Shown one piece after another: positions 1 to 56,648 of a stretch of 56,648 nt of DNA. The DNA comes from Candidatus Woesearchaeota archaeon. GTDB taxonomy: Archaea > Nanobdellota > Nanobdellia > Woesearchaeales > UBA10216. The stretch is taken from the NCBI GenBank assembly GCA_016180085.1, contig JACPBX010000005.1, positions 1 through 56,648 of the forward strand. The letters run 5' to 3'. The notes beneath the pieces are model-generated. The model had not been told where the DNA came from. It saw only the letters and a program-made list of their open reading frames with translations, and did not search any database. The translations under genes and the position numbers were made by a program. The first letter of the stretch is position 1. Every line of letters starts with the position of its first letter.

Positions 1-1
1 C

Positions 2-724
2 AACGGCAGGAAGATTTTAGTGGGCAACAGGAGTTACATGAAGGACAACAACATTGCCGTAGCAGTTGTAACTGAGGAAAAAATAGCTGGATTGGAAAAA
101 GAAGGCAAAACCGCTGTTATTGTCGCTTTTAGCAGGCAGCTTATTGGCGTGATAGCAGTCGCTGACACTCTGAAGGAAAACTCAAGGCCAGCCATTGGGC
201 AGCTGCAGAAGATGGGCAAGGAAGTGATAATGATGACCGGAGACAATGAAAGGACAGCGGCGGCCATAGCCCAGCAGCTGGGAATTCAGCGTGTATTGGC
301 GAACGTGCTTCCCGGAGAAAAGGCAGCGAAAATAAGGGAACTTCAAAACGAAGGCATGGTTGTTGCCATGGTGGGAGATGGCATTAACGACGCTCCAGCC
401 CTTGCACAGGCTGACGTCGGGATAGCGATTGGAGCCGGCACTGACGTTGCGAAAGAAACAGGCGGCATTGTGCTGATGAGGGATGACCTGCGGGATGTTG
501 TGGCAGCCATTGACCTCAGCAGAAAGACAGTGAGCAAGATGAAGCAGAACCTTTTCTGGGCGTTCTTCTACAATGTCGCCCTCATTCCGGTGGCTGCTGG
601 CGTCCTTTATCCCTTCACAGGCCTGCTCCTTAATCCTATATTTGCTGCAATAGCGATGGCTTCGAGCTCAATAACCGTTGTTGGAAACTCGCTGCTTCTG
701 AACAGGTATAAGGTAAAGCGGTGA
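2..724 (+). CDS. copA: Cu(+)-type P1B ATPase, C-terminal part (runs off the window start)
   Basis: The reading frame is open from base 2, so the protein begins before the window; the GTG at 20 is internal. About 240 residues remain. They hold the end of the nucleotide-binding domain, the HAD hinge [13 protein letters not shown] and [16 protein letters not shown], then the last two membrane helices with the FYN and MASSS motifs. In P1B ATPases the YN and MxxSS pair on helices 7 and 8 marks Cu(+)/Ag(+) transport, so this should be an ATP-driven copper exporter. The CPC helix and any metal-binding domain lie outside the window. It is on the same strand as, but 195 bases from, the next gene. A copper role matches the cupredoxin at 3.4-3.9 kb, but no shared operon is visible. 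Confidence 0.93.
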
Positions 725-919
725 CCACAAAATTTTTCAGGTACGCCGGAAATTATTCAAAAAATAGCCATTTTTCAGCATGATTTGCGGCAACAGCCGG
801 AACATTTCTTTATTCAGCAGATTATTTTCAAGAAATCTGGGCATAACTTCTTTAAGATGTAAATTTGTTGAAGTAAGCAGCGGTCGATAGCACCGCATAA
901 GCAGATAGGGCTGTTATCC

Positions 920-1129
920 ATGAAGCTAGTCTATTCCAAACATGCAAAAAAGAGGCTGAAGCAAAGAGGGATTGCGGAATTTGAGGTCGAACATATTCTG
1001 CAGCATCCAATAAGCATCAAGAACTTGCCAGAAGGGCTTGAGGAGGCTGTTGGAGAGTCAAACAACAGGATTATTAAAATCGTTTTTGACAGAAAAGAAA
1101 ACTATATAAAGATTGTAACGGTAGTGTGA
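920..1129 (+). CDS. DUF4258 family small protein (putative toxin of a TA-like pair)
   Basis: This 69-residue protein starts with a conserved HAKKRLKQRGI helix followed by beta strands, the layout of DUF4258. Members are often encoded beside small antitoxin-like partners and resemble RelE/MqsR-sized toxins, but toxicity is not established here. The stop codon overlaps the ATG of the following DUF2283 gene (TGATG), so the two are translationally coupled. The same pair recurs at 9.1-9.5 kb. Family assignment is by pattern; toxin function is inference. Confidence 0.75.
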   Translation: MKLVYSKHAKKRLKQRGIAEFEVEHILQHPISIKNLPEGLEEAVGESNNRIIKIVFDRKENYIKIVTVV

Positions 1130-1341
1130 TGGGTATGAAATTTGAATATGATAGGAAAGTGGATGCGGCATATGTTTATTTAGTTCACCCTATAAAGGAG
1201 GGGCAAGCTAAGATTCAACGCTGCTTGAATGAGGACATCATACTTGATTTTGACAGAAAAGGGAAGCTTTTAGGCGTAGAAATTCTGAATGCGAGCAAAA
1301 TCCTAAACAAGAAAGCGCTTTTGAAAGCTCAAGCCGTTTAA
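1129..1341 (+). CDS. DUF2283 family small protein (putative antitoxin partner)
   Basis: A 70-residue protein with the DUF2283 pattern: FEYDRKVDAAYVYL, a central strand ending in DIILDFDRKGKLLGVEILNAS, then a short basic tail. The start is ambiguous among GTG 1126, ATG 1129 and ATG 1135; ATG 1129 overlaps the preceding stop and is preferred for coupling. DUF2283 is frequently the downstream neighbour of DUF4258, which supports a two-gene module. The stop codon also abuts the convergent membrane gene whose stop is at 1338. Confidence 0.75.
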   Translation: MGMKFEYDRKVDAAYVYLVHPIKEGQAKIQRCLNEDIILDFDRKGKLLGVEILNASKILNKKALLKAQAV

Positions 1342-1913
1342 AGGGATTTGAGGGCGTTTAGCAAAGTAAATACGCCTATTCCGATGAACAGCAGCGCGGA
1401 AACTACCTGTATGGCTTCTTCGCTCAGGTGCCTGCTGATGAATTTCCCCGCGTTGAGCATTACAGCCAGCACGACCGCTATTCCGGAAAGCGTCCCAAGG
1501 AGCGCCAGCAACAGGTTGTACTGGGTTCCGAACAGGAGGGCTGCGAACTGCGACTTGTCTCCGAACTCGCTGAAAAAGAACAGGATGAATGCTGCGATTA
1601 GCACTGAGCGCTTTGTCATGCCTTTCGCTTTTGCGCTTTCATTTTCCTCTTTTTTCAGAAGCGTGTAAATCCCGAACAGGATAAAAATGGCTCCTGCTGC
1701 AATAGAGATAGGCGCCCGCGGAAGGTATTTTGAAGCATAGTTCCCAAGGGCAACCGCCGAACCGTCAACAACTGCAGAAGCAGCCATTGCTCCAAGGAAT
1801 ATCTGCATGGTGTGCCTGTACCTTGCAGCCATTGCCATCATTGCAAGCTGCGTCTTGTCGCCAATCTCTGCAAGGGCGATTGTCACAAAAGGCACCAAGA
1901 AGTCCTGCAGCAT
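1338..1913 (-). CDS. TMEM165/GDT1 (UPF0016) family cation exporter
   Basis: This 191-residue membrane protein has two homologous halves, each with three predicted helices. Each half opens with the family signature E-x-G-D-K-[TS]: ALAEIGDKTQL near residue 15 and FFFSEFGDKSQF near residue 115. The acidic residues of these motifs form the ion site in GDT1/TMEM165 and bacterial Mn exporters, which move Mn2+ or Ca2+ out of the cytoplasm against protons. A lysine-rich cytoplasmic linker (KKEENESAKAKGMTKR) joins the halves. Length is typical for the prokaryotic family. The exact ion cannot be read from sequence. Confidence 0.92.
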   Translation of the reverse strand: MLQDFLVPFVTIALAEIGDKTQLAMMAMAARYRHTMQIFLGAMAASAVVDGSAVALGNYASKYLPRAPISIAAGAIFILFGIYTLLKKEENESAKAKGMTKRSVLIAAFILFFFSEFGDKSQFAALLFGTQYNLLLALLGTLSGIAVVLAVMLNAGKFISRHLSEEAIQVVSALLFIGIGVFTLLNALKSL

Positions 1914-1934
1914 TTTTTGTGCCTCTCCTGTTCC

Positions 1935-2480
1935 CTATTTCTCCTCAAGCCTTTGAGTTGTAAACCTGGAAATCTTCACATTCCTGTCGTTCCATAGCTC
2001 TGAGGCAAGCCCTGCCTTTCTGAGCGCGTTCTGCACTGTCTCAGCAGCAGTCCATTTGTATTTCCTTGCGTCCTCCGGCAGCTGCAATGCCTTGAACAGC
2101 CCATACTGAATGAAGATGCCGTGCTTTCCGGGCTTTATGCCGCTGATTCCGGTCAATTGGAATTTTGACAGTACGTCAATCCTTATCCGGAGCTGCTGCA
2201 GCTCGTTTTTCCTGACAGCCTTAAACCTTGGGTCTTTAAACGCAGCATCCCTTGCTGCCATTATTACGCCATCAATTAACGGGTAAGTGCCTTGCGGGTA
2301 GCCCATGCTGCCGCTCAATTCGCCGTTCCTGAGAATTGTAACAAATATCCCTGGCTGCTGCGAAAATATTTTTTGCTTTCTTACAGAAACTGGAACATGG
2401 ACTGTTTTGTGTTTCAAGGCTTTTTCAATGGCTTCTCTCGCAAGGCTGAGAAGCGTCTTGCCTTGTGTCTTTGATACCAT
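1935..2480 (-). CDS. AMMECR1 domain protein
   Basis: The 181-residue product covers a whole AMMECR1 domain: the central turn LSGSMGYPQGTYPLIDGV corresponds to the conserved LRGCIG region, followed by AARDAAFKDPRF and a C-terminal segment with KYKWTAAET. The family is universal in archaea and found in eukaryotes; in some prokaryotes it pairs with MEMO and radical-SAM proteins. Its reaction is unknown, and neither partner is nearby. Here the usual LRGC cysteine is replaced by serine. It is on the same strand as the GDT1 gene, 21 bases upstream of it, so the two are probably co-transcribed. Confidence 0.88.
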   Translation of the reverse strand: MVSKTQGKTLLSLAREAIEKALKHKTVHVPVSVRKQKIFSQQPGIFVTILRNGELSGSMGYPQGTYPLIDGVIMAARDAAFKDPRFKAVRKNELQQLRIRIDVLSKFQLTGISGIKPGKHGIFIQYGLFKALQLPEDARKYKWTAAETVQNALRKAGLASELWNDRNVKISRFTTQRLEEK

Positions 2481-2535
2481 AGCGCAGGCTTTTTATGGCA
2501 AGCTTTAAATATGTTTTTGCTGGGAGTTGTTTCCA

Positions 2536-3345
2536 ATGAAAGCCCTGCGCAGCCTACTTGGCTCGATGTATGTAGTTACCATTGCTCTTCTATTACTGCT
2601 GGCTGCTGTTGCCAGCTATAGGCAGGGAACCTTCCCGGGAAGCCTTTTAATAGCCGTCTTTGCCTGCAGTATTCTGGATTTGCTGGTTGCAAGGTTTTTC
2701 CTTAAAAGGAAAGGGTTCAGGTTTCCCTATTCCGGATTCATCAGCGGCACTATTATCGGCTCGATAGCGCCGGTGAATGCGCCGGCAGCTGCAATCTTGG
2801 TGGCTGCTGCAGTAGCCATAGCATCAAAGTATCTGATAAGGCTAAAAGGGCGCCACATCTTCAACCCCGCAACACTTGGCCTCTTGGTTTCGCTTTGGTT
2901 GTTCAGTCTGGGTGATGTTTGGTGGGCTGCATCCCCGATAGTATGGGTTGCGGGCTTTGCCTTCCCTCTGACATTGCTTCTCTTAGTTGCAAATTACCAG
3001 GCCGGCAAGTTGAGGGTTTCAATGCCGTTCCTTGCTGCCACGGCAATCCTGTATGCTGCCACGCAGTTTATTGCTGTCCCTTTCACTGCCGCAGGCTTGT
3101 TTACCTTCTTCAGCAGCCTGCCATTTTATTTTGCTTTCATTATGCTGTCAGAGCCGAAAACTTCCCCCAATGCACCAAGGGAGCAGATTATTTTTGGTGT
3201 CTCAGTGGCAGTGCTTGTCTTTGCCCTGGAACATGCCCACGTGAAATACCCGTTCTTTGTTGCCTTGCTGGCAGGTAATCTGGTGTATTCGTTGTATAGA
3301 AGCGGCTTTTTTCACAGAAAAATAAGGCAACAAAAAGAAGCATGA
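2536..3345 (+). CDS. RnfD/NqrB-like integral membrane protein, stand-alone
   Basis: The protein has 269 residues and roughly eight to nine membrane helices. Two stretches match the RnfD/NqrB core: GRHIFNPATLGLLVSL and FAFIMLSEPKTSPNAPREQ, which correspond to the conserved HxFNPA and (D/E)PxTSP regions. In Rnf and Nqr complexes this subunit carries flavins and forms part of the ion path. No other Rnf or Nqr subunit is present in the window, so this is a lone member. ATG 2536 is preferred to TTG 2527. The gene converges on a cupredoxin lipoprotein 17 bases away, suggesting but not proving a shared redox role. Confidence 0.8.
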   Translation: MKALRSLLGSMYVVTIALLLLLAAVASYRQGTFPGSLLIAVFACSILDLLVARFFLKRKGFRFPYSGFISGTIIGSIAPVNAPAAAILVAAAVAIASKYLIRLKGRHIFNPATLGLLVSLWLFSLGDVWWAASPIVWVAGFAFPLTLLLLVANYQAGKLRVSMPFLAATAILYAATQFIAVPFTAAGLFTFFSSLPFYFAFIMLSEPKTSPNAPREQIIFGVSVAVLVFALEHAHVKYPFFVALLAGNLVYSLYRSGFFHRKIRQQKEA

Positions 3346-3362
3346 AGAAGATTAAAAAGTTC

Positions 3363-3914
3363 TTACTCTACCACTATTGTACCGAAGAATGCCGGGTCGC
3401 TGCAGCAGTTCAGGTGGTCGTGGTATTTCCAGCTGCCCTTCTCGTTGAACGTGAACATGAATGGCTCGCCTGTTGCAAGGCCCTTGCAGGAGTCAAACTT
3501 GCTTCCTATGCATCCGCCAGGTTCAGGATAGACGACATGAGTCGGATGGACCGCTGACGCCGGCCAGTGCTGCGCTGTGTCCTGGTTCAGGAACAGGACT
3601 GTTTCACCTGCCTTGATTGTCAGGGTCTGGGGATTAAATCCAGTTGCCGTAATCAGTACTGTCCTCACGCCAGCCGCAGCGCTGGGTTGCTGCTGTTCCT
3701 GTGGCTCTGTCGGCTGCTCTGGAACCGGGGATGCAACAGGAGGCTGTGTCTCAACTGCTTCAGCCGCTTCTGCCGGAGCTTCAGGCTGGGCTTCTTCGCC
3801 GGCCTGCGGAGCCTGCTGCCCGCCATCTTGTGCGTATTGTGCGCAGCCGCTGACTGCAACTACAGTAATCAGAAGCAATGTTAAGGCAAAAATAACGTTA
3901 ACTCTCTTTTTCAT
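3363..3914 (-). CDS. Cupredoxin-domain lipoprotein
   Basis: Residues 1-24 form a signal peptide ending in a lipobox (VSGC), so the protein is exported and lipid-anchored. A linker of about 60 residues rich in Pro, Glu, Gln and Ala follows, then a cupredoxin-like beta domain (about 85-183) with the typical opening TVLITATGFNPQTLTIKAGE and closing FFGTIVVE. Potential ligands are the histidines in AQHWPASAVHPTH and in KYHDHLNCC. The usual type-1 copper loop C-x(2-4)-H-x(2-4)-M is not present in standard form, so colour and redox properties are uncertain. It may be an electron carrier or copper-binding surface protein. Confidence 0.88.
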   Translation of the reverse strand: MKKRVNVIFALTLLLITVVAVSGCAQYAQDGGQQAPQAGEEAQPEAPAEAAEAVETQPPVASPVPEQPTEPQEQQQPSAAAGVRTVLITATGFNPQTLTIKAGETVLFLNQDTAQHWPASAVHPTHVVYPEPGGCIGSKFDSCKGLATGEPFMFTFNEKGSWKYHDHLNCCSDPAFFGTIVVE

Positions 3915-3985
3915 AGCAACTACCCAGAATCAGCTTACTTATAAAACTTTCGGATGCAGTTGCCAAAACCGAACTTATACTGCAA

Positions 3986-4264
3986 TTACCACCTGAACTT
4001 TTTCAGCTCCTGCTTGAGCTCTGCAACGTCCTTTCGCAGGGCTTCGGCAGCGTCGCCTACAGCCTTCCTCGGCTTAACCTCGCCGTCTGTCTCAACAACC
4101 ATCTTTGGTATCCCTACCAGCGGATGGGAAATCGTGTATGTAGCTGTTTTAACGTGCTTGTTCTCCCAAAGCTTTGACTTCAGGCCGTTGCACAGGGTAT
4201 GGCCCTGGCCCTTTACCTCAAAAACAAGCCTTTTCGGCGTCTCTTCCAGAATAGCAAGCTCCAT
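3986..4264 (-). CDS. rpoL: DNA-directed RNA polymerase subunit L (Rpo11)
   Basis: The 92-residue product matches the archaeal Rpo11/RPB11 family over its whole length: LVFEVKGQGHTLCNGLKSKLWE, followed by ATYTISHPLVGIP and a C-terminal heptad-rich helix. With subunit D it forms the assembly platform of the archaeal RNA polymerase, the equivalent of the bacterial alpha dimer. The gene stands alone, downstream of nothing obvious on its strand, and diverges from the AbrB-PhoU gene across a 170-base region containing an A+T-rich minus-strand TATA candidate near 4288. Confidence 0.95.
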   Translation of the reverse strand: MELAILEETPKRLVFEVKGQGHTLCNGLKSKLWENKHVKTATYTISHPLVGIPKMVVETDGEVKPRKAVGDAAEALRKDVAELKQELKKFRW

Positions 4265-4374
4265 CGTCGTTTATCAAGCAATTCAGGGCTTATTTAAATT
4301 GGTTTCGGTAGCCACCAAATTTCCGCAGACACAGAGCAAAAGCGTATTTGCGTATTTAAAGTTTATATAAACGA

Positions 4375-4387
4375 AAATATTTATAAG
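4375..4387 (+). promoter_or_regulatory. TATA box for the AbrB-PhoU gene
   Basis: A-T run AAATATTTATAAG ends 48 bases before the ATG at 4435. The predicted transcript would carry a leader of about 20 bases containing GGTGGGAGGAG (4414-4424), a good Shine-Dalgarno match, so this gene is not leaderless unlike many neighbours. Confidence 0.6.
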
Positions 4388-4434
4388 TAGACCTATGTTC
4401 TTATGCTTATAGTCGGTGGGAGGAGTAGTTTTGC

Positions 4435-5349
4435 ATGGAAACCCGTAAGGTTCAGCGTTCAGGAAACACGTATTATTTGTACTTGCCGGCAGCGTGGTGC
4501 AAGTCCAACGGCATAGGCCATGATACCCAGCTTACGCTTGACACGTCAAGCGAAGGCAACCTCATTGTTTCTTCTGCTCCGGTAGCAGCCGAGGAAAAAC
4601 AGCTTGCCCTCAGTCTTTCTGAAACCAACGGGAAGCTTGACAGCAGGCTGGTTAACATGTTCATTGTCGCTTCCTATCTTAACCCTGTAAGGTCGTTCAG
4701 GATTAAGCTTGACAAGCCGATTTCATCGCTTGAAATCCTGGACCAGAAGAGGCTTCTGAGCAGCATAGAGCTTGTTGAGTTTGGCGAGGACCACATAAGC
4801 TGCGAGTCTTCCATATCGGTTGAAGACCCGGACGTCATTCTGAAAACAATGATAAGGAAAATCACCAACATGATCAGGGTAATGCAGGCCAAGGAGGCAA
4901 AGGAGCTTGTCCAGAGGTATGAGGAGGAGATAGACCGCAGCAACACCCTGATTCAAAAGGCCGTTATAAGCACGCTTATGTTCAAGCGGCCTTCAAAGCT
5001 GAGGCATATCGAGCTTTTTTACGTTGCCATGCTGTCAAAAGGGCTTGAGGGTCTGGCAGACCAGCTTGTCACGTCCACTAGCAGTAACAGCAGGCACAAC
5101 AAGGGGTTTGCAGAGTCCATGCAGGCGCTGCTGCTCAGCCTTCTGAAGTGCCTGGACACGCTGGATTACCGCTCAGCCTCGGCATTTGCCAATGAGGTTC
5201 TGGCTGTCCTTGACAGGTTTGACGAGAAAGACGCATCCGCAGGCAGGGTAAAGGGACTGCTGCAGCAGCTTTCTGAAACGGTTATCGACTGGTCTGTTAC
5301 AAGCGAGGTTGAGTCGAAGCCGGATGCTGAGAAGCAGAAGCCGCGCTGA
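4435..5349 (+). CDS. AbrB-type DNA-binding/PhoU-domain regulator
   Basis: The N-terminal 50 residues are an AbrB/SpoVT swapped-hairpin domain (RKVQRSGNTYYLYLPAAWCK), and the rest is helical with PhoU-like segments (about 90-290). This fusion is common in archaea, where it is annotated as a phosphate uptake regulator. It should bind DNA and sense phosphate or metal status through the PhoU bundle. No phosphate transporter lies nearby, so the target is unknown. The 304-residue length is normal for the family, and both the ATG and its Shine-Dalgarno site are clear. Confidence 0.85.
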   Translation: METRKVQRSGNTYYLYLPAAWCKSNGIGHDTQLTLDTSSEGNLIVSSAPVAAEEKQLALSLSETNGKLDSRLVNMFIVASYLNPVRSFRIKLDKPISSLEILDQKRLLSSIELVEFGEDHISCESSISVEDPDVILKTMIRKITNMIRVMQAKEAKELVQRYEEEIDRSNTLIQKAVISTLMFKRPSKLRHIELFYVAMLSKGLEGLADQLVTSTSSNSRHNKGFAESMQALLLSLLKCLDTLDYRSASAFANEVLAVLDRFDEKDASAGRVKGLLQQLSETVIDWSVTSEVESKPDAEKQKPR

Positions 5350-5547
5350 GGCTTGCTCAGCAGTTCTTAATAGCATTAATAGCTGCTTATTTTCCGTATT
5401 TTACGGCCTGGCATTTTAAACAGAAATTTCTCTGCAAGCGCGGGAAATTAAGGCAGTGCCCGTAAAATGCAGCATCCATTATAGCTTGTGAAACTTCTAA
5501 AAACAACTTGGGCAGCCTTCTAAAACATCCCTCAACTTCTGTTCATT

Positions 5548-5727
5548 ATGGCAACAGCCGCAGACATCCTGACATTCGTGCTTGTTTTCCTTATCGGCTT
5601 TGTATGTGGAAAGCTGTTTGCCTCAATCCAGCTTGCTGCAATGAGGACAGCAGCCAGAATCAACCAGCCTGAAGCTGCAGCGAGAAGGAGCGTTGACACG
5701 CTGATGCGATTGGGGAAGCGGTTGTAG
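5548..5727 (+). CDS. Small single-helix membrane protein, 59 aa
   Basis: ATG 5548 opens a 59-residue frame: a hydrophobic helix at residues 8-22 (LTFVLVFLIGFVCGKLF), then an amphipathic, Arg-rich tail (AARRSVDTLMRLGKRL). The helix-plus-basic-tail layout predicts a membrane anchor with a cytoplasmic tail. No TATA box or strong Shine-Dalgarno site is obvious, and no family is recognised. It ends four bases before the convergent methyltransferase gene. The alternative is a chance open frame, but hydrophobicity and codon use look coding. Confidence 0.45.
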   Translation: MATAADILTFVLVFLIGFVCGKLFASIQLAAMRTAARINQPEAAARRSVDTLMRLGKRL

Positions 5728-5731
5728 AATA

Positions 5732-6367
5732 TTACGTTTTCTCAATCCTGAAAAGCCCCACGTCAATCCTTCGCATCCTTGAGCGGTGGAAATCGTATGT
5801 TCTTTTAAGTTGCAGCTGCAACTGCAGGATGTTGGTGACGTTAAAGCCGTTATCGGCGGCAATCTTTTTGACAAAGCCTGCGGTTTCTATCTTGTGGAAC
5901 GAGTACACCACACCGGCAGCTTTGAACGCCTGCAGCAGGAATTGCCGGTCAGCATGCTTTTCCTTTGTTCCAAACGGCGGATTCTGGATTACAGTATCAA
6001 CCTTTTTGTTAAAATCTTCAATATCAGCTCTTATTATTTCAAAATTGGTCATTGTTGCAGCAGCTGTTATGTTTTTTTCAGCTATTGCCAACGCATCGTC
6101 ATCGTTGTCAACAAAGTAAGCCTTCTCAGCGCCAAGCAGCAAAGCGCTTATGCCCAGCAGCCCTGTGCCGCAGCCGAAATCAGCAACAGCCTTTCCCTGA
6201 ATGTCGCCATGCATGTACGCAAACCACACTGCTTCAGCTGCGGCTTCGGAGTCTGTTGCGTATTGCTCTTTCAGCAGCTGGGGCTTTCCGAATTTTTCGA
6301 ACACTGCCAGCTTTGACAGCACAATGGCTAGTTGCGATTTGCTTTGGATGTTTTCCCGGGATTTCAT
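5732..6367 (-). CDS. METTL5-like N6-adenine methyltransferase
   Basis: A Rossmann methyltransferase of 211 residues. The SAM-binding motif I is VADFGCGTGLLGI (about 61-73), motif II ends in FVDNDDDAL, and motif IV is NPPFGT (about 129-134), the signature of N6-adenine methylation. The opening SKLAVFEKFGKPQLLKEQYA and the F-HK spacing after NPPFGT are typical of archaeal METTL5 relatives, whose eukaryotic member methylates a single adenine in small-subunit rRNA. An rRNA substrate is therefore likely, though not shown. Confidence 0.88.
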   Translation of the reverse strand: MKSRENIQSKSQLAIVLSKLAVFEKFGKPQLLKEQYATDSEAAAEAVWFAYMHGDIQGKAVADFGCGTGLLGISALLLGAEKAYFVDNDDDALAIAEKNITAAATMTNFEIIRADIEDFNKKVDTVIQNPPFGTKEKHADRQFLLQAFKAAGVVYSFHKIETAGFVKKIAADNGFNVTNILQLQLQLKRTYDFHRSRMRRIDVGLFRIEKT

Positions 6368-6428
6368 GAGCGAACAACTCTAGGCATTTTTCACAATATT
6401 TAAAGCCTATTACCAATTCCCGGTAGGC

Positions 6429-7169
6429 ATGGGCCTACATCGGCTTTTGCTTGAGAGAGAAGTTAAGCAGGCAGATGAATACTTAAAAAGGGCGGGAATT
6501 TTAGGCGAGCAACGGCCTGCTCGAGCCATCAGGGCAGCACAATACGCACAAAGTGACTATAAGAGGGCATGCTTTCCAGACCTTATCCATATCTTACTAG
6601 AGCTAATGCCGTGGAAAACTAATCCTGACGAAAAGGCTCTGGTCCGTCGCGCCAAGCAGGGTGTGGCCTTTTCTTCCCAGATGCTTGCTTCGCTACGGTA
6701 CCAAATAGCTGTACAGAATGCAAGACCTGGTGGGCTCGAGGAAAAGGCAAGAGAGGACTTTGAAAAAAGCCTTAAATATTGCAGAGAAGCTGTTAGGGCC
6801 TTTGTAGACTTTCAGGATGCATTTACAACTGGTTATGAAGTTGCTAACCGTAAAATTAGGCTGCAAGATGTTTATGCTTTGCAGGTTAACCTTTGCCTGA
6901 GGCTCGCGCGTGATGATTATGCAAGGGCATTTTCTGTTGCCGGACATTCAGACCCGACAAATCTGGGCAGGCGTCATTTGCTGCGTGTTGGTAAGTGGTG
7001 TGATAATGTTTGGAAGTACAGCAGGATGGTAAGCCAGGTTTATCGTTCTGCCGAAACAGAGAAAATAGAACTTGATCTTCTATACAAGGAAGAAGCTGCA
7101 GCTCTGGGTAGAAATGCTAAAGAACTTGGCAACAATCTTTCAGTCACATTAAGAGGCCAGCAACGCTGA
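6429..7169 (+). CDS. Hypothetical helical protein, 246 aa
   Basis: No family recognised. The protein is almost entirely alpha-helical and charged, with segments resembling helical-repeat proteins (residues about 100-150 and 205-240), and has no signal peptide or membrane helix. It starts at ATG 6429, about 25 bases after an A+T-rich stretch near 6400 (ATATTTAAAG, 6396-6406), which suggests a leaderless transcript. It diverges from the METTL5-like gene and converges with the duplicated-domain gene that ends at 7187. It is likely a cytoplasmic scaffold or binding protein, but no role can be assigned. Confidence 0.7.
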   Translation: MGLHRLLLEREVKQADEYLKRAGILGEQRPARAIRAAQYAQSDYKRACFPDLIHILLELMPWKTNPDEKALVRRAKQGVAFSSQMLASLRYQIAVQNARPGGLEEKAREDFEKSLKYCREAVRAFVDFQDAFTTGYEVANRKIRLQDVYALQVNLCLRLARDDYARAFSVAGHSDPTNLGRRHLLRVGKWCDNVWKYSRMVSQVYRSAETEKIELDLLYKEEAAALGRNAKELGNNLSVTLRGQQR

Positions 7170-7186
7170 AACCTGTTCAGGCTTTC

Positions 7187-8224
7187 CTATTTGCCCTTCA
7201 ACCCGTAGAAGTGGGGATCCGAGTAATCAAATAGCCTGTCCTTGCGTGTAATAATGGCAGAATCTTTGCTTCCCGGCTTAAAGTCTGCCGGGCTTGCATG
7301 AAGGTAAATGATTTTCTTTCCGCCATCGTCAGGCCGCAGGAGAACTCTCCCTTTCAAGTGTTCTATTGTCCCTCTTACAGGCTCGCCCTGCGGCGGATTC
7401 GCATCCAGAACTGAAGGTTGCGGGGCCGCGGTTACAGGAGGCTGTTGCTGAACACCCGTCACATCGTCTGCAGGCTGGTCATCAGGAGAGTCGTCATCAA
7501 AAGAGTCATCAATAGATGCCTTACGTTTGCTGCGCGGCCGGCCCGCAACTTTAGCTTTCCAGACCTTGTTCCATTCCTCAATGGTTGGAGGGTTGAATAG
7601 CGATAATCTCCCATCATAAGATTCTCTGGCGTAATCCGGCACGCTGACGGGAATTGAACTCACGCCAAAAGTAGTGGTGGTAATGGACCCGTATCTTCCA
7701 CCCTGCCAGGGCTCTATAGAGGATTCAAACATGCCTACCCGGGTTCCGATAGGATATTTCGGGGCGCCTATGATGGCTATTAGTTGCCTACGGAAATCAA
7801 CAGCCACAGGATGACCATTCTTTTCGCCGATGATGAACGCTTCAAATTTGCCCATGGCTGCATCGCGTCTTTGGCGATTCCTTTCGGATTCAGCTATCCG
7901 ATGGCTCATCTCCTTGTCCCAAGAAGCCTTCCATTCTTCAAAGGATGGTGGCTTGAATTGCTTTAGCATCTCCCTAACCCTGTCGTAAGGTACTTCCGGG
8001 AGTCCATGGGTATGCACATTAAGAATAGTGGCTGTAGTATATCCGCCAGCGCATTGCTCAAGTGCAGATCTAAACGTGGTTACTTCTGTGCCGAAAGAAT
8101 GAGCTGCCGCAGGAGTGCCAACAAGTGCTATCAAAACCGGATTCGGACCAATTGATACTGCCACAGGATGGCCGTTTTTCTCTCCGATAACAACCGTTAC
8201 CAGCTTATCGTCATTGGCAGACAT
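7187..8224 (-). CDS. Hypothetical protein with two VIGEKNGHPVAV repeats
   Basis: The 345-residue product carries an internal duplication. The first unit (about 8-110) opens with VIGEKNGHPVAVSIGP and closes with FKPPSFEEWKASWDKE; the second (about 131-235) opens with IIGEKNGHPVAVDFRR and closes with FNPPTIEEWNKVWKAK. A disordered acidic/Pro-Gln linker (about 240-295) leads to a small C-terminal beta segment. There is no signal peptide, and the first domain begins almost at the start codon. A minus-strand TATA box 24 bases upstream supports a leaderless start at 8224. No family is recognised; the fold looks like a small beta-rich binding domain. Confidence 0.7.
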   Translation of the reverse strand: MSANDDKLVTVVIGEKNGHPVAVSIGPNPVLIALVGTPAAAHSFGTEVTTFRSALEQCAGGYTTATILNVHTHGLPEVPYDRVREMLKQFKPPSFEEWKASWDKEMSHRIAESERNRQRRDAAMGKFEAFIIGEKNGHPVAVDFRRQLIAIIGAPKYPIGTRVGMFESSIEPWQGGRYGSITTTTFGVSSIPVSVPDYARESYDGRLSLFNPPTIEEWNKVWKAKVAGRPRSKRKASIDDSFDDDSPDDQPADDVTGVQQQPPVTAAPQPSVLDANPPQGEPVRGTIEHLKGRVLLRPDDGGKKIIYLHASPADFKPGSKDSAIITRKDRLFDYSDPHFYGLKGK

Positions 8225-8246
8225 TTTATTTGCAGGAGCGTGGTTT

Positions 8247-8258
8247 TATATTTAAATA
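8247..8258 (-). promoter_or_regulatory. TATA box for the duplicated-domain gene
   Basis: On the minus strand the run AATATTTAAATATAAAA lies about 24 bases before the ATG at 8224. This is the spacing of a leaderless archaeal transcript and supports that start codon. Confidence 0.55.
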
Positions 8259-8500
8259 TTGTTGAAAAATAGTATATCGCAAAAGACGCATTTATGCGAA
8301 TCCTCTCCCAAACCTATCTTTTCCGCAACAGAAAACTATTTAAAGATGTTTGCGGCAGGGCAAAGGCTCCTCGTGAATTCGGGGAGTCGTTGTTGATTCA
8401 TTGTTGGTTGGGAAATTTAGCGGGAATATACGAGCAACGAGCAGCGAATTTTTTGGCAGCGTGTTGCGTTTGTTGCATTTTAGTTTAGGGGGTGGAGAAA

Positions 8501-9076
8501 GTGGAGAACAGTCTGTTAGGGAGAGCTAATGCTACGCTAAACAATGGCGGCAGTGCTGATTCTGCTGTTGAAGTGCTTAACCGGAAGTTTGAGGCGGCAC
8601 TGACAGGCGTGAGGGAAGAGTTTGACGACCACCGCGAAAGCATCAATGACAATACTAACGAAATAGAAGCGAATTACGAGCTCCTTTGCAAGCTTGAGGC
8701 AAAGGTTGACAGGCTCCAGGAGCAGATTGAGAAGTTTCACCTTTCACTGTCACGATTTCTGGGAGATTCATCGCAGCAGCAGCCAGATATGGGCTCTATC
8801 GAGCTTGATGAGAGGGAAAAAGAGGTTTTCCTTGTACTTTACACTGCCTCGGACCAGAAGCCGCTTGCTTACAGGGAGATTGCAGCAGCCATAAAGGAAA
8901 GCGAGTTCCTTGTCCGTGGTTATGTAACAAACATGGTTGAGAAAGGCGTGCCAATTGTGAAGCGCTACATCAACGACGTTGCGTATATCGCGCTTGACCG
9001 CTCATTCAAGGACAGGCAGGCAAAGGAAAACATCGTGAAGCTAAGCCAGAGGACTGTTAAGGAGTTTGTGGTTTAA
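8501..9076 (+). CDS. Coiled-coil winged-helix protein, putative transcription regulator
   Basis: Residues about 20-95 form a coiled coil with regular hydrophobic spacing (LLCKLEAKVDRLQEQIEKF). The second half resembles a winged helix: LDEREKEVFLVLYTASDQ, AYREIAAAIKESEFLVRGYV and a wing around VPIVKRYINDVAYIAL. This coiled-coil plus wHTH layout occurs in archaeal chromatin-associated or regulatory proteins. The start is GTG 8501, preceded by AGGGGGTGGAG; GTG 8492 is the alternative but lies inside that Shine-Dalgarno sequence. It probably binds DNA as a dimer; targets are unknown. Confidence 0.7.
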   Translation: MENSLLGRANATLNNGGSADSAVEVLNRKFEAALTGVREEFDDHRESINDNTNEIEANYELLCKLEAKVDRLQEQIEKFHLSLSRFLGDSSQQQPDMGSIELDEREKEVFLVLYTASDQKPLAYREIAAAIKESEFLVRGYVTNMVEKGVPIVKRYINDVAYIALDRSFKDRQAKENIVKLSQRTVKEFVV

Positions 9077-9091
9077 GCTTAAGCCTAAAAG

Positions 9092-9301
9092 TCAGTGGGA
9101 AACAGCAACTGTTACCTTTTTAATTTCCATCTTAGGGATTCTTTCAGACGCGTCTAATATTTCGATAGCCATAATCTTGTTGTCCTTTGTCATGTCAATA
9201 ATTACGCCTTCGTCTATTTCTTTGCTTACCTCATACTTACCTTCCTGGAACTTTATACGCATTACATCATTTTTTGCATCAAATGTTATTTTCATTTCCA
9301 A
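9092..9301 (-). CDS. DUF2283 family small protein (second copy)
   Basis: A 69-residue DUF2283 protein: ITFDAKNDVMRIKFQE, EIDEGVIIDMTKDNKIMAIEILDAS, then a lysine-rich end. It matches the order of conserved segments in the copy at 1129-1341 but is clearly diverged. It overlaps the end of the upstream DUF4258 gene by ten bases, so translation is coupled. It is probably the antitoxin-like partner of that gene; the function is inferred from pairing only. Confidence 0.75.
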   Translation of the reverse strand: MEMKITFDAKNDVMRIKFQEGKYEVSKEIDEGVIIDMTKDNKIMAIEILDASERIPKMEIKKVTVAVSH

Positions 9302-9540
9302 ATGTACCTCTCAGGTTTTGCATAATAAGCTGTTATTACTATATAAGCATTTGCTTCTGTTTCAAAAACCACTCGTAGAAGCCTAGTTCCAAAAATCTTG
9401 TGCGCGATTTTCCTTCCCTTCTTACCCTCTGAAAGAATAATAGGTTTCAGAAGCGCCAACTCAACATTTTCTTTGCTGATTTCCCTGTCTTTCAGGGTTT
9501 CTTCCGCATAATCTGTATACGTGCTGTTCATAAAGCCCAA
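9292..9540 (-). CDS. DUF4258 family small protein (second copy)
   Basis: The 82-residue protein has the DUF4258 arrangement: a first helix ending in TLKDREIS, LALLKPIILSEGKKGRKIAHKI, and strands LLRVVFETEANAYIVITAYY. The usual His-Ala-Lys near the N terminus is replaced by YAEETLKDR, so this copy is the more diverged of the three in the window. ATG 9540 and ATG 9531 are both possible starts. It lies upstream of, and overlaps, a DUF2283 gene, as in the pair at 0.9-1.3 kb. Confidence 0.72.
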   Translation of the reverse strand: MGFMNSTYTDYAEETLKDREISKENVELALLKPIILSEGKKGRKIAHKIFGTRLLRVVFETEANAYIVITAYYAKPERYIWK

Positions 9541-9563
9541 CCGTTAAAGCAGGTGCTTTGCTG

Positions 9564-10826
9564 CTAGTTCAGGGCAGAAGCTGTAGGTGGAGCAGCCGCT
9601 TCCTGCTGCCCCGTGCCGTTTGTTGTCTGGTAATTTTTCCCTCTCAGCAGCTCCACAGCCTGCTCGTAAAAGGTTGTCTTCTTGTCCGCCCTTTCAAGCA
9701 GCGACCTTTGCTTGTTTACCTCGTGCTGGACAGAAGGCATTATTGTGTAATCCACTGTCCCTATGACGTTCACGAGCTTTTTTACAGCCTCTGTAGTTGC
9801 TGCGCTTCCGGCCTGCACCACGCCAGTGAGTATCTGGTACGCGTCAGTGACCGCTGTTGCAGTCTCAACAAGCTGCGGCAGCAAATCGTCAGCCTGCCTT
9901 GTTCTCTGGACAAAGGTCAGGAACCTCGTCACGTAAGAATGCACGAGCCGGAGTTCATGCAGCCCCATGCGGACAACATCTTCTTTTGCCCTTACCTGCG
10001 AGCTTTGTTTGTAAGTGTCAACAACCTGCTGGCCCAGGATTTCCAGCACATTTTTCGTTTCCTTCTCAGCCCTTAGCAGGTTGTTAAGCTTTGCCTGCAG
10101 CGGAACGTACTCGGGGCTGTCCATTTGCGTTTGCGCAAGCTGGCTGGACCTGGTTTCGACGGCCTTTTGCGTTTTGGCTTGCCTCGCTTCTTCTTCTGCG
10201 AATTGCGTCTTGGCGCTGTCAAATTCCTTCAGGAGGTCGCTGTCGTAGACCCTGAGCTTTCTGACTATTCCCTCCGAGTGGTTTACCGCCATTCCAACCT
10301 GTTTCTGCATTGCTGCCATGACTGCTATCTCTTCGCTTACGAGCTTTTCGAGCGATGGCACAGGCTGTGGAACCATCCCGTGGAATGCTGTTAGCAGGCC
10401 GCGGGAGGTTGCCTGGTAAAGCGCTGCTTTTGCACTCTCAACTGTTCTCAGGGCGCTGCTTTCGTTCAGCTTTGCATGGTAATTAACCAGGCTTTGCAGC
10501 CTGCCGAGCTCGACCATGTGCTCCATCGCTGCCTGGTAGCAGGCTGGCGCCTTGTTTGCTGACTGGCCTTTTCTGGGGCTTTCTTCGTATAGGTCAGAAA
10601 AATCCGCATCAGGCTCAACGCCTGGCCTTGGCCTTGCTATCACCTTCATTCTGCTGCCAAGCCCTTTCCCGTTGTCGTTATGGCCGTTTTTACCGCCATT
10701 CACGCCAGCTACGCCAGCTCTGCTAGCTCCGCTAACCCCGCTAACCATGTTTCCCACCTCTTTTCCTAACCTGTTCGCTGCATTTAACGCCTGAGCTAGC
10801 TCAACGACCGCCCCTACGTCTGTCAT
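9564..10826 (-). CDS. Hypothetical coiled-coil protein, 420 aa
   Basis: No family recognised. A Gly/Ser/Asn-rich N-terminal region (about 25-60) is followed by long helices, including an evident coiled coil at about 210-290 (EEEARQAKTQKAVETRSSQL), and a low-complexity tail. There is no signal peptide. The start at 10826 is supported by GGAGGGTGAG on the minus strand just upstream. It is the second gene of a pair with the single-helix membrane protein at 10896-11435, 69 bases away on the same strand. The length and coiled coils recall TelA-like or scaffold proteins, but the similarity is too weak to name it. Confidence 0.7.
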   Translation of the reverse strand: MTDVGAVVELAQALNAANRLGKEVGNMVSGVSGASRAGVAGVNGGKNGHNDNGKGLGSRMKVIARPRPGVEPDADFSDLYEESPRKGQSANKAPACYQAAMEHMVELGRLQSLVNYHAKLNESSALRTVESAKAALYQATSRGLLTAFHGMVPQPVPSLEKLVSEEIAVMAAMQKQVGMAVNHSEGIVRKLRVYDSDLLKEFDSAKTQFAEEEARQAKTQKAVETRSSQLAQTQMDSPEYVPLQAKLNNLLRAEKETKNVLEILGQQVVDTYKQSSQVRAKEDVVRMGLHELRLVHSYVTRFLTFVQRTRQADDLLPQLVETATAVTDAYQILTGVVQAGSAATTEAVKKLVNVIGTVDYTIMPSVQHEVNKQRSLLERADKKTTFYEQAVELLRGKNYQTTNGTGQQEAAAPPTASALN

Positions 10827-10895
10827 CTTAACTCACCCTCCACTTGCCTGCACTTGCAGAAACTTGCAACCTCCTGCCGAGTCTTGCTCATTTGC

Positions 10896-11435
10896 TCATT
10901 TCTGTTTAGGCACATCGGCATCCTTGTACTGCTGCTGTTGCTGCTGCAACCGCGGTATTCCCTGGCTGCTGCTGTTTTGCAGCCCGTAAAACTGGTCCAG
11001 CATTGCCTGAAGTTCCCCACCTATTATGCCGCGCTTTGCTTCGTTGCTGATGCCCTGAAACTGCTCAACAACCACGCCTTCCCTTTGTGCCGGGGTGAAG
11101 TTTTCCACGATGTATTCGACTGTCCCGCACACAACCCCGCCAGAGTATCCCTCCATGCAAGGCAAAGAATCTATTTTGTCGCCATGCTTGTATCGCAGGT
11201 AAGCTTCCATGTTTCCGGAAGCGTTCTTCTTTCCCTGGCTGTCAAGCGATTTGTAATTTACAAATCCCTGCTCTATTGGTGCGTTGCCATTCCTTGCCCA
11301 GTTTATCACAGGGTTAAGCACAGCGGTATACAGAAGCCCTCCCGCCACAGTTACCATTGCTGTTCTAACAACCATTGCTCCCAATCCCATCTTCTTCACC
11401 TCTCCTGTTCCTTCCGTTTTCCCATACGTTGACAT
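10896..11435 (-). CDS. Hypothetical single-pass membrane protein, 179 aa
   Basis: A membrane helix lies at about residues 17-41 (MGLGAMVVRTAMVTVAGGLL), followed by an extracytoplasmic-like domain with two cysteines (LPCMEG and VVCGTV, 15 apart) that could form a disulfide, then a Gln-rich tail. Two starts carry good Shine-Dalgarno sites: ATG 11435 (GAGGTGA) and an in-frame ATG at 11390 (GGAGAGGTGA) that would begin exactly at the helix. It is the first gene of a pair with the coiled-coil gene. No family recognised. Confidence 0.7.
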   Translation of the reverse strand: MSTYGKTEGTGEVKKMGLGAMVVRTAMVTVAGGLLYTAVLNPVINWARNGNAPIEQGFVNYKSLDSQGKKNASGNMEAYLRYKHGDKIDSLPCMEGYSGGVVCGTVEYIVENFTPAQREGVVVEQFQGISNEAKRGIIGGELQAMLDQFYGLQNSSSQGIPRLQQQQQQYKDADVPKQK

Positions 11436-11724
11436 CTTTTTTCACCTCTGCAGCCGCAGCTTTCACAGCAAAATTTTAGCAGCTGTTGCCAATTACAGTG
11501 TGAGGCAGTTTTAACATGCCTTTCGGCGAGAAATAAGCAAAAAATGCGTGGGTTGCGGAAGCTTTGCGGCACCTGCCGGAGATTTTTCCAAAAAAGTTGC
11601 ATTTGTTGGAAATTTTGCAGCATTGCCGGAAGAAAATAAAGCGGCAAAAAGGCAGCAAAGCGGGCTGAAAACCCTGCAGGGAGCAACGAAAAGATTAATA
11701 AGCGCGCGTTCCACCGCCATCATC

Positions 11725-13467
11725 ATGGGCCCGGACAAATTCAGGGAAGCCATTGCTGACCTGCTGAAGCCAGGCATTGGCGTTGAAGCTGCAGAGATAG
11801 ATTCGAAAATCGAGGTTCCCGCAGATGACAGCCTTGGCGATTATGCCTTCCCGTGCTTCTCCCTGGCTAAAGCAATGAAGAAGAGCCCGGCAGCCATTGC
11901 GATGGAAATAGCGGCAGCTATTGGCAATGACGCAGCTAAAAGCCTGCTGATTGACAGGGTCCAACCTGCCGGCCCTTATGTGAATTTTTTTGTGAACAAA
12001 AAAGAGCTGGCAGCTGCGGTGATTGGTGAAGCCAATAAGTCCAGGGATTCCTATGGCAGCGGTAAAAAGACAGGCAAAACCGCAATGGTGGAGTATTTTC
12101 ACGCCAACACGCACAAGGCTGTGCACATTGGCCATGTAAGGAACATCTGCCTCGGGGAGTCGCTTTGCAGAATCCTCGAGTTCAGCGGCAACAAGGTCGT
12201 GAGGGTTAATTACCAGGGAGACATCGGGCCTCACGTTTCGAAGTGCCTCTGGGGCATCCTGAACCTGAAGGATAAAATCGGTTCTCCTCCACAGCAGAAC
12301 CGGCTGCGATGGCTTGGTAACGTGTATGTCGAGGCAAACAAGCTGATTGAAGGCAATGAGCAATTAGAGGGAGAAACAAAGCAGCTGCTGCTGCGGATAT
12401 ACGAAGGCGACAAAGACCTTAATAAATTGTGGAAGGAGACGAGGCAGTGGTGCCTTGATGAATTTAACGAAATGTACAGGGATTTCGGCGTGAAGTACAA
12501 CGAATTGTATTTTGAGAGCGACATGGAATTTGAAGCGCGTAAAATATCCCGGCAGCTGCTTAAAGACGGGATCGCAAGGGAAAGCGACGGCGCGATAATC
12601 ATGAACCTGAAGCCTTACAAACTGGGCGTCTTCGTTCTGCTAACAAAAGACGGCACTGCGCTTTATTCCTCAAAGGACATCGCCCTTGCCAGAAAGAAGA
12701 TGTCAAAATACGCTCTTGACAGGTCAATCCACGTTGTAGGAAGGGAGCAGGAACTTCACTTCAAGCAGCTGTTCAAGACGCTTGAGCTTATCGGCAGCAG
12801 GGAAAAAGAATTCGCTGCTAAGTCATATCACCTGATCTACGGCCTTGTAATGCTCCCGACAGGCAAAATGTCCTCAAGGGCGGGGAGTGTCGTGTTCTAC
12901 GACGACCTCCGCGATGAGCTGCTGTCACTGGCCTCAGCCGAAGTCAAAAAGCGCCACAGCGATTGGAACGAATCCCAAATCGCGGCTGCAGCGAAGAAAA
13001 TCGCCTTTGCCGCGTTAAAATTCGGAATGATTAACAGGGACAACGACAAGGAGCTTGTCTTCGACTGGGAGCAGGCAATGAAGCTGGAAGGAGAAACGGG
13101 GCCTTACGTGCAGTACGCCTATGCAAGGATTTGCTCAATCTTCAGGAAATACGGCAAATCTTTGCCTCAGCCAGACAAAATCGACTATTCGCAATTAGCC
13201 ACAACCGCTGCTGAAATAAAAGTAATCAAGCTAATCAGGGAATTTCCCACTGTTGTTGCAGCTGCAGCAGCCCAGCTGAAGCCGGCTTTGCTGTCCAGAT
13301 ACCTTCTTGACCTCGCGCAGTCATTCAGCAATTTCTACAACGACTGCCCAATCCTCACGGCAGAGGATAACGCCAGGGAAGCACGCCTCTTGCTGTGCTC
13401 AGCTGTCAAGCAGGTGCTTGAGAACGGCCTGAAGCTTCTTGCCATCGATGTGCTGGAAGAGATGTGA
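11725..13467 (+). CDS. argS: Arginyl-tRNA synthetase
   Basis: The 580-residue class I synthetase begins at ATG 11725; the frame stays open upstream to 11548, but that stretch is not protein-like. Domains in order are the Add-1 N-terminal domain with GDYAFPCFSLAKAMKKSP, the catalytic HIGH motif in HANTHKAVHIGHVRN (about residue 132), the KMSK-type loop GKMSSRAG (about 381) and a C-terminal DALR anticodon-binding bundle ending in GLKLLAIDVLEEM. It attaches arginine to tRNA-Arg. The serine in KMSS in place of KMSK is a known ArgRS variant. The 289-base region upstream is divergent with the membrane protein gene and contains no other gene. Confidence 0.96.
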   Translation: MGPDKFREAIADLLKPGIGVEAAEIDSKIEVPADDSLGDYAFPCFSLAKAMKKSPAAIAMEIAAAIGNDAAKSLLIDRVQPAGPYVNFFVNKKELAAAVIGEANKSRDSYGSGKKTGKTAMVEYFHANTHKAVHIGHVRNICLGESLCRILEFSGNKVVRVNYQGDIGPHVSKCLWGILNLKDKIGSPPQQNRLRWLGNVYVEANKLIEGNEQLEGETKQLLLRIYEGDKDLNKLWKETRQWCLDEFNEMYRDFGVKYNELYFESDMEFEARKISRQLLKDGIARESDGAIIMNLKPYKLGVFVLLTKDGTALYSSKDIALARKKMSKYALDRSIHVVGREQELHFKQLFKTLELIGSREKEFAAKSYHLIYGLVMLPTGKMSSRAGSVVFYDDLRDELLSLASAEVKKRHSDWNESQIAAAAKKIAFAALKFGMINRDNDKELVFDWEQAMKLEGETGPYVQYAYARICSIFRKYGKSLPQPDKIDYSQLATTAAEIKVIKLIREFPTVVAAAAAQLKPALLSRYLLDLAQSFSNFYNDCPILTAEDNAREARLLLCSAVKQVLENGLKLLAIDVLEEM

Positions 13468-13506
13468 TGGACATAGTGACGACATACCCACGGCAACCCA
13501 CAACAT

Positions 13507-13516
13507 CTTTTTAAAG
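13507..13516 (+). promoter_or_regulatory. TATA box for the gene at 13538
   Basis: CTTTTTAAAG centred about 25 bases before ATG 13538. The spacing fits a leaderless start and argues against the longer frame beginning inside the argS gene. Confidence 0.55.
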
Positions 13517-13537
13517 TTCGCCCGCTTGCCAGAGGTC

Positions 13538-14098
13538 ATGCCGCAGACCTTGGAGTTGGACGCTATTGTTGAAAACCTCCCGCCCCTGTTAAGCAGCGCA
13601 CGCATTATGGCGAACGGCAGACTCTTCACCTATGCCCCTTCGCCTTATGCGCTGGTCACTTGTCTGGAAAGTCGGGCACAGGTAAGGAGCGAACTGCCTA
13701 CGCCTCAGGATTACCGCACATCAGTTGATTTCACTTGCCAATGGCCAATTGCCCAGAGCAGACTCGTGTTTCCCCTGTCCACGAAAGCACGGCAGACCGT
13801 TGCTGACAGAATCTACCCGTCACAGGCAAGCTGGAATGACCGGCTTCGCCAGTATGGCGAATCTCGCGGCCTCAGGGTGCAAGGGGCTGCGCACTTGTCA
13901 TGGCATCACGGGCAGGTTTTTTTCCACCAGAGCACCATGGTCAGGTTTGGAGGGGAACCTACAGAAATTGGACGTGCAGAAATCAGGGCAATCGCTGGGC
14001 TGCTTGCTGAGGTAATCCGCTATGGATGCGTGCATGCCGATGTGCAGTCACAGCGGATAGTCAGTTCAGAAGAGTTCCAACATGCAAGTCGCCATTAG
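13538..14098 (+). CDS. Hypothetical protein, 186 aa
   Basis: No family recognised. ATG 13538 is chosen because a TATA box lies about 25 bases upstream and the extra residues of a longer frame overlap argS. The protein is a mixed alpha/beta soluble protein with no signal peptide or membrane helix. Histidine-rich stretches (AAHLSWHHGQVFFHQSTM) lie in its middle and could bind metal. It is followed 87 bases later by LonB. A function cannot be assigned. Confidence 0.6.
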   Translation: MPQTLELDAIVENLPPLLSSARIMANGRLFTYAPSPYALVTCLESRAQVRSELPTPQDYRTSVDFTCQWPIAQSRLVFPLSTKARQTVADRIYPSQASWNDRLRQYGESRGLRVQGAAHLSWHHGQVFFHQSTMVRFGGEPTEIGRAEIRAIAGLLAEVIRYGCVHADVQSQRIVSSEEFQHASRH

Positions 14099-14154
14099 AC
14101 CAACCAAAGCACTATGAAGAAGCCATAGCAGCCGAAGCAATCGCAATCCAAAAG

Positions 14155-14163
14155 CTTTTAAAC
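14155..14163 (+). promoter_or_regulatory. TATA box for LonB
   Basis: CTTTTAAAC sits 23-31 bases before the ATG at 14186, fitting a leaderless transcript and confirming that start. Confidence 0.55.
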
Positions 14164-14185
14164 AGCCAAGGCATTTTCCGTTGTC

Positions 14186-17100
14186 ATGGCAAAATCGCAT
14201 TCGGCACAACATCACGCCCAGCACGCCGTACACGCTGAAACAGAGTTCACGTTCAAAACAACTAAAGACCTTAAGGTCTCGCACGCCCTGATAGACCAGA
14301 TCGTGGGGCAGGAGGACGCCGTCCATGTCATCAGGAAGGCGGCAAAGCAGCGAAGGCATGTGCTGCTTATTGGCGACCCCGGAACTGGGAAGTGTGTCGG
14401 GAAGGATTCCGTAATCCAGCTCTCTGATGGAAGCTTACTGACTGCAGAAGAGCTTGCCCGCCAGCTAAGCGAGGGAAAACAGCCTTACGCCCTGGCAGTT
14501 AACCCGGATCTTTCTCTTTCGCGCAGTAAGATACTCAGGGCAGGAAAAACAGAGGCACAAGCTCTGACTCTAAAGACAAATGGTGGTAAAACCATAACAG
14601 TTAGCTCAGAGCATCCTTTTTTAACAATCAGTGAAAGCGGAATCTCATGGAAGCACGCTGGTGAGCTATCAGAGCGTAGCTTCATCGCCACAGCGCGGCG
14701 TTTAGAGGCTCCTGAGCAGCTTCAGAAGCTTCCCTCTTTGCCACTTCATTACGTCCCCACCAGAAGCCATAGCAATGTCAAGAGCATCACGCTTCCTGAA
14801 TTTTTTAATGAGGATTTTGCTGAATGGTGCGGATATTTATGGTCGGAGGGGTACATTTCCCGCAGGATGTCCCTGGCATTTACTAACAGTGAAGAGGATC
14901 TTATAAAGCGTTTTGCACGCATTAGCAAAAATCTTTTTGGCCTTGAGACTCATATTAGGCACTTCCCTCATAAGAATGCCTTTGTCGCAACCGTCAACTC
15001 AGCTACTTTGGTTCATGCCCTTAAACTTTTGGGCTGGGGGGAAAAAATTCCGGATATAGTCCTCAAAAGTCCTCATGCCATTATGCGTTCTTTCCTTCGC
15101 GCATACTTCGATGGGGATGGAAGCGCAACTAAGCGCGGGTTTGAAGTCACCACCAAAAATCATCGCTTCGCGCTTCAGCTTCAGAGCATGCTCTTGAGGT
15201 TTGGAATTATCTCAGTGCTAAGAAAGCGCCTTTGCCGCGCAACAAACAGCACCATGCAGCCAAAACCATATACCGCCCTGCTTATTTATGACACGCTTAA
15301 TCTTGCAAAGCTTTCAGGCATTGGGTTCAGCATTCCAAGAAAAATGGAACGCCTCCTCCAGTTGCAGGGTAAGAAACCGCAATCCAACATTGATAAGGTG
15401 CCCCATATTGGAAAGCTTATATTTGATCTCAAGGAAAAGCTTCGGTTGACATCCGAGGATTTGGGAATTGGAGTTCACCAATTTCAGAGGTATCTTCAGG
15501 GCACCCGAACGCCTACTCTCGCCACAGTGCAAAAAGCCACCAAGGTATTCTCGCAGAGGTTTGTTGCACTTCGCACAGTTAAACAAAGGATATTGACTGA
15601 CGGAAGTCTTGACCTTGAGCAGCTTTGCCTTGAACTCGGAATTTCAAAAACTGCTCTTGCTCAAAGAACAGGAATGCATCCTCGCCAAATAGAACACGCC
15701 TTTACAGTTCATGACGAATCAATTACGGCATGCATGCAGGCTCTGGTTTCTGAATGCGTGACTGGCGAAATTGAAAACAAGCTTATTGGTCTTTACCAGC
15801 TTGCCAGCGCAGATGTTGTTTGGGAACGCATAACTAAGCTAACCGATTCAGGCGTCCAGGAACTTTACGACTTTGAGGCAGAAAACACACACAACTTCCT
15901 TGCGAATAACATCTTTGTCCATAACTCCATGATGGGAATGGCAATGGCAGAGCTTCTGCCAAGGGAGAAGCTTGTGGATGCGCTGGCTTTCGCAAACCCG
16001 AACGATGAGAACCAGCCTATGATCAGGGTTGTTCCGGCTGGCAAGGGAAGGGACGTTGTAAGCAGCTCAAGGCTGGAAGCAGGAAAGCTGTTCAGGCACC
16101 AGAACGTTGTAATGATTATCCTGCTTGTTACCTCGCTTATCCTCCCGTGGTGGGCTTTCAACCATTACTCAAAGCTTAACCCACTTCTTGGCGGCATAAT
16201 GTTTATGTCGTTCTCGCTTGTGGGACTGGCCTCGCTTGTCTCTTTCATCCTCTTCCTTAACCTCGGAAGGCGCATGGACAACAAGGCAAGGGCGCCAAAG
16301 GTTATTGTCGACAACTTTAACAGAAAGCTTGCACCCTTTTACGATGCAACAGGTGCGCATGCCGGAGCCTTGCTCGGCGATGTTTTGCACGATCCTTTCC
16401 AGTCCGGCGGCCTCGGCACTCCCGCTCATGAAAGGGTAGTTGCAGGCATGATTCACAAAGCCCACATGGGTGTTTTATTCATCGACGAAATAGCAACGCT
16501 TGAGCCAGCCACCCAGCAGGAGCTGCTCACAGCACTTCAGGAGGGGCGTTATCCGATTACAGGCCAGTCTGAAAGGTCAGCTGGCGCAATGGTCAGGACC
16601 GAGCCTGTGCCATGCAACTTTATTCTCGTGGCAGCTGGAAATGTGGAGACGGTTGCGAGGATGCATCCGGCCCTCCGCAGCAGAATCAGGGGCTACGGTT
16701 ACGAGGTTTACATGCGAAACACTATTGAAGACACTCCAGCCAACAGGATGAGGATTGCCCAGTTCGTTGCACAGGAGATTACAAAGGACAGGAAAATTCC
16801 TCATTTCTCTCCAGACGCTGTCAATGAGATAATTATTGAAGCCAAGAGAAGGGCAAACAGGAAAGGCCACCTTTCGCTTTTGCTCAGGGACCTTGGCGGC
16901 CTGGTGAGGGCTGCTGGAGACCTTGCGCTTGAAAAGGGCGCATCAGTTGTTGAGCGGCAGCACGTGCTTGACGCAAAAAGAATCGCGAGGTCGCTGGAGC
17001 AGCAGATTGCTGACAAGCTCATTGAGCAGAGGAAAGAATACGAGGTCATAGTAACCGAGGGCAGGCACGTAGGCAGGGTTAACGGCCTGGCTGTGCTGGG

Positions 17101-17647
17101 AGGAGGGGCAACTTATTCAGGCATCATCCTGCCAATTGAGGCAGAGGTAGTGCCCGGCGGTGAGGCCCGTGAAATAATAGCGACTGGCAAGCTGGGGGCA
17201 ATAGCAAAGGAAGCGGTGAAAAACGTCTCCGCAATCATAAAAAAATATTTTGGCGAGGACATCAAGAAGAAGTATGACATCTACGTGCAGTTCCTCCAGA
17301 CTTACGAGGGCGTTGAGGGCGACTCCGCCTCCATAGCTGTTGCAACAGCCATAATATCCGCATTGAAAGGCATACCGGTAAAGCAGGACTACGCCATGAC
17401 AGGCAGCCTGTCTGTCAGGGGCGAAGTGCTGCCAGTTGGAGGGGTATCTGCAAAGGTTGAGGCAGCGATCGAAACAGGCATCAAAAACGTCATTGTGCCG
17501 AAGAGCAACGTCAAGGACATCATACTTGACAAGGCAAGCGCTTCAAGGATTACCATAATCCCTGTGGAATCAATCATAGAAGTCCTCAGGGAAGCCCTTG
17601 ACTGGAAAGGCAGGGAATCAATCCTGCACAAGATAGTCGGGGCTTAA
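14186..17647 (+). CDS. lonB: LonB ATP-dependent protease precursor interrupted by an intein
   Basis: The 1153-residue precursor yields a 642-residue protease after removal of a 511-residue intein. The N-extein ends in the P-loop [10 protein letters not shown] and the C-extein resumes with [12 protein letters not shown], so the spliced protein regains a normal GxxGTGKS Walker A motif. Walker B is [13 protein letters not shown]. Two membrane helices ([13 protein letters not shown] and [14 protein letters not shown]) follow the P-loop, as in archaeal LonB. The protease domain has Ser1047 in EGDSAS and Lys1090 in GGVSAK, the catalytic dyad. The enzyme degrades damaged and regulatory proteins at the membrane. 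Unspliced protein would be inactive as an ATPase. Confidence 0.96.
14393..15925 (+). mobile_element. Intein with LAGLIDADG endonuclease inserted in the LonB Walker A motif
   Basis: Residues 70-580 of the LonB precursor form an intein. It begins with Cys ([14 protein letters not shown], block A), has block [13 protein letters not shown] with its histidine, block [16 protein letters not shown], and ends in FVHN before the +1 Ser; all splicing residues are present. Two LAGLIDADG-type motifs, [10 protein letters not shown] (intein residues 146-155) and [11 protein letters not shown] (235-245), keep their acidic residues, so the homing endonuclease may be active. Between it and the C-terminal splicing block are two HTH-like segments (about 346-390 and 406-437). 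Insertion between Lys and Ser of the P-loop is a conserved site where homing can recur. Confidence 0.93.
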
Positions 17648-17691
17648 ACGCTCATAGCGCCCATTTTACGTATAACCACGCCAGCAGCTCT

Positions 17692-18345
17692 TTACACCAT
17701 AGGCTTCTCAGCTGGAAGCGGCTCTATCTTCGCTTCCCTTTTCTTCCAGTCCATAACTACTTGGAACTTGTAAGTCTTGACCTTTCCAGCCTTTTCATCT
17801 TCAATTATGTGGCTCGGCACAGGAAAACCGGATTTTTGCCACCTCTCAAACAGATATGGCCTGTAGCCCATCCACCACCACGCATTGCCGTTTGGAAAAA
17901 CTACAATGCCGTCCTGCCGCGTAACTGAAGTGCCTGCTACAGGCTTGCTGTCAACACCTATCGGCTGAGTTGCCTTGTAGTCAACAACCGGGAATTCCTG
18001 CCCTCCGTAAAGGTTTTCAAAAGGCACAAAAGGATTTTCAGGGATAGCCCAGCTTGAGCTGATGAGACTATGCTCAAGGAAAGAACGCCTCTCAGGGCTT
18101 TCACTTACACCTGGTATGAGCCTCTCTGCTACCGATTCAATGCATTGCTCAAGGCTTTGCTTAACCGTATTGCCTGCTGCTAAGGCCTCCTGTGCCTTGT
18201 TTAGAAAGTGATGGTCCGAAAGGACAATCTGGATGGGAACATCTCTGCTTTTAAGCGCTGCAAAGTAGGCCTTAAGCCCGTCTCTGGCTTCTTTCGGAAG
18301 CAGCCTCGAGACCTTCCATGCACCGATTAGTTCGTAACCCCACAT
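17692..18345 (-). CDS. Hypothetical protein, 217 aa
   Basis: No family recognised. ATG 18345 follows AGAGGT at a normal spacing, so it is preferred to TTG 18348. The N-terminal half is helical. The C-terminal half has a beta-rich, Trp-rich region (NAWWWMGYRPYLFERWQKSG) and ends in a short basic strand and a Pro-rich tail. There is no signal peptide or membrane helix. It converges with LonB, 44 bases between stops. It is encoded downstream of the 141-residue orphan on the same strand with a 29-base gap, so the two may be co-transcribed. Confidence 0.65.
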   Translation of the reverse strand: MWGYELIGAWKVSRLLPKEARDGLKAYFAALKSRDVPIQIVLSDHHFLNKAQEALAAGNTVKQSLEQCIESVAERLIPGVSESPERRSFLEHSLISSSWAIPENPFVPFENLYGGQEFPVVDYKATQPIGVDSKPVAGTSVTRQDGIVVFPNGNAWWWMGYRPYLFERWQKSGFPVPSHIIEDEKAGKVKTYKFQVVMDWKKREAKIEPLPAEKPMV

Positions 18346-18374
18346 CAAGCTTACCTCTGAGTTGAGTTGTAATC

Positions 18375-18800
18375 TTATTTTAAAACAGGTGTGCCGTAGT
18401 TCACGGCAGAATTCAACATGCCCAGAAGCGTTGTCTCACCTTGCGAAAGAATAGTCTCTATTGATTGCCGTAATGCCATCTCAAACTGAGCGTTAGCCTG
18501 GGCAATCTGAGGGTTAGTGCCAGCTTGTGCCTGCATTGCCCCCACTGCATGCTTATGTTGCCTGATTAGCTGCGAAAGACCGTACCTTATGACTTCTTGT
18601 TCGGGTAAGGGAACTTCAAACTTCCCTCGTGCATCCTCCAAAGCTGCTTCCAAGTGCTCAAGCTGCGACCGTTCAAGCAAGCCCAAAAGCAGCCTTTGTT
18701 CAGGTTGTGAGGCTTGCACAAGCTCCCCCAGATTGAGAAAATAGCACAATAAAGATCCATTGACCTCTTCAAGAGCCCTGCCAGTCAGGTCGTCTGCCAT
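18375..18800 (-). CDS. Hypothetical helical protein, 141 aa
   Basis: No family recognised. The product is all-helical with a long amphipathic stretch (QPEQRLLLGLLERSQLEHLE) and no cysteine motif, signal peptide or membrane helix. A minus-strand TATA box at 18823-18833 is 23 bases before the ATG, giving a leaderless start. Upstream and 250 bases away, on the other strand, lies the TM-helix protein gene. It may share a transcript with the 217-residue orphan downstream. Confidence 0.65.
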   Translation of the reverse strand: MADDLTGRALEEVNGSLLCYFLNLGELVQASQPEQRLLLGLLERSQLEHLEAALEDARGKFEVPLPEQEVIRYGLSQLIRQHKHAVGAMQAQAGTNPQIAQANAQFEMALRQSIETILSQGETTLLGMLNSAVNYGTPVLK

Positions 18801-18822
18801 AGCCCGGTCAGTGAATAAGCAA

Positions 18823-18833
18823 CTATATAAACC
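18823..18833 (-). promoter_or_regulatory. TATA box for the 141-aa orphan gene
   Basis: Minus-strand GGTTTATATAG lies 23 bases before the ATG at 18800, typical of a leaderless archaeal transcript. Confidence 0.6.
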
Positions 18834-19053
18834 TTTCTATTTTCGTAACTATTAAGTAGCATCAATTTTTTGTGCCGATTACCCTTCTAAAATAGTAAGA
18901 AAACCTTTAATATATGCTAGGTTAGAGTCATACAATCACGCTATAAAGGCTACAATAGCACGCGTAGTTAAGTGTAGTTGGGGAGCTACCGCATAGAAAC
19001 TATAGGAACTCGTAATAACGTAATAAAAACCAAAAAATGGGGTGAATCTGGAA

Positions 19054-19731
19054 ATGGTTGGCACAGCAGGTTATTTGCAGCAGACAGGACAGGCGTTGAG
19101 CGATCCTCTGGTAAGGATATGGCAGAGCTTCGTTGACGTTACTCCAAGCATAATTGCGGGTGTGCTTGTAATAGTGTTTGGCTACATACTAAGCTCGCTT
19201 GTTGGCGCGTTGACTCATGCAATCCTCAACGCTGCGAAGATTGACGACCACTTGAGGAAGGCCAGGCTTGCCCATTCCATTGGCTTCATAAGCATCGCCA
19301 ACCTTGGAGGAGCCCTGATAAAGTGGTACATATTTGCGCTGTTCATCATTGAGGCAGCAGGTATCTTCAAGCTCGGTGTTTTGTCAGACCAGCTGTCAAG
19401 GCTTGCAGCAGTATTGCCAAACGTGTTCGCAGCCCTGATTATCGTGCTTGGCGGGCTGATAGTGGCAGACTACGCTGCAGACAGGATGCTTCACGCCAAG
19501 AGGAAAGGCGTGAGGGTCGCCAGTTCAGTCGTAAGGTGGGCGCTGATAGTGGTTGTGATTGTCACAGCCCTGAGCCAGATAGGCGTTGACGTTTCATTTG
19601 TAAGCAACGCCCTGCTGATTCTGGTGGCGGCTATTGGCGTCGGAATAGCAATAGCCGTTGGCATTGGCTTTGGAAACGCTTTCAAGGAAGAGTCCAAGAC
19701 CATCGTCAAGCACCTGAAGAGGAACTGGTAA
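19054..19731 (+). CDS. Membrane protein with MscS-type conserved TM helices
   Basis: A 225-residue integral membrane protein with about five helices and a short basic C terminus (KEESKTIVKHLKRNW). The last two helices, with Gly/Ala-rich ILVAAIGVGIAIAVGIGFGN, match the conserved TM helix region found in mechanosensitive-channel-like proteins (TM_helix family), but the cytoplasmic beta domain of MscS is missing. It may form a small channel. ATG 19054 follows GGGGTGA at a good spacing; GTG 19042 is inside that site. A plausible promoter is TTTAATATATG at 18905-18915. The gene ends just before a T-rich terminator. Confidence 0.8.
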   Translation: MVGTAGYLQQTGQALSDPLVRIWQSFVDVTPSIIAGVLVIVFGYILSSLVGALTHAILNAAKIDDHLRKARLAHSIGFISIANLGGALIKWYIFALFIIEAAGIFKLGVLSDQLSRLAAVLPNVFAALIIVLGGLIVADYAADRMLHAKRKGVRVASSVVRWALIVVVIVTALSQIGVDVSFVSNALLILVAAIGVGIAIAVGIGFGNAFKEESKTIVKHLKRNW

Positions 19732-19746
19732 GGGAAACCTGCCAGC

Positions 19747-19768
19747 TTTCTTTTTCTTTATTTTTTTA
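19747..19768 (+). terminator. Oligo-T terminator after the TM-helix gene
   Basis: The stop codon is followed at about 15 bases by TCTTTTTCTTTATTTTTTTA, the T-rich tract used for archaeal intrinsic termination. No clear hairpin precedes it. Confidence 0.5.
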
Positions 19769-19860
19769 TGTTTACCTTCCATTTGCTTTCCTTTATCTTC
19801 TGTAGCTTTGGCAGTTTTGCTGAAAAAGCTTAAAAACATCACGAGTTCCCATGCTGCAAG

Positions 19861-20943
19861 ATGGACTTGCAGGAAATAATTGACAACGAGGGCAGAGCGC
19901 TCAGAGAGCTCTCGAAAGCTAGCATTGGCTCCGGTTATGCAGAAGATTTTTACATGAACGCTTTTATGGAACTCGCTAAGGCTAATAATTCACGCACGTA
20001 TAGGGCGCGGCTTGCCGATTACGTGGCTCTTGCGGATGAATTGCCTGTGCCCACACACTTGGCCCTGCTACTGGCTGCACAGGCCAGGCAGTTTAAGATA
20101 GTGCCTGACGCCTACGTCAAAGGAGATAGATTCTTGAAATTAGATGGTTTCCTGAAATCAGTCGACTCAGCAGTAGCCTTGGCCACTGAGCCTGATTCGG
20201 GCAAGGCCAAAGCCGTTCTTAAGCAGGTGATACTGCAGCAAGCTGGCACTGCCTACTCTCAAGCTGAACTGCTTAGTCACGGGGAAAACGAGGTGGTTAG
20301 CCACATGGCATGCTACCGTCAGCTTGTGCCTGGTGAGTTTGAGCCTGACGTAATGCGGGCCGCAGCCAAATTGACTCGCGCATTGCTCATGCATGGCAGG
20401 CTGGTTAGTGCCTACGACTTGGCGCTGTCAGCTGCAGGCAGCCCTGACAATATAAGGTCTGAGCCATTTCTGAGTGCTGCGGAAACGCGTAGGCGCGAAA
20501 GCTTATACGAAAATAGGAGTGACGTTGACAAGTTTGCCCTCCTGGACGAACTCGCGAGTGATATTTACTATGTGAACCAGCGTTCTGGAGGCAGGCTGGG
20601 GCATGACCCAAAGCAGGAGCTGCTCATCACGGCAAAAGGCGCAATAGCAGCTTACAATACAGGCAATATAAGGAATCTATCAATATTATTGCAGCACCTA
20701 GGGAGTGTTTCGAGGGCGTGCCAGCTGCGTGGCATCTCACCCCATGATGCTTTAACTCCCGAATTAGCCGGTAAACTCCCTGACGCGTTTACAAGTGCAC
20801 GGGAGCGTATCGAGGCACTGCGCCCACGCATTGGTCTGGAGCCTGTGGCACGTATTCTGGAAAGTTTCTCTAGAACAGAGCACAGCCTTGGTTTTGATGA
20901 TATGAGTATTCGCGGGGATTATCTTGAGAATAAACGGGAATAA
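19861..20943 (+). CDS. Hypothetical helical protein, 360 aa
   Basis: No family recognised. Nearly all alpha-helical, with repeated helix pairs (about 60-100, 110-150, 190-230, 290-340) that could form a superhelical repeat fold. It has no signal peptide or membrane helix. The ATG at 19861 is preceded by an A+T box (AGCTTAAAAAC, 19828-19838) at leaderless spacing. It is followed by the PAC2 gene with its own promoter. The function is unknown. Confidence 0.7.
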   Translation: MDLQEIIDNEGRALRELSKASIGSGYAEDFYMNAFMELAKANNSRTYRARLADYVALADELPVPTHLALLLAAQARQFKIVPDAYVKGDRFLKLDGFLKSVDSAVALATEPDSGKAKAVLKQVILQQAGTAYSQAELLSHGENEVVSHMACYRQLVPGEFEPDVMRAAAKLTRALLMHGRLVSAYDLALSAAGSPDNIRSEPFLSAAETRRRESLYENRSDVDKFALLDELASDIYYVNQRSGGRLGHDPKQELLITAKGAIAAYNTGNIRNLSILLQHLGSVSRACQLRGISPHDALTPELAGKLPDAFTSARERIEALRPRIGLEPVARILESFSRTEHSLGFDDMSIRGDYLENKRE

Positions 20944-20978
20944 GCGGCCAGCAGATAGCATTCACCAGCCACCGCAAA

Positions 20979-20989
20979 CTATTTAAAAC
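20979..20989 (+). promoter_or_regulatory. TATA box for the PAC2 gene
   Basis: CTATTTAAAAC lies about 25 bases before ATG 21010, fitting a leaderless transcript. Confidence 0.6.
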
Positions 20990-21009
20990 ACCAGAAAGAA
21001 GAAAATGCC

Positions 21010-21723
21010 ATGGAAGTAATTCTGAAGCAGAAGCCTAAGTCGCCAATAGTCATAAGCGGCTTTCCCGGCATAGGGATGGTTGGGGCAATAGCTGCAGAGT
21101 TCCTTATCCAGCACCTGGGTACAAAGCAGATTGGCAAGATTATCCTGGACAAAAACCCGGCACTCGTTGCGATTCACGAGGGCAAGCTAATTGAGCCTTT
21201 CAGCGTATACCACAGCACCAAGTACAACATCGTTGTCATCCACTCCATACTTGCAGTTCCAGGCACAGAATGGCAGATGGCAGAAGCCCTGCTCAGGATA
21301 TGCAAATCCCTGAATGCAAAAGAGCTAATTAGCGTTGAAGGCGTTGGAAGCGCCACAGAGGGAACAGAAAGCGGCAGGACGTTCTACTACTCGAACTCTG
21401 CATCCAGGGAAAAAGTGCTGGCAAAGCAGAAGATTGCCAAGCTGAAAGAGGGCATTATAATGGGGCCAACGTCAGCCATTCTCATGAAGGCGGGCACCCT
21501 GCCTGTAACCTGCTTCTTTGCAGAAACCCATGACGCAATGCCCGACAGCAACGCCGCTGCCCAGATAATCAGGGCACTTGACACCTATCTTGGCCTGAAC
21601 GTAGACTACAAGCCCCTGCTCCAGCTCGCTGCCAAGTTCGAGGAGAAGCTCAGGAACATAATGACACAAAGCAGGCAGGCAGAAGACCTGAGGGACAAGA
21701 AGCAGATGAGCTACGTTGGGTAA
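21010..21723 (+). CDS. PAC2 family protein (proteasome assembly chaperone-like)
   Basis: The 237-residue protein opens with the PAC2 signature SPIVISGFPGIGMVGAIAAE and continues with the family's VEGVGSATEG and IIMGPTSAILMKAG segments, ending in a coiled helix. Archaeal PAC2 proteins (PbaA/PbaB-like) are related to chaperones that assemble the 20S proteasome alpha ring, though direct function differs by lineage. It is cytosolic, with no signal or membrane helix. LonB, the other main archaeal protease, is encoded 3.4 kb away. No proteasome subunit gene is in the window. Confidence 0.9.
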   Translation: MEVILKQKPKSPIVISGFPGIGMVGAIAAEFLIQHLGTKQIGKIILDKNPALVAIHEGKLIEPFSVYHSTKYNIVVIHSILAVPGTEWQMAEALLRICKSLNAKELISVEGVGSATEGTESGRTFYYSNSASREKVLAKQKIAKLKEGIIMGPTSAILMKAGTLPVTCFFAETHDAMPDSNAAAQIIRALDTYLGLNVDYKPLLQLAAKFEEKLRNIMTQSRQAEDLRDKKQMSYVG

Positions 21724-21779
21724 GTTCCTAAGCATTAAAAAGCTAAAGAGTTAAAAAAAGGTGCTTAATAACAGATTTG

Positions 21780-22820
21780 GTGAATGAGGATATTATGCTT
21801 ATAGCTGATGCAGGGAGTGAACTCTCTCTCGAAGAAAAGGCAGATGACCCTGAATCACGCAATTTTGCCGGCAAGGCAGTGTTATTTACGCGCAAGCGAA
21901 TGACGGGCGCCGGCAATGCGGTGCAGCAGGCTGCGCGCAGTGCGACACAGGCGTATCAGGCGCACGTGCCTGTTAACGTGCAATTGCTGGTTTATGGCGC
22001 GGCCAAGGACCTTGAAGCCGCCGTACAATGGTCATGGAATCGCGTTCCAGCTGTCTATCGTGACCGCTATTCCATCATTCAGAACACTGGCTGGTTTGCG
22101 TCAAAAGGAACGCAGGTTTGGCTGCTTAATCACGTTTTTAAAGGAGGAATTGAAACAGCCGTTGCAACGCGCGGCTGGGAACTCGCTGCAGTATGGTTTG
22201 CCTCAGCCGCAGCATTTGAGGCCGTAACCGCCGGAGCTCATTTTGCAACCGAATTCGGCACCACTTATAGAGGCGACTTAGGCAGGTTTATCGAGGTAAG
22301 AAAAGGGCTGCTGGCAGCACAAAACATCCCAAAGGCGTTTTTCGGAATTCTGACATGGGGGCTTAACCTTGGCCTTGACAAGACCGAGTTGGTTCCAGCT
22401 TCCACAGCAATTTACTTCACTGGCATTCCATTCAGCTACGAGCAGACAAGGTTCACTACGCTTTTCAAAAATGCCCGCGACAGGGGCGAATCGGGCTGGC
22501 ATTATGCTATTTCTTACATCAAAAACAGGCCGTCCCAGTACGCGACACAAATGGCAGGATATTTTGCTCCTGCAGCTAAATGGCTTACTGAGCATGTTAA
22601 GGCAATAGAGCAGCATGCGGACTCTGTGCTGGAGCAGGCAGGCAATGCACAGCGCATGGCTGTTAATGCGGCTGCTACTGCATTCATAGCTATTACTGCA
22701 TTAGGAGCAGCGTATCATGCGACAAAAGCAGCACTCTACACAGCGCCAACAACTATCCCAGCAAGCATCCCAGCAGGCATGGCAGGCGTAATAGCAGGAA
22801 TCTCCCGCTTTTCAGCATAG
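21780..22820 (+). CDS. Hypothetical protein, about 346 aa
   Basis: No family recognised. Start unclear: TTG 21777, GTG 21780 or ATG 21795. The middle is alanine- and aromatic-rich with hydrophobic helices (GWELAAVWFASAAAFEAVTA at about 138-158), and the C terminus holds a long Ala/Thr-rich helix ending in IPASIPAGMAGVIAGISRF. These could be weak membrane helices, so the protein may be membrane-associated. It converges with the VapC gene, 13 bases apart. Confidence 0.65.
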   Translation: MNEDIMLIADAGSELSLEEKADDPESRNFAGKAVLFTRKRMTGAGNAVQQAARSATQAYQAHVPVNVQLLVYGAAKDLEAAVQWSWNRVPAVYRDRYSIIQNTGWFASKGTQVWLLNHVFKGGIETAVATRGWELAAVWFASAAAFEAVTAGAHFATEFGTTYRGDLGRFIEVRKGLLAAQNIPKAFFGILTWGLNLGLDKTELVPASTAIYFTGIPFSYEQTRFTTLFKNARDRGESGWHYAISYIKNRPSQYATQMAGYFAPAAKWLTEHVKAIEQHADSVLEQAGNAQRMAVNAAATAFIAITALGAAYHATKAALYTAPTTIPASIPAGMAGVIAGISRFSA

Positions 22821-22833
22821 TGCTGAGTCCATA

Positions 22834-23286
22834 TCATGCCCTCTTCTCAAACGGGTTCACAGCCTTTATGCCTTCAATCTTATCAAAGTCTTTGTCTTCT
22901 GTGTAAATGGTAGTGATGCCGTGCTCTTTCATCGTGGCTGCTATTACAGCATCGTAGAATTCGACGCCAAACGTGATATGCAATTCCATAGCGCTTAAAA
23001 TAGTTTTGGGGGTTGATGAAAGCTTAGGTATTTCGGAAATATCAACAATGTCGGCAATAAAAAGCCGGATCTCTTCTAAATTGACACGGTTTTTGAAGTA
23101 TTTATGCCTAGTAAACACGTTAAAAGTTTCTGAAAGAACCTGCGTTGTAACGGCAAGCCGCATTTCACCGTACAGGGCTGATTCAAACAGTTCATTAGCC
23201 ATCTCATGCTTGAATTCGTCAGAATTATCAAACGCGTGGACCAAAATATTAGCGTCCAGCAGAGAGTATGCGTTCAACTCGCTCAT
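22834..23286 (-). CDS. vapC: VapC-like PIN-domain ribonuclease toxin
   Basis: A PIN domain of 150 residues starting at ATG 23286; the longer frame to 23352 overlaps the antitoxin and is less likely. Acidic active-site residues are seen in LLDANILVHAFD, LSETFNVF, FYDAVIAATM and YTEDKDFD, the usual four carboxylates for Mg2+-dependent RNA cleavage. It lies downstream of, and overlaps by 38 bases, a VapB-like gene, so the pair forms a type II toxin-antitoxin module. The RNA target is unknown. Confidence 0.87.
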   Translation of the reverse strand: MSELNAYSLLDANILVHAFDNSDEFKHEMANELFESALYGEMRLAVTTQVLSETFNVFTRHKYFKNRVNLEEIRLFIADIVDISEIPKLSSTPKTILSAMELHITFGVEFYDAVIAATMKEHGITTIYTEDKDFDKIEGIKAVNPFEKRA

Positions 23287-23518
23287 CGTACAATTCGCTC
23301 CTGCACTTATATCCTTTGAACCCAACATTGACTCCTTTCCTAAGCCTTTCAAGAAGACGTTTCTTTATCACTTCCTGCTCATTCTCCTCGACATGGTTCC
23401 TCATGGCTTCGGTTATGGCGTCGCCAAGAAAGCCCTTCTTGCCGTTCCTGGCCTGAGCTGCGTTTTCCCGAAACTTTTGATATACTTCATCATCCACGTT
23501 AACTGTTATAGTAACCAT
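23249..23518 (-). CDS. vapB: VapB-like antitoxin
   Basis: An 89-residue protein: a short N-terminal beta strand and helix (ITVNVDDEVYQKFRENAAQ) resembling ribbon-helix-helix or AbrB-type DNA binding, then a basic helix (KKRLLERLRKG) and a flexible C terminus that overlaps the toxin gene. Such antitoxins bind the toxin with the C-terminal part and repress the operon with the N-terminal part. The start codon is followed directly by the conserved strand. The exact DNA-binding class is uncertain. Confidence 0.8.
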   Translation of the reverse strand: MVTITVNVDDEVYQKFRENAAQARNGKKGFLGDAITEAMRNHVEENEQEVIKKRLLERLRKGVNVGFKGYKCRSELYDERVERILSAGR

Positions 23519-23925
23519 AACCGCAAATTAAGTAACAAGAACTATTTAATTCTTTCTATTTTGTAAATACATCTGACTCAGTTGCCAACACGCGCAACGC
23601 ACTTTAAACACTCACTTCTAATCATAGTGCCTAAGACAAAATTCTGCCGAAACCAGTCACACTACACGCCCAACCGCTGCGAAAACCTTACACAAAAAGG
23701 CAAACAGATGGTAAACGCCGCAACAGCGCTTGGCTCAGACAATAACATATCAAAAATAATACAAGCAAATTGTAATAAATAGTTAAATAATTTCGTCACA
23801 ATTATAGTACTAAACTTATGATAATTAATTAAAAGTTTTAGCATATCCTTTAGCACAACAATATTTAAAAACAACATCTTATTAACTAACCAGTAATTAC
23901 ATAATGCTTAGGTTGGTGGGGTTTA
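23519..23925. other. 407-base A+T-rich intergenic region
   Basis: Between the VapB start and the coiled-coil gene at 23926. It contains a weak 66-codon plus-strand frame (23582-23782) without a Shine-Dalgarno site or family features, which I do not accept as a gene, and a likely TATA box CAATATTTAAAAAC near 23860-23873 for the downstream gene. No repeat or RNA structure is evident. Confidence 0.5.
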
Positions 23926-24120
23926 ATGGGCGACTTTGAACAAACGACGGTAAAATCTTTTCATGCTGTCAAGTCGGACATGGACGAATTCAAAAGAAGC
24001 ATGAACGAGTGGGTGATATTCCTTGACAATAGCCTGCGCGACGCAAAAGAGCAGGTAAGGTTTCTCGAGAGGCGGGTTGCCGAGCTGGAGTCCGAGATTG
24101 AGATGATGTGGCGCAGATGA
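23926..24120 (+). CDS. Small coiled-coil protein, 64 aa
   Basis: The product is one long charged helix with heptad spacing (EQVRFLERRVAELESEIEMM), probably a dimeric coiled coil. ATG 23926 is preceded by GGTTGGTGGGG. It overlaps the next gene by ATGA, so the two are co-translated. It may act as an oligomerisation partner of the downstream protein. No family assigned. Confidence 0.65.
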   Translation: MGDFEQTTVKSFHAVKSDMDEFKRSMNEWVIFLDNSLRDAKEQVRFLERRVAELESEIEMMWRR

Positions 24121-24746
24121 CGACAGAGCATGACCCCATAAAGCCTCCAGACGAGGTTTTGGAGGCCAACGATTCGCTTGAGGATCTTCTCACTCATGAA
24201 TTAAAGACGAACGGCCCCAAAACTCCGGAAAATCTGCTGAAGCTTGCGCGAAATTCAGCAGTAGATAATCTGACAATCGTTTCGGAATATTTGCGCAATA
24301 CAGGCTTTACTCCTCGACGGCCGGCCGGGATTCCTGTTGCAGTTGTCCTTTATGCGTTAGGCATAAGCTATAGGACAGGTGTTGGGCGGAGAACGCGGCT
24401 GACCAACGTGCTCGGAGAACGTGTTGTGGAACACTTTCCAGGCTTTTCCAGAGACATGCCACTACTTGACTACCTCAGAGCGGATCTCACCGAGTACCCA
24501 AGAAGACAGACTGTGCGCGTGAGTGGGCGGCCAAGGGTAATCTTCCCTCGCGAAACGCGGGCTATTGATCTGTATCGCGATGTTATTGCTTCAATCCGTG
24601 GTAGTGAGCCAAGGAGAAGCGGCGGAATAAGAATGGAACAGCTCACGATAGGCAGCTTTTTGGAACTCCCGCTTGCGATTATCGAGACCAACAGGCAGAT
24701 TTATGACATGCTGGGGCCCTACGGATTTCGAAGTCCTTGGCTTTAA
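24117..24746 (+). CDS. Hypothetical protein, 209 aa
   Basis: No family recognised. ATG 24117 overlaps the stop of the coiled-coil gene (ATGA) and is preferred to GTG 24108. The sequence is rich in Arg, Pro and Thr with several short helices (SAVDNLTIVSEYLRNTGF and VVLYALGISYRTGVG) and no membrane segment. Coupling to a coiled-coil partner suggests a complex. It ends 4 bases into the antisense membrane gene's stop (overlap at 24743-24746). Confidence 0.65.
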   Translation: MTTEHDPIKPPDEVLEANDSLEDLLTHELKTNGPKTPENLLKLARNSAVDNLTIVSEYLRNTGFTPRRPAGIPVAVVLYALGISYRTGVGRRTRLTNVLGERVVEHFPGFSRDMPLLDYLRADLTEYPRRQTVRVSGRPRVIFPRETRAIDLYRDVIASIRGSEPRRSGGIRMEQLTIGSFLELPLAIIETNRQIYDMLGPYGFRSPWL

Positions 24747-24955
24747 ATTATCGGCTTGCCTTCCATCGCCTTTGAAACAACGTCGTGAACGTCAATAGCA
24801 ACCCCGACAGCAACAACAGCTGTGAATGCCAGTCCTGACAGGCCGAGCCACGACGCTAAAAGAAGCGCGATCATCGTCATTGTTCCAAGCCTTATCCAGT
24901 CGTCAATCGACGTCAGGAACTTAGTTTTCCACACAATAAGCTGCATCAGGTTCAT
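24743..24955 (-). CDS. Small membrane protein, 70 aa
   Basis: Two helices: IRLGTMTMIALLLASWLGL and GLAFTAVVAVGVAIDVHDV, followed by a short charged tail. The start at 24955 (MNLMQLIVWKTKF) is preferred over a longer frame because a TATA box lies about 24 bases upstream. It is divergent from the 25033 gene; the two promoters lie within 31 bases of each other. Function unknown. Confidence 0.6.
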   Translation of the reverse strand: MNLMQLIVWKTKFLTSIDDWIRLGTMTMIALLLASWLGLSGLAFTAVVAVGVAIDVHDVVSKAMEGKPII

Positions 24956-24978
24956 CTTGCTGCTGCAAATTGGCACGC

Positions 24979-25009
24979 CTTTATAAAGCTGATACAAAAT
25001 ATTTATAAG
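24979..25009. promoter_or_regulatory. Back-to-back TATA boxes of divergent genes
   Basis: CTTTATAAAG (24979-24988) is 24 bases from the minus-strand ATG at 24955, and AATATTTATAAG (24998-25009) is 24 bases from the plus-strand ATG at 25033. Both transcripts would be leaderless, and the boxes are close enough to compete for TBP. Confidence 0.6.
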
Positions 25010-25032
25010 CAAATTCGCATCACCAAAGCTAT

Positions 25033-25404
25033 ATGGGGGCGAATAACGGTTATAGCGGTCTGATGTGCTACGGAAGTGGCGGTCTGTTCACAGTAATTCT
25101 TAAGCCTGACGCTGCGGAAGGCATAGGCCAAAAACTGATTGCCGCGAATTGGATAGATGAGGAAGATTGGCGTGGCAGGCAGGGTATAGGTGGTCTTGTT
25201 TTTGCAACCGCTGAGTATACAGTTGACCCGCTCACTACTGCCGCTGAAGGCGAAGTATCACAGTTGGCTAAACGTTTGAACTTAAGAGTCTTAAAGTACG
25301 GTATGTCGGCAAGTGAATCTGTTGTGGCCCAAGCGCAAATCAATGACAGGGGAGATGCTGCTCTATTGCTGACAGCTTTGGCTAAAGCACTTCTTCAGAA
25401 ATAA
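25033..25404 (+). CDS. Hypothetical protein, 123 aa
   Basis: A small soluble alpha/beta protein: FTVILKPDAAEGIGQKLIA, a Gly-rich strand (GIGGLVFATAEYTVD), then helices. No motif that I can assign. The start at 25033 is set by the TATA box at 24998. It is followed by the DedA gene 46 bases later on the same strand. Confidence 0.6.
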   Translation: MGANNGYSGLMCYGSGGLFTVILKPDAAEGIGQKLIAANWIDEEDWRGRQGIGGLVFATAEYTVDPLTTAAEGEVSQLAKRLNLRVLKYGMSASESVVAQAQINDRGDAALLLTALAKALLQK

Positions 25405-25450
25405 TTTTTAAGGCAAAACTTTTTTATAGCAGCCGTGAGCCGCAGTTGCC

Positions 25451-26074
25451 ATGCTTTTCGAACGGCTCAGCGAACTGTTTACAGGCATCATTGCCTCAAC
25501 CGGCTATCTAGGCGTCTTTATCTTGATGACTTTGGAAAGCATGGTTGCCCCAGTTCCCTCTGAGCTGGTCATGCCTTTTGCCGGCTTTCTCGTTGCCGAC
25601 GGCAAGCTTAACCTGTGGCTTGTCATAGTCATCAGCAGCCTGGCGTCAATAACAGGCTCTCTCATATCTTATTTTGTTGCCTATTTCGGCGAGAAAGAGC
25701 TCATCCACAAGTTTGGCAGGTTTGTTTTCCTCGACAAGGAAGAGCTTGAATGGACTGAGCGATGGTTCAGGAGGCACGGCAGCATCACCATTTTCATCAG
25801 CAGGCTTATCCCTGTGGTGAGGCATTTAATTTCAATTCCAGCCGGCCTGGCCAGGATGGACCTCAAGCAGTTTATTTTATTCACCGCCATTGGAGCCACC
25901 GCCTGGAATTCTTTTCTTTTGTTCGTCGGCATTAAGTTAAGGGAGAACTGGGGGATAGTCCACGAGTACAGCAAGCAGCTTGACATCTTAGTTGTAATAG
26001 GCATTCTCCTGGCAGCTGCTTATCTAGTGTACAGGCACGTGAAAAGGCGCAGAAAAGCCGCTGAAAAAGCTTAA
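25451..26074 (+). CDS. DedA (SNARE-associated) family membrane protein
   Basis: The 207-residue protein matches DedA over its length: an N-terminal re-entrant region with ESMVAPVPSELVMPFAGF (Glu and Pro motif), ITGSLISYFVAYFGE, the basic motif ISRLIPVVRHLISIPAGLAR, and two C-terminal helices with a basic tail. DedA proteins are proton-coupled flippases or transporters for lipid carriers such as undecaprenyl phosphate in bacteria. That would fit the UppS gene in the window, but no operon link exists. Confidence in family is high, substrate unknown. Confidence 0.92.
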   Translation: MLFERLSELFTGIIASTGYLGVFILMTLESMVAPVPSELVMPFAGFLVADGKLNLWLVIVISSLASITGSLISYFVAYFGEKELIHKFGRFVFLDKEELEWTERWFRRHGSITIFISRLIPVVRHLISIPAGLARMDLKQFILFTAIGATAWNSFLLFVGIKLRENWGIVHEYSKQLDILVVIGILLAAAYLVYRHVKRRRKAAEKA

Positions 26075-26106
26075 AATTTATAAATCAAACTTGATTCGCT
26101 GCCATC

Positions 26107-26484
26107 ATGGCTGGCGCTCCTTTAGAGGTAATGGTTAACCTGATAGACGCGGGAGGTTTTTCAGCAATTAAAGCTGCAAGACCAGATAAACCGATTCAAA
26201 GGTTAGAGCCTACAAGAGTTCTTATCTACAGAGGCGAGCTCGGTGTTGAAGTTTATTTGGATGCTGACATAGTTAAACCGTCTGGAAAGCTGGTAAGAGA
26301 GGGGGGAACAATGGCCAAGCGGCCGGGAGAAGAGTTGACTAAAGATGCTGTCGCATACGTGGCTGGAACGCTGTGGAGCATGGCTACGGGTCCGCTCACT
26401 TTCACAGGCGATGAAAGCGCCAGGGACATACCCTCTAAGATTCAGAAGGCTTACGACAGCTTGCAGCCTTCTTCTCAGGCTTGA
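26107..26484 (+). CDS. Hypothetical protein, 125 aa
   Basis: No family recognised. It is a small mixed alpha/beta protein without signal peptide: VMVNLIDAGGFSAIKAARPD, then VLIYRGELGVEVYLDADI. The ATG is preceded at about 25 bases by a weak TATA (AAATTTATAAATC, 26075-26087). The spacing to the next gene is 49 bases. No function can be inferred. Confidence 0.55.
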   Translation: MAGAPLEVMVNLIDAGGFSAIKAARPDKPIQRLEPTRVLIYRGELGVEVYLDADIVKPSGKLVREGGTMAKRPGEELTKDAVAYVAGTLWSMATGPLTFTGDESARDIPSKIQKAYDSLQPSSQA

Positions 26485-26533
26485 GCTGTGAAGCAACATT
26501 TTTAAGTTGAATCCTTCTCCCATTGGTTTTGCA

Positions 26534-27076
26534 ATGCCTTCACGACTGGAAAGGTGGCTAAAAGGCTGTGCTCCTGTGATTTGGCCAGCAGTTGGCTTTC
26601 TTAGCATGGTGGGATTCCCGCTCGTCGTCACGACCATTTCTCTGAATCAGTATTTTAGTTGGTTTGACGAATCCGCGGTCTTGGAGCGGTCAGAGCGCAG
26701 CGCTGTGAGGGGTTTGCAGTCACTGGATGCCAGACTTTATTCTTTATGGGATGATATGTCGCAGAAACAATCTGGTTTTCAGTTGGCAGAGATAAAGGAG
26801 TACTGCAGGGCTGTGGATGTTCCTGGCATTGGCCTTGCAGGCAAAGCAAAACAGCTCTGCAATGCGTACCGTGACCGCCCAGGGCAGGCTGAGCACGTGG
26901 ATGCAACCGGAGCCGCAGCTTACCGGGCGAATGTGCAGGAACTCAGATTTCTGGCAGGAGGGGCTCTTGGCATTTTGTTAACCGCCGCAGGCTTTTTCTA
27001 CTTTGGGCATACAAGTGATACCATTCGAAAAGATGCGGAAAAGGTTGTCCTTACCCATCCCAGGCAGCACCAGTAA
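26534..27076 (+). CDS. Hypothetical two-helix membrane protein, 180 aa
   Basis: One helix near the N terminus (VIWPAVGFLSMVGFPLVVTT) and one near residue 145 (LAGGALGILLTAAGFFYFG). The loop between, about 95 residues, contains two cysteines (KEYCRAV and KQLCNAY, 20 apart) and would be outside the cell. Both termini are basic. ATG 26534 is preferred to the TTG at 26507. Immediately downstream, 15 bases away, is another orphan. A disulfide-bonded extracellular domain is likely. Confidence 0.6.
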   Translation: MPSRLERWLKGCAPVIWPAVGFLSMVGFPLVVTTISLNQYFSWFDESAVLERSERSAVRGLQSLDARLYSLWDDMSQKQSGFQLAEIKEYCRAVDVPGIGLAGKAKQLCNAYRDRPGQAEHVDATGAAAYRANVQELRFLAGGALGILLTAAGFFYFGHTSDTIRKDAEKVVLTHPRQHQ

Positions 27077-27091
27077 GGAGGAATGGTTTAA

Positions 27092-27583
27092 ATGTTAATA
27101 GACTATAACACTCCAATAGAAGGCCTGGCTGGCCTTGTGACAGGCATCATGGTGCAGCGCGGCATCCTCATGCGTCAAATTGGCACGGCACTGTCAGCCC
27201 GCCTTAACGCCTCATCTGATATGGTTAAACTTCACGTACAGGGCTTGCGGAAGGGCTTGCCTCTTGGCTATTACGCCGTCTATGATGAGTTGTTAATAGG
27301 CCGCAAGCTCAGCCGGACAGCCGTGGTTCTGGCACACCTGCAGGTTCCACCGGAGCACTCTGTGATAACAGCAATAAGAGAAAGATACACCAACTGCGCC
27401 AACTGGGTTTACCCTCCAACTGGCGAGGTGCCGGTGGCAGCCCAACCGATTCCAGATTTTACAAGACCGTCTGACGATGATTTGGGAGGCCTTGTGGGCA
27501 AGCTGCGCCAATTGAAGCCAAAGGACCTGGAAGTGGTCAGGAAAGCCGTAGACAAGCGCCTTCTGCAATACGGCAAGAAATAG
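27092..27583 (+). CDS. Hypothetical protein, 163 aa
   Basis: The start at 27092 follows AAGGAGGAATGG, a strong Shine-Dalgarno site. An N-terminal helical domain with a possible HTH-like part (IGTALSARLNASSDMVKLHV) and a cysteine-containing middle lead to a Pro-rich linker and a C-terminal helix (RQLKPKDLEVVRKAVDKRLL). It is probably co-transcribed with the membrane protein before it. No family assigned. Confidence 0.6.
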   Translation: MLIDYNTPIEGLAGLVTGIMVQRGILMRQIGTALSARLNASSDMVKLHVQGLRKGLPLGYYAVYDELLIGRKLSRTAVVLAHLQVPPEHSVITAIRERYTNCANWVYPPTGEVPVAAQPIPDFTRPSDDDLGGLVGKLRQLKPKDLEVVRKAVDKRLLQYGKK

Positions 27584-27646
27584 AGAGTGTTAATGGCGAC
27601 TTTTAGAAAGATATAAATACATCCTATTACCATTATTAGTATTATC

Positions 27647-27847
27647 ATGATTATTTTGCTGACGAAGCACGCAAAGGAACGCATGGCTGAGAAGGGCATT
27701 TCGGTTGGTATGATTAAGGAGGCGATAAGCAAAGGCGCTGTGGTGAGGCAAACTGACGGTTATTTAGCGACGTACACTTACTTTGCTGTTGCCTACAAAA
27801 TAATCAAACAAGGCGTTTACAAGGTTAAAACGGTGATGGTGAAATGA
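27647..27847 (+). CDS. DUF4258 family small protein (third copy)
   Basis: A 66-residue DUF4258 protein with the clear motif TKHAKERMAEKGIS near its N terminus and strands YFAVAYKIIKQGVYKVKTV. The promoter TATAAATAC (27612-27620) lies 27-35 bases upstream. Its stop overlaps the ATG of the next gene (ATGA). Unlike the other two copies its partner is a zinc-finger/AbrB-like protein, so the toxin-like role is inferred from a different antitoxin type. Confidence 0.8.
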   Translation: MIILLTKHAKERMAEKGISVGMIKEAISKGAVVRQTDGYLATYTYFAVAYKIIKQGVYKVKTVMVK

Positions 27848-28176
27848 TTAGGGACAAATGTGATGAGTGTGGCGGGAAGCTTGTTGAGAAAAATGTGGAC
27901 TTCAGCATGTTTGGCGTTATGCTTGGAAAGTTTCCAGCAGAAGTGTGCTCCAAATGCGGCGAGGAGGTATTCACTGAGGAAACCTCTGCCAAGATTGACG
28001 AAGCTGCCAAGGAGAAGGGCTTATACGGCCTTGCAGCGTCTACGACTGTCGGCAAGTCAGGCGACTCCCTTGATATCCGCATAAGCAAGAAGGTTGCAGA
28101 GTTCGTCAACCTCCAGAAAGGCCAAACAGTTATGGTGCACCCGGAAGGGAAAAACAGAATAGTAATAACTTTCTAG
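27844..28176 (+). CDS. MqsA/YgiT-type zinc-finger antitoxin with AbrB-like end
   Basis: Residues 1-45 hold two CxxC pairs (CDECGG and CSKCGEEVF) of the YgiT/MqsA zinc finger, ending with EETSAKIDEAAKEKG. The last 45 residues resemble an AbrB-type strand pair (TVGKSGDSLDIRISKKVAEF, then GQTVMVHPEGKNRIVI). MqsA uses the same metal-binding N terminus to hold its toxin. Here the DNA-binding part is AbrB-like instead of HTH. Overlap with the DUF4258 gene marks a two-gene module. Confidence 0.78.
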   Translation: MIRDKCDECGGKLVEKNVDFSMFGVMLGKFPAEVCSKCGEEVFTEETSAKIDEAAKEKGLYGLAASTTVGKSGDSLDIRISKKVAEFVNLQKGQTVMVHPEGKNRIVITF

Positions 28177-28230
28177 CTGTTTCAGCCGGCTCCGGAAGGG
28201 GGAAAGAGGGGGTTGCTGGCGGGTTTTGGA

Positions 28231-28245
28231 AAAGGTATAAATACC
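28231..28245 (+). promoter_or_regulatory. TATA box for the small membrane gene at 28278
   Basis: AAAGGTATAAATACC, 33 bases before the ATG; a short leader with TTAGGGGGT follows. Confidence 0.5.
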
Positions 28246-28277
28246 TGTTTTAATCCGGCTTTGTTAGGGGGTAAATT

Positions 28278-28487
28278 ATGGGTATGTTTAACGACCTTTC
28301 GGATTCTTTCAAAAAAGCCTTACTAATTTTTGGCTCCTTGGCTTTAATGGTAATTGTTGCGTTTCTAATCGGCTGGTTGTCTTCCATTTCTAATTTACAA
28401 GGGTTTAATGACGCTTTGATTTTAATTGGAGTCTTATTTATAGCTATAGTCTTTGTGACTGTGAGTCTGTATCTTAAAAAAAGGTAA
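28278..28487 (+). CDS. Small two-helix membrane protein, 69 aa
   Basis: Two membrane helices (ALLIFGSLALMVIVAFLIGW and ALILIGVLFIAIVFVTVSLY) joined by a short loop and ended by a basic LKKR. ATG 28278 follows TTAGGGGGTAAATT. The next 140 bases before the minus-strand gene hold nothing recognisable. The function is unknown. Confidence 0.6.
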   Translation: MGMFNDLSDSFKKALLIFGSLALMVIVAFLIGWLSSISNLQGFNDALILIGVLFIAIVFVTVSLYLKKR

Positions 28488-28628
28488 CAAAAGGGCAATG
28501 GCACCCCAAACATACGTTTAATAGTCGTTATCAGAATGTTTTTGGCTATTTTCCGGAAATTTTGTGCTCACGGCCGGAAAAACAGCGGCAAACAGCTTCT
28601 TTTTGCCTTTTTTGACCGCGGGAGCCGG

Positions 28629-29183
28629 CTAAAACTGCCAAAGGTTAGTACTGGATTGGCGCGGGTTTGAGTTGCCCATTTCAACCAAGGCACCCAGCAG
28701 GATTTCGGCTTTCTTCCCAAAACCGGCTTTTTTGGCTTGGCGAAGCTGTTTAGCAATGCCGTCACCAGGGCGCATGGGTCCTTCATATCCGAAGGAGTTT
28801 GCCACTGTTTCAGCAGTGCCGTCAGCGTACTGCCTGAGGGTTACATGGAACTCAGGGTTCCTGTAATTGGTCCCATGGTCGTTTGGCAGGGCAATTGGCG
28901 TTTGGCTGCTTACCGAATGCAGACCAAGCACCAGCACTTGAGGCGTCAGGGCCACATACACAATGTTCCCGCTGCCCGGATTTGGCTTAGGCATAGGTGA
29001 AAGCATCAGTAACTTAAGGACGTCCTTAGGGGTTGTTGCGGCGCCAGGGAGATAAAGGTTGGGCATCAAAGAAGCCCGGTCTGGTTCAGCCACTTCTGTG
29101 CTGTAAAGGCTCCATTTCCCGGCTATTCTGACGGTCTGTGCAAGGCAATCCTCCAATGAAGGTGTTCTTCTGAAAAGCCACAT
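28629..29183 (-). CDS. Hypothetical protein, 184 aa
   Basis: No family recognised. A soluble protein with mixed helices and strands, rich in Pro, Asn and Thr, and a C-terminal helix (GIAKQLRQAKKAGFGKKAEI). A minus-strand TATA (29200-29213) is about 22 bases before the ATG. There are three consecutive minus-strand orphans from 30703 to 28629 with gaps of 118 and 112 bases. They may form a loose transcription unit, although each has its own TATA box. Confidence 0.6.
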   Translation of the reverse strand: MWLFRRTPSLEDCLAQTVRIAGKWSLYSTEVAEPDRASLMPNLYLPGAATTPKDVLKLLMLSPMPKPNPGSGNIVYVALTPQVLVLGLHSVSSQTPIALPNDHGTNYRNPEFHVTLRQYADGTAETVANSFGYEGPMRPGDGIAKQLRQAKKAGFGKKAEILLGALVEMGNSNPRQSSTNLWQF

Positions 29184-29295
29184 AAGGCAGGGGTAACGCA
29201 GGAGAATATAAAAAATTTTGGAATATGGCTATGTGGCGGGTAGAAGGGGCACTGGCGGGTAGAAGGAGCGCCAAGCAACATTTTAGGTGCGCCCT

Positions 29296-29799
29296 TCAGG
29301 CCAGACCGTATTCTTTGGCGTGGTCAGCATAGTAGCGGACATCGTTATGGCTTCCGAATTGCTCAAACAAATCATCTACCTCAAAGCGCAGAAGTCGCGT
29401 GGCAAGATCATACAGGTAAGCGTTAAGGTCAGGCGCAGTGATGGCAACTCCGTAGTTTTCTTCGATAACTGCAACATGGGCCCGGACTGTTTGGTATTGG
29501 GTCATTAATTGGTTTGTTATTGCCTTAACAAAAACAGGAGGCACTTCCCTTGCTTTCAGCTGCATGGCCGCCCCGCGCCTCGCGATTAGCCTGGCGCAGC
29601 TGCTGGGAAAAGAGCTTCGCACTGCCGGATGGTTGTGCATGATAGCGAGAGGCGCTACCCTGGCTGCCTCTTCAAGCTTTACGCCTTTTGCGCTGAGCGA
29701 ACCAACTGCATCGGCAATAGCCGCAGAAGAAGGTTTAAGGTCGCTTAGTTGTGTAAGGCATTCTTTTTCAGCAGCCAACAATGCATCCAGTGGTCCCAT
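29296..29799 (-). CDS. Hypothetical helical protein, 167 aa
   Basis: No family recognised. The sequence is mostly helical with no membrane segment; its central part is basic (SFPSSCARLIARRGAAMQLK). A minus-strand TATA box (29823-29833, CAAGATTTAAACAGG) lies 24 bases before the start. It is the middle of three orphan minus-strand genes. Function unknown. Confidence 0.6.
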   Translation of the reverse strand: MGPLDALLAAEKECLTQLSDLKPSSAAIADAVGSLSAKGVKLEEAARVAPLAIMHNHPAVRSSFPSSCARLIARRGAAMQLKAREVPPVFVKAITNQLMTQYQTVRAHVAVIEENYGVAITAPDLNAYLYDLATRLLRFEVDDLFEQFGSHNDVRYYADHAKEYGLA

Positions 29800-29909
29800 C
29801 TCTTAATGGTAATCGAGAAGCCTGTTTAAATCTTGTGCCAACCCGCTTCTTAGGCTCAGGAGCCGATTATGGCATCATTGAACTGTCTTTGCCGGATTCA
29901 TCGGAGGCT

Positions 29910-29947
29910 ATGCCGGTTCATACAGCATATGCCGGTTCATACAGCAT
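29910..29947. repeat. 19-bp tandem duplication at a gene end
   Basis: ATGCCGGTTCATACAGCAT occurs twice in direct succession (29910-29928, 29929-29947). On the minus strand the first copy is translated as the end of the 29918-30703 gene; the second copy is read out of frame and supplies the stop. A single copy would end the protein three residues earlier. Confidence 0.85.
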
Positions 29948-30703
29948 GACTTGTGCATTCTGGACAATTCCAAGCGTTGTCAGGGTTTTGCATGCGTCCT
30001 CAAGCCGCAAGCCAGTGGAATCCGGTGGAAACCTGGTAGCCAGAGCAGCAGTGGCAACCGCGCGGAACTCTGAGGGTGTTTGAGTACCACTTACGGTTAT
30101 CCTGGCATATTGCCCACCTTTGGGAACATCCACGAGTCGCAGCACCTTGAAGCCGCCTTCCTTTGCAAACACTACCGCAGCCGTTATGCTTCTAATGTAT
30201 TCCGTGACAAGTGCGAGCATCCCCCTAACCGCTATGCGGTAATTCTGGTCGTTGAACTTCCTCGCCCAGTGGCTATCCGGCATTACTTCTCCTCTTCCGT
30301 TTAAGGCAAAGCTTATTCCAGAGGGGTCCTCTCTTTCGGCAGGCGTGAAGGAGACGCATATAAGCCCGGGCCTGCCGCCTGACAGTATATTGGCAGCGTA
30401 CATAGCTTCATCCCGACGTATTCTTTTCAATGCTTGACGGGCTTGTGTGAAGCCATTCCCCGGTACATTTCCTTTAAACGATGCCGAGTGCCCAACAATT
30501 ACCTTGTTGCCGCTTGGCTTTTGCGGCTCAAATACGTCATAGATTAAGTCCAGCCTGGGCCTGGTTTCGGTAAGCTCGGCATTGGCATAAATGCACGCTT
30601 CAACTTCCAGTCTTGCCAGCGCTACCTCTTCCTGGATGCCATGCATAACATCCTGATACCCTTTTATCCTCCCAACAAGCTCTCCAAGGTCTTCAGATAC
30701 CAT
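29918..30703 (-). CDS. Hypothetical protein, 261 aa
   Basis: No family recognised. An N-terminal coiled segment precedes an alpha/beta domain (NKVIVGHSASFKGNVPGNG, LICVSFTPAEREDPSGISFA, YARITVSGTQTPSEFRAVAT). No signal peptide or membrane helix. The last three codons come from a 19-base tandem duplication, so the C terminus differs from an ancestral form by YAV. The promoter GTATTTAAATG lies about 30 bases before the ATG. Confidence 0.62.
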   Translation of the reverse strand: MVSEDLGELVGRIKGYQDVMHGIQEEVALARLEVEACIYANAELTETRPRLDLIYDVFEPQKPSGNKVIVGHSASFKGNVPGNGFTQARQALKRIRRDEAMYAANILSGGRPGLICVSFTPAEREDPSGISFALNGRGEVMPDSHWARKFNDQNYRIAVRGMLALVTEYIRSITAAVVFAKEGGFKVLRLVDVPKGGQYARITVSGTQTPSEFRAVATAALATRFPPDSTGLRLEDACKTLTTLGIVQNAQVMLYEPAYAV

Positions 30704-30809
30704 GCTAAGTCAGCCGTTACAAATACCTCGTCGTATTTAAATGTTTCCTTTTTATCACCACTACCAAGAGATTACATTTCTGCGGGAAGTATTTAAGCAA
30801 GAGCAGATA

Positions 30810-30822
30810 ATCTTATATACAG
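30810..30822 (+). promoter_or_regulatory. TATA box for the DUF378 gene
   Basis: AATCTTATATACA about 50 bases before ATG 30869; the leader carries GGAGGTG (30854-30860), a strong Shine-Dalgarno site. Confidence 0.5.
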
Positions 30823-30868
30823 GAACTTCTCAGGAGTGCTAAATTCCAAAATTGGAGGTGTTTACAGA

Positions 30869-31084
30869 ATGGCAGGAAATACAGTTGATATGGTATCTAA
30901 GTGGTTAGTAGTTATCGGTGGCCTTAACTGGGGCCTTGTTGGTGTTGGCATGTTTGCCGGATCCGACCTGAATGTGGTAAAGCTTATCCTTGGCGGAATC
31001 GCTGGCGGAGTGCTGGCTAACATCGTTTATGTGTTGGTTGGCTTGTCAGCCCTGTACATGCTCTGGGGCATGTTCAAGAAGTAA
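30869..31084 (+). CDS. DUF378 family small membrane protein
   Basis: A 71-residue protein with two helices and the DUF378 signature LVVIGGLNWGLVGVGMF near the start, followed by LIYVLVGLSALYML-like sequence. The family (YuzA/DUF378) is widespread; its role is unknown. The start at ATG 30869 is set by the Shine-Dalgarno GGAGGTG. A hairpin plus T-tract follows the stop. Confidence 0.85.
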   Translation: MAGNTVDMVSKWLVVIGGLNWGLVGVGMFAGSDLNVVKLILGGIAGGVLANIVYVLVGLSALYMLWGMFKK

Positions 31085-31091
31085 ATTGATG

Positions 31092-31135
31092 AAAGGGCTA
31101 AGCCCTTCTTTTTCTTCTTCTTTTTTATTTTCTAC
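31092..31135 (+). terminator. Hairpin and T-tract terminator after the DUF378 gene
   Basis: AAGGGCT (31093-31099) pairs with AGCCCTT (31101-31107), then follows CTTTTTCTTCTTCTTTTTTA. It looks like a factor-independent stop between the DUF378 gene and xerA. Confidence 0.65.
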
Positions 31136-31154
31136 ACTCTCCTTTTTTCGCAAA

Positions 31155-31166
31155 GGTTTATATAGG
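31155..31166 (+). promoter_or_regulatory. TATA box for xerA
   Basis: GGTTTATATAGG lies 25-36 bases before ATG 31191, favouring that start over the long upstream open frame. Confidence 0.6.
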
Positions 31167-31190
31167 AACAGTTCGCATAAAAACACCAGA

Positions 31191-32003
31191 ATGGTTCTGG
31201 AACAGCTTGAAACAGAGTTAAAGCTTCGCGGATTCAGCGAGAGAACAGTAAAAAGCTACCTTTTCTACAATAACAAGTTCCTTGCATTCACGAATAAAGC
31301 CCCAGAGGCTATATCAGAAGAAGACATCAAGTCATACCTGGCCAACCTGATAAGTGACAGGAAGAAAAACGCTGCAACCGTAGCCCTTGTAAGAGCTGCG
31401 CTCAGGTTTTATTATGACGGCGTACTGAAGAAAAGCATCGTAACGCTCAAAACGCCCAAGATACAGAAGAAGCTGCCGACAGTGCTTACGAAGGAAGAAG
31501 TGAAAAAGCTCATCGAATCTGCCGCAACAGCCAAAAGCAAGCTGCTGCTCATGACACTTTATTCCTCAGGCTTGAGGGTAAGCGAATGCACGAACCTGAA
31601 GATAAACGATGTCGAGCTTGACCAGAGGATGGGCTGGGTCAGGCAGGGAAAAGGCGGCAAGGACAGGCTGTTCATACTATCGGACGGCCTTGTAGATGCG
31701 CTAAGGGGCTATGTAAACGGCAAAAACACCGAGCACATTTTCACCAACAAATCAGGCAGGCCATTATCAGCTAGGAACATACAGAAAATAGTGGCTACTG
31801 CCGCAAAAAGGGCAGGGATAAGCAAGGGCGTGAGCCCTCACACGCTCAGGCATTCATTCGCAACCCACCTTCTTGAGAGCGGGGAGAGCATAAGGAAGAT
31901 ACAGGAGCTTCTTGGGCACTCAAATTTGCAGACAACGCAGATTTACACGAAAGTGTCGACGGAAGAATTGAGGAAGGTTAAGAGCCCTCTGGACAGCTTG
32001 TAA
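31191..32003 (+). CDS. xerA: Tyrosine recombinase XerA
   Basis: The 270-residue protein has the N-terminal SAM-like core-binding domain (FSERTVKSYLFYNNKFLAF) and a C-terminal catalytic domain with all expected residues: Arg in SSGLRVSE, Lys in GKGGKDR, HxxR in HTLRHSFATH, His in LLGHSN and the nucleophile Tyr in TTQIYTKV. It resembles the single Xer recombinase of archaea that resolves chromosome dimers at a dif site. ATG 31191 is chosen by promoter spacing; the frame upstream to 30990 is antisense-like and overlaps the DUF378 gene. It is not flanked by an obvious integrated element. Confidence 0.92.
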   Translation: MVLEQLETELKLRGFSERTVKSYLFYNNKFLAFTNKAPEAISEEDIKSYLANLISDRKKNAATVALVRAALRFYYDGVLKKSIVTLKTPKIQKKLPTVLTKEEVKKLIESAATAKSKLLLMTLYSSGLRVSECTNLKINDVELDQRMGWVRQGKGGKDRLFILSDGLVDALRGYVNGKNTEHIFTNKSGRPLSARNIQKIVATAAKRAGISKGVSPHTLRHSFATHLLESGESIRKIQELLGHSNLQTTQIYTKVSTEELRKVKSPLDSL

Positions 32004-32362
32004 GGAATTCTCGTAAATTTATAGAGTAAATAATGTAATAAATTCCTACAATATTTAAGAATATTATATCATATTTAGATACTTAATATTTAATAATAAA
32101 TTAGATTATTTAATCATAATTTTAATTAAATATTTTAGTTATATCACAAGACATTTGCATAAGGCATGTAAGCGGTGCCGCCAAAAGGCCAAAAGAGGCT
32201 GCAAGGTAATGCAAATGCGCCATGAGCAGACCCAAAGCTGCTGCAATCGCCTGAACCAGCAACAATCCGTTAGGCACTATGGTGGAAAGTGAGGGAATAA
32301 TGGGCGTGCGTCTGCACCGATGGAGGATTATGGTCGCGCAAATCGGAGACTGAATGCGCCAT
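32004..32362. other. A+T-rich intergenic region after xerA, with an imperfect dyad
   Basis: The first 140 bases are strongly A+T-rich and contain AATATTTAAG (32050-32059) facing CTTAATATT (32082-32090), an imperfect inverted repeat with 22 bases between. Such a dyad beside xerA could be a dif-like site, but the A+T bias makes chance likely. From 32150 to 32362 there is no accepted gene. The minus strand has an open frame giving a short hydrophobic peptide without a good start. Confidence 0.4.
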
Positions 32363-33115
32363 TCAAAAGATGCTTGAGCCGTCTAAACTCGCGCGGTTCT
32401 CCGGTGCCTGGGTGTCCAGGATAATCAGCTCCATCAGCCCTATTCCTACCTTTTGAACCACTTTGCCATCCTGGTACACAGTGAGGGGAAGCACAACAAA
32501 AGTGTAGGTTTGGCCTGTATCGCCAATCTGAAGGAATTGCGTTTGGGCTGAACCCATGATGCCACGGCTATCAACAATACGGACCATCCAGAAAGGGTCA
32601 GGTGGCATGGCAGGCGCTTGCAAAGGGAGCAGCCCGGTAAAATTGATTAGCAAAGTTGGTTCGGGAAACCTGTGCGCTACGGCTCGTTGGTTGATTATAG
32701 TGCCGTCTGGGACTATAAGCGGTGGCGGCAGGGATTTTTCCACAAAGGCATCATAGGGGTCTTGAGAAGGCAACGGCCTCACTTTAAAGTATAACTTGCC
32801 TTCGCTCAATTTCAGGCCGTCGATTAACCCGTATGCCACTGCAATAATGCTTGTGGCGTTGGATTCGGGGTCCAGAACATAATACCGGATGACAATCAGG
32901 TCATCCAATACGCTGTTATCGTAATGCAACTGGCCCTTTGATTTTGTATAGTATTCCAAAAGAATGCTCTGAAGCCCGGATTCGGGTTGGGGAGAGGATA
33001 TTGGGCTTGGCGCGGCTGTGGGTGGCGGCTGGGTGGCCACTGTTTTATCCGTATGGCCACATGCTGCGAGGACTATCGTTTCAAGCGCCAGCGCCGCAAC
33101 AAGCAGCTTTTTCAT
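32363..33115 (-). CDS. Exported lipoprotein, hypothetical
   Basis: The protein (250 residues from ATG 33115) begins with a lipoprotein signal MKKLLVAALALETIVLAACG, lipobox LAAC. A Pro/Thr/Ser-rich linker (about 27-45) leads to an all-beta-like domain without recognised motif (DLIVIRYYVLDPES, TYTFVVLPLTVYQDGKVVQK). It should sit on the outer face of the membrane. ATG 33115 is set by the TATA box 23 bases upstream and by the signal peptide. It diverges from the eIF-5A gene. Confidence 0.75.
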   Translation of the reverse strand: MKKLLVAALALETIVLAACGHTDKTVATQPPPTAAPSPISSPQPESGLQSILLEYYTKSKGQLHYDNSVLDDLIVIRYYVLDPESNATSIIAVAYGLIDGLKLSEGKLYFKVRPLPSQDPYDAFVEKSLPPPLIVPDGTIINQRAVAHRFPEPTLLINFTGLLPLQAPAMPPDPFWMVRIVDSRGIMGSAQTQFLQIGDTGQTYTFVVLPLTVYQDGKVVQKVGIGLMELIILDTQAPENRASLDGSSIF

Positions 33116-33137
33116 TGTAGGCAGGGTAGTCTGCTGC

Positions 33138-33170
33138 AATTTATAAAGTTCATGCGAAGATTTTTAAATG
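33138..33170. promoter_or_regulatory. Divergent TATA boxes between the lipoprotein and eIF-5A genes
   Basis: AATTTATAAAG (33138-33148) serves the minus-strand lipoprotein (ATG 33115) and ATTTTTAAATG (33160-33170) serves eIF-5A (ATG 33194). Both spacings are about 24 bases, giving leaderless transcripts. Confidence 0.6.
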
Positions 33171-33193
33171 CCACGGCTGTCCGCAAAAAGCTT

Positions 33194-33598
33194 ATGATAA
33201 AGGTCGCAGACGCCAGAATCGGAACTTGTATTATGAACAGGGGTGAGCCTTCCAAGGTTACCCAGAAAGAGAGGGTTACTGTTGGTACTCACATGCATTC
33301 CAAGACGAGGCTGGTTGTGCAGGGCATTTTCTCAGGCAGGAGCGAGGTTTTGACGCTTTCTCACCATGAGAACCTTGAGGACATTGAAATCACCAACAAG
33401 AAAGGCCAGGTTGTTGCTAAAATTCCTCCCAACCAAATACAGATTATGGACCTGGTCAGCTACGAGACGCTGGCCGCAACAGTTGAAAAGGAAATGTTTG
33501 ACAAGGCCAGCGAGGGCAGCATAGTTACGTTCATTGAGCTGCAGGGCAAAGTGATCATAATAGAAATGAGGGAAGCTCGTGAGGAAGAGCAAAAGTAA
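33194..33598 (+). CDS. Translation factor aIF-5A lacking the hypusine lysine
   Basis: The 134-residue product follows the archaeal IF-5A pattern: an N-terminal SH3-like domain (RIGTCIMNRGEPSKVTQ) and a C-terminal OB-like domain with IQIMDLVSYETL, close to the family's VQIMDLETYET. Aligned without gaps to typical archaeal proteins, the loop GKHGxAK becomes GTHMHSK: the lysine that is modified to hypusine is Thr32 (codon ACT at 33287-33289). Hypusine is needed for eIF-5A to relieve stalled ribosomes, so this protein may work without the modification or be a paralog with another job. Its TATA box sets the start. Confidence 0.85.
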   Translation: MIKVADARIGTCIMNRGEPSKVTQKERVTVGTHMHSKTRLVVQGIFSGRSEVLTLSHHENLEDIEITNKKGQVVAKIPPNQIQIMDLVSYETLAATVEKEMFDKASEGSIVTFIELQGKVIIIEMREAREEEQK

Positions 33599-33613
33599 AG
33601 CGTTTAAAGCGTT

Positions 33614-33892
33614 CTAAATTCCAAACGATTCTATGAGTGCCTTCATTTTCCTGAATTCTGCAACAAAGCTGTAGCCCTTTTGGGTCAGGGCAATTAGGTT
33701 TCGGCCTTCGCTGCCGCTGCCTTCGATGGCCAGCATCTGCTGCCTGACCAGGCTTTCGAGGTAAAGCTTAAGCCTTGCGTGGGAGAGGTTTGACTTGTAA
33801 AGCAGCCTCGTGGGCTTCATCTTCCCGCCGCTTTCCTGCACGGCCCGGAGTATGTCGAATATTATTTCGGGCTTGCCCCTTTTTGACGTCAT
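33614..33892 (-). CDS. Winged-helix DNA-binding protein, ArnR1/HTH_45-like
   Basis: A 92-residue wHTH: IFDILRAVQESGGKMKPTRL, helix pair LLYKSNLSHARLKLYLESLV, wing around MLAIEGSGSEGRNLIALTQK and a last helix. This matches the archaeal HTH_45 family of small transcription regulators. The start overlaps the end of the upstream seven-helix membrane gene (ATGA at 33889-33892), so the two genes form an operon. A membrane-tied signalling role is an inference. Confidence 0.8.
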   Translation of the reverse strand: MTSKRGKPEIIFDILRAVQESGGKMKPTRLLYKSNLSHARLKLYLESLVRQQMLAIEGSGSEGRNLIALTQKGYSFVAEFRKMKALIESFGI

Positions 33893-34545
33893 TTTTTGAG
33901 CACCAGCAGCATGTTAGCGAGGAGCAGCAGGTAAGCCAGCACCCTTAAAGTGCTGCCGATAAAGTAGAAGTTTATTGATTTCAGTATGAAGAGGAAAAGG
34001 ACCTCACTTACAAGAAGGGTTACGAACGAAGCCAGGACGAGGAGCGTGTTCCTGTTCCTTTTTTTAATAAAGCTCTCTGCGCTATGCGTCAGAATGAAAG
34101 CGAGGAGAACTGCCGGGATTATATGCGCGGTAAGGTAGGCGTTTGACGTGCTTATGGTGAGCAGGGCGACCAGGGCAACAAGCAGGGTTATAACTCTCTT
34201 GCTTTGTATTTTGAAGAACAGCGCTATCAGGAAGGTATATCCTGAAGTTGCCAGGAATATTGAGAGGAACAGCATCAGCGCTTGCAGCTGAGTCATGCCC
34301 TGAAGCGCGATGAATCTCGGGTTGTAGGTAAGCTCGAATTTCACTAGGTAGTCGAACAGAACCCTCGAGAAAAGGCCTGCTGCAATCAGCATGAATGCTG
34401 ATGAAAAGAAAAGGCTGGTCCTGTTCCTGGTCAGAAGGTAGCCTCTCAGGGCATACCCTGCTATGAAAAGCGCTACAGACGCTGAGACCAGCCCGAAGGC
34501 AAGGTCTATGCTGTAGAAGGCATGCAACACATCAGCCCATACCAT
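33889..34545 (-). CDS. Seven-helix membrane protein
   Basis: The 218-residue protein has seven predicted membrane helices, including LFIAGYALRGYLL, LMLFLSIFLATSGYTFLIAL and LLVLASFVTLLVSEVLFLFI, with few charged residues. It resembles archaeal membrane sensors paired with wHTH proteins, and is translationally coupled to one. No ligand-binding motif is visible. A minus-strand promoter is plausible near 34575 (CTTTTTAAAG). The sensor role is a guess from gene pairing. Confidence 0.8.
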   Translation of the reverse strand: MVWADVLHAFYSIDLAFGLVSASVALFIAGYALRGYLLTRNRTSLFFSSAFMLIAAGLFSRVLFDYLVKFELTYNPRFIALQGMTQLQALMLFLSIFLATSGYTFLIALFFKIQSKRVITLLVALVALLTISTSNAYLTAHIIPAVLLAFILTHSAESFIKKRNRNTLLVLASFVTLLVSEVLFLFILKSINFYFIGSTLRVLAYLLLLANMLLVLKK

Positions 34546-34684
34546 GTCCTTGGCTATGCAGGATTTTGCTTTAAAAAGATTGTGAACCTTTAATCACGAT
34601 TTTTTCTTCACAAGGCACTTATTAACCAGGTTCCATAACGCATCCATCACAATAGAAATTAACAAAAAATCGGAGGTGATGCTG

Positions 34685-34930
34685 GTGGGCAGTATTAATT
34701 TGCTGTTGACTGATTTCCCGGGCTTTGTTGGTGGTGAGGCAAGGGAGCTTATGGAAAAAATCAACGCACAGTACCTAATGTGGCTTTCCAAAAAGGCAAG
34801 GAGGGTAAGGATGCGCAAAAGGCAGGAAGGCAGCGCAACCAATGTGGTGGCAAATGCGCTTGCAAAGGAGGTGATGCTTGATGAGCGAAGGGGAAGATGG
34901 CTACGGCACAGGCAGACGATGGAAGCATGA
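34685..34930 (+). CDS. Small basic helical protein, about 81 aa
   Basis: A perfect Shine-Dalgarno site (GGAGGTGAT, 34671-34679) precedes ATG 34679 and GTG 34685; the GTG has the better spacing. The product is mostly helical with a strongly basic middle (KKARRVRMRKRQ), suggesting nucleic-acid binding. Its last 50 bases overlap the start of a second gene in another frame. No family recognised. Confidence 0.6.
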   Translation: MGSINLLLTDFPGFVGGEARELMEKINAQYLMWLSKKARRVRMRKRQEGSATNVVANALAKEVMLDERRGRWLRHRQTMEA

Positions 34931-35042
34931 GGAAGACGATGACGAATGGTTTGAGGAGCTGCTTGAGGACGACGAGGTCAGCAGCAGCGAGGCCGGCTTT
35001 ATGATTGGCTATAAGAAGGCGGAAGAGGAGGGGTTCGAGTAG
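34881..35042 (+). CDS. Small acidic protein, 53 aa, overlapping the previous gene
   Basis: ATG 34881 has its own perfect Shine-Dalgarno GGAGGTGAT (34870-34878). The 53 residues are strongly acidic (HEEDDDEWFEELLEDDE) and end in a short helix (FMIGYKKAEEEG). It overlaps the preceding basic protein gene by 50 bases in a different frame. Basic and acidic partners from adjacent overlapping genes often bind each other. No family is recognised. Confidence 0.55.
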   Translation: MSEGEDGYGTGRRWKHEEDDDEWFEELLEDDEVSSSEAGFMIGYKKAEEEGFE

Positions 35043-35063
35043 CCTTTCCCTTACCTTTCTGCA

Positions 35064-35627
35064 TTATCGCTCCACAAACAAATAGTGCTTCTGCGGCTCT
35101 GTAATCTCGAGCAGTATTCTCTTCTCTATGGCTTTTTCAGGGTCAAGCATCAGCTTAAGCCTTCCTCTCATTTCCTTGAACGTCTCAAACAGCTTCTGGT
35201 CCCTTGCCTCAATGAGCTCCCACATCCTTTTCTTTCCCATCCCGGGCAAAAGCTCAAGGCTGTGCATCCTTGTGCTTAGCGGCTGGGCTGTGTTGAAGAA
35301 GCTGATAAACCTGGTCTCGTTGGCCTTTACTATGTTGGCTATGACGAATTCCAGCTCTGCTTTCGCTGTTGGGGTGAGCTTTGCAGCCGGCAGTCTGCCG
35401 TTTATGTGGTGTATCTTGTCTCTTTTGCCCTCGCCTATGTAGACCTCCTCGTGCGGCTGGAGGGTAATGTCTTTCTTAGGGACAAGCTCAAGAAGCACAA
35501 AATAAGTTTTGCCGATTGCCTGCACTATCGGCGTTTTCATGTAGCCAGGTCTTGTGTCGAAAGGGTAGCCGTTTGGCAGGAAGTCCAGCACTATGACATA
35601 CTCTTCCTTTGTCCTTTGCTGTTCCAT
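35064..35627 (-). CDS. DUF655 family RNA-binding-like protein
   Basis: This 187-residue protein matches DUF655: an OB-like start with EEYVIVLDFLPNGYPF and a helix-hairpin-helix end, LELLPGMGKKRMWELIEARD. In many archaea DUF655 is encoded with eL21, RpoF and the rRNA methyltransferase KsgA, which points to a role in translation or RNA processing. Here eL21 and RpoF lie 1.5 kb upstream on the same strand, but a protease and a toxin-antitoxin module intervene. Function is unproven. Confidence 0.87.
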   Translation of the reverse strand: MEQQRTKEEYVIVLDFLPNGYPFDTRPGYMKTPIVQAIGKTYFVLLELVPKKDITLQPHEEVYIGEGKRDKIHHINGRLPAAKLTPTAKAELEFVIANIVKANETRFISFFNTAQPLSTRMHSLELLPGMGKKRMWELIEARDQKLFETFKEMRGRLKLMLDPEKAIEKRILLEITEPQKHYLFVER

Positions 35628-35746
35628 TCCCCACCAACTCCGAATCGCTACTCATATTACTCGCATTTTTACATTAGACCGAATTTGCCTTTATAGTGGT
35701 CAAAGTATATAAAAACCTTTTGCACACATCCTTGATAGAATCCGTG

Positions 35747-36274
35747 TTACGGCATTCCCAGACTGACGAAAGTGCCGAAAGGCAGGCCTCTGTCTGCGAG
35801 CACAATTTCAAGGGCAGATAAAATAGGTCTGACTTCTCCTGCCCCAAAAATCGAATCGCCAGGAGCCAATACGTGGCCGCCCAGGCCGTACAAAAGTTTC
35901 TTTTGAGGAGTTACCAACAGGGCAGTAAAAGCAGGATCTTTCCTTGATTGCTGCTTGTAGAATTCAACGTCGCCTCTTGAGAAGTGCGTGGCAAGCTGCG
36001 GGGCTCTGCCTACTGTCCCATTGCTGTGGGTGTGAAAGTGCATAGTTCGGTAGCCGCAGCCGGACATTCTTTTCAAAAGGGCTTGAGCAACTTTTGCTCT
36101 TTTTTTATCAGCGTGAAGGTGCACCCCTTCGCGAAAATTAGTTAGTACCATATATTGCAGAACAAGATCATCATCCCGCGGCCGGGCCAAAATCAGGCCA
36201 TTTGCCTCTTCGTTCCTTTCAACAAGATAACTTATTTGCTGCTCAAGGTACGACGGCATCAAAACCTTTGCCAT
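35747..36274 (-). CDS. JAMM/MPN+ metalloprotease-like protein
   Basis: The 175-residue protein keeps the elements of a JAMM site: Glu in EEANGLILA (aligned with EECCGLLLG-type starts), HxH in HFHTHSN, and Ser-x-x-Asp in HFSRGDVEF. The gap between the second His and the Ser is 15 residues instead of about 7, so an insertion extends the active-site loop. JAMM enzymes remove ubiquitin-like SAMPs or other C-terminally linked groups. A TATA box (GGCTATATAAATC, 36292-36304) is about 24 bases before the ATG. No SAMP gene is nearby. Confidence 0.7.
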   Translation of the reverse strand: MAKVLMPSYLEQQISYLVERNEEANGLILARPRDDDLVLQYMVLTNFREGVHLHADKKRAKVAQALLKRMSGCGYRTMHFHTHSNGTVGRAPQLATHFSRGDVEFYKQQSRKDPAFTALLVTPQKKLLYGLGGHVLAPGDSIFGAGEVRPILSALEIVLADRGLPFGTFVSLGMP

Positions 36275-36395
36275 GCTTAATGTGAATTACTGCGGCTATA
36301 TAAATCTTTTGTAAAGTCACCACTGAAAAGAAACAAATAATAACGATAGTAAAGTATTTAAGTAAGAATATTTTTACTTTGGCCGGTGATTCGTA

Positions 36396-36638
36396 ATGAA
36401 GGTCAAAACGGTTAAAATGTCGGAAAAGGGGCAGATAGCCATTCCTCTCGAAATCAGGGAAGCGATTGGGCTGAAAAAAGGAGACGAGTTGCTGCTGCTG
36501 CAGGAAGGAGAAAGGGTGTTTATTGAGAAAGCGACTTCTGCCCTGAAAGATGAATTTGAGCCGTTACTCAAGGCATCAGAAAAAACGCTAAAAAAGCTCT
36601 GGGATAACAAGTTTGATGAGGTCTGGAACAATGTTTGA
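36396..36638 (+). CDS. AbrB-family antitoxin
   Basis: An 80-residue protein: an N-terminal swapped-hairpin domain (SEKGQIAIPLEIREAIGLKK) then a helical C-terminal segment that should wrap the toxin (KTLKKLWDNKFDEVWNN). It precedes a PemK/MazF-type toxin gene with an overlap of eight bases. The TATA box AAAGTATTTAAGT is at 36351-36363. The module lies inside a ribosomal/RNA polymerase gene cluster on the opposite strand. Confidence 0.85.
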   Translation: MKVKTVKMSEKGQIAIPLEIREAIGLKKGDELLLLQEGERVFIEKATSALKDEFEPLLKASEKTLKKLWDNKFDEVWNNV

Positions 36639-36963
36639 GCAGGGCGATATCGTCGTAGTGCCTTTTCCTTTTACGGACTTAAGTGCGACAAAGCAGAGGC
36701 CAGCATTAGTTATCTCAAAAACAGGGTACAATAGCATGACTGACGATGTCATAACCTGTGCCATAACGTCTAACCTACAAGGCTCAGACTATTCCGTACT
36801 AATCGACAATGATAGCTTGACAGAAGGAGCGATTCCAACCAAAAGCAGGGTAAAGGTTGACAAGTTATTCACGATAAGCAAATTGCTGGTTAAGAAGAAA
36901 GTGGCTAAGCTGGGGGCGGAAGAGTTTTCGAAAGTAAAAGCTGAACTGCAAAAGCTGGTTTAA
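36631..36963 (+). CDS. PemK/MazF-type ribonuclease toxin
   Basis: From ATG 36631 the 110-residue product has the MazF/PemK pattern: GDIVVVPFPFTDLSATKQRPALVISK in two parts (GDIVVVPFPFTDL and KQRPALVISK), ITCAITSN, and IPTKSRVKVDKLFTISK. Such toxins cleave mRNA and are held by an AbrB-like antitoxin encoded just upstream, as here. The stop abuts the ATG of a further AbrB-like gene. A GTG/TTG extension to 36613 is not needed. Confidence 0.88.
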   Translation: MFEQGDIVVVPFPFTDLSATKQRPALVISKTGYNSMTDDVITCAITSNLQGSDYSVLIDNDSLTEGAIPTKSRVKVDKLFTISKLLVKKKVAKLGAEEFSKVKAELQKLV

Positions 36964-37122
36964 ATGGAATTTATTCCAAAGGTAAAAAGACGTGGAAACT
37001 CATTGTGGCTTATTTTTCCAAAATACGTTGTGACAGCATTGGCGCTTAACGAAAACTCCACCTTCAGGCTAAATTTTGTTAAAAACGGAGATAAAATCTT
37101 CGTTACAGGAACAGTCTTATGA
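36964..37122 (+). CDS. Solo AbrB-like mini-protein, 52 aa
   Basis: The ATG at 36964 follows the PemK stop directly. The product is little more than one swapped-hairpin domain (VKRRGNSLWLIFPKYVVTAL, then NFVKNGDKIFVTG). Its place after the toxin suggests a second, accessory DNA-binding antitoxin or a regulator. It converges on the rpoF gene, 28 bases from its stop. Confidence 0.65.
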   Translation: MEFIPKVKRRGNSLWLIFPKYVVTALALNENSTFRLNFVKNGDKIFVTGTVL

Positions 37123-37150
37123 ACGAATCGCCTGAGTGGCTGCAAAACAA

Positions 37151-37504
37151 CTACTTCTTCTTTTCCAAGAACTCGTTAACCAGCTCGACTATCTTGCTGA
37201 TTGCATCGTTTGTCAGGCTTACTGCGTAGCCCTGCATTAGCAGCTTTAGCTCCGCTGCTGTCCTTGGGAGCAGGTCAACTATCTTGCAGATGTGCTCGTC
37301 CTTTAGCCTGTTTATTGCCAGTTTGCTTATGGCTGCGTGCAGCTCCTTGCCCTGCTCAGGGCTTAGCTCTACAAAGGCGTTGAGGTAGTCCTCTGTCCTC
37401 GTGACCCTGATGCTTGGCTCTTTTTCCCTTTGCCTTATCTTCTCAATTTCGTGCTTGAGCTCCACTAGCGACAACGGTGTCTGGCTTACTATTTTAGGCT
37501 CCAT
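37151..37504 (-). CDS. rpoF: RNA polymerase subunit F (Rpo4)
   Basis: A 117-residue helical protein of the Rpb4/RpoF family: TRTEDYLNAFVELSPEQGKEL and KIVDLLPRTAAELKLLMQGY, ending in a helix with LVNEFLEKKK. With Rpo7 it forms the stalk of the archaeal polymerase, which helps open promoters and binds RNA. The start lies six bases after the eL21 stop, so the two are one operon. The DUF655 gene expected to follow is displaced by 1.5 kb. Confidence 0.9.
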   Translation of the reverse strand: MEPKIVSQTPLSLVELKHEIEKIRQREKEPSIRVTRTEDYLNAFVELSPEQGKELHAAISKLAINRLKDEHICKIVDLLPRTAAELKLLMQGYAVSLTNDAISKIVELVNEFLEKKK

Positions 37505-37510
37505 TTTTGC

Positions 37511-37807
37511 TCACTTCCTAACCACGTTCAGGTGGACAGGGCCTATCAAGAGTGTTTTTTCCTTGCCACCATCGCTGATTCTTACCTTGTAGCAGCTTCC
37601 CTGCATGCCAACAACCATACCAATTCGGCCGTGAAACCTTCTGAAGTATGCTCCCTTACTGACAGACGGCTGCAGGTCAAGCTGCACGTGCCCGCCAGCT
37701 GCGATTTTTTTGACAAACCTGCTTACAGGAAGCTTTCCCTTCATCTTCTTTGGAACAGAGAAGAGCTGCCTTGACTTACGCCTTGAACTTCCGACCCGCT
37801 TTACCAT
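37511..37807 (-). CDS. rpl21e: 50S ribosomal protein L21e (eL21)
   Basis: From ATG 37807 the product has 98 residues: a basic N-terminal tail (MVKRVGSSRRKSRQLF), then an SH3-like beta domain with VQLDLQPSVSKGAYFRRFHG and SDGGKEKTLLIGPVHL. All typical eL21 elements are present. A longer frame to 37840 adds residues not seen in the family. It is the middle member of the DUF5752, eL21, RpoF cluster. Confidence 0.93.
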   Translation of the reverse strand: MVKRVGSSRRKSRQLFSVPKKMKGKLPVSRFVKKIAAGGHVQLDLQPSVSKGAYFRRFHGRIGMVVGMQGSCYKVRISDGGKEKTLLIGPVHLNVVRK

Positions 37808-37886
37808 TTTTGTGCTAAATTTTTGAGAAAGGGCAGGCATTTAAAAAGCTATTGCTTGCGGAGCAGCCACAGCGGTTATTGATTGC

Positions 37887-38381
37887 TTATCGTCTTAGCC
37901 TCTTCCTGCCCGCTCTGGTGCTTTTTGAGCGGCGAATCCGCTTTTTGGCAGCTTTGGCAGCACGCCTGTGCCTTGCGGCACGCCTGCCTCGCCTCCCCGA
38001 CTTTGGTGCGCGCCTTTTGCGCTTTATTTGCCGCTTCAGCCTGCTTTTTCTGCTTTTCTTCTTTACACCAATCCTTTTGACAATGGCCTGAAGCTCCTCA
38101 ACGCGCTCGGTTATTTTCCTCACGAGGGTTTCCTTGGTTTTTACCCTGGCGATTTCCCTGGCGAGGTCCTTGTCCTTGATTACCTCCCGTATCCACACCT
38201 CAAAGTCGTTCTTGTCCCTGTTGACGTGATACCTGAAGACTTCATCATCTGCCTTTTGCAGGGCTGCAGAAAGAGCTGAAAGGCTTCTCAGGTTCTCATT
38301 TGTGCACAACCAGAAGCTTATCTGAAAAGGCACCTTTGCCAGTATGCTTTTGGCAAGAGCTGCCGGCACTTTGCGTTTCAT
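37887..38381 (-). CDS. DUF5752 family protein with basic tail
   Basis: The first 105 residues match DUF5752: VPFQISFWLCTNENLRSLSA, then VFRYHVNRDKNDFEVWIREV with the conserved YHV-Asp-x-Phe and WI. The last 50 residues are an extraordinary Arg/Lys tail (KSRLKRQIKRKRRAPKSGRR) suited to binding RNA or DNA. ATG 38381 is preferred to 38414. It is 79 bases upstream of eL21 on the same strand, so it may belong to the ribosomal gene cluster. Confidence 0.72.
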   Translation of the reverse strand: MKRKVPAALAKSILAKVPFQISFWLCTNENLRSLSALSAALQKADDEVFRYHVNRDKNDFEVWIREVIKDKDLAREIARVKTKETLVRKITERVEELQAIVKRIGVKKKSRKSRLKRQIKRKRRAPKSGRRGRRAARHRRAAKAAKKRIRRSKSTRAGRKRLRR

Positions 38382-38503
38382 TCTTAACCTTCTTGAGCAA
38401 CAACGTTTCCACAAGCTTTGCCTCGGCTGTATATAAAATTTTCTGTTTCCACTTAGCAGTGACGAGGCATGTTTTTAAGTTGGATTCACCATTTGCTGAT
38501 TCA

Positions 38504-38620
38504 ATGAACTGGAGGGCTTTCCTGGTTGTGGACTTCAAGGATATGTCCAACTGGATAGCCATTGCGATAGCCATCCCGCTTCTCATCTGGGGCGTTACGA
38601 TGCTCATGCGCGCCATCTAG
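38504..38620 (+). CDS. Tiny membrane protein, 38 aa
   Basis: ATG 38504 opens a 38-residue frame with a single membrane helix (WIAIAIAIPLLIWGVTMLM) after a short, aromatic N terminus. An A+T box TTTTTAAGTTGG (38470-38481) is 23-34 bases upstream, at leaderless spacing. It lies between the DUF5752 gene (minus strand) and IleRS. No family can be named; small helical proteins of this kind are common in archaea. Confidence 0.4.
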   Translation: MNWRAFLVVDFKDMSNWIAIAIAIPLLIWGVTMLMRAI

Positions 38621-38653
38621 GCATGGGTGCAGGCACAGGCTTTCCTTGCAAAA

Positions 38654-38665
38654 ATTATTTATATG
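38654..38665 (+). promoter_or_regulatory. TATA box for ileS
   Basis: ATTATTTATATG, about 30 bases before ATG 38694. Confidence 0.5.
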
Positions 38666-38693
38666 CTCTTTTTGTGCCTGAAATTCGACCAAG

Positions 38694-41600
38694 ATGGCCT
38701 CTGAAACTACAGCCGCAGCGGCTGCCAATCCTTTTCCCCGTGCTTACGACTTCAAGCGCATTGAGGAGAATGTTTCCATGCTGTGGAAGGAGAAAGGCGT
38801 TATTGAGAAGGCAATTTCTTATGATGAAAAGAAGCCTCTTTTCAGCTTTCTGGAGGGGCCTCCGACAGCCAACGCCCCTCCTGCGCTGCACCATGTTGAG
38901 ATGCGCACGATAAAGGACCTGGTTTGCCGTTATAAGTTCATGAAGGGCTTTTCAGTTCCCAGGAAGGCAGGCTGGGACTGCCATGGGCTTCCTGTTGAGG
39001 TGCAGGTTGAGAAGAAGCTGGGCCTCAGCACAAAGAAGGACGTTCTGAATTACGGGATTGACAAGTTCAATGCGCTGTGCAGGAGCGATGTTTTCTCTTT
39101 CATTAGCGAATGGGACAGGCTCACTGACAAGATGGCTTTCTGGATTGATTTAAGTGACCCATACGTTACCCTCAAGAACGAATACATTGAAAGCGTTTGG
39201 TGGAGCCTTCAGCAGCTGCACAAAAAGGGTATGCTGTACGAGGATTTCAAGGTTTTGCCTTATTGCCCAAGGTGTGAAACTCCATTGAGCAGCCACGAGG
39301 TTGCCTTGGGCTATGAGGATGTGACAGAGCCGGCAATAACAACAATGTTTCAGCTGAAAGGAGGCCCAGAAAGCCCTACTCGTTACCTTCTCGCGTGGAC
39401 AACCACTCCCTGGACTGTTCCGGGCAACATCGCCCTGGCTGTCCACCCTGACATAACTTATGCTGTTGTTGAGGACGGCACAGGCGCCCATCCAGGCAAG
39501 CAGTTCATTCTGGCTAATGACCTTGTGGGCAAATACTTCAAAAATCCAGTAATTGTGCAGCAGATGCAGGGAACAGAGCTGGAAGGAAAGGAGTATGTGC
39601 CCCTGTTTGATTACTTCGTAGATAAGCTTGACAAGCCTGCGTGGGTTATCACACTGGCCGATTTTGTGACGACAGAGGAAGGAACAGGCATTGTGCACCA
39701 GGCCCCTGCCTTTGGAGAGGAGGACTACGAGAACTGCAGGAAGCACGGTTTGGCGTTTGTGCAGCCTGTAGCTGAGAACGGCACGTTCACGAAAGACGTT
39801 GAGGACTTTGCCGGGCTGTTCGTCAAGGATGCTGACCCCTTGGTCATCGAACGGCTGGAAAAGGACGGCACGCTCTTCAGCAAAGGGAACTACACCCACA
39901 CTTACCCGTTCTGCTGGCGATGCTCAACTCCCCTGCTTTATTATGCCCTGAAATCATGGTTTATTGCAGTCAGCAAATACAAGCAGCGGCTGGTTGAGCT
40001 GAATGAAAAAATAGCATGGTATCCTGACCACATAAAGCATGGAAGGTTTGGCGACTGGCTTGCCAATGTCAAGGACTGGGCATTGAGCAGGAACAAGTTC
40101 TGGGGCACTCCCCTGCCAATATGGAAGTGCAATAACAGCGACTGCGGCAATGAAACTGCTATTGGCAGCATCAAGGAATTGAAAGAAAAAGCAGTAGGCC
40201 TGCCTAAAAACGCTGAGGTTGACCTTCACAAGCCCTTCATTGACGAAATCAGGCTCAAGTGCGGCAGCTGTGCTGGTGAAATGTCTCGTGTCCCTTACGT
40301 TATTGACTGCTGGTATGACTCGGGGGCTGCAACGTTTGCTCAGTTCCATTATCCTTTTGGCAAAGGCAGCAGCGAGAGCTTCCAGAAAAGTTTTCCGTAC
40401 GATTTCATCGCCGAAGCTATTGACCAGACTAGGGGCTGGTTTTATACACTCCATGTCCTTGGCACATTGCTGTTTGACGGCCTTGCTTACAGGAGCGTTG
40501 TCTGCGCCGGCCATGTTGTGGATGAGAATGGCGAGAAGATGAGCAAGAGCAAGGGCAACGTCCTCAACCCATGGGAGGTCTTCGGGAAGGTCGGGGTTGA
40601 CGCTGTCAGGCTCCAGTTCTGCAGCACCTCGCCGGAAGCCCCAAAGCGCTTCAGCTACGGGATTATCAATGAGAACATAACGCCTTTCCTCACCGTGCTG
40701 TGGAACAGCTGCTATTTTGCATCCGAAACTTTAGCGAAGAAAGCTGCGGCAGCAGGGGATTCCCCTTTGAAAATTGAGGACAAATGGATAATTTCCCGGG
40801 CAAACTCTGTCGTGGCTGCTGTTGAGGATGCGCTTGGCAGGCACGAATACCACGCCTGCGTGCAGGCGCTGAAGTCCTTTGCCACTGACGACTTCTCCAG
40901 GTGGTATATCAGGCTTATCAGGGACAGGGCATCAGGCCCTGACGCACCTGACGATGCGCTGCAGTACACGTTTCGCTATGTAATCTCCAGGGTTGTAAAG
41001 CTCCTTGCGCCCTTTGCGCCTTATGTAAGCGAGGAAATTTACCAGCTGCTCGTCAGGGAAAAGCCGGTTAGTGTTCACCTTTCCGAGTGGCCGAAGGGAG
41101 AGGCTATAGACGAGGAGCTTGAGTCTCAGATGGCTGTTGCAAGAAGTATCGTTGAGTCTGTGCTCTCTGCCCGTGACCAGATTCAGCGCGGCCTGAAATG
41201 GCCGCTGAAAAGGGTCTCTGTCGTTACTAAGGACGAGAAGGTAAAGCAGGCAATCAGGAGCCTTGCTGAAGTAATAAAGAAGCAGGGCAATGTCAAGGAG
41301 CTTACGCTGTCTGATGAGTTCAAGGAGGCAAGGCAGAGGGTTAAGGCTGACTACAGCAAGCTTGGGCCCGTGTTTGGAAGCATTACCCCGAAAATCATCG
41401 CCAACTTGGCGATGCACAGCACCCAGGCAGTTTTGCAGCACATTGAAACCGAAGGCAGCTTCAGGCTTGAGGTTGACGGCCAGATGATTTCAATAACGAA
41501 AGAGCACCTGATAACGGAAAAGGAAATTCCGGGCAACTACGTCCAGGCGCAGTCACAGTACGCTGACATTTACATTGACACAGAAATGACAGAAGAGATG

Positions 41601-41882
41601 GAGGCAGAGGGCTATGCCCGCGAGCTGGTCAGGCACGTCCAGCAGGCAAGGAAGGATGCTGGCTTGACCAAGGACCAGCTCATCGCAGTTGCCATAAAGT
41701 TCCCTGAGCAACTGCTGCACCTTAAAGATGCGTTAAAGGACCATGTTGCCGACATGAAGTCAAAAGTGGGCGCCTTCAAGCTGCAATTCGCTGATGCAAG
41801 GCCAGAGCAGGGAACGTTTGACAGCGAAGCAGTCGCAAGGATAAAAGGGCAGAATGTTGAGATATTCCTGACAAAGGCCTAG
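38694..41882 (+). CDS. ileS: Isoleucyl-tRNA synthetase, type-2-like
   Basis: A 1062-residue class I synthetase. The HIGH region reads PTANAPPALHHVEMR, where HIGH has become ALHH; the GIHH form is known in type 2 IleRS, and the ALHH here is a step further. KMSKS is intact in GEKMSKSKGN. An editing (CP1) domain includes LLAWTTTPWTVPGNIALAV, and zinc-binding cysteines occur in CPRC (PYCPRCETP) and in CNNSDCGNE...CGSC. A C-terminal tRNA-binding region follows. It charges tRNA-Ile and proofreads valine. The acetylated-like short N terminus (MASETTAAAAAN) is low complexity. Confidence 0.96.
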   Translation: MASETTAAAAANPFPRAYDFKRIEENVSMLWKEKGVIEKAISYDEKKPLFSFLEGPPTANAPPALHHVEMRTIKDLVCRYKFMKGFSVPRKAGWDCHGLPVEVQVEKKLGLSTKKDVLNYGIDKFNALCRSDVFSFISEWDRLTDKMAFWIDLSDPYVTLKNEYIESVWWSLQQLHKKGMLYEDFKVLPYCPRCETPLSSHEVALGYEDVTEPAITTMFQLKGGPESPTRYLLAWTTTPWTVPGNIALAVHPDITYAVVEDGTGAHPGKQFILANDLVGKYFKNPVIVQQMQGTELEGKEYVPLFDYFVDKLDKPAWVITLADFVTTEEGTGIVHQAPAFGEEDYENCRKHGLAFVQPVAENGTFTKDVEDFAGLFVKDADPLVIERLEKDGTLFSKGNYTHTYPFCWRCSTPLLYYALKSWFIAVSKYKQRLVELNEKIAWYPDHIKHGRFGDWLANVKDWALSRNKFWGTPLPIWKCNNSDCGNETAIGSIKELKEKAVGLPKNAEVDLHKPFIDEIRLKCGSCAGEMSRVPYVIDCWYDSGAATFAQFHYPFGKGSSESFQKSFPYDFIAEAIDQTRGWFYTLHVLGTLLFDGLAYRSVVCAGHVVDENGEKMSKSKGNVLNPWEVFGKVGVDAVRLQFCSTSPEAPKRFSYGIINENITPFLTVLWNSCYFASETLAKKAAAAGDSPLKIEDKWIISRANSVVAAVEDALGRHEYHACVQALKSFATDDFSRWYIRLIRDRASGPDAPDDALQYTFRYVISRVVKLLAPFAPYVSEEIYQLLVREKPVSVHLSEWPKGEAIDEELESQMAVARSIVESVLSARDQIQRGLKWPLKRVSVVTKDEKVKQAIRSLAEVIKKQGNVKELTLSDEFKEARQRVKADYSKLGPVFGSITPKIIANLAMHSTQAVLQHIETEGSFRLEVDGQMISITKEHLITEKEIPGNYVQAQSQYADIYIDTEMTEEMEAEGYARELVRHVQQARKDAGLTKDQLIAVAIKFPEQLLHLKDALKDHVADMKSKVGAFKLQFADARPEQGTFDSEAVARIKGQNVEIFLTKA

Positions 41883-41947
41883 TTCTTTAGTTGTGTTCCA
41901 TGAGGTTGGCGAAACCACGCATAAGTAAGGGAAATCATGCGTAGTTT

Positions 41948-42385
41948 TCAGTCAAGAAGCCTTTCCAGTGCTGCAGCAGACAATTCTACGGCAAGAGTGC
42001 CTCTGGGTGCGGGTGTTCTCGCATGGAAAAAATACGTAAAAGGCTCCAAAGCCTTACTAAACCGCTGGAAGCTTTCGCTTGCCCTGGTGTACCGCCAGGC
42101 CCCGTCAAAAACTAAATAACTGGAAAGTATGCTCTCTGCCAGGTTATCTCCGATAAAATAGCTGGCTGCTACACCTGCGCCAAGTTCCAAGAAAGCTGTC
42201 CTTTTCGTATTTTTTATTGCAGATTCAGTTCCCAGCCACTTTGTCTGGTACTTTCTGGGCAACAGGCTTACGAGGGGCTCACATACTTTGTAACCCGCCC
42301 ACGCTATAGTGCCTGCAGTTTTTACAGCAAATCTGACCGGTGCTGGTGCCGCGTTAATAAGCTCAATACGTTCAGCCAATCTCAT
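41948..42385 (-). CDS. Hypothetical protein, 145 aa
   Basis: No family recognised. A mostly helical protein with moderately hydrophobic segments (VRFAVKTAGTIAWAGYKVCE and LELGAGVAASYFIGDNLAES) that may associate with the membrane. The ATG 42385 lies about 20 bases after a minus-strand A+T stretch (AATAAATGC, 42403-42411). It converges with IleRS. The function is unknown. Confidence 0.6.
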   Translation of the reverse strand: MRLAERIELINAAPAPVRFAVKTAGTIAWAGYKVCEPLVSLLPRKYQTKWLGTESAIKNTKRTAFLELGAGVAASYFIGDNLAESILSSYLVFDGAWRYTRASESFQRFSKALEPFTYFFHARTPAPRGTLAVELSAAALERLLD

Positions 42386-42465
42386 AAAAACAATGGTAGT
42401 TTTGTTGCATTTATTAACTTTGTGTTAACCAGCGCTTTTGTGCACTTTTCAGGGCTTTTTGGGCG

Positions 42466-42834
42466 TCAACGCACGAAAACGGTGTTTGGCAGGCCCTTAA
42501 AGGCGTTGTCGCATGTCAGGAATCGCATGTTGCGTTCCATTGCATAGGTGTAACCGAGCGCGTCTGCATAGGAAAAGCCGCGTTTCTCATTTTCCAGCCT
42601 GAATTTCATTGCCTTCCTGATTATTGTTTTCGTCGGAATTACCATTAAGGGAAAGAGCATCTTCAGCGCCTCTTCTGCTATGTTCTCACCGGCTTTTTTT
42701 AATAACATGAAATAAGACTCCATTATAACAAGCAGACTGACTTTGCCTTCGTGAGGCTCTTCAAAGTAGCTGGCGACATCAGGGTTGTCTATCATGTATT
42801 CGTAAATTGCCGAGGTATCATAGAAATAGCTCAT
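42466..42834 (-). CDS. vapC: VapC-like PIN-domain toxin (second)
   Basis: A 122-residue PIN domain with its acidic residues in FYDTSAIYEYM, IMESYFML, SYADALGYTY and LTCDNAFKG. The ATG follows the stop of the preceding VapB-like gene directly, so the pair is co-translated. Different from the VapC at 22.8 kb in sequence. It probably cleaves RNA when free of antitoxin. Confidence 0.85.
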   Translation of the reverse strand: MSYFYDTSAIYEYMIDNPDVASYFEEPHEGKVSLLVIMESYFMLLKKAGENIAEEALKMLFPLMVIPTKTIIRKAMKFRLENEKRGFSYADALGYTYAMERNMRFLTCDNAFKGLPNTVFVR

Positions 42835-43050
42835 TTAATCACCCCAGCCTTTTCTTGCCTCATCCTTGAATTCCTGGGCTGTCATTTTTATCTTGCCTTT
42901 CAAAATGCCCCTTAGCGCTCTAATGCCTGTTTTTTTCGCTGTAACAACAATCTCATCACCTTCTTCAATTCCTTCTCCTTTGACGAACTCGAAGGGTAAA
43001 ACTACCCCGAGAGAGTTTCCCCACTTTCGCGCTTTTCCCACTGCTTCCAT
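42835..43050 (-). CDS. vapB: AbrB-type VapB antitoxin
   Basis: A 71-residue protein: swapped-hairpin DNA-binding domain (ARKWGNSLGVVLPFEFVKGE) and a C-terminal helical tail with KIKMTAQEFKDEARKGWG that should bind VapC. A minus-strand A+T promoter (GGTTTAAATATTAG, 43066-43082) lies 20-30 bases upstream. It precedes the PIN toxin without a gap. Confidence 0.85.
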   Translation of the reverse strand: MEAVGKARKWGNSLGVVLPFEFVKGEGIEEGDEIVVTAKKTGIRALRGILKGKIKMTAQEFKDEARKGWGD

Positions 43051-43113
43051 AATATAATTAGAATTATACTAATATTTAAACCTTTTGGAAGACGCAATCA
43101 AAAAACTGTTGCC

Positions 43114-44052
43114 CTACTTCTTCACAATCGCGTAAGTGTGCGTCACATAGACGAAGTGCGGCCTGAACTTCAGCTTGAACTTCAAAAGCGGCATGGGGCT
43201 GCCTCCGAAGTCGACAAGGCCGTAGCCTTTTTCCTTAAGCCTGTGGAGGTCATCGAGGTTGGCAATTTCGCCAAGGCCTTCAAAGGCGTAGTTGCAAATG
43301 CCCATTGCAGAATAGTAAGCATTGTCAGAGTTTGGGATTTCCCAGCCGCAGGTTATGCTGCATGGCTCTCCGTCAACGACCATTGTTGTGGCTAATTTTG
43401 TGCCTTCAAAGCCAATATCAATCATCTTGAGGTATCTTTCATCGTAAGCAAAGTTTGAATCTCTCCTGTTGGCGCCCAGGCTCATAAGCTTCCTGCGCTC
43501 AACCCACTCATTAACTATTTTTTTCAGTTTCTCCCTGCCAACTGTCCTGCTGTCAACCATCTCAACAGAATGCTCGCCATAAAACCTGTTCCTGATGTTC
43601 CTGAGCTTTTTCCAGTCGTCGCCAGCCATATCATCTCCGTGCCACCTTTCCATGTTAAAAACCGGCCAGTAGAGCGAGAACCTGGGCTGCAATGCAGCGT
43701 AGCCGTTGCCCTCAAACGACTTCAAAGTGGCTGCCCTCAGCGCATCGTCCTGCTCAACGACAAATTTCCGGATTTTAAGCTGGCTGAAGCACGTGTCAAG
43801 GGCATCTTTCAAAACACTAACCTGCTTTTCTCTTGGGGCAAGCGCTTCGGAAATCATTACAACTTCTCCTGCCTTTTCCCTGTAATTCGCAAAAATGCCA
43901 AAGCCCTCATCCGACTTCAGGAAAATATTTCTTGCGCCATTATCGGCCGCAGTCGAGAAATATGCGTAGTTGTGCTCTGGCGTGTAGCCGAATTTCCCTA
44001 TGCACCTCTTTATCTCATCGCCTGATTTCTCAGGCATTTCTACCAATTCCAT
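43114..44052 (-). CDS. DUF2156/GNAT-type acyltransferase-like protein
   Basis: The 312-residue product has two GNAT-like halves as in the C-terminal domain of phosphatidylglycerol lysyltransferase (DUF2156). Matching features are DDWKKLRNIRNRFY (the family's K-x-RN-x-x-N-x-F element), VDGEPCSITCGWEIP, and LVDFGGSPMPLLKFKLKFRP at the end. Bacterial relatives transfer aminoacyl groups from aminoacyl-tRNA to lipids; no membrane domain is present here. A paralog lies at 44555-45508 on the other strand. Confidence 0.72.
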   Translation of the reverse strand: MELVEMPEKSGDEIKRCIGKFGYTPEHNYAYFSTAADNGARNIFLKSDEGFGIFANYREKAGEVVMISEALAPREKQVSVLKDALDTCFSQLKIRKFVVEQDDALRAATLKSFEGNGYAALQPRFSLYWPVFNMERWHGDDMAGDDWKKLRNIRNRFYGEHSVEMVDSRTVGREKLKKIVNEWVERRKLMSLGANRRDSNFAYDERYLKMIDIGFEGTKLATTMVVDGEPCSITCGWEIPNSDNAYYSAMGICNYAFEGLGEIANLDDLHRLKEKGYGLVDFGGSPMPLLKFKLKFRPHFVYVTHTYAIVKK

Positions 44053-44132
44053 TACAAAAAGTGATATTGTTGCACCGCATATTTAATTTTTTGCCCAAAA
44101 AGAATAAAAACAAGCCCAAAAACCACTTTTTT

Positions 44133-44510
44133 ATGGGAGACCTGCCTGTTCCGGTTAAGATTGGGCTCATATGCGTTGGCACAACTGCAACTTTGCTGGG
44201 TTTTATAGGGTCTGTCGGTGCCAGGCCTGTCGACAGGATAGTTTACCTTAATAAGCCACCGGCAGTTGCAAAGCCCGCCAGCCAATCTTCGGCTCTTTCC
44301 GGAGATGCAACGCAGTCAGTGGATGATTATGTGCCCGGCAATACTATCGCTTATTCCCAGAGCAATCCCAAAAGAAGCTTTGACCTTGCGCCGCAGAAAT
44401 ACCTGCTTCTTATAGCAACCGGTTTCGCAGTTGGAGCGGTCGGGGTTCACACTTATTGTGTGGGTGTTTATGAGGGAAGTCACGGGCTTTGGCGTAGAGA
44501 AAAAAGCTGA
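44133..44510 (+). CDS. Hypothetical two-helix membrane protein, 125 aa
   Basis: The start ATG 44133 opens with helix IGLICVGTTATLLGFIGSVG; a second helix is at about 90-110 (LLLIATGFAVGAVGVHTY). The 60-residue loop is Ser/Ala/Pro-rich and lacks motifs. It lies between two DUF2156-type genes. Longer frames to 43833 overlap the antisense gene and are not convincing. A partner role for the acyltransferases is a guess. Confidence 0.55.
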   Translation: MGDLPVPVKIGLICVGTTATLLGFIGSVGARPVDRIVYLNKPPAVAKPASQSSALSGDATQSVDDYVPGNTIAYSQSNPKRSFDLAPQKYLLLIATGFAVGAVGVHTYCVGVYEGSHGLWRREKS

Positions 44511-44554
44511 ATTTTCTGCAAAAAAATATAAATGCCCCTGTTTTTGGTTTCCTC

Positions 44555-45508
44555 ATGGATTCATTGCAGAAGGATGGCGAGTTGAGAGAAGTCTTGCTTT
44601 CTGACTGCGCTTTTTTTGAAAAAGCTTTTTCTTCTGTTCCTGAGCCGCTTGCCGACACTACCTTTACCATGCGCTTTATTTGGGCAGGGCCCCTGAAGCA
44701 TGCCTGGACTGTCATTAACGGGAATTTGTGCGTGTTTGGCTACGATAAGGGCCGCTATGTTGTGTGGGGACCTCCTGTCGGCGGCGCAAAGCTTTCTGAC
44801 ACGATTGCCGGGTGCTTTGAAATTGTAGAAAAGTTGAATGCTGCCGGGGGGGTAAATGCCAATCCTGCTGCGATTTACGTTCCAGAATGCCTCAGGTCAG
44901 AATACGAGGCTGTTGCCGAAAAGCTTGGCTGCTCGCTGGACTACTGGACCCAGGATTACATTTACAAAACCAAAGACCTGATTGAGCTGAAGGGCCCGAA
45001 GTTTGACTCAAAGCGCAACAAGGCCAATTTTTTTATGAAAAATTATGACTACGGCGTTGAAGAGTTTAATTTTGACAAGCACGGCAGCGAGTGCCTGGCC
45101 CTCGTGGATTTATGGAGAGAGCAGAAAGAAGGCATGGAAGGCAGCAGTGCTGACCTGTGGAGGTATGAAATTGGTGCAGAGACCGAAGTTGCAAGGACGC
45201 TGATAGGGTTTTCAAGGGAACTTGGCGTAAGGGGCATAGTGCTAAAGGTTGAAGGCAGGATAGTCGGGGTCAGCCTGGGCGAGCACTTAACGCCAAATAT
45301 GTGCAGCAATATCATTGAAAAGACAAACCCTGCCATTAATGGCGCGTCCCAATTCATTTTCAGGGAGTTTTCAGGTTACTGGTCGCGATTGTCCGGCTGC
45401 GAGTTCCTGAATGCCCAGGACGACTTTGGCGTGGATTACCTGAAAAGAGTGAAGCTGTCTTACCATCCTGCAAAGCTTCTGAAGAGCTACTGTTTGGAAA
45501 AGAAGTAG
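44555..45508 (+). CDS. DUF2156/GNAT-type acyltransferase (PG-lysyltransferase-like)
   Basis: A 317-residue soluble protein with the DUF2156 fold: N-terminal half around YDKGRYVVWGPPVGG, the segment LKGPKFDSKRNKANFFMKNY matching the family's conserved K-x-x-KRN-x-x-N-x-F, and the C-terminal half with FLNAQDDFGVDYLKRVKLSY. In bacteria this domain uses aminoacyl-tRNA to modify phosphatidylglycerol. The archaeal substrate is unknown. It converges on agmatinase, overlapping its stop by 22 bases. Confidence 0.78.
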   Translation: MDSLQKDGELREVLLSDCAFFEKAFSSVPEPLADTTFTMRFIWAGPLKHAWTVINGNLCVFGYDKGRYVVWGPPVGGAKLSDTIAGCFEIVEKLNAAGGVNANPAAIYVPECLRSEYEAVAEKLGCSLDYWTQDYIYKTKDLIELKGPKFDSKRNKANFFMKNYDYGVEEFNFDKHGSECLALVDLWREQKEGMEGSSADLWRYEIGAETEVARTLIGFSRELGVRGIVLKVEGRIVGVSLGEHLTPNMCSNIIEKTNPAINGASQFIFREFSGYWSRLSGCEFLNAQDDFGVDYLKRVKLSYHPAKLLKSYCLEKK

Positions 45509-46383
45509 CTGATGAGCTTGTATACGAGCTTTGCTGCGAGAACATCCGGCGCGCGGTTGCCTGGTATGGGCATCAGTTCAGTCACGTCAAAGCCCACAAC
45601 ATTCTTCCCAGCAGCGATTTTCTTCATGAATTCAAGCATCTGGTACCATTGCAGGCCGCCTGGCTGCGGTGTTCCCACAGATGGCATGATGGAAATGTCA
45701 AAAGCGTCAAGGTCAATTGTGATGTAAACGTTCTTCCCAAGCGATTTGACAGCTGCGTCCATCCAGGCGCTGTTGCTGCCGTCATGAATGTCTTTTGCGA
45801 AAAAGGTTTTTATTCTGCCGTTGCTGCTGCGGATGTGCTCCATCTCCTCTTCTGCAATGCTCCTCACTCCAACAGAGACAAGGGGGCACATCTCTGATAT
45901 CCTTCTTGCGACGCAGCCGTGGTTAAACCTGTTCCCGGCAAGCTCATCCCTCATGTCAGCGTGCGCATCAACATGAAGCACCGTAAGGTCGGGATATCTT
46001 TCCATGTGCGCCTTCACTGAACCGCTGCTGATGGAGTGCTCGCCGCCAATGACTGCGACTTTCTTATTGTCACCCAGCAAAACCTTGACAGCCTCATAAA
46101 CCCTGTTGGCCATTTTTCCCGCATCGTCAACCACTTCCACCTCATCCAAGGTGCACACGCCAATCCCGGTAAAGCTCCTTTCGGTCTCCTCATCGTAGAA
46201 TTCCAGGCAGCGGGATGCCTCGATCAGGGCTCTTGGGCCGTTTCTTGTTCCCGGTTGGTAAGTCGTGGTTGCGTCGTAAGGCACAGGCAGGATTACGACC
46301 TTCGATGCGCCATACTCTGCAAGCTCGTGCGGTATTGCCCCAAAATTGAACGGAAGGTAAAAATGCGGATTTTTTGCTGGCAT
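45487..46383 (-). CDS. speB: Agmatinase
   Basis: The 298-residue ureohydrolase has the Mn-binding motifs GGEHSISSG, VLHVDAHADMRDE and TIDLDAFDISIMPS, with the substrate-binding TPQPGGLQW. It cleaves agmatine to putrescine and urea, the second step of arginine-derived polyamine synthesis. It is the last gene of a minus-strand run with S-adenosylmethionine decarboxylase (57 bases upstream) and deoxyhypusine synthase. The arginine decarboxylase and spermidine synthase are not in the window. The last 22 bases overlap the DUF2156 gene on the other strand. Confidence 0.93.
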   Translation of the reverse strand: MPAKNPHFYLPFNFGAIPHELAEYGASKVVILPVPYDATTTYQPGTRNGPRALIEASRCLEFYDEETERSFTGIGVCTLDEVEVVDDAGKMANRVYEAVKVLLGDNKKVAVIGGEHSISSGSVKAHMERYPDLTVLHVDAHADMRDELAGNRFNHGCVARRISEMCPLVSVGVRSIAEEEMEHIRSSNGRIKTFFAKDIHDGSNSAWMDAAVKSLGKNVYITIDLDAFDISIMPSVGTPQPGGLQWYQMLEFMKKIAAGKNVVGFDVTELMPIPGNRAPDVLAAKLVYKLISYFFSKQ

Positions 46384-46440
46384 TGCAACTTAACCGCTGT
46401 CAAGTGCTATATTAAAAATTTTTCCAAAAATTCCAAGAAA

Positions 46441-46875
46441 TTACTGTACGAGTTCCCTCTCCTTCCGCGCTATAGATGCTGCCTTCTGTACATTTCGCGG
46501 GTAGTGCTTGACAAACGCCTTTCCCCGCTCAATCATGTTTTTCTCTATCCGCTTGGCCTCAAGCCTTTCCATAAGGTATTTTGTGGCGGTTTCCTCGCTG
46601 AAGTACTTGCAGGAGAATATGTCAAATGAAGCAAAGCCGTCTTGCGGAAAGGTATGGATTGCAATGTGGCTCTCCACCAGAATTACGAAGCCGGTCAGGC
46701 CGCCCTTGTCAAAGGAGTTTGGCTGAATGGGGATTTTCGTCAGCTGGGGCGTTGAGAACTTGTGCATGCCGAGCATCTCAGGCATCTCATCCAGGACGCT
46801 GTAAACGAAGTCGTAATCATCCAGCTTCTTTTTATCGCATCCGTACAGGTCAAGAGTCAGGTGTGGTCCGAACAT
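46441..46875 (-). CDS. speD: S-adenosylmethionine decarboxylase proenzyme
   Basis: A 144-residue prokaryotic SpeD. The self-cleavage site is Glu68-Ser69 in LVESHIAIHTFP; the serine becomes the pyruvoyl cofactor. His74 and Cys89 (DIFSCKYF) are at the spacing of the Thermotoga enzyme (63/68/83). It makes decarboxylated SAM for spermidine. In Crenarchaeota a sister enzyme decarboxylates arginine, so this one could do so; I favour SAM. A 38-codon frame ends five bases before the ATG and its last codons carry the GAGGTGA Shine-Dalgarno site. Confidence 0.92.
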   Translation of the reverse strand: MFGPHLTLDLYGCDKKKLDDYDFVYSVLDEMPEMLGMHKFSTPQLTKIPIQPNSFDKGGLTGFVILVESHIAIHTFPQDGFASFDIFSCKYFSEETATKYLMERLEAKRIEKNMIERGKAFVKHYPRNVQKAASIARKERELVQ

Positions 46876-46879
46876 TTTA

Positions 46880-46996
46880 CTAAATGCTCACCTCGTTTTT
46901 TTCAATTTCAAGAAAGCTTAAGCTATTTTTCTGGACAGGAATACCGCAATTGCCACATAAATGCATATTGCTTACTGACGTGATATACGAGTTCAT
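46880..46996 (-). CDS. Possible 38-codon leader ORF upstream of speD
   Basis: ATG 46996 opens a 38-residue frame (MNSYITSVSNMHLCGNCG, then EIEKNEVSI) that ends at 46880, next to the speD start at 46875. The minus-strand TATA box at 47034-47046 predicts a start site near 47015, upstream of this ATG. The stop and the Shine-Dalgarno site of speD are embedded in its last codons, so its translation could control speD. A CxxC pair in the middle is the only motif. It may also be non-coding. Confidence 0.35.
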   Translation of the reverse strand: MNSYITSVSNMHLCGNCGIPVQKNSLSFLEIEKNEVSI

Positions 46997-47033
46997 CTGC
47001 ACCAATTTTTTATGTGAACCAGTTATGTAAACG

Positions 47034-47046
47034 CTTATATTTAAAC
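47034..47046 (-). promoter_or_regulatory. TATA box for the speD leader transcript
   Basis: Minus-strand GTTTAAATATAAG. It implies a leader of about 140 bases before speD, containing the 38-codon frame, unlike the leaderless genes around it. Confidence 0.5.
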
Positions 47047-47147
47047 TTAACTGTTTTTTGTTTTTCCGGGAATTTTTTGGTAAAAAGTTTTGATAAATTT
47101 CTTTCAAAAGCCGCCTTTATCTGATTTTTATCTAATTTTTCGCAACA

Positions 47148-48113
47148 TCATTCAAAAAAATAATCATTGGACGCTATCAGGAGAGGGAAAATCACAGCTG
47201 CATCGCCGTAAATTGTGACGTCCCTGGCATTTTCGCTGATTTTCCCCCAGGATTTTGCCTCGCTTGTCGTAGCCCCTGACAATGAGCCGTGGTATGGCGA
47301 GCTGCTGTTGACGTAAATGGCGTAGTCAAGGCCTCCGCCAAGAATGTTTGAAATTATTGTGTGGTGCTTTGCTATGCCTCCGCCAAGTATTATCGCGCCG
47401 ACTTTCCCGCTTCCACTCTTTTTCGCGGAAATTGCGAAGTCAATTGCCTCAATTGCGCCTTTAAGCTCGTTCACCCTGAAATCCGGGTGCGTCTGCTGGA
47501 AAAACGCGAGTTGCAGCCCAACCGCGCCATCGGTTATTCCCGGGCAGAATATTGGAATGCTGTTCCGAGCAGCGTGGTAAACGAATGAGTCTTCAGTGTC
47601 AAGGTTCATGCCAATCTGCCTTATCAGTTCTGTTACCGTAAATTCGTGGCTGGTGCTGGTGTTATGGATTTTTTTCAGGACCTCAGCCATTTTTTCTTCC
47701 AGATACTCGTAGCATTCATTTGGCACGAATATGCTTCCCATCCTGTTGATGCCTTTCCTGCCAAGCTCGGCATCGTCCGCCTCAAACGTGCCCTGAAAAT
47801 AAGGCATTTTTGCCCTGGCGATGTCCTCGTCAAGCGCGCCGCTGCTTACCACAAGGGCATGCACCTTTTTTCTTTTGACCAGGTCTGTTATTATGCCGCG
47901 AATGCCTGATGCGGAAATGTTCGATGTGAAGCTCAGAAATATCGTTGCCTTGTCATTAACCATCTTGGCCAGAATTTCGGCAGCGGTTGCAATATTGTGC
48001 GTCTGGAATCCCGAGTTTTTGAGCTGCCGCACTAATTCAGCAACTGGCATGCCTTTCCTGAGCCGGATATCGGCAATTGGAGGAAGATTAAGGTTGCCGT
48101 CGTTGCTTTCCAT
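47148..48113 (-). CDS. dys: Deoxyhypusine synthase-family protein
   Basis: From ATG 48113 the product has 321 residues. It shows FLSFTSNISASGIRGIITDL, the NAD-binding segment and the C-terminal active-site region GGGIAKHHTIISNILGGGLD with the catalytic lysine of the (P)KHH motif and SWGKI. Deoxyhypusine synthase uses spermidine to modify one lysine of eIF-5A; the family also contains homospermidine synthases. The eIF-5A in this window lacks that lysine. A TATA box at 48137-48147 places this start 24 bases downstream. It is the first gene of the polyamine run. Confidence 0.9.
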   Translation of the reverse strand: MESNDGNLNLPPIADIRLRKGMPVAELVRQLKNSGFQTHNIATAAEILAKMVNDKATIFLSFTSNISASGIRGIITDLVKRKKVHALVVSSGALDEDIARAKMPYFQGTFEADDAELGRKGINRMGSIFVPNECYEYLEEKMAEVLKKIHNTSTSHEFTVTELIRQIGMNLDTEDSFVYHAARNSIPIFCPGITDGAVGLQLAFFQQTHPDFRVNELKGAIEAIDFAISAKKSGSGKVGAIILGGGIAKHHTIISNILGGGLDYAIYVNSSSPYHGSLSGATTSEAKSWGKISENARDVTIYGDAAVIFPLLIASNDYFFE

Positions 48114-48136
48114 GTTGCCAGTCAGCAAAGCCCGAT

Positions 48137-48147
48137 GTTATATAAAA
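48137..48147 (-). promoter_or_regulatory. TATA box for deoxyhypusine synthase
   Basis: Minus-strand TTTTATATAAC 24 bases before ATG 48113, favouring that start over the ATG at 48128. Confidence 0.55.
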
Positions 48148-48283
48148 TTTACCAAAAAAAACATTAAATCAAAAAATACCTGGGCAAATCCGAAAGGACA
48201 CTGATAGAAAACTATTTATACTTAATTCTTAAAAGTTTTAGTTAGGTTGAGAGTGTTGTTGGGTGTGCAGGGCTGATTTGTAA

Positions 48284-48763
48284 ATGAAAAGCGCAAGGAA
48301 GGTCTTGAGTGATACGCCTCTTTTCGAACTGACACTGAGGAAGTATGAAAAGCCCCAGTCAAGGAAGGAGCGCGAACTCATAAAGAGGCTTTGCCTCAGC
48401 CTTGGCTTGCTGCAGCCGGGCGATTCAAGGGATGTTATCGTTGACGTTCTCCATGTCCTCTTCAAGGGCAGGAAGAAAAAGCAGCTTCTCAGCGTTGAAG
48501 AGCTGGAAAAGAAGGTTATAATCAACAGGAAGCTTCACAAGCTACAGCTCCAGGGCATTGCGCCTTCGAACATAAGGCGCCAGCTGAAGCGGCTCAGGAA
48601 CCTTATGCTTGTTGAGAAGGTCAAAAGCAGGTACAGGATCACGGAGTTTCTCGGGCTTTCGGATATTTTCAGCGAAAAAATCGAGAAGTTCCTCCTTCAG
48701 GGGGTTATGCAGCGCGTGAAGGAATACCTCACATCAGTTGATGAGCTCTTTGCCAAAAGGTGA
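48284..48763 (+). CDS. HTH-type DNA-binding protein, 159 aa
   Basis: An all-helical protein with a likely winged-helix core: ELIKRLCLSLGLLQPGDSRD, KLQLQGIAPSNIRRQLKRLR, and LMLVEKVKSRYRITEFLGL as wing. The basic N terminus (MKSARKVLSD) and central lysine cluster (KGRKKKQLL) suit DNA or RNA binding. The TATA box CTATTTATACTT is at 48212-48223, with a long G-rich leader. No family name can be given. It may be a transcriptional regulator conserved in related archaea. Confidence 0.68.
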   Translation: MKSARKVLSDTPLFELTLRKYEKPQSRKERELIKRLCLSLGLLQPGDSRDVIVDVLHVLFKGRKKKQLLSVEELEKKVIINRKLHKLQLQGIAPSNIRRQLKRLRNLMLVEKVKSRYRITEFLGLSDIFSEKIEKFLLQGVMQRVKEYLTSVDELFAKR

Positions 48764-48783
48764 GTTCCGTCGTAAAAATAGCA

Positions 48784-48795
48784 AGATTTAAATAG
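48784..48795 (+). promoter_or_regulatory. TATA box before the structured leader
   Basis: AGATTTAAATAG. A start site near 48817 would produce a leader of about 147 bases ahead of the tandem-repeat gene at 48964. Confidence 0.55.
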
Positions 48796-48814
48796 AAGTA
48801 TGCGCAAAAGAAAA

Positions 48815-48931
48815 TTCTCTCCTCGAGAAAATTGGGAAGAAAGGAGTCTCAGCGAGGAGAAAAATGTCGCGCTAAACGCGAAACCCAAATCGGTAGTGCC
48901 GATTGGGCCCAGTCGCAGCGGCGACTTGGGC
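48815..48931 (+). ncRNA. Candidate structured leader RNA with four hairpins
   Basis: After the TATA box the transcript folds on paper into four stems. Stem 1: TCTCCTCG (48818-48825) with CGAGGAGA (48853-48860). Stem 2: TCGCG (48867-48871) with CGCGA (48877-48881). Stem 3: CCCAAATCGG (48884-48893) with CCGATTGGG (48899-48907), one bulge. Stem 4: GCCCAGTCGC (48907-48916) with GCGACTTGGGC (48921-48931), one bulge. A competing short hairpin TTCTC/GAGAA (48815-48829) would exclude stem 1. No T-tract follows; a Shine-Dalgarno GGGGGTG (48951-48957) does. No known RNA family recognised. Confidence 0.5.
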
Positions 48932-48963
48932 AACAATAAAATAAAAAATCGGGGGTGTAAGGG

Positions 48964-49194
48964 ATGGCACAGAAAGTTGCTAAAGCAGGCGTTAGGAAGC
49001 AGAACGGCTACCTCTATTTCGTGGACAAGAGGGGGAACGTTGCCAGGGCCAAGATGGTCAGGGGCGGAAAGAAGAAAGGAGCCCAGAAGCAGGAAGTAGT
49101 TGCCAAGGTCGGAGTAAGGAAGGAAAAGGGATACCTTTACTTCATCGACAAGCAGGGCGACATCTCCAGGGCCAAGATGGCCAGGGGAAGGTAA
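48964..49194 (+). CDS. Small basic protein of two tandem GYLYF-D-K repeats
   Basis: The 76-residue product is two copies of a 30-residue unit with spacing of about 38 residues. Unit 1 has KAGVRKQNGYLYFVDKRGN and unit 2 KVGVRKEKGYLYFIDKQGD, each closing with RAKMxRG. The linker is lysine- and glycine-rich. Net charge is strongly positive, so nucleic-acid binding is likely. Each unit looks like a small beta hairpin pair. ATG 48964 follows GGGGGTG. I cannot name a family with certainty. Confidence 0.78.
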   Translation: MAQKVAKAGVRKQNGYLYFVDKRGNVARAKMVRGGKKKGAQKQEVVAKVGVRKEKGYLYFIDKQGDISRAKMARGR

Positions 49195-49212
49195 GAAGGC
49201 TTACTGATTCGG

Positions 49213-49245
49213 CTTTTTCTTTTATTTTTCTTTATTTTATCTTAT
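49213..49245 (+). terminator. T-rich terminator after the tandem-repeat gene
   Basis: CTTTTTCTTTTATTTTTCTT and further T-rich sequence begin 18 bases after the stop, the usual archaeal intrinsic terminator. Confidence 0.5.
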
Positions 49246-49300
49246 TCACAATTGTAGCTGTGAACCTTTCCCGCAGCAAAAAATCAAATCACAGAATTCC

Positions 49301-49969
49301 CTATTTTTTCTTTCCCGCTGCTGATGGAGTGCCCCTGAGGCTGCTGATTGCCGCAAGAGGGTCTGTGCTTTCGTAGATGTATGAGCCTGCTACCAGGATG
49401 TCGGCTCCCGCAGCTATAACCTGCCTGGCCGTATCACCGTTTATACCGCCATCAACCTCTATCTCGACGTCAAGCTTTGCCTTGTCAATCATCTGCCTGA
49501 GCGCCTTAATCTTCGGCAGCATGCTTTTTATGAAGGACTGGCCCCCGAAGCCCGGGTTTACGGTCATGATGAGAACCATGTCTATATCCTGCAGGACATG
49601 GTCCAGAACGGTTAGCGGTGTGGACGGGTTAAGCGCGACTCCAGCCTTTGCGCCTTTTTTCTTGATATTGCTTATTGTCCTGTTGAGGTGCACTGCAGTC
49701 TCTGCGTGCACGGTAAGGAGGTTTGCGCCTGCGTCAATGAATTGCTCAACGTAGTTGTCCGGGTTTTCCACCATGAGGTGCACGTCAAAAGGCAGCTTGG
49801 TCACGACCCTGATGCTCCTGACGACTGGCGGCCCGAACGTTATGTTTGGCACGAAATGCCCGTCCATGACGTCAACGTGCAGCATGTCAACGTATTTCTC
49901 AACCCGCCTTATCTCGTCAGCAAGCTTGCCGAAGTCGGCAGAAAGTATTGAAGGCGCAATTTTCACCAT
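49301..49969 (-). CDS. rpe: Ribulose-phosphate 3-epimerase
   Basis: A 222-residue TIM barrel with the family motifs: IAPSILSADFGKLADEI at the start, HVDVMDGHFVPN (metal and catalytic residues), FDVHLMVENPDN, TVNPGFGGQSF and EVDGGINGDTA. It interconverts ribulose 5-phosphate and xylulose 5-phosphate in pentose metabolism. The sequence looks bacterial, which is common in small archaeal genomes and suggests old transfer. It is followed on the minus strand by a terminator region and no co-transcribed gene. Confidence 0.95.
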   Translation of the reverse strand: MVKIAPSILSADFGKLADEIRRVEKYVDMLHVDVMDGHFVPNITFGPPVVRSIRVVTKLPFDVHLMVENPDNYVEQFIDAGANLLTVHAETAVHLNRTISNIKKKGAKAGVALNPSTPLTVLDHVLQDIDMVLIMTVNPGFGGQSFIKSMLPKIKALRQMIDKAKLDVEIEVDGGINGDTARQVIAAGADILVAGSYIYESTDPLAAISSLRGTPSAAGKKK

Positions 49970-50070
49970 GCAATCTTCACCATCTTTTTCACCCTACCTG
50001 TTGGAGTTATCGCTCTACTGCTATTATTTAAAGCTTATTGCTGCCGCAGCAGCGACTTATGCATAGACAA

Positions 50071-50083
50071 AAATATTTATAAA
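50071..50083 (+). promoter_or_regulatory. TATA box for uppS
   Basis: AAATATTTATAAA lies 25 bases before ATG 50108, so the transcript should be leaderless. Confidence 0.6.
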
Positions 50084-50107
50084 CCCTTTTTTGAAACTAC
50101 GCGGTAG

Positions 50108-50860
50108 ATGACAAACGGCACTAAAAACAGCTCTAACCAGGCCAATACGGCAAACCCGAATCCTTCGCATGTCGCCATAATCCTCGACGGCAACCGAAGG
50201 TTTGCCAAAAGGCTGATGCTGAAGCCCTGGATGGGGCACGAGTGGGGCAGGAAGAAGGTAGAGAAGCTGCTGGACTGGTGCGTTGAGCTCGGGATAAAGG
50301 AGTTGACACTGTATGCTTTTTCTGTTGATAACTTCAACAGGCCAAAAGAGGAATTTGACTACATTATGAAGCTCTTTAAGGAGGCCTGTGAGCAGCTCAG
50401 AACAGACAAGCGGCTGCAGGAAAAGGGCAATAAAATGGGCATAAGAATGAGGTTCCTTGGCAGGCTTGAGATGTTTCCTGAAGTCGTAAGGAAGCTGATG
50501 CGCGAGCTGATGGAAAAAACAGCAAAAAACAGAGGCCTTATTGTCAATTTCTGCATGGCTTACGGCGGCAGGCAGGAGATAGCCGATGCGGCAAGAAAAA
50601 TTATGGGCGATGTCGAGAGTGGCAAATTGGCAGCATCTGATGTGAATGAGGAAACGTTCAAGAAATACCTTTACATGCCCGATGACCCCGACCTGATAAT
50701 AAGGACAGGCGGCGAAAAAAGGCTGAGCGGCTTCCTGCTTTACCAGTCGTCCTATTCGGAGCTTTTCTTCCTGGAAAAAATGTGGCCTGAATTCGAAAAG
50801 GAGGACCTCGTGCAGGTTATTGAGGAGTTCAGGCAGAGGCACAGAAGGTTTGGAAAGTAA
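50108..50860 (+). CDS. uppS: cis-Prenyl diphosphate synthase (UppS-like)
   Basis: A 250-residue cis-prenyltransferase. Catalytic Asp and first contacts are in HVAIILDGNRRFAKR, followed by GHEWGRKKVEKLLDWC, YAFSVDNFNRP (the SxxNxxRP element) and PDLIIRTGGEKRLSGFLLYQ with SELFF. It builds a long cis-polyprenyl diphosphate from IPP and GGPP or FPP, the carrier lipid for glycans. It converges with the trans-prenyl synthase gene, five bases between stops, so its likely substrate is made by its neighbour. Length is typical. Confidence 0.94.
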   Translation: MTNGTKNSSNQANTANPNPSHVAIILDGNRRFAKRLMLKPWMGHEWGRKKVEKLLDWCVELGIKELTLYAFSVDNFNRPKEEFDYIMKLFKEACEQLRTDKRLQEKGNKMGIRMRFLGRLEMFPEVVRKLMRELMEKTAKNRGLIVNFCMAYGGRQEIADAARKIMGDVESGKLAASDVNEETFKKYLYMPDDPDLIIRTGGEKRLSGFLLYQSSYSELFFLEKMWPEFEKEDLVQVIEEFRQRHRRFGK

Positions 50861-50865
50861 GAATT

Positions 50866-51915
50866 CTAAACTGACCTGCTTAGCAGCAGCTGCGACAGCT
50901 CTTTCAGCTGGTTCTTGGCTTCTGAATCAGGCAATGCTGCCTCTGCACCTTCCCATGCTTCTTGAACAAGCCTTGTTGCGGTTTTCTTTGCATACTCTAT
51001 AGAATTGTGGCTTTTTATTATTGCTATGGCCTCTTTCAGCAGCTTGTCATCCTTGGTATGCATATTCAGTATTTCAAAAAGCCTTGTTTTTTGTGCTTCT
51101 CCCGCAGCATTTAGGGCATGTATAACCAAAAGTGTCCTTTTGCCTTCCTTGATATCGTCGCCAAGCTTTTTTCCAATGCTTTCGTGCTCTGAGATGTTAA
51201 GGATATCGTCTTGTATCTGGAACACTACTCCGACCGTTTCCCCAAATTTGCCAAGGGCTTCCATCTGCTTTTCACTGCCACTGCCAAGAAGCGCTCCGAG
51301 CTTTGCAGCCATGCAGGCAAGCGAGCCGCTCTTGTTAGCGCACATCTGAAGGTATTCCTCTTCACTCGGGATTCGCTCTGATTTTCCGCTGTGCCACCAT
51401 ATGTCAATTGCCTGCCCAAAGTGACACTTTAACAGCTGTGTGCTTATTACCTCATAAGCCCTCTGTTTTGTTGTTTCTGGCAGGTCAGAATTCTGTATTG
51501 CAATGTAAGGGAGGAAGTATATCGCGTTGCCTGCGTTTACTGCAATATCAACGCCAAATATTTTATGCAGCACAGGCTTTCCTCTTCTCAAATCAGAATT
51601 ATCTTCTATATCATCAACAATAAGCGTTCCATTATGGATAAGCTCTGGAATAACTGTGAATGGCAGAATCGTGGAAGGCTTTCCTCCAACGATCTCACAG
51701 CATATGAGCATTAGCACAGGCCTCCACCTCTTTCCTCCTCTTGCGAGAAAGTCCCACACAGGCTCGCTGATGGTTTTTGTCAGGGCTTCTGTGTCCTGCC
51801 TCCATTTTGCTTTCCCAATGGCTTTCTCAGCCCAATCTGCTGTCAGCTTATCAGGCAGGAAGCTCTTGAGCGCCTTTTCAATGTCTTCCCTGTATTTGTA
51901 GCTGCCGAAATCCAT
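50866..51915 (-). CDS. idsA: trans-Polyprenyl (GGPP-type) synthase
   Basis: A 349-residue helical isoprenyl synthase. The first aspartate-rich motif is LIVDDIEDNSDLRRGKP, the second is FQIQDDILNI, and the basic residues in RGGKRWRP precede the first motif. It condenses IPP with allylic diphosphates to make C15-C25 chains for archaeal lipids and, via UppS, for carrier lipids. ATG 51915 is preferred to TTG 51927 because the TATA box is 24 bases upstream. Product length cannot be read reliably from the motif. Confidence 0.94.
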   Translation of the reverse strand: MDFGSYKYREDIEKALKSFLPDKLTADWAEKAIGKAKWRQDTEALTKTISEPVWDFLARGGKRWRPVLMLICCEIVGGKPSTILPFTVIPELIHNGTLIVDDIEDNSDLRRGKPVLHKIFGVDIAVNAGNAIYFLPYIAIQNSDLPETTKQRAYEVISTQLLKCHFGQAIDIWWHSGKSERIPSEEEYLQMCANKSGSLACMAAKLGALLGSGSEKQMEALGKFGETVGVVFQIQDDILNISEHESIGKKLGDDIKEGKRTLLVIHALNAAGEAQKTRLFEILNMHTKDDKLLKEAIAIIKSHNSIEYAKKTATRLVQEAWEGAEAALPDSEAKNQLKELSQLLLSRSV

Positions 51916-51936
51916 GCGTCCCGACAACTGCAGGGG

Positions 51937-51948
51937 CTTAATATACTT
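51937..51948 (-). promoter_or_regulatory. TATA box for the prenyl synthase
   Basis: Minus-strand AAGTATATTAAG, 24 bases before ATG 51915. Confidence 0.55.
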
Positions 51949-51981
51949 TTTGGCAAAGTTTTGGCAAAGAATTCAACACTT

Positions 51982-52245
51982 TTATCTTATCTTGTAGTCC
52001 TTGAGTTCCTTAATTTTCTCTTTTCCTTTGCTGTTGTCGCCAGTGTGGCCGCCAATGTGAACCTGCTGCTTACTAACGACGCCAATCTTAGCAAAAGTAT
52101 ACAGGCCCAAAAACAAAATTGAGGCTGCGGCTATTATTAAAGCGAACAGCGGAACGAGGAAAGCCATTATGAGCCCCAGCACCAGGAGAAGCGGGATGAA
52201 GAAAATCATTGCCACGATGTTTGAAGCTGAGAATCTTATCATCAT
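51982..52245 (-). CDS. Small two-helix membrane protein, 87 aa
   Basis: Two hydrophobic helices (VAMIFFIPLLLVLGLIMAFL and FALIIAAASILFLGLYTF) and a charged C-terminal tail (DNSKGKEKIKELKDYKIR) on the cytoplasmic side. ATG 52245 or 52242. It is co-oriented with, and 31 bases from, the wHTH gene upstream, and could be its target or partner. No family assigned. Confidence 0.6.
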   Translation of the reverse strand: MMIRFSASNIVAMIFFIPLLLVLGLIMAFLVPLFALIIAAASILFLGLYTFAKIGVVSKQQVHIGGHTGDNSKGKEKIKELKDYKIR

Positions 52246-52276
52246 GCCGGCATCAGCATTGAGTTTTGTGCCTTAT

Positions 52277-52471
52277 TTACGCCTTATACTTGTAAATGTA
52301 CTGGTTTGCCCTTCCTGCCTTCTTGAACAGAACCTGCTTGCTCTTCCTGAGCTTTGACAGGTTGTTTATGACAGAGCCTGTTGACACCTTAAGGTTCTTG
52401 GCAATCTCCTTAGAAGTGAACCACTTTGTCCTATGCTTTTTTAAAAAGTCGCTTACTTCCTGCTGTCCCAT
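52277..52471 (-). CDS. Winged-helix DNA-binding protein, 64 aa
   Basis: A minimal wHTH: VSDFLKKHRTKWFTSKEIAK, recognition helix in STGSVINNLSKLRKSKQVLF and wing KAGRANQYIYKY. It should act as a dimeric transcriptional repressor. A minus-strand A+T box AGGTTTAAATATT (52499-52511) is 28-40 bases upstream. It probably shares a transcript with the following small membrane gene. Confidence 0.75.
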   Translation of the reverse strand: MGQQEVSDFLKKHRTKWFTSKEIAKNLKVSTGSVINNLSKLRKSKQVLFKKAGRANQYIYKYKA

Positions 52472-52600
52472 ATTTGTTCTCTGGTATGGCGCTGCACGCT
52501 AATATTTAAACCTAGTGGTTTTTGCGGGTTTAGGCTGGCTTCTCAGACAAGCGCACTGTAACGGAAAATTTTAATACGCTAGCATACCTCCCACTGCATA

Positions 52601-53308
52601 ATGGTTAAGCGCCTTTCTGAACCGGGCAGGTTTGCGGTTGTGGGTCATGAGGCTATGGAAGTGGCGGATGTAGACGACCCCTTCGACTATGCTGCCCTTC
52701 GTGCTCTTGTAATTGCTACAACCCCAAAAACGCATTCCGATATTCTGTTTTATGATGACATAAAAGGTGCTGCCGATCCGTATGTGCTTCTTCCTCCAGA
52801 GGTTGAGCCGAAGTACCCACATGAGCTGCGAGAGGCTGCCGCTAGCGATTTGGTTCTTGTGGTTGACAGGGTGCTCAGATACCTTTCTCTTCCAGCAAAT
52901 CTTCCTGCAGACTCTAACCACGACTTGGCGCAGGTTTTGGAAGATTACAGAAAGCTTGTAGGTTTATTAGACGAAGTGCGCCATAAGGCGACAGCTGAAC
53001 TTCTTATGAGTTTAAAGCTGCAAGGGTATCGCCTTCGTGACCTGCATTTGCTGCCTGATGTGCTGTCAGAGCAAAGCCCTGAAGTTGCTGCTGACGTGGA
53101 AACGGCGCTTGGGCATCAGGGTGCAGTCAGGGCTTTCATGAATATATTTACGAATGACGACTTGGAAAGCCGGCTTGCGGCTTTTGATAAAGCCCATCTG
53201 GCTGCAAGGCTGCCTGACGGCGCTTACGTTGCAACTATGGAAGGCAGGGATTCTTATCTGCGTTCATCTTTTTCTAATGGCTTGCTCTATGCACAAAACC
53301 TGTTATAA
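52601..53308 (+). CDS. Hypothetical helical protein, 235 aa
   Basis: No family recognised. Acidic N terminus, then mostly helices (VVDRVLRYLSLPANLPADS, YRKLVGLLDEVRHKATAELL). No membrane segment. The promoter TTTTAATACG (52568-52577) lies 24-33 bases before ATG 52601. It converges with the ThrRS gene, three bases between stops. Function unknown. Confidence 0.6.
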   Translation: MVKRLSEPGRFAVVGHEAMEVADVDDPFDYAALRALVIATTPKTHSDILFYDDIKGAADPYVLLPPEVEPKYPHELREAAASDLVLVVDRVLRYLSLPANLPADSNHDLAQVLEDYRKLVGLLDEVRHKATAELLMSLKLQGYRLRDLHLLPDVLSEQSPEVAADVETALGHQGAVRAFMNIFTNDDLESRLAAFDKAHLAARLPDGAYVATMEGRDSYLRSSFSNGLLYAQNLL

Positions 53309-53311
53309 ATT

Positions 53312-54514
53312 TCATAGCCGCTGCCGTATTTCATCTACAACCTGCTTCATGAATTTCCCAGAATCCACAGTAAACTGCTCTTTTCCCTTCCTTACCGTTA
53401 CCGTGTTGGCTGCTACCTCTTTCTCGCCAACAACGATTATGTAGTTAACCTTGTCCAATTCAGCTTCCCTTACCTTGTAGGGCACGCTTTCTGCCTTGTC
53501 GTCAACCTCAACCCTTATTCCGGCATCAAAATACTGCTGCAGCAGCTTGCTGGCGTAGTCGTTGAACCGGTCAGCCACTGTTAAAATCCTGACCTGCACA
53601 GGGCTCAGCCACAGCGGGAACTTGCCTGCGTAGTGCTCGGTAAGCACGCCAATCAGCCTTTCAAGGCTGCCCAAAATGGCGCGGTGAATCATTACAGCAG
53701 TGTGCCTCTTCCCATCCTGGCCTTCGTACTCCGCCTCCATCTTCAGGGGCATCTGGAAGTCCAGCTGGATTGTGGCAAGCTGCCAGTCCCTTCCAATTGC
53801 GTCCCTAACGTCAAAGTCTATCTTAGGGCCGTAGAACGCCCCCTCACCGGGCTTGACCTCGTATTTCAGCTTGCTTGCCTTAAGGGCTTCTTCAAGGGCC
53901 TTTTCAGCCATGGCCCACAGCTGCAGGTCGCCCATAAACTTCTCAGGCCTTGTGCTCAGCTTTGTCCTGAACTCGAACTTCAGCGTATCCACGAAAACAA
54001 ATTTCACAAAGTCCAGAAGCTGCATTATTTCAGAGTTAATCTGCTCAGTTGTGCAGAAGATGTGGGCATCGTCCTGTGAGAACTTCCTGACTCTTGTCAG
54101 GCCTGCAAGCACGCCCCTGAGCTCGTTCCTGTGCAGCGCACAGAAATCAGCAATCCTCAGCGGCAATTCGCGGTAGCTCCTGGTCCTGTTCTTGAAAATC
54201 AGCACGTGGCTTGGGCAGTTCATGGATTTCAGGCTAAACTCCTCGCCGTCAACGCTCATCACGAACATGTTTTCCTTGTAATGCTGCCAGTGCCCTGACT
54301 GTTCCCATAAAGCCTTGTTGAACAGCTGGGGCGTTATGACCTCCTTATAGCCCCTCTTGACATATTCCTTCCTGATAAAACTGATGAGCTCGTTGTAGAT
54401 TATCGCCCCTTTTGGCAGGAAAAACGCGCTTCCAGGGCTCCAGTCATGGAACATGAAGAGCTCAAGCTCCTTCCCAAGCTTTCTGTGGTCCCTCTTTTCA
54501 GCTTCCTGCAGCAT
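53312..54514 (-). pseudogene. thrS: Threonyl-tRNA synthetase, catalytic and anticodon-binding part of a disrupted gene
   Basis: This 400-residue frame starts at MLQEAEKRDHRKLGKELELF and holds the class II catalytic domain (FSLKSMNCPSHVLIF, FSQDDAHIFC, MIHRAILGSLERLIG) and the anticodon-binding domain (FPLWLSPVQVRILTVAD). The homologous sequence continues upstream in this frame to about 54631 (FKLTKISGAYWRGDAKNK) but has no start codon there. It matches the core construct known to aminoacylate when the N domains of bacterial ThrRS are removed, so it could be active if translated. No Shine-Dalgarno site precedes the ATG. It is bacterial-type ThrRS. Confidence 0.85.
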
Positions 54515-54552
54515 TGCGAAGTAATCGTCAAGTTGCTTCTTTGAAGGAAACG

Positions 54553-55155
54553 CTATTCCGTAAAGCCGCTGCAGAGGCTTGTTTTTCGCGTCCCCCCTCC
54601 AGTAAGCCCCAGAGATTTTCGTGAGCTTGAATAAACCTTGAGCGCCTCTGCCTTCGCCAGGACCTTTCGGTGGATGTCAAGCTTCTCTGCAACAATCTTG
54701 GCCATCTCAGCCTCAATCTTTTCCAAATCCTGAGGTTTGAACGGGTCATGCTCAAGGTCATAGTAGAAGCCGCTTTCAAACACAGGCCCGATTGTGAGCT
54801 TCGCGAAAGGAAACAGCCTCGTGACAGCCTGTGCCATGACATGGGCTGCCGAGTGCCAGAAAACGCTCTTTCCCTCGGCAGAGTCAAACTTCAGCAGCTG
54901 CAATGCTGCATCAGACTCAATCGGCCTTGTCAGGTCGTAAAGAACGCCATTGACTTTCGCAGCAACAGCCTCTTCAGCCAGTCCGCGGCTTATTCCTTCA
55001 GCTATTTTCAAAGCCGTCGTGCCCTTGGGAAACTCCCTGGAAGCGCCGTCAGGAAAAGTTATTTTTATTTCGCTTTTTCCGTCTTCTTTTTTCTTAGCTG
55101 CAGCCGCTGCAGATTCGGAATTTTTAGCTTCTTTTTTGCCCTTTGCTGTTGCCAT
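54553..55155 (-). pseudogene. thrS: Threonyl-tRNA synthetase, TGS and editing part, broken before the catalytic domain
   Basis: Residues 1-25 are low complexity, then a TGS domain (KITFPDGASREFPKGTTALK), then the editing domain with HSAAHVMAQAV (the HxxxH pair) up to LAKAEALKVY. There the frame departs from homology. About 45 residues expected next, including the (D/E)MCRGPH motif with the editing Cys and His, are missing, and the reading frame shifts, so the last 29 residues are nonsense. This is either a true lesion or an assembly error of about 140 bases. The TATA box at 55214-55224 is 60-70 bases upstream. Confidence 0.85.
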
Positions 55156-55286
55156 TCAAATCCACACGCCGGCTGCCTACAAATGCAGCCAACAGCAATA
55201 AGCAGCAGCGAGGGGGTATTTATAGGTTTCTGAAATAAAAAGACAAAAAGAAAAGCACCAGCAGCCTACCACTTCTGCTTTTGCTT

Positions 55287-56045
55287 TTACTTCTTTGGTG
55301 CCTGGTACTTCTTCAGCCCTAACGCCTTGTACCGCGCAGGGTCTTCACTGGTGCTCAAAGTATCCACACGCTGAAATATTTCCTGCATTGGCGTTAATGT
55401 GGATATGTACCTTGCAACGTTGTCAGGTGTTGCGGTATGCGTATCCCTAAGGTGCTTGACAAGGTATGCCCTGAACTTGTGCTCATTCTTTTGATTTACC
55501 CTTTCAAGCCTATGTTGCGTGATGTAGTGGTCTATTACGCTGTCTTTTAGATGATTGGTGAACTGGCGCACGCTTTGCGCCCATAGGGTAGCCTCACCGC
55601 TTCTAAGCCCGCCAAGTAGTGCTCCTAGCCGCTCTTCTTCAGCTCCGAGATAACTGGCTGCGAGTTGTAAGAGGTGATTTAACCTTTCCTGGTCGCCCTC
55701 AAACCCTCCTGAGCTTTTGAGCGCTTCGAAGGTCTTAGCATGCTCAGCTTCTGCGCCACCCAGTTTCTTAAGCGTCTCAACTACTATCAATTCCAAAGCG
55801 TCGGCAATAGATTTTGGATCTTTTTTCTCCTGCAACCCTTTTTCCTTAGCTGTGGCATAAGCGCTGTGATAAATATCATCAAACAGCTTTTCCGTGCCGC
55901 CCTCTATCGGGCCAAACTTTTGGAACTTCATTGCACGAACGTTCTGGGGCGAGCGGTATTCCAAGTGCTCTTTAAATTTGGCTGCCTCTTCTGCGCTTAT
56001 CCCTCCAAGGATTTCTTCCAAGCGGCTTTCAGGCGTTGGTGGCAT
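55287..56045 (-). CDS. Hypothetical helical protein, 252 aa
   Basis: No family recognised. An all-helical, charged protein with a helical-repeat look (LDEIYHSAYAT-like pattern, KSIADALELIVVETLKKLGG, LLGGLRSGEATLWAQSVRQF). ATG 56045 is preceded by GAGGTGAT on the minus strand. It has no membrane segment. It diverges from the partial gene at 56221. The function is unknown. Confidence 0.62.
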   Translation of the reverse strand: MPPTPESRLEEILGGISAEEAAKFKEHLEYRSPQNVRAMKFQKFGPIEGGTEKLFDDIYHSAYATAKEKGLQEKKDPKSIADALELIVVETLKKLGGAEAEHAKTFEALKSSGGFEGDQERLNHLLQLAASYLGAEEERLGALLGGLRSGEATLWAQSVRQFTNHLKDSVIDHYITQHRLERVNQKNEHKFRAYLVKHLRDTHTATPDNVARYISTLTPMQEIFQRVDTLSTSEDPARYKALGLKKYQAPKK

Positions 56046-56187
56046 ATTTCAATCACCTCATTGTTTTCTTCAATAGCTTGACTAAAGCTTGCTTAACCTG
56101 GCAGTAAAGCTTCAAGGTGCATTATTTAAAGTTTTTCACTATTAATCACTTCAGTGTAAATACGAAGCTAAAAAGCAAGCCACCAAA

Positions 56188-56198
56188 CATTTAAATAC
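56188..56198 (+). promoter_or_regulatory. TATA box for the partial gene at 56221
   Basis: CATTTAAATAC, 23 bases before ATG 56221, at leaderless spacing. Confidence 0.55.
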
Positions 56199-56220
56199 TC
56201 TCCTGAACACCGCTTTTTCA

Positions 56221-56648
56221 ATGGCGAAAAAGAAAGCTGAGGCGAAGAAAGGTGGCGGTAGCGATTATAAAGTTGCTGCAAAAGACGCGAAGCCAAAATA
56301 CGATGCTTCTGAGATTGAGAAGGCCGCAGGCGCTGCGGCAACGGCAGCTGCAGGGGCTCCTGTGGACGAATTCGAGCTTCTGGCATCAAAACTGCCAAAG
56401 GAGGCTCAGGAAAAGCTCCGCGACATCAAGGTTAAGCTTGACAAGTTCAAGTCTGCTGTTTTGGCGAAGTTTGACAAGTACATAATGGGCATTGCCCTGC
56501 TTCCTCCTCCAATGCCGCAGCAGCCAGGCATGCAAGGCGTTTTTGCTCCGGGTCAGCTTCCTCCAACGCTCCAGCCGCAGATGCAGGCGACACAGCAACA
56601 GCAGCAGGCGACTGAAAGCCCGGATGGCAGCGACAATAATTCGCAGAT
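56221..56648 (+). CDS. Partial hypothetical protein with Lys- and Pro/Gln-rich regions (runs off the window end)
   Basis: The frame is open from ATG 56221 to the last base (142 codons). An Ala/Lys-rich N terminus (KKKAEAKKGGG) precedes an amphipathic helix with DIKVKLDKFKSAVLAKFDKY and IMGIALLPPP, then a Pro/Gln-rich stretch. The TATA box at 56188-56198 supports the start. The helix-plus-LLPPP part may begin a domain whose rest lies outside the window. No family assigned. Confidence 0.65.
   Translation, partial: MAKKKAEAKKGGGSDYKVAAKDAKPKYDASEIEKAAGAAATAAAGAPVDEFELLASKLPKEAQEKLRDIKVKLDKFKSAVLAKFDKYIMGIALLPPPMPQQPGMQGVFAPGQLPPTLQPQMQATQQQQQATESPDGSDNNSQ

Follow-up and report, generated by a model that had tools for sequence, protein, structure and literature searches.

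An archaeal IF5A paralog with threonine at the hypusine position in one order of Woesearchaeota

Can an archaeal IF5A function without the lysine that carries hypusine? The question is raised by a gene of a Candidatus Woesearchaeota archaeon within the stretch of 56,648 nucleotides analysed here (the window), whose 134-residue product has threonine where the modified lysine is expected. A first-pass annotation of the locus had left three options: that the protein works unmodified, that it is a paralog with a new role, or that this lineage has dispensed with hypusine. The features at the gene are as follows:

33161..33168, + strand: TATA-like box TTTTTAAA, centred ~29 nt upstream of the ATG (putative function)
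33194..33598, + strand: IF5A paralog ('GTH-type' IF5A), 134 aa, with an SH3-like N-terminal and an OB-fold C-terminal domain
33284..33304, + strand: β3-β4 tip loop G31-T32-H33-M34-H35-S36-K37 (G-T-H-x-H-[ST]-K in the family)
33287..33289, + strand: Thr32 codon ACT at the hypusine-lysine position (ACC, ACG, ACT or ACA in orthologs)

A divergent IF5A with a conserved threonine tip

In phmmer searches, residues 4-124 of the window protein pair with solved archaeal IF5As (E-values of 6e-12 for 8put, 3e-9 for 1iz6 and 3e-8 for 1bkb), and the loop aligns without gaps, GKHGSAK against GTHMHSK, so that T32 is the counterpart of K36 of Sulfolobus IF5A. When profiles of the two alignments, paralog and canonical, were compared (hhalign, 99.6% probability), the loop was again free of gaps. 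These results bear out the alignment made by eye in the first-pass annotation, including the GTHMHSK loop with Thr32 at the hypusine position; the C-terminal signature it had reported is also present and reads QIMDLVSYETL. The alignments, both significant and gap-free, place the protein in the IF5A superfamily. On the NCBIfam IF-5A model it scores 67.1 bits (1.1e-18), below the cut-off of 138, and on IF5A-like_N, the best Pfam domain model, which matches 14 of the 21 paralog members scanned, it reaches 20.1 bits, under the cut-off of 27.1. Scores that are significant but fall below the cut-offs indicate that the kinship with IF5A is real, yet that the subfamily has diverged. With canonical aIF5A (NF003076/TIGR00037) the paralog shares the two-domain SH3-like and OB fold, the gap-free loop, the G-x-H-x-x-x-K tip frame and the QIMD-x-x-SYET signature. 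It differs in that the acceptor lysine has become T32, the next glycine M, S or T, and the Pro/Ser ahead of the loop is lost. We found no paper on the loop residues needed by deoxyhypusine synthase.

The fold, too, is kept, as had been proposed. AlphaFold2 predicts an IF5A fold for the window protein (pLDDT 89.9, pTM 0.65), for which the best Foldseek matches in the PDB are archaeal IF5A (1bkb, 8put, 1iz6), followed by ribosome-bound eIF5A and EF-P. The longer predicted strands of the paralog, 18-30 and 35-44, enclose a four-residue tip (31-34), compared with strands 22-32 and 41-48 around an eight-residue loop in canonical IF5A; if the hairpin pairs as drawn, E26 lies opposite K/R39 on the adjacent strand. 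Together with the lost Pro/Ser, these features suggest a hairpin stiffer than the canonical one. The N-domain is less basic (mean charge +1.5 in the paralog versus +3.7 in canonical IF5A), several positions that hardly vary in canonical IF5A have lost their residue, and E18, E26, H35, H57, K76, Q83 and E107 are conserved in the paralog alone. The residues of the archaeal IF5A RNase, K72, H73, R125 and K126 in Sulfolobus numbering (PMC9599864), correspond to N68, K69, V120 and I121 in the window protein, which makes this activity unlikely in the paralog.

Searching the whole genomes of 79 relatives with the window protein revealed orthologs in 7/7 other genus members (77-89% identity), as well as in 13 further genomes of the same order. 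The protein is thus carried by 21 genomes of one Woesearchaeota order, with identities to the window copy of 32-89% overall. The motif GTHxH[ST]K is present in 21/21 copies, the window's included, all of them found without the loop as bait, and G31, T32, H33, H35 and K37 are invariant in the family. Conservation of the threonine across relatives, which the first-pass annotation had proposed to check, therefore holds throughout the 21 genomes, while the codon drifts (ACC in 10 copies, ACG in 7, ACT in 3 and ACA in 1). Five of the seven loop columns fall among just 12 invariant columns of the alignment (p=4.5e-5). G31, H33 and K37 are common to the paralog and canonical IF5A, and H35 is also frequent in canonical copies.

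Within the genus, the mean dN/dS of the paralog was 0.085 (26 pairs, Nei-Gojobori), an approximate value, with dS close to saturation in many pairs, and no higher than that of canonical IF5A of the same genus (0.145). A loss of selection on this copy, which in combination with a second, normal IF5A would have spoken against the earlier claim, is thus not what we find. That the threonine reflects a sequencing error, a chimera or a decaying pseudogene is hardly credible: the source is a single MAG, 83% complete, but the identical residue recurs in tens of independent assemblies with differing synonymous codons, the frame is intact and dN/dS is low, so that conservation, codon drift and selection together refute such an origin. 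The loss of the acceptor lysine, combined with purifying selection on the loop, strongly supports the option that the protein works unmodified, in the sense of working without hypusine.

In a wider sample, 27 of the 371 phylum genomes drawn carry the paralog, all 27 in the same order. Five weaker candidates (92-99 bits, four of them outside the order) were rejected as carriers, having canonical IF5A only. A contig scan, partly biased because the loop was one of its two baits, yielded ~47 loci that share the loop; almost all bear a Woesearchaeota or Nanoarchaeota label, and 7 are from the genus, partly from genomes already counted. Two of the scanned loci (L066 and L077) have the loop GTHTHTK, which lies outside the bait pattern and still contains the threonine. 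The viral contigs searched gave no relatives. The paralog is so far confined to one order of Woesearchaeota, and its patchy distribution there shows that most members can do without it.

Three single loci deserve mention. In a contig labelled Altiarchaeales archaeon WOR_SM1_SCG (L068) the paralog clusters with Woesearchaeota copies, by contamination or transfer. At L102:3449-3952 it seemingly occupies two reading frames (a frameshift or an assembly error). In genome G006 a C-terminal fragment of the paralog (C1:37818-37889; 24-25 aa, ~65% identity) lies 1.6 kb away from the complete gene, as a partial duplicate.

Canonical IF5A and the hypusine pathway in the same lineage

A maximum-likelihood tree of 108 sequences, built with the loop columns removed, united all 49 paralogs in one clade (100/100), with a branch of 0.76 between it and canonical IF5A. 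The clade joins the canonical tree on its Woesearchaeota side (split from other archaea 99/91), at a point of origin that is approximate, the tree program having warned of long branches and few columns. In several paralog genomes the canonical loop reads GKHGH[ST]K, so that the lysine and the next glycine are its sole differences from the paralog loop GTHSH[ST]K. The best reading is that this paralog of archaeal IF5A is old and has been retained by purifying selection.

The IF-5A family model splits the two types cleanly (138-162 bits for canonical copies, 56-92 bits for complete paralogs), and both occur together in 29 of the 34 paralog genomes seen in total; all canonical copies with the loop read have GKHG[x][AST]K. 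Forming a separate clade that co-occurs with lysine-bearing IF5A, the window protein is a paralog of IF5A and not its replacement, as the second option had it. The second, lysine-bearing copy that the first-pass annotation had suggested looking for is thus present in relatives, but was not found in the window's own genome (83% complete).

The paralog genomes without a canonical copy (G000, G003, G006, G027 and G304) are incomplete MAGs (83-95%). Canonical IF5A is present in 5/7 other genomes of the genus, in which it lies downstream of aRF1 (named by eye). The genus genomes without aRF1 are the very ones without canonical IF5A, G000, G003 and G006; the best match to aRF1 in them is aPelota-like and 26-30% identical. 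When the G006 assembly (23 contigs, 1,064,605 bp) was read whole, nearly all of the 20-kb IF5A block proved absent, including aRF1 and an eL43-like ribosomal protein gene (also named by eye). Since the essential neighbour aRF1 is absent as well, the missing canonical IF5A points to assembly gaps, and on the strength of the aRF1 synteny and the whole G006 assembly we reject the reading that the paralog is the sole IF5A in the genome. Absence of canonical IF5A was not enriched in paralog genomes (4/21 versus 6/58, p=0.44).

The window also encodes deoxyhypusine synthase, of the hypusine pathway, next to genes of polyamine synthesis:

45487..46383, - strand: arginase/agmatinase-family gene, polyamine synthesis (PF00491 on the syntenic ortholog)
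46441..46875, - strand: AdoMet decarboxylase-family gene, polyamine synthesis (PF02675 on the syntenic ortholog)
47148..48128, - strand: deoxyhypusine synthase (PF01916, 8e-93), with the WGK motif (active-site lysine)

The presence of deoxyhypusine synthase, adjoining the other two genes, speaks against a loss of hypusine in the lineage. At the syntenic polyamine locus of G003 and G006 the synthase gene is deleted, which leaves flanks 170 and 298 bp apart. Its replacement in G003, a deoxyhypusine synthase of 43% identity accompanied by a PLP decarboxylase (C45; L179:1984-3944), sits between RpoN and LeuRS (each identified by eye) on a contig syntenic with the genus; in the G006 assembly, read whole, no deoxyhypusine synthase was found. 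The third option, a lineage that has done away with hypusine and whose only IF5A is the Thr-type protein, could draw on these deletions, on G006 with neither synthase nor canonical IF5A, and on the window's genome, in which canonical IF5A was not detected. It is nevertheless very improbable and finds no support, because the window has the synthase and polyamine genes, a normal IF5A is present in 5/7 other genus genomes, those of the genus in which it is absent are missing aRF1 as well (and G006 nearly all of the ~20 kb around it), and G003 has a different synthase elsewhere.

Possible roles of the paralog

We favour, at a probability of roughly 55%, an accessory ribosomal factor that would act without hypusine and with its own target spectrum, by analogy with EfpL beside EF-P. 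Such a protein would enter the ribosomal E site, where its stiffer, unmodified Thr-His tip may come to lie near the CCA end of peptidyl-tRNA, and could assist at certain slow peptide bonds or ribosome states, accessory to canonical IF5A. The retention of G31, H33 and K37, while the acceptor lysine and the next glycine are gone, suggests that the paralog is most likely still ribosomal, and we infer that it binds the ribosome. The less basic N-domain, the loss of several canonical near-invariant residues, the patchy distribution and the neighbourhoods, mostly unconserved outside one subclade, argue against an accessory ribosomal factor. The weaker N-domain charge, together with the long branch to canonical IF5A and the residues conserved in the paralog alone, would also suit a neofunctionalised IF5A off the elongating ribosome, as an RNA-binding, ribosome-dormancy or other RNP protein whose GTHxH[ST]K hairpin has a new ligand (RNA, metal or protein); the HxH at the tip could bind metal. 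We regard such a role as possible though doubtful, given that the tip residues common to canonical IF5A are invariant and that the known RNase side activity is unlikely, its residues being replaced. The IF5A fold has been put to other use without hypusine in fungal Hex1, an IF5A-derived structural, self-assembling protein.

It is unlikely that Thr-His-x-His forms a new active tip, be it through a non-hypusine modification of Thr32 or through direct binding of a ligand or metal; were it so, the ribosomes of these archaea would be served by two IF5As of different chemistry. Modification of Thr32 itself (phosphorylation or glycosylation, for example), as new chemistry replacing hypusine, is compatible with an accessory ribosomal factor and, taken alone, quite unlikely. 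The threonine is strictly invariant while its codon is free to vary, and the homologous tip of EF-P is modified in unrelated ways, lysylation and rhamnosylation being among those named in PMC6544042. Nevertheless, the gene has no conserved neighbour that would be a candidate enzyme, such as a kinase or glycosyltransferase, and none of the conserved neighbours inspected resembles a dedicated modification enzyme, although linkage is not required.

A close analogue of the accessory factor that we favour is bacterial EfpL/YeiP (PMC11611912). It, too, is a paralog of a proline-stall factor, without the lysine that is modified but with a conserved tip of its own, and is found alongside the modified canonical factor, as the GTH-type protein is in 29/34 genomes. 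EfpL is built of three domains, with arginine at the tip and a loop longer by two residues, whereas the archaeal paralog, of apparently independent origin, has 134 aa, two domains, a Thr tip and a loop of canonical length, and thus lacks the structural hallmarks of EfpL. Some bacterial EF-Ps are active unmodified through a stiffer loop (PMC11611912); the predicted hairpin of the paralog may similarly be stiffened instead of modified, albeit in an archaeal IF5A with a Thr tip. In eukaryotes and archaea the tip residue has been described as restricted to lysine (PMC11611912, 2024), a rule that a conserved archaeal IF5A family with a Thr tip breaks. We found no description of the GTH-type family in the literature on IF5A paralogs in DPANN/Woesearchaeota, and it appears not to have been described previously. 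The family offers a natural test of the role of hypusine, and suggests an independent archaeal origin of the division into modified and unmodified factors that bacteria show with EF-P and EfpL.

Surroundings of the gene

The spacing of the TATA-like box fits a leaderless mRNA, and an A/T-rich TATTTAAA/TTTTTAAA box lies at the same distance in most orthologs of the genus; a search for promoter-like TTTATAAAG within the window was uninformative. The paralog gene stands alone in this genus. At 13 loci of another subclade it is followed on the same strand by an RNA pseudouridine synthase gene (PF00849), with a gap of -1 to 51 nt in 11 of the 13, a neighbour consistent with a role in translation or RNA. 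Beyond that one subclade the surrounding genes are for the most part not conserved.

Rfam and tRNA scans of the window returned nothing. At six other loci (L076:7850-7983, L070, L079, L080, L087 and L093) an apparent intron-bearing class II tRNA, judged by eye, lies shortly upstream of the paralog ATG. Its T-loop (GGGAGTTCAAA...TCTCCC) is broken by an insert of ~40-110 nt in L070, L079, L080 and L087, and ARAGORN and Rfam leave most of these upstream tRNAs uncalled. Short dispersed matches of 35-55 bp with 80-95% identity occur in many places in the genomes of the genus, including window positions ~48880-48931, many genus contigs and L139:7190-7230, and seem to represent a genus-specific small repeat.
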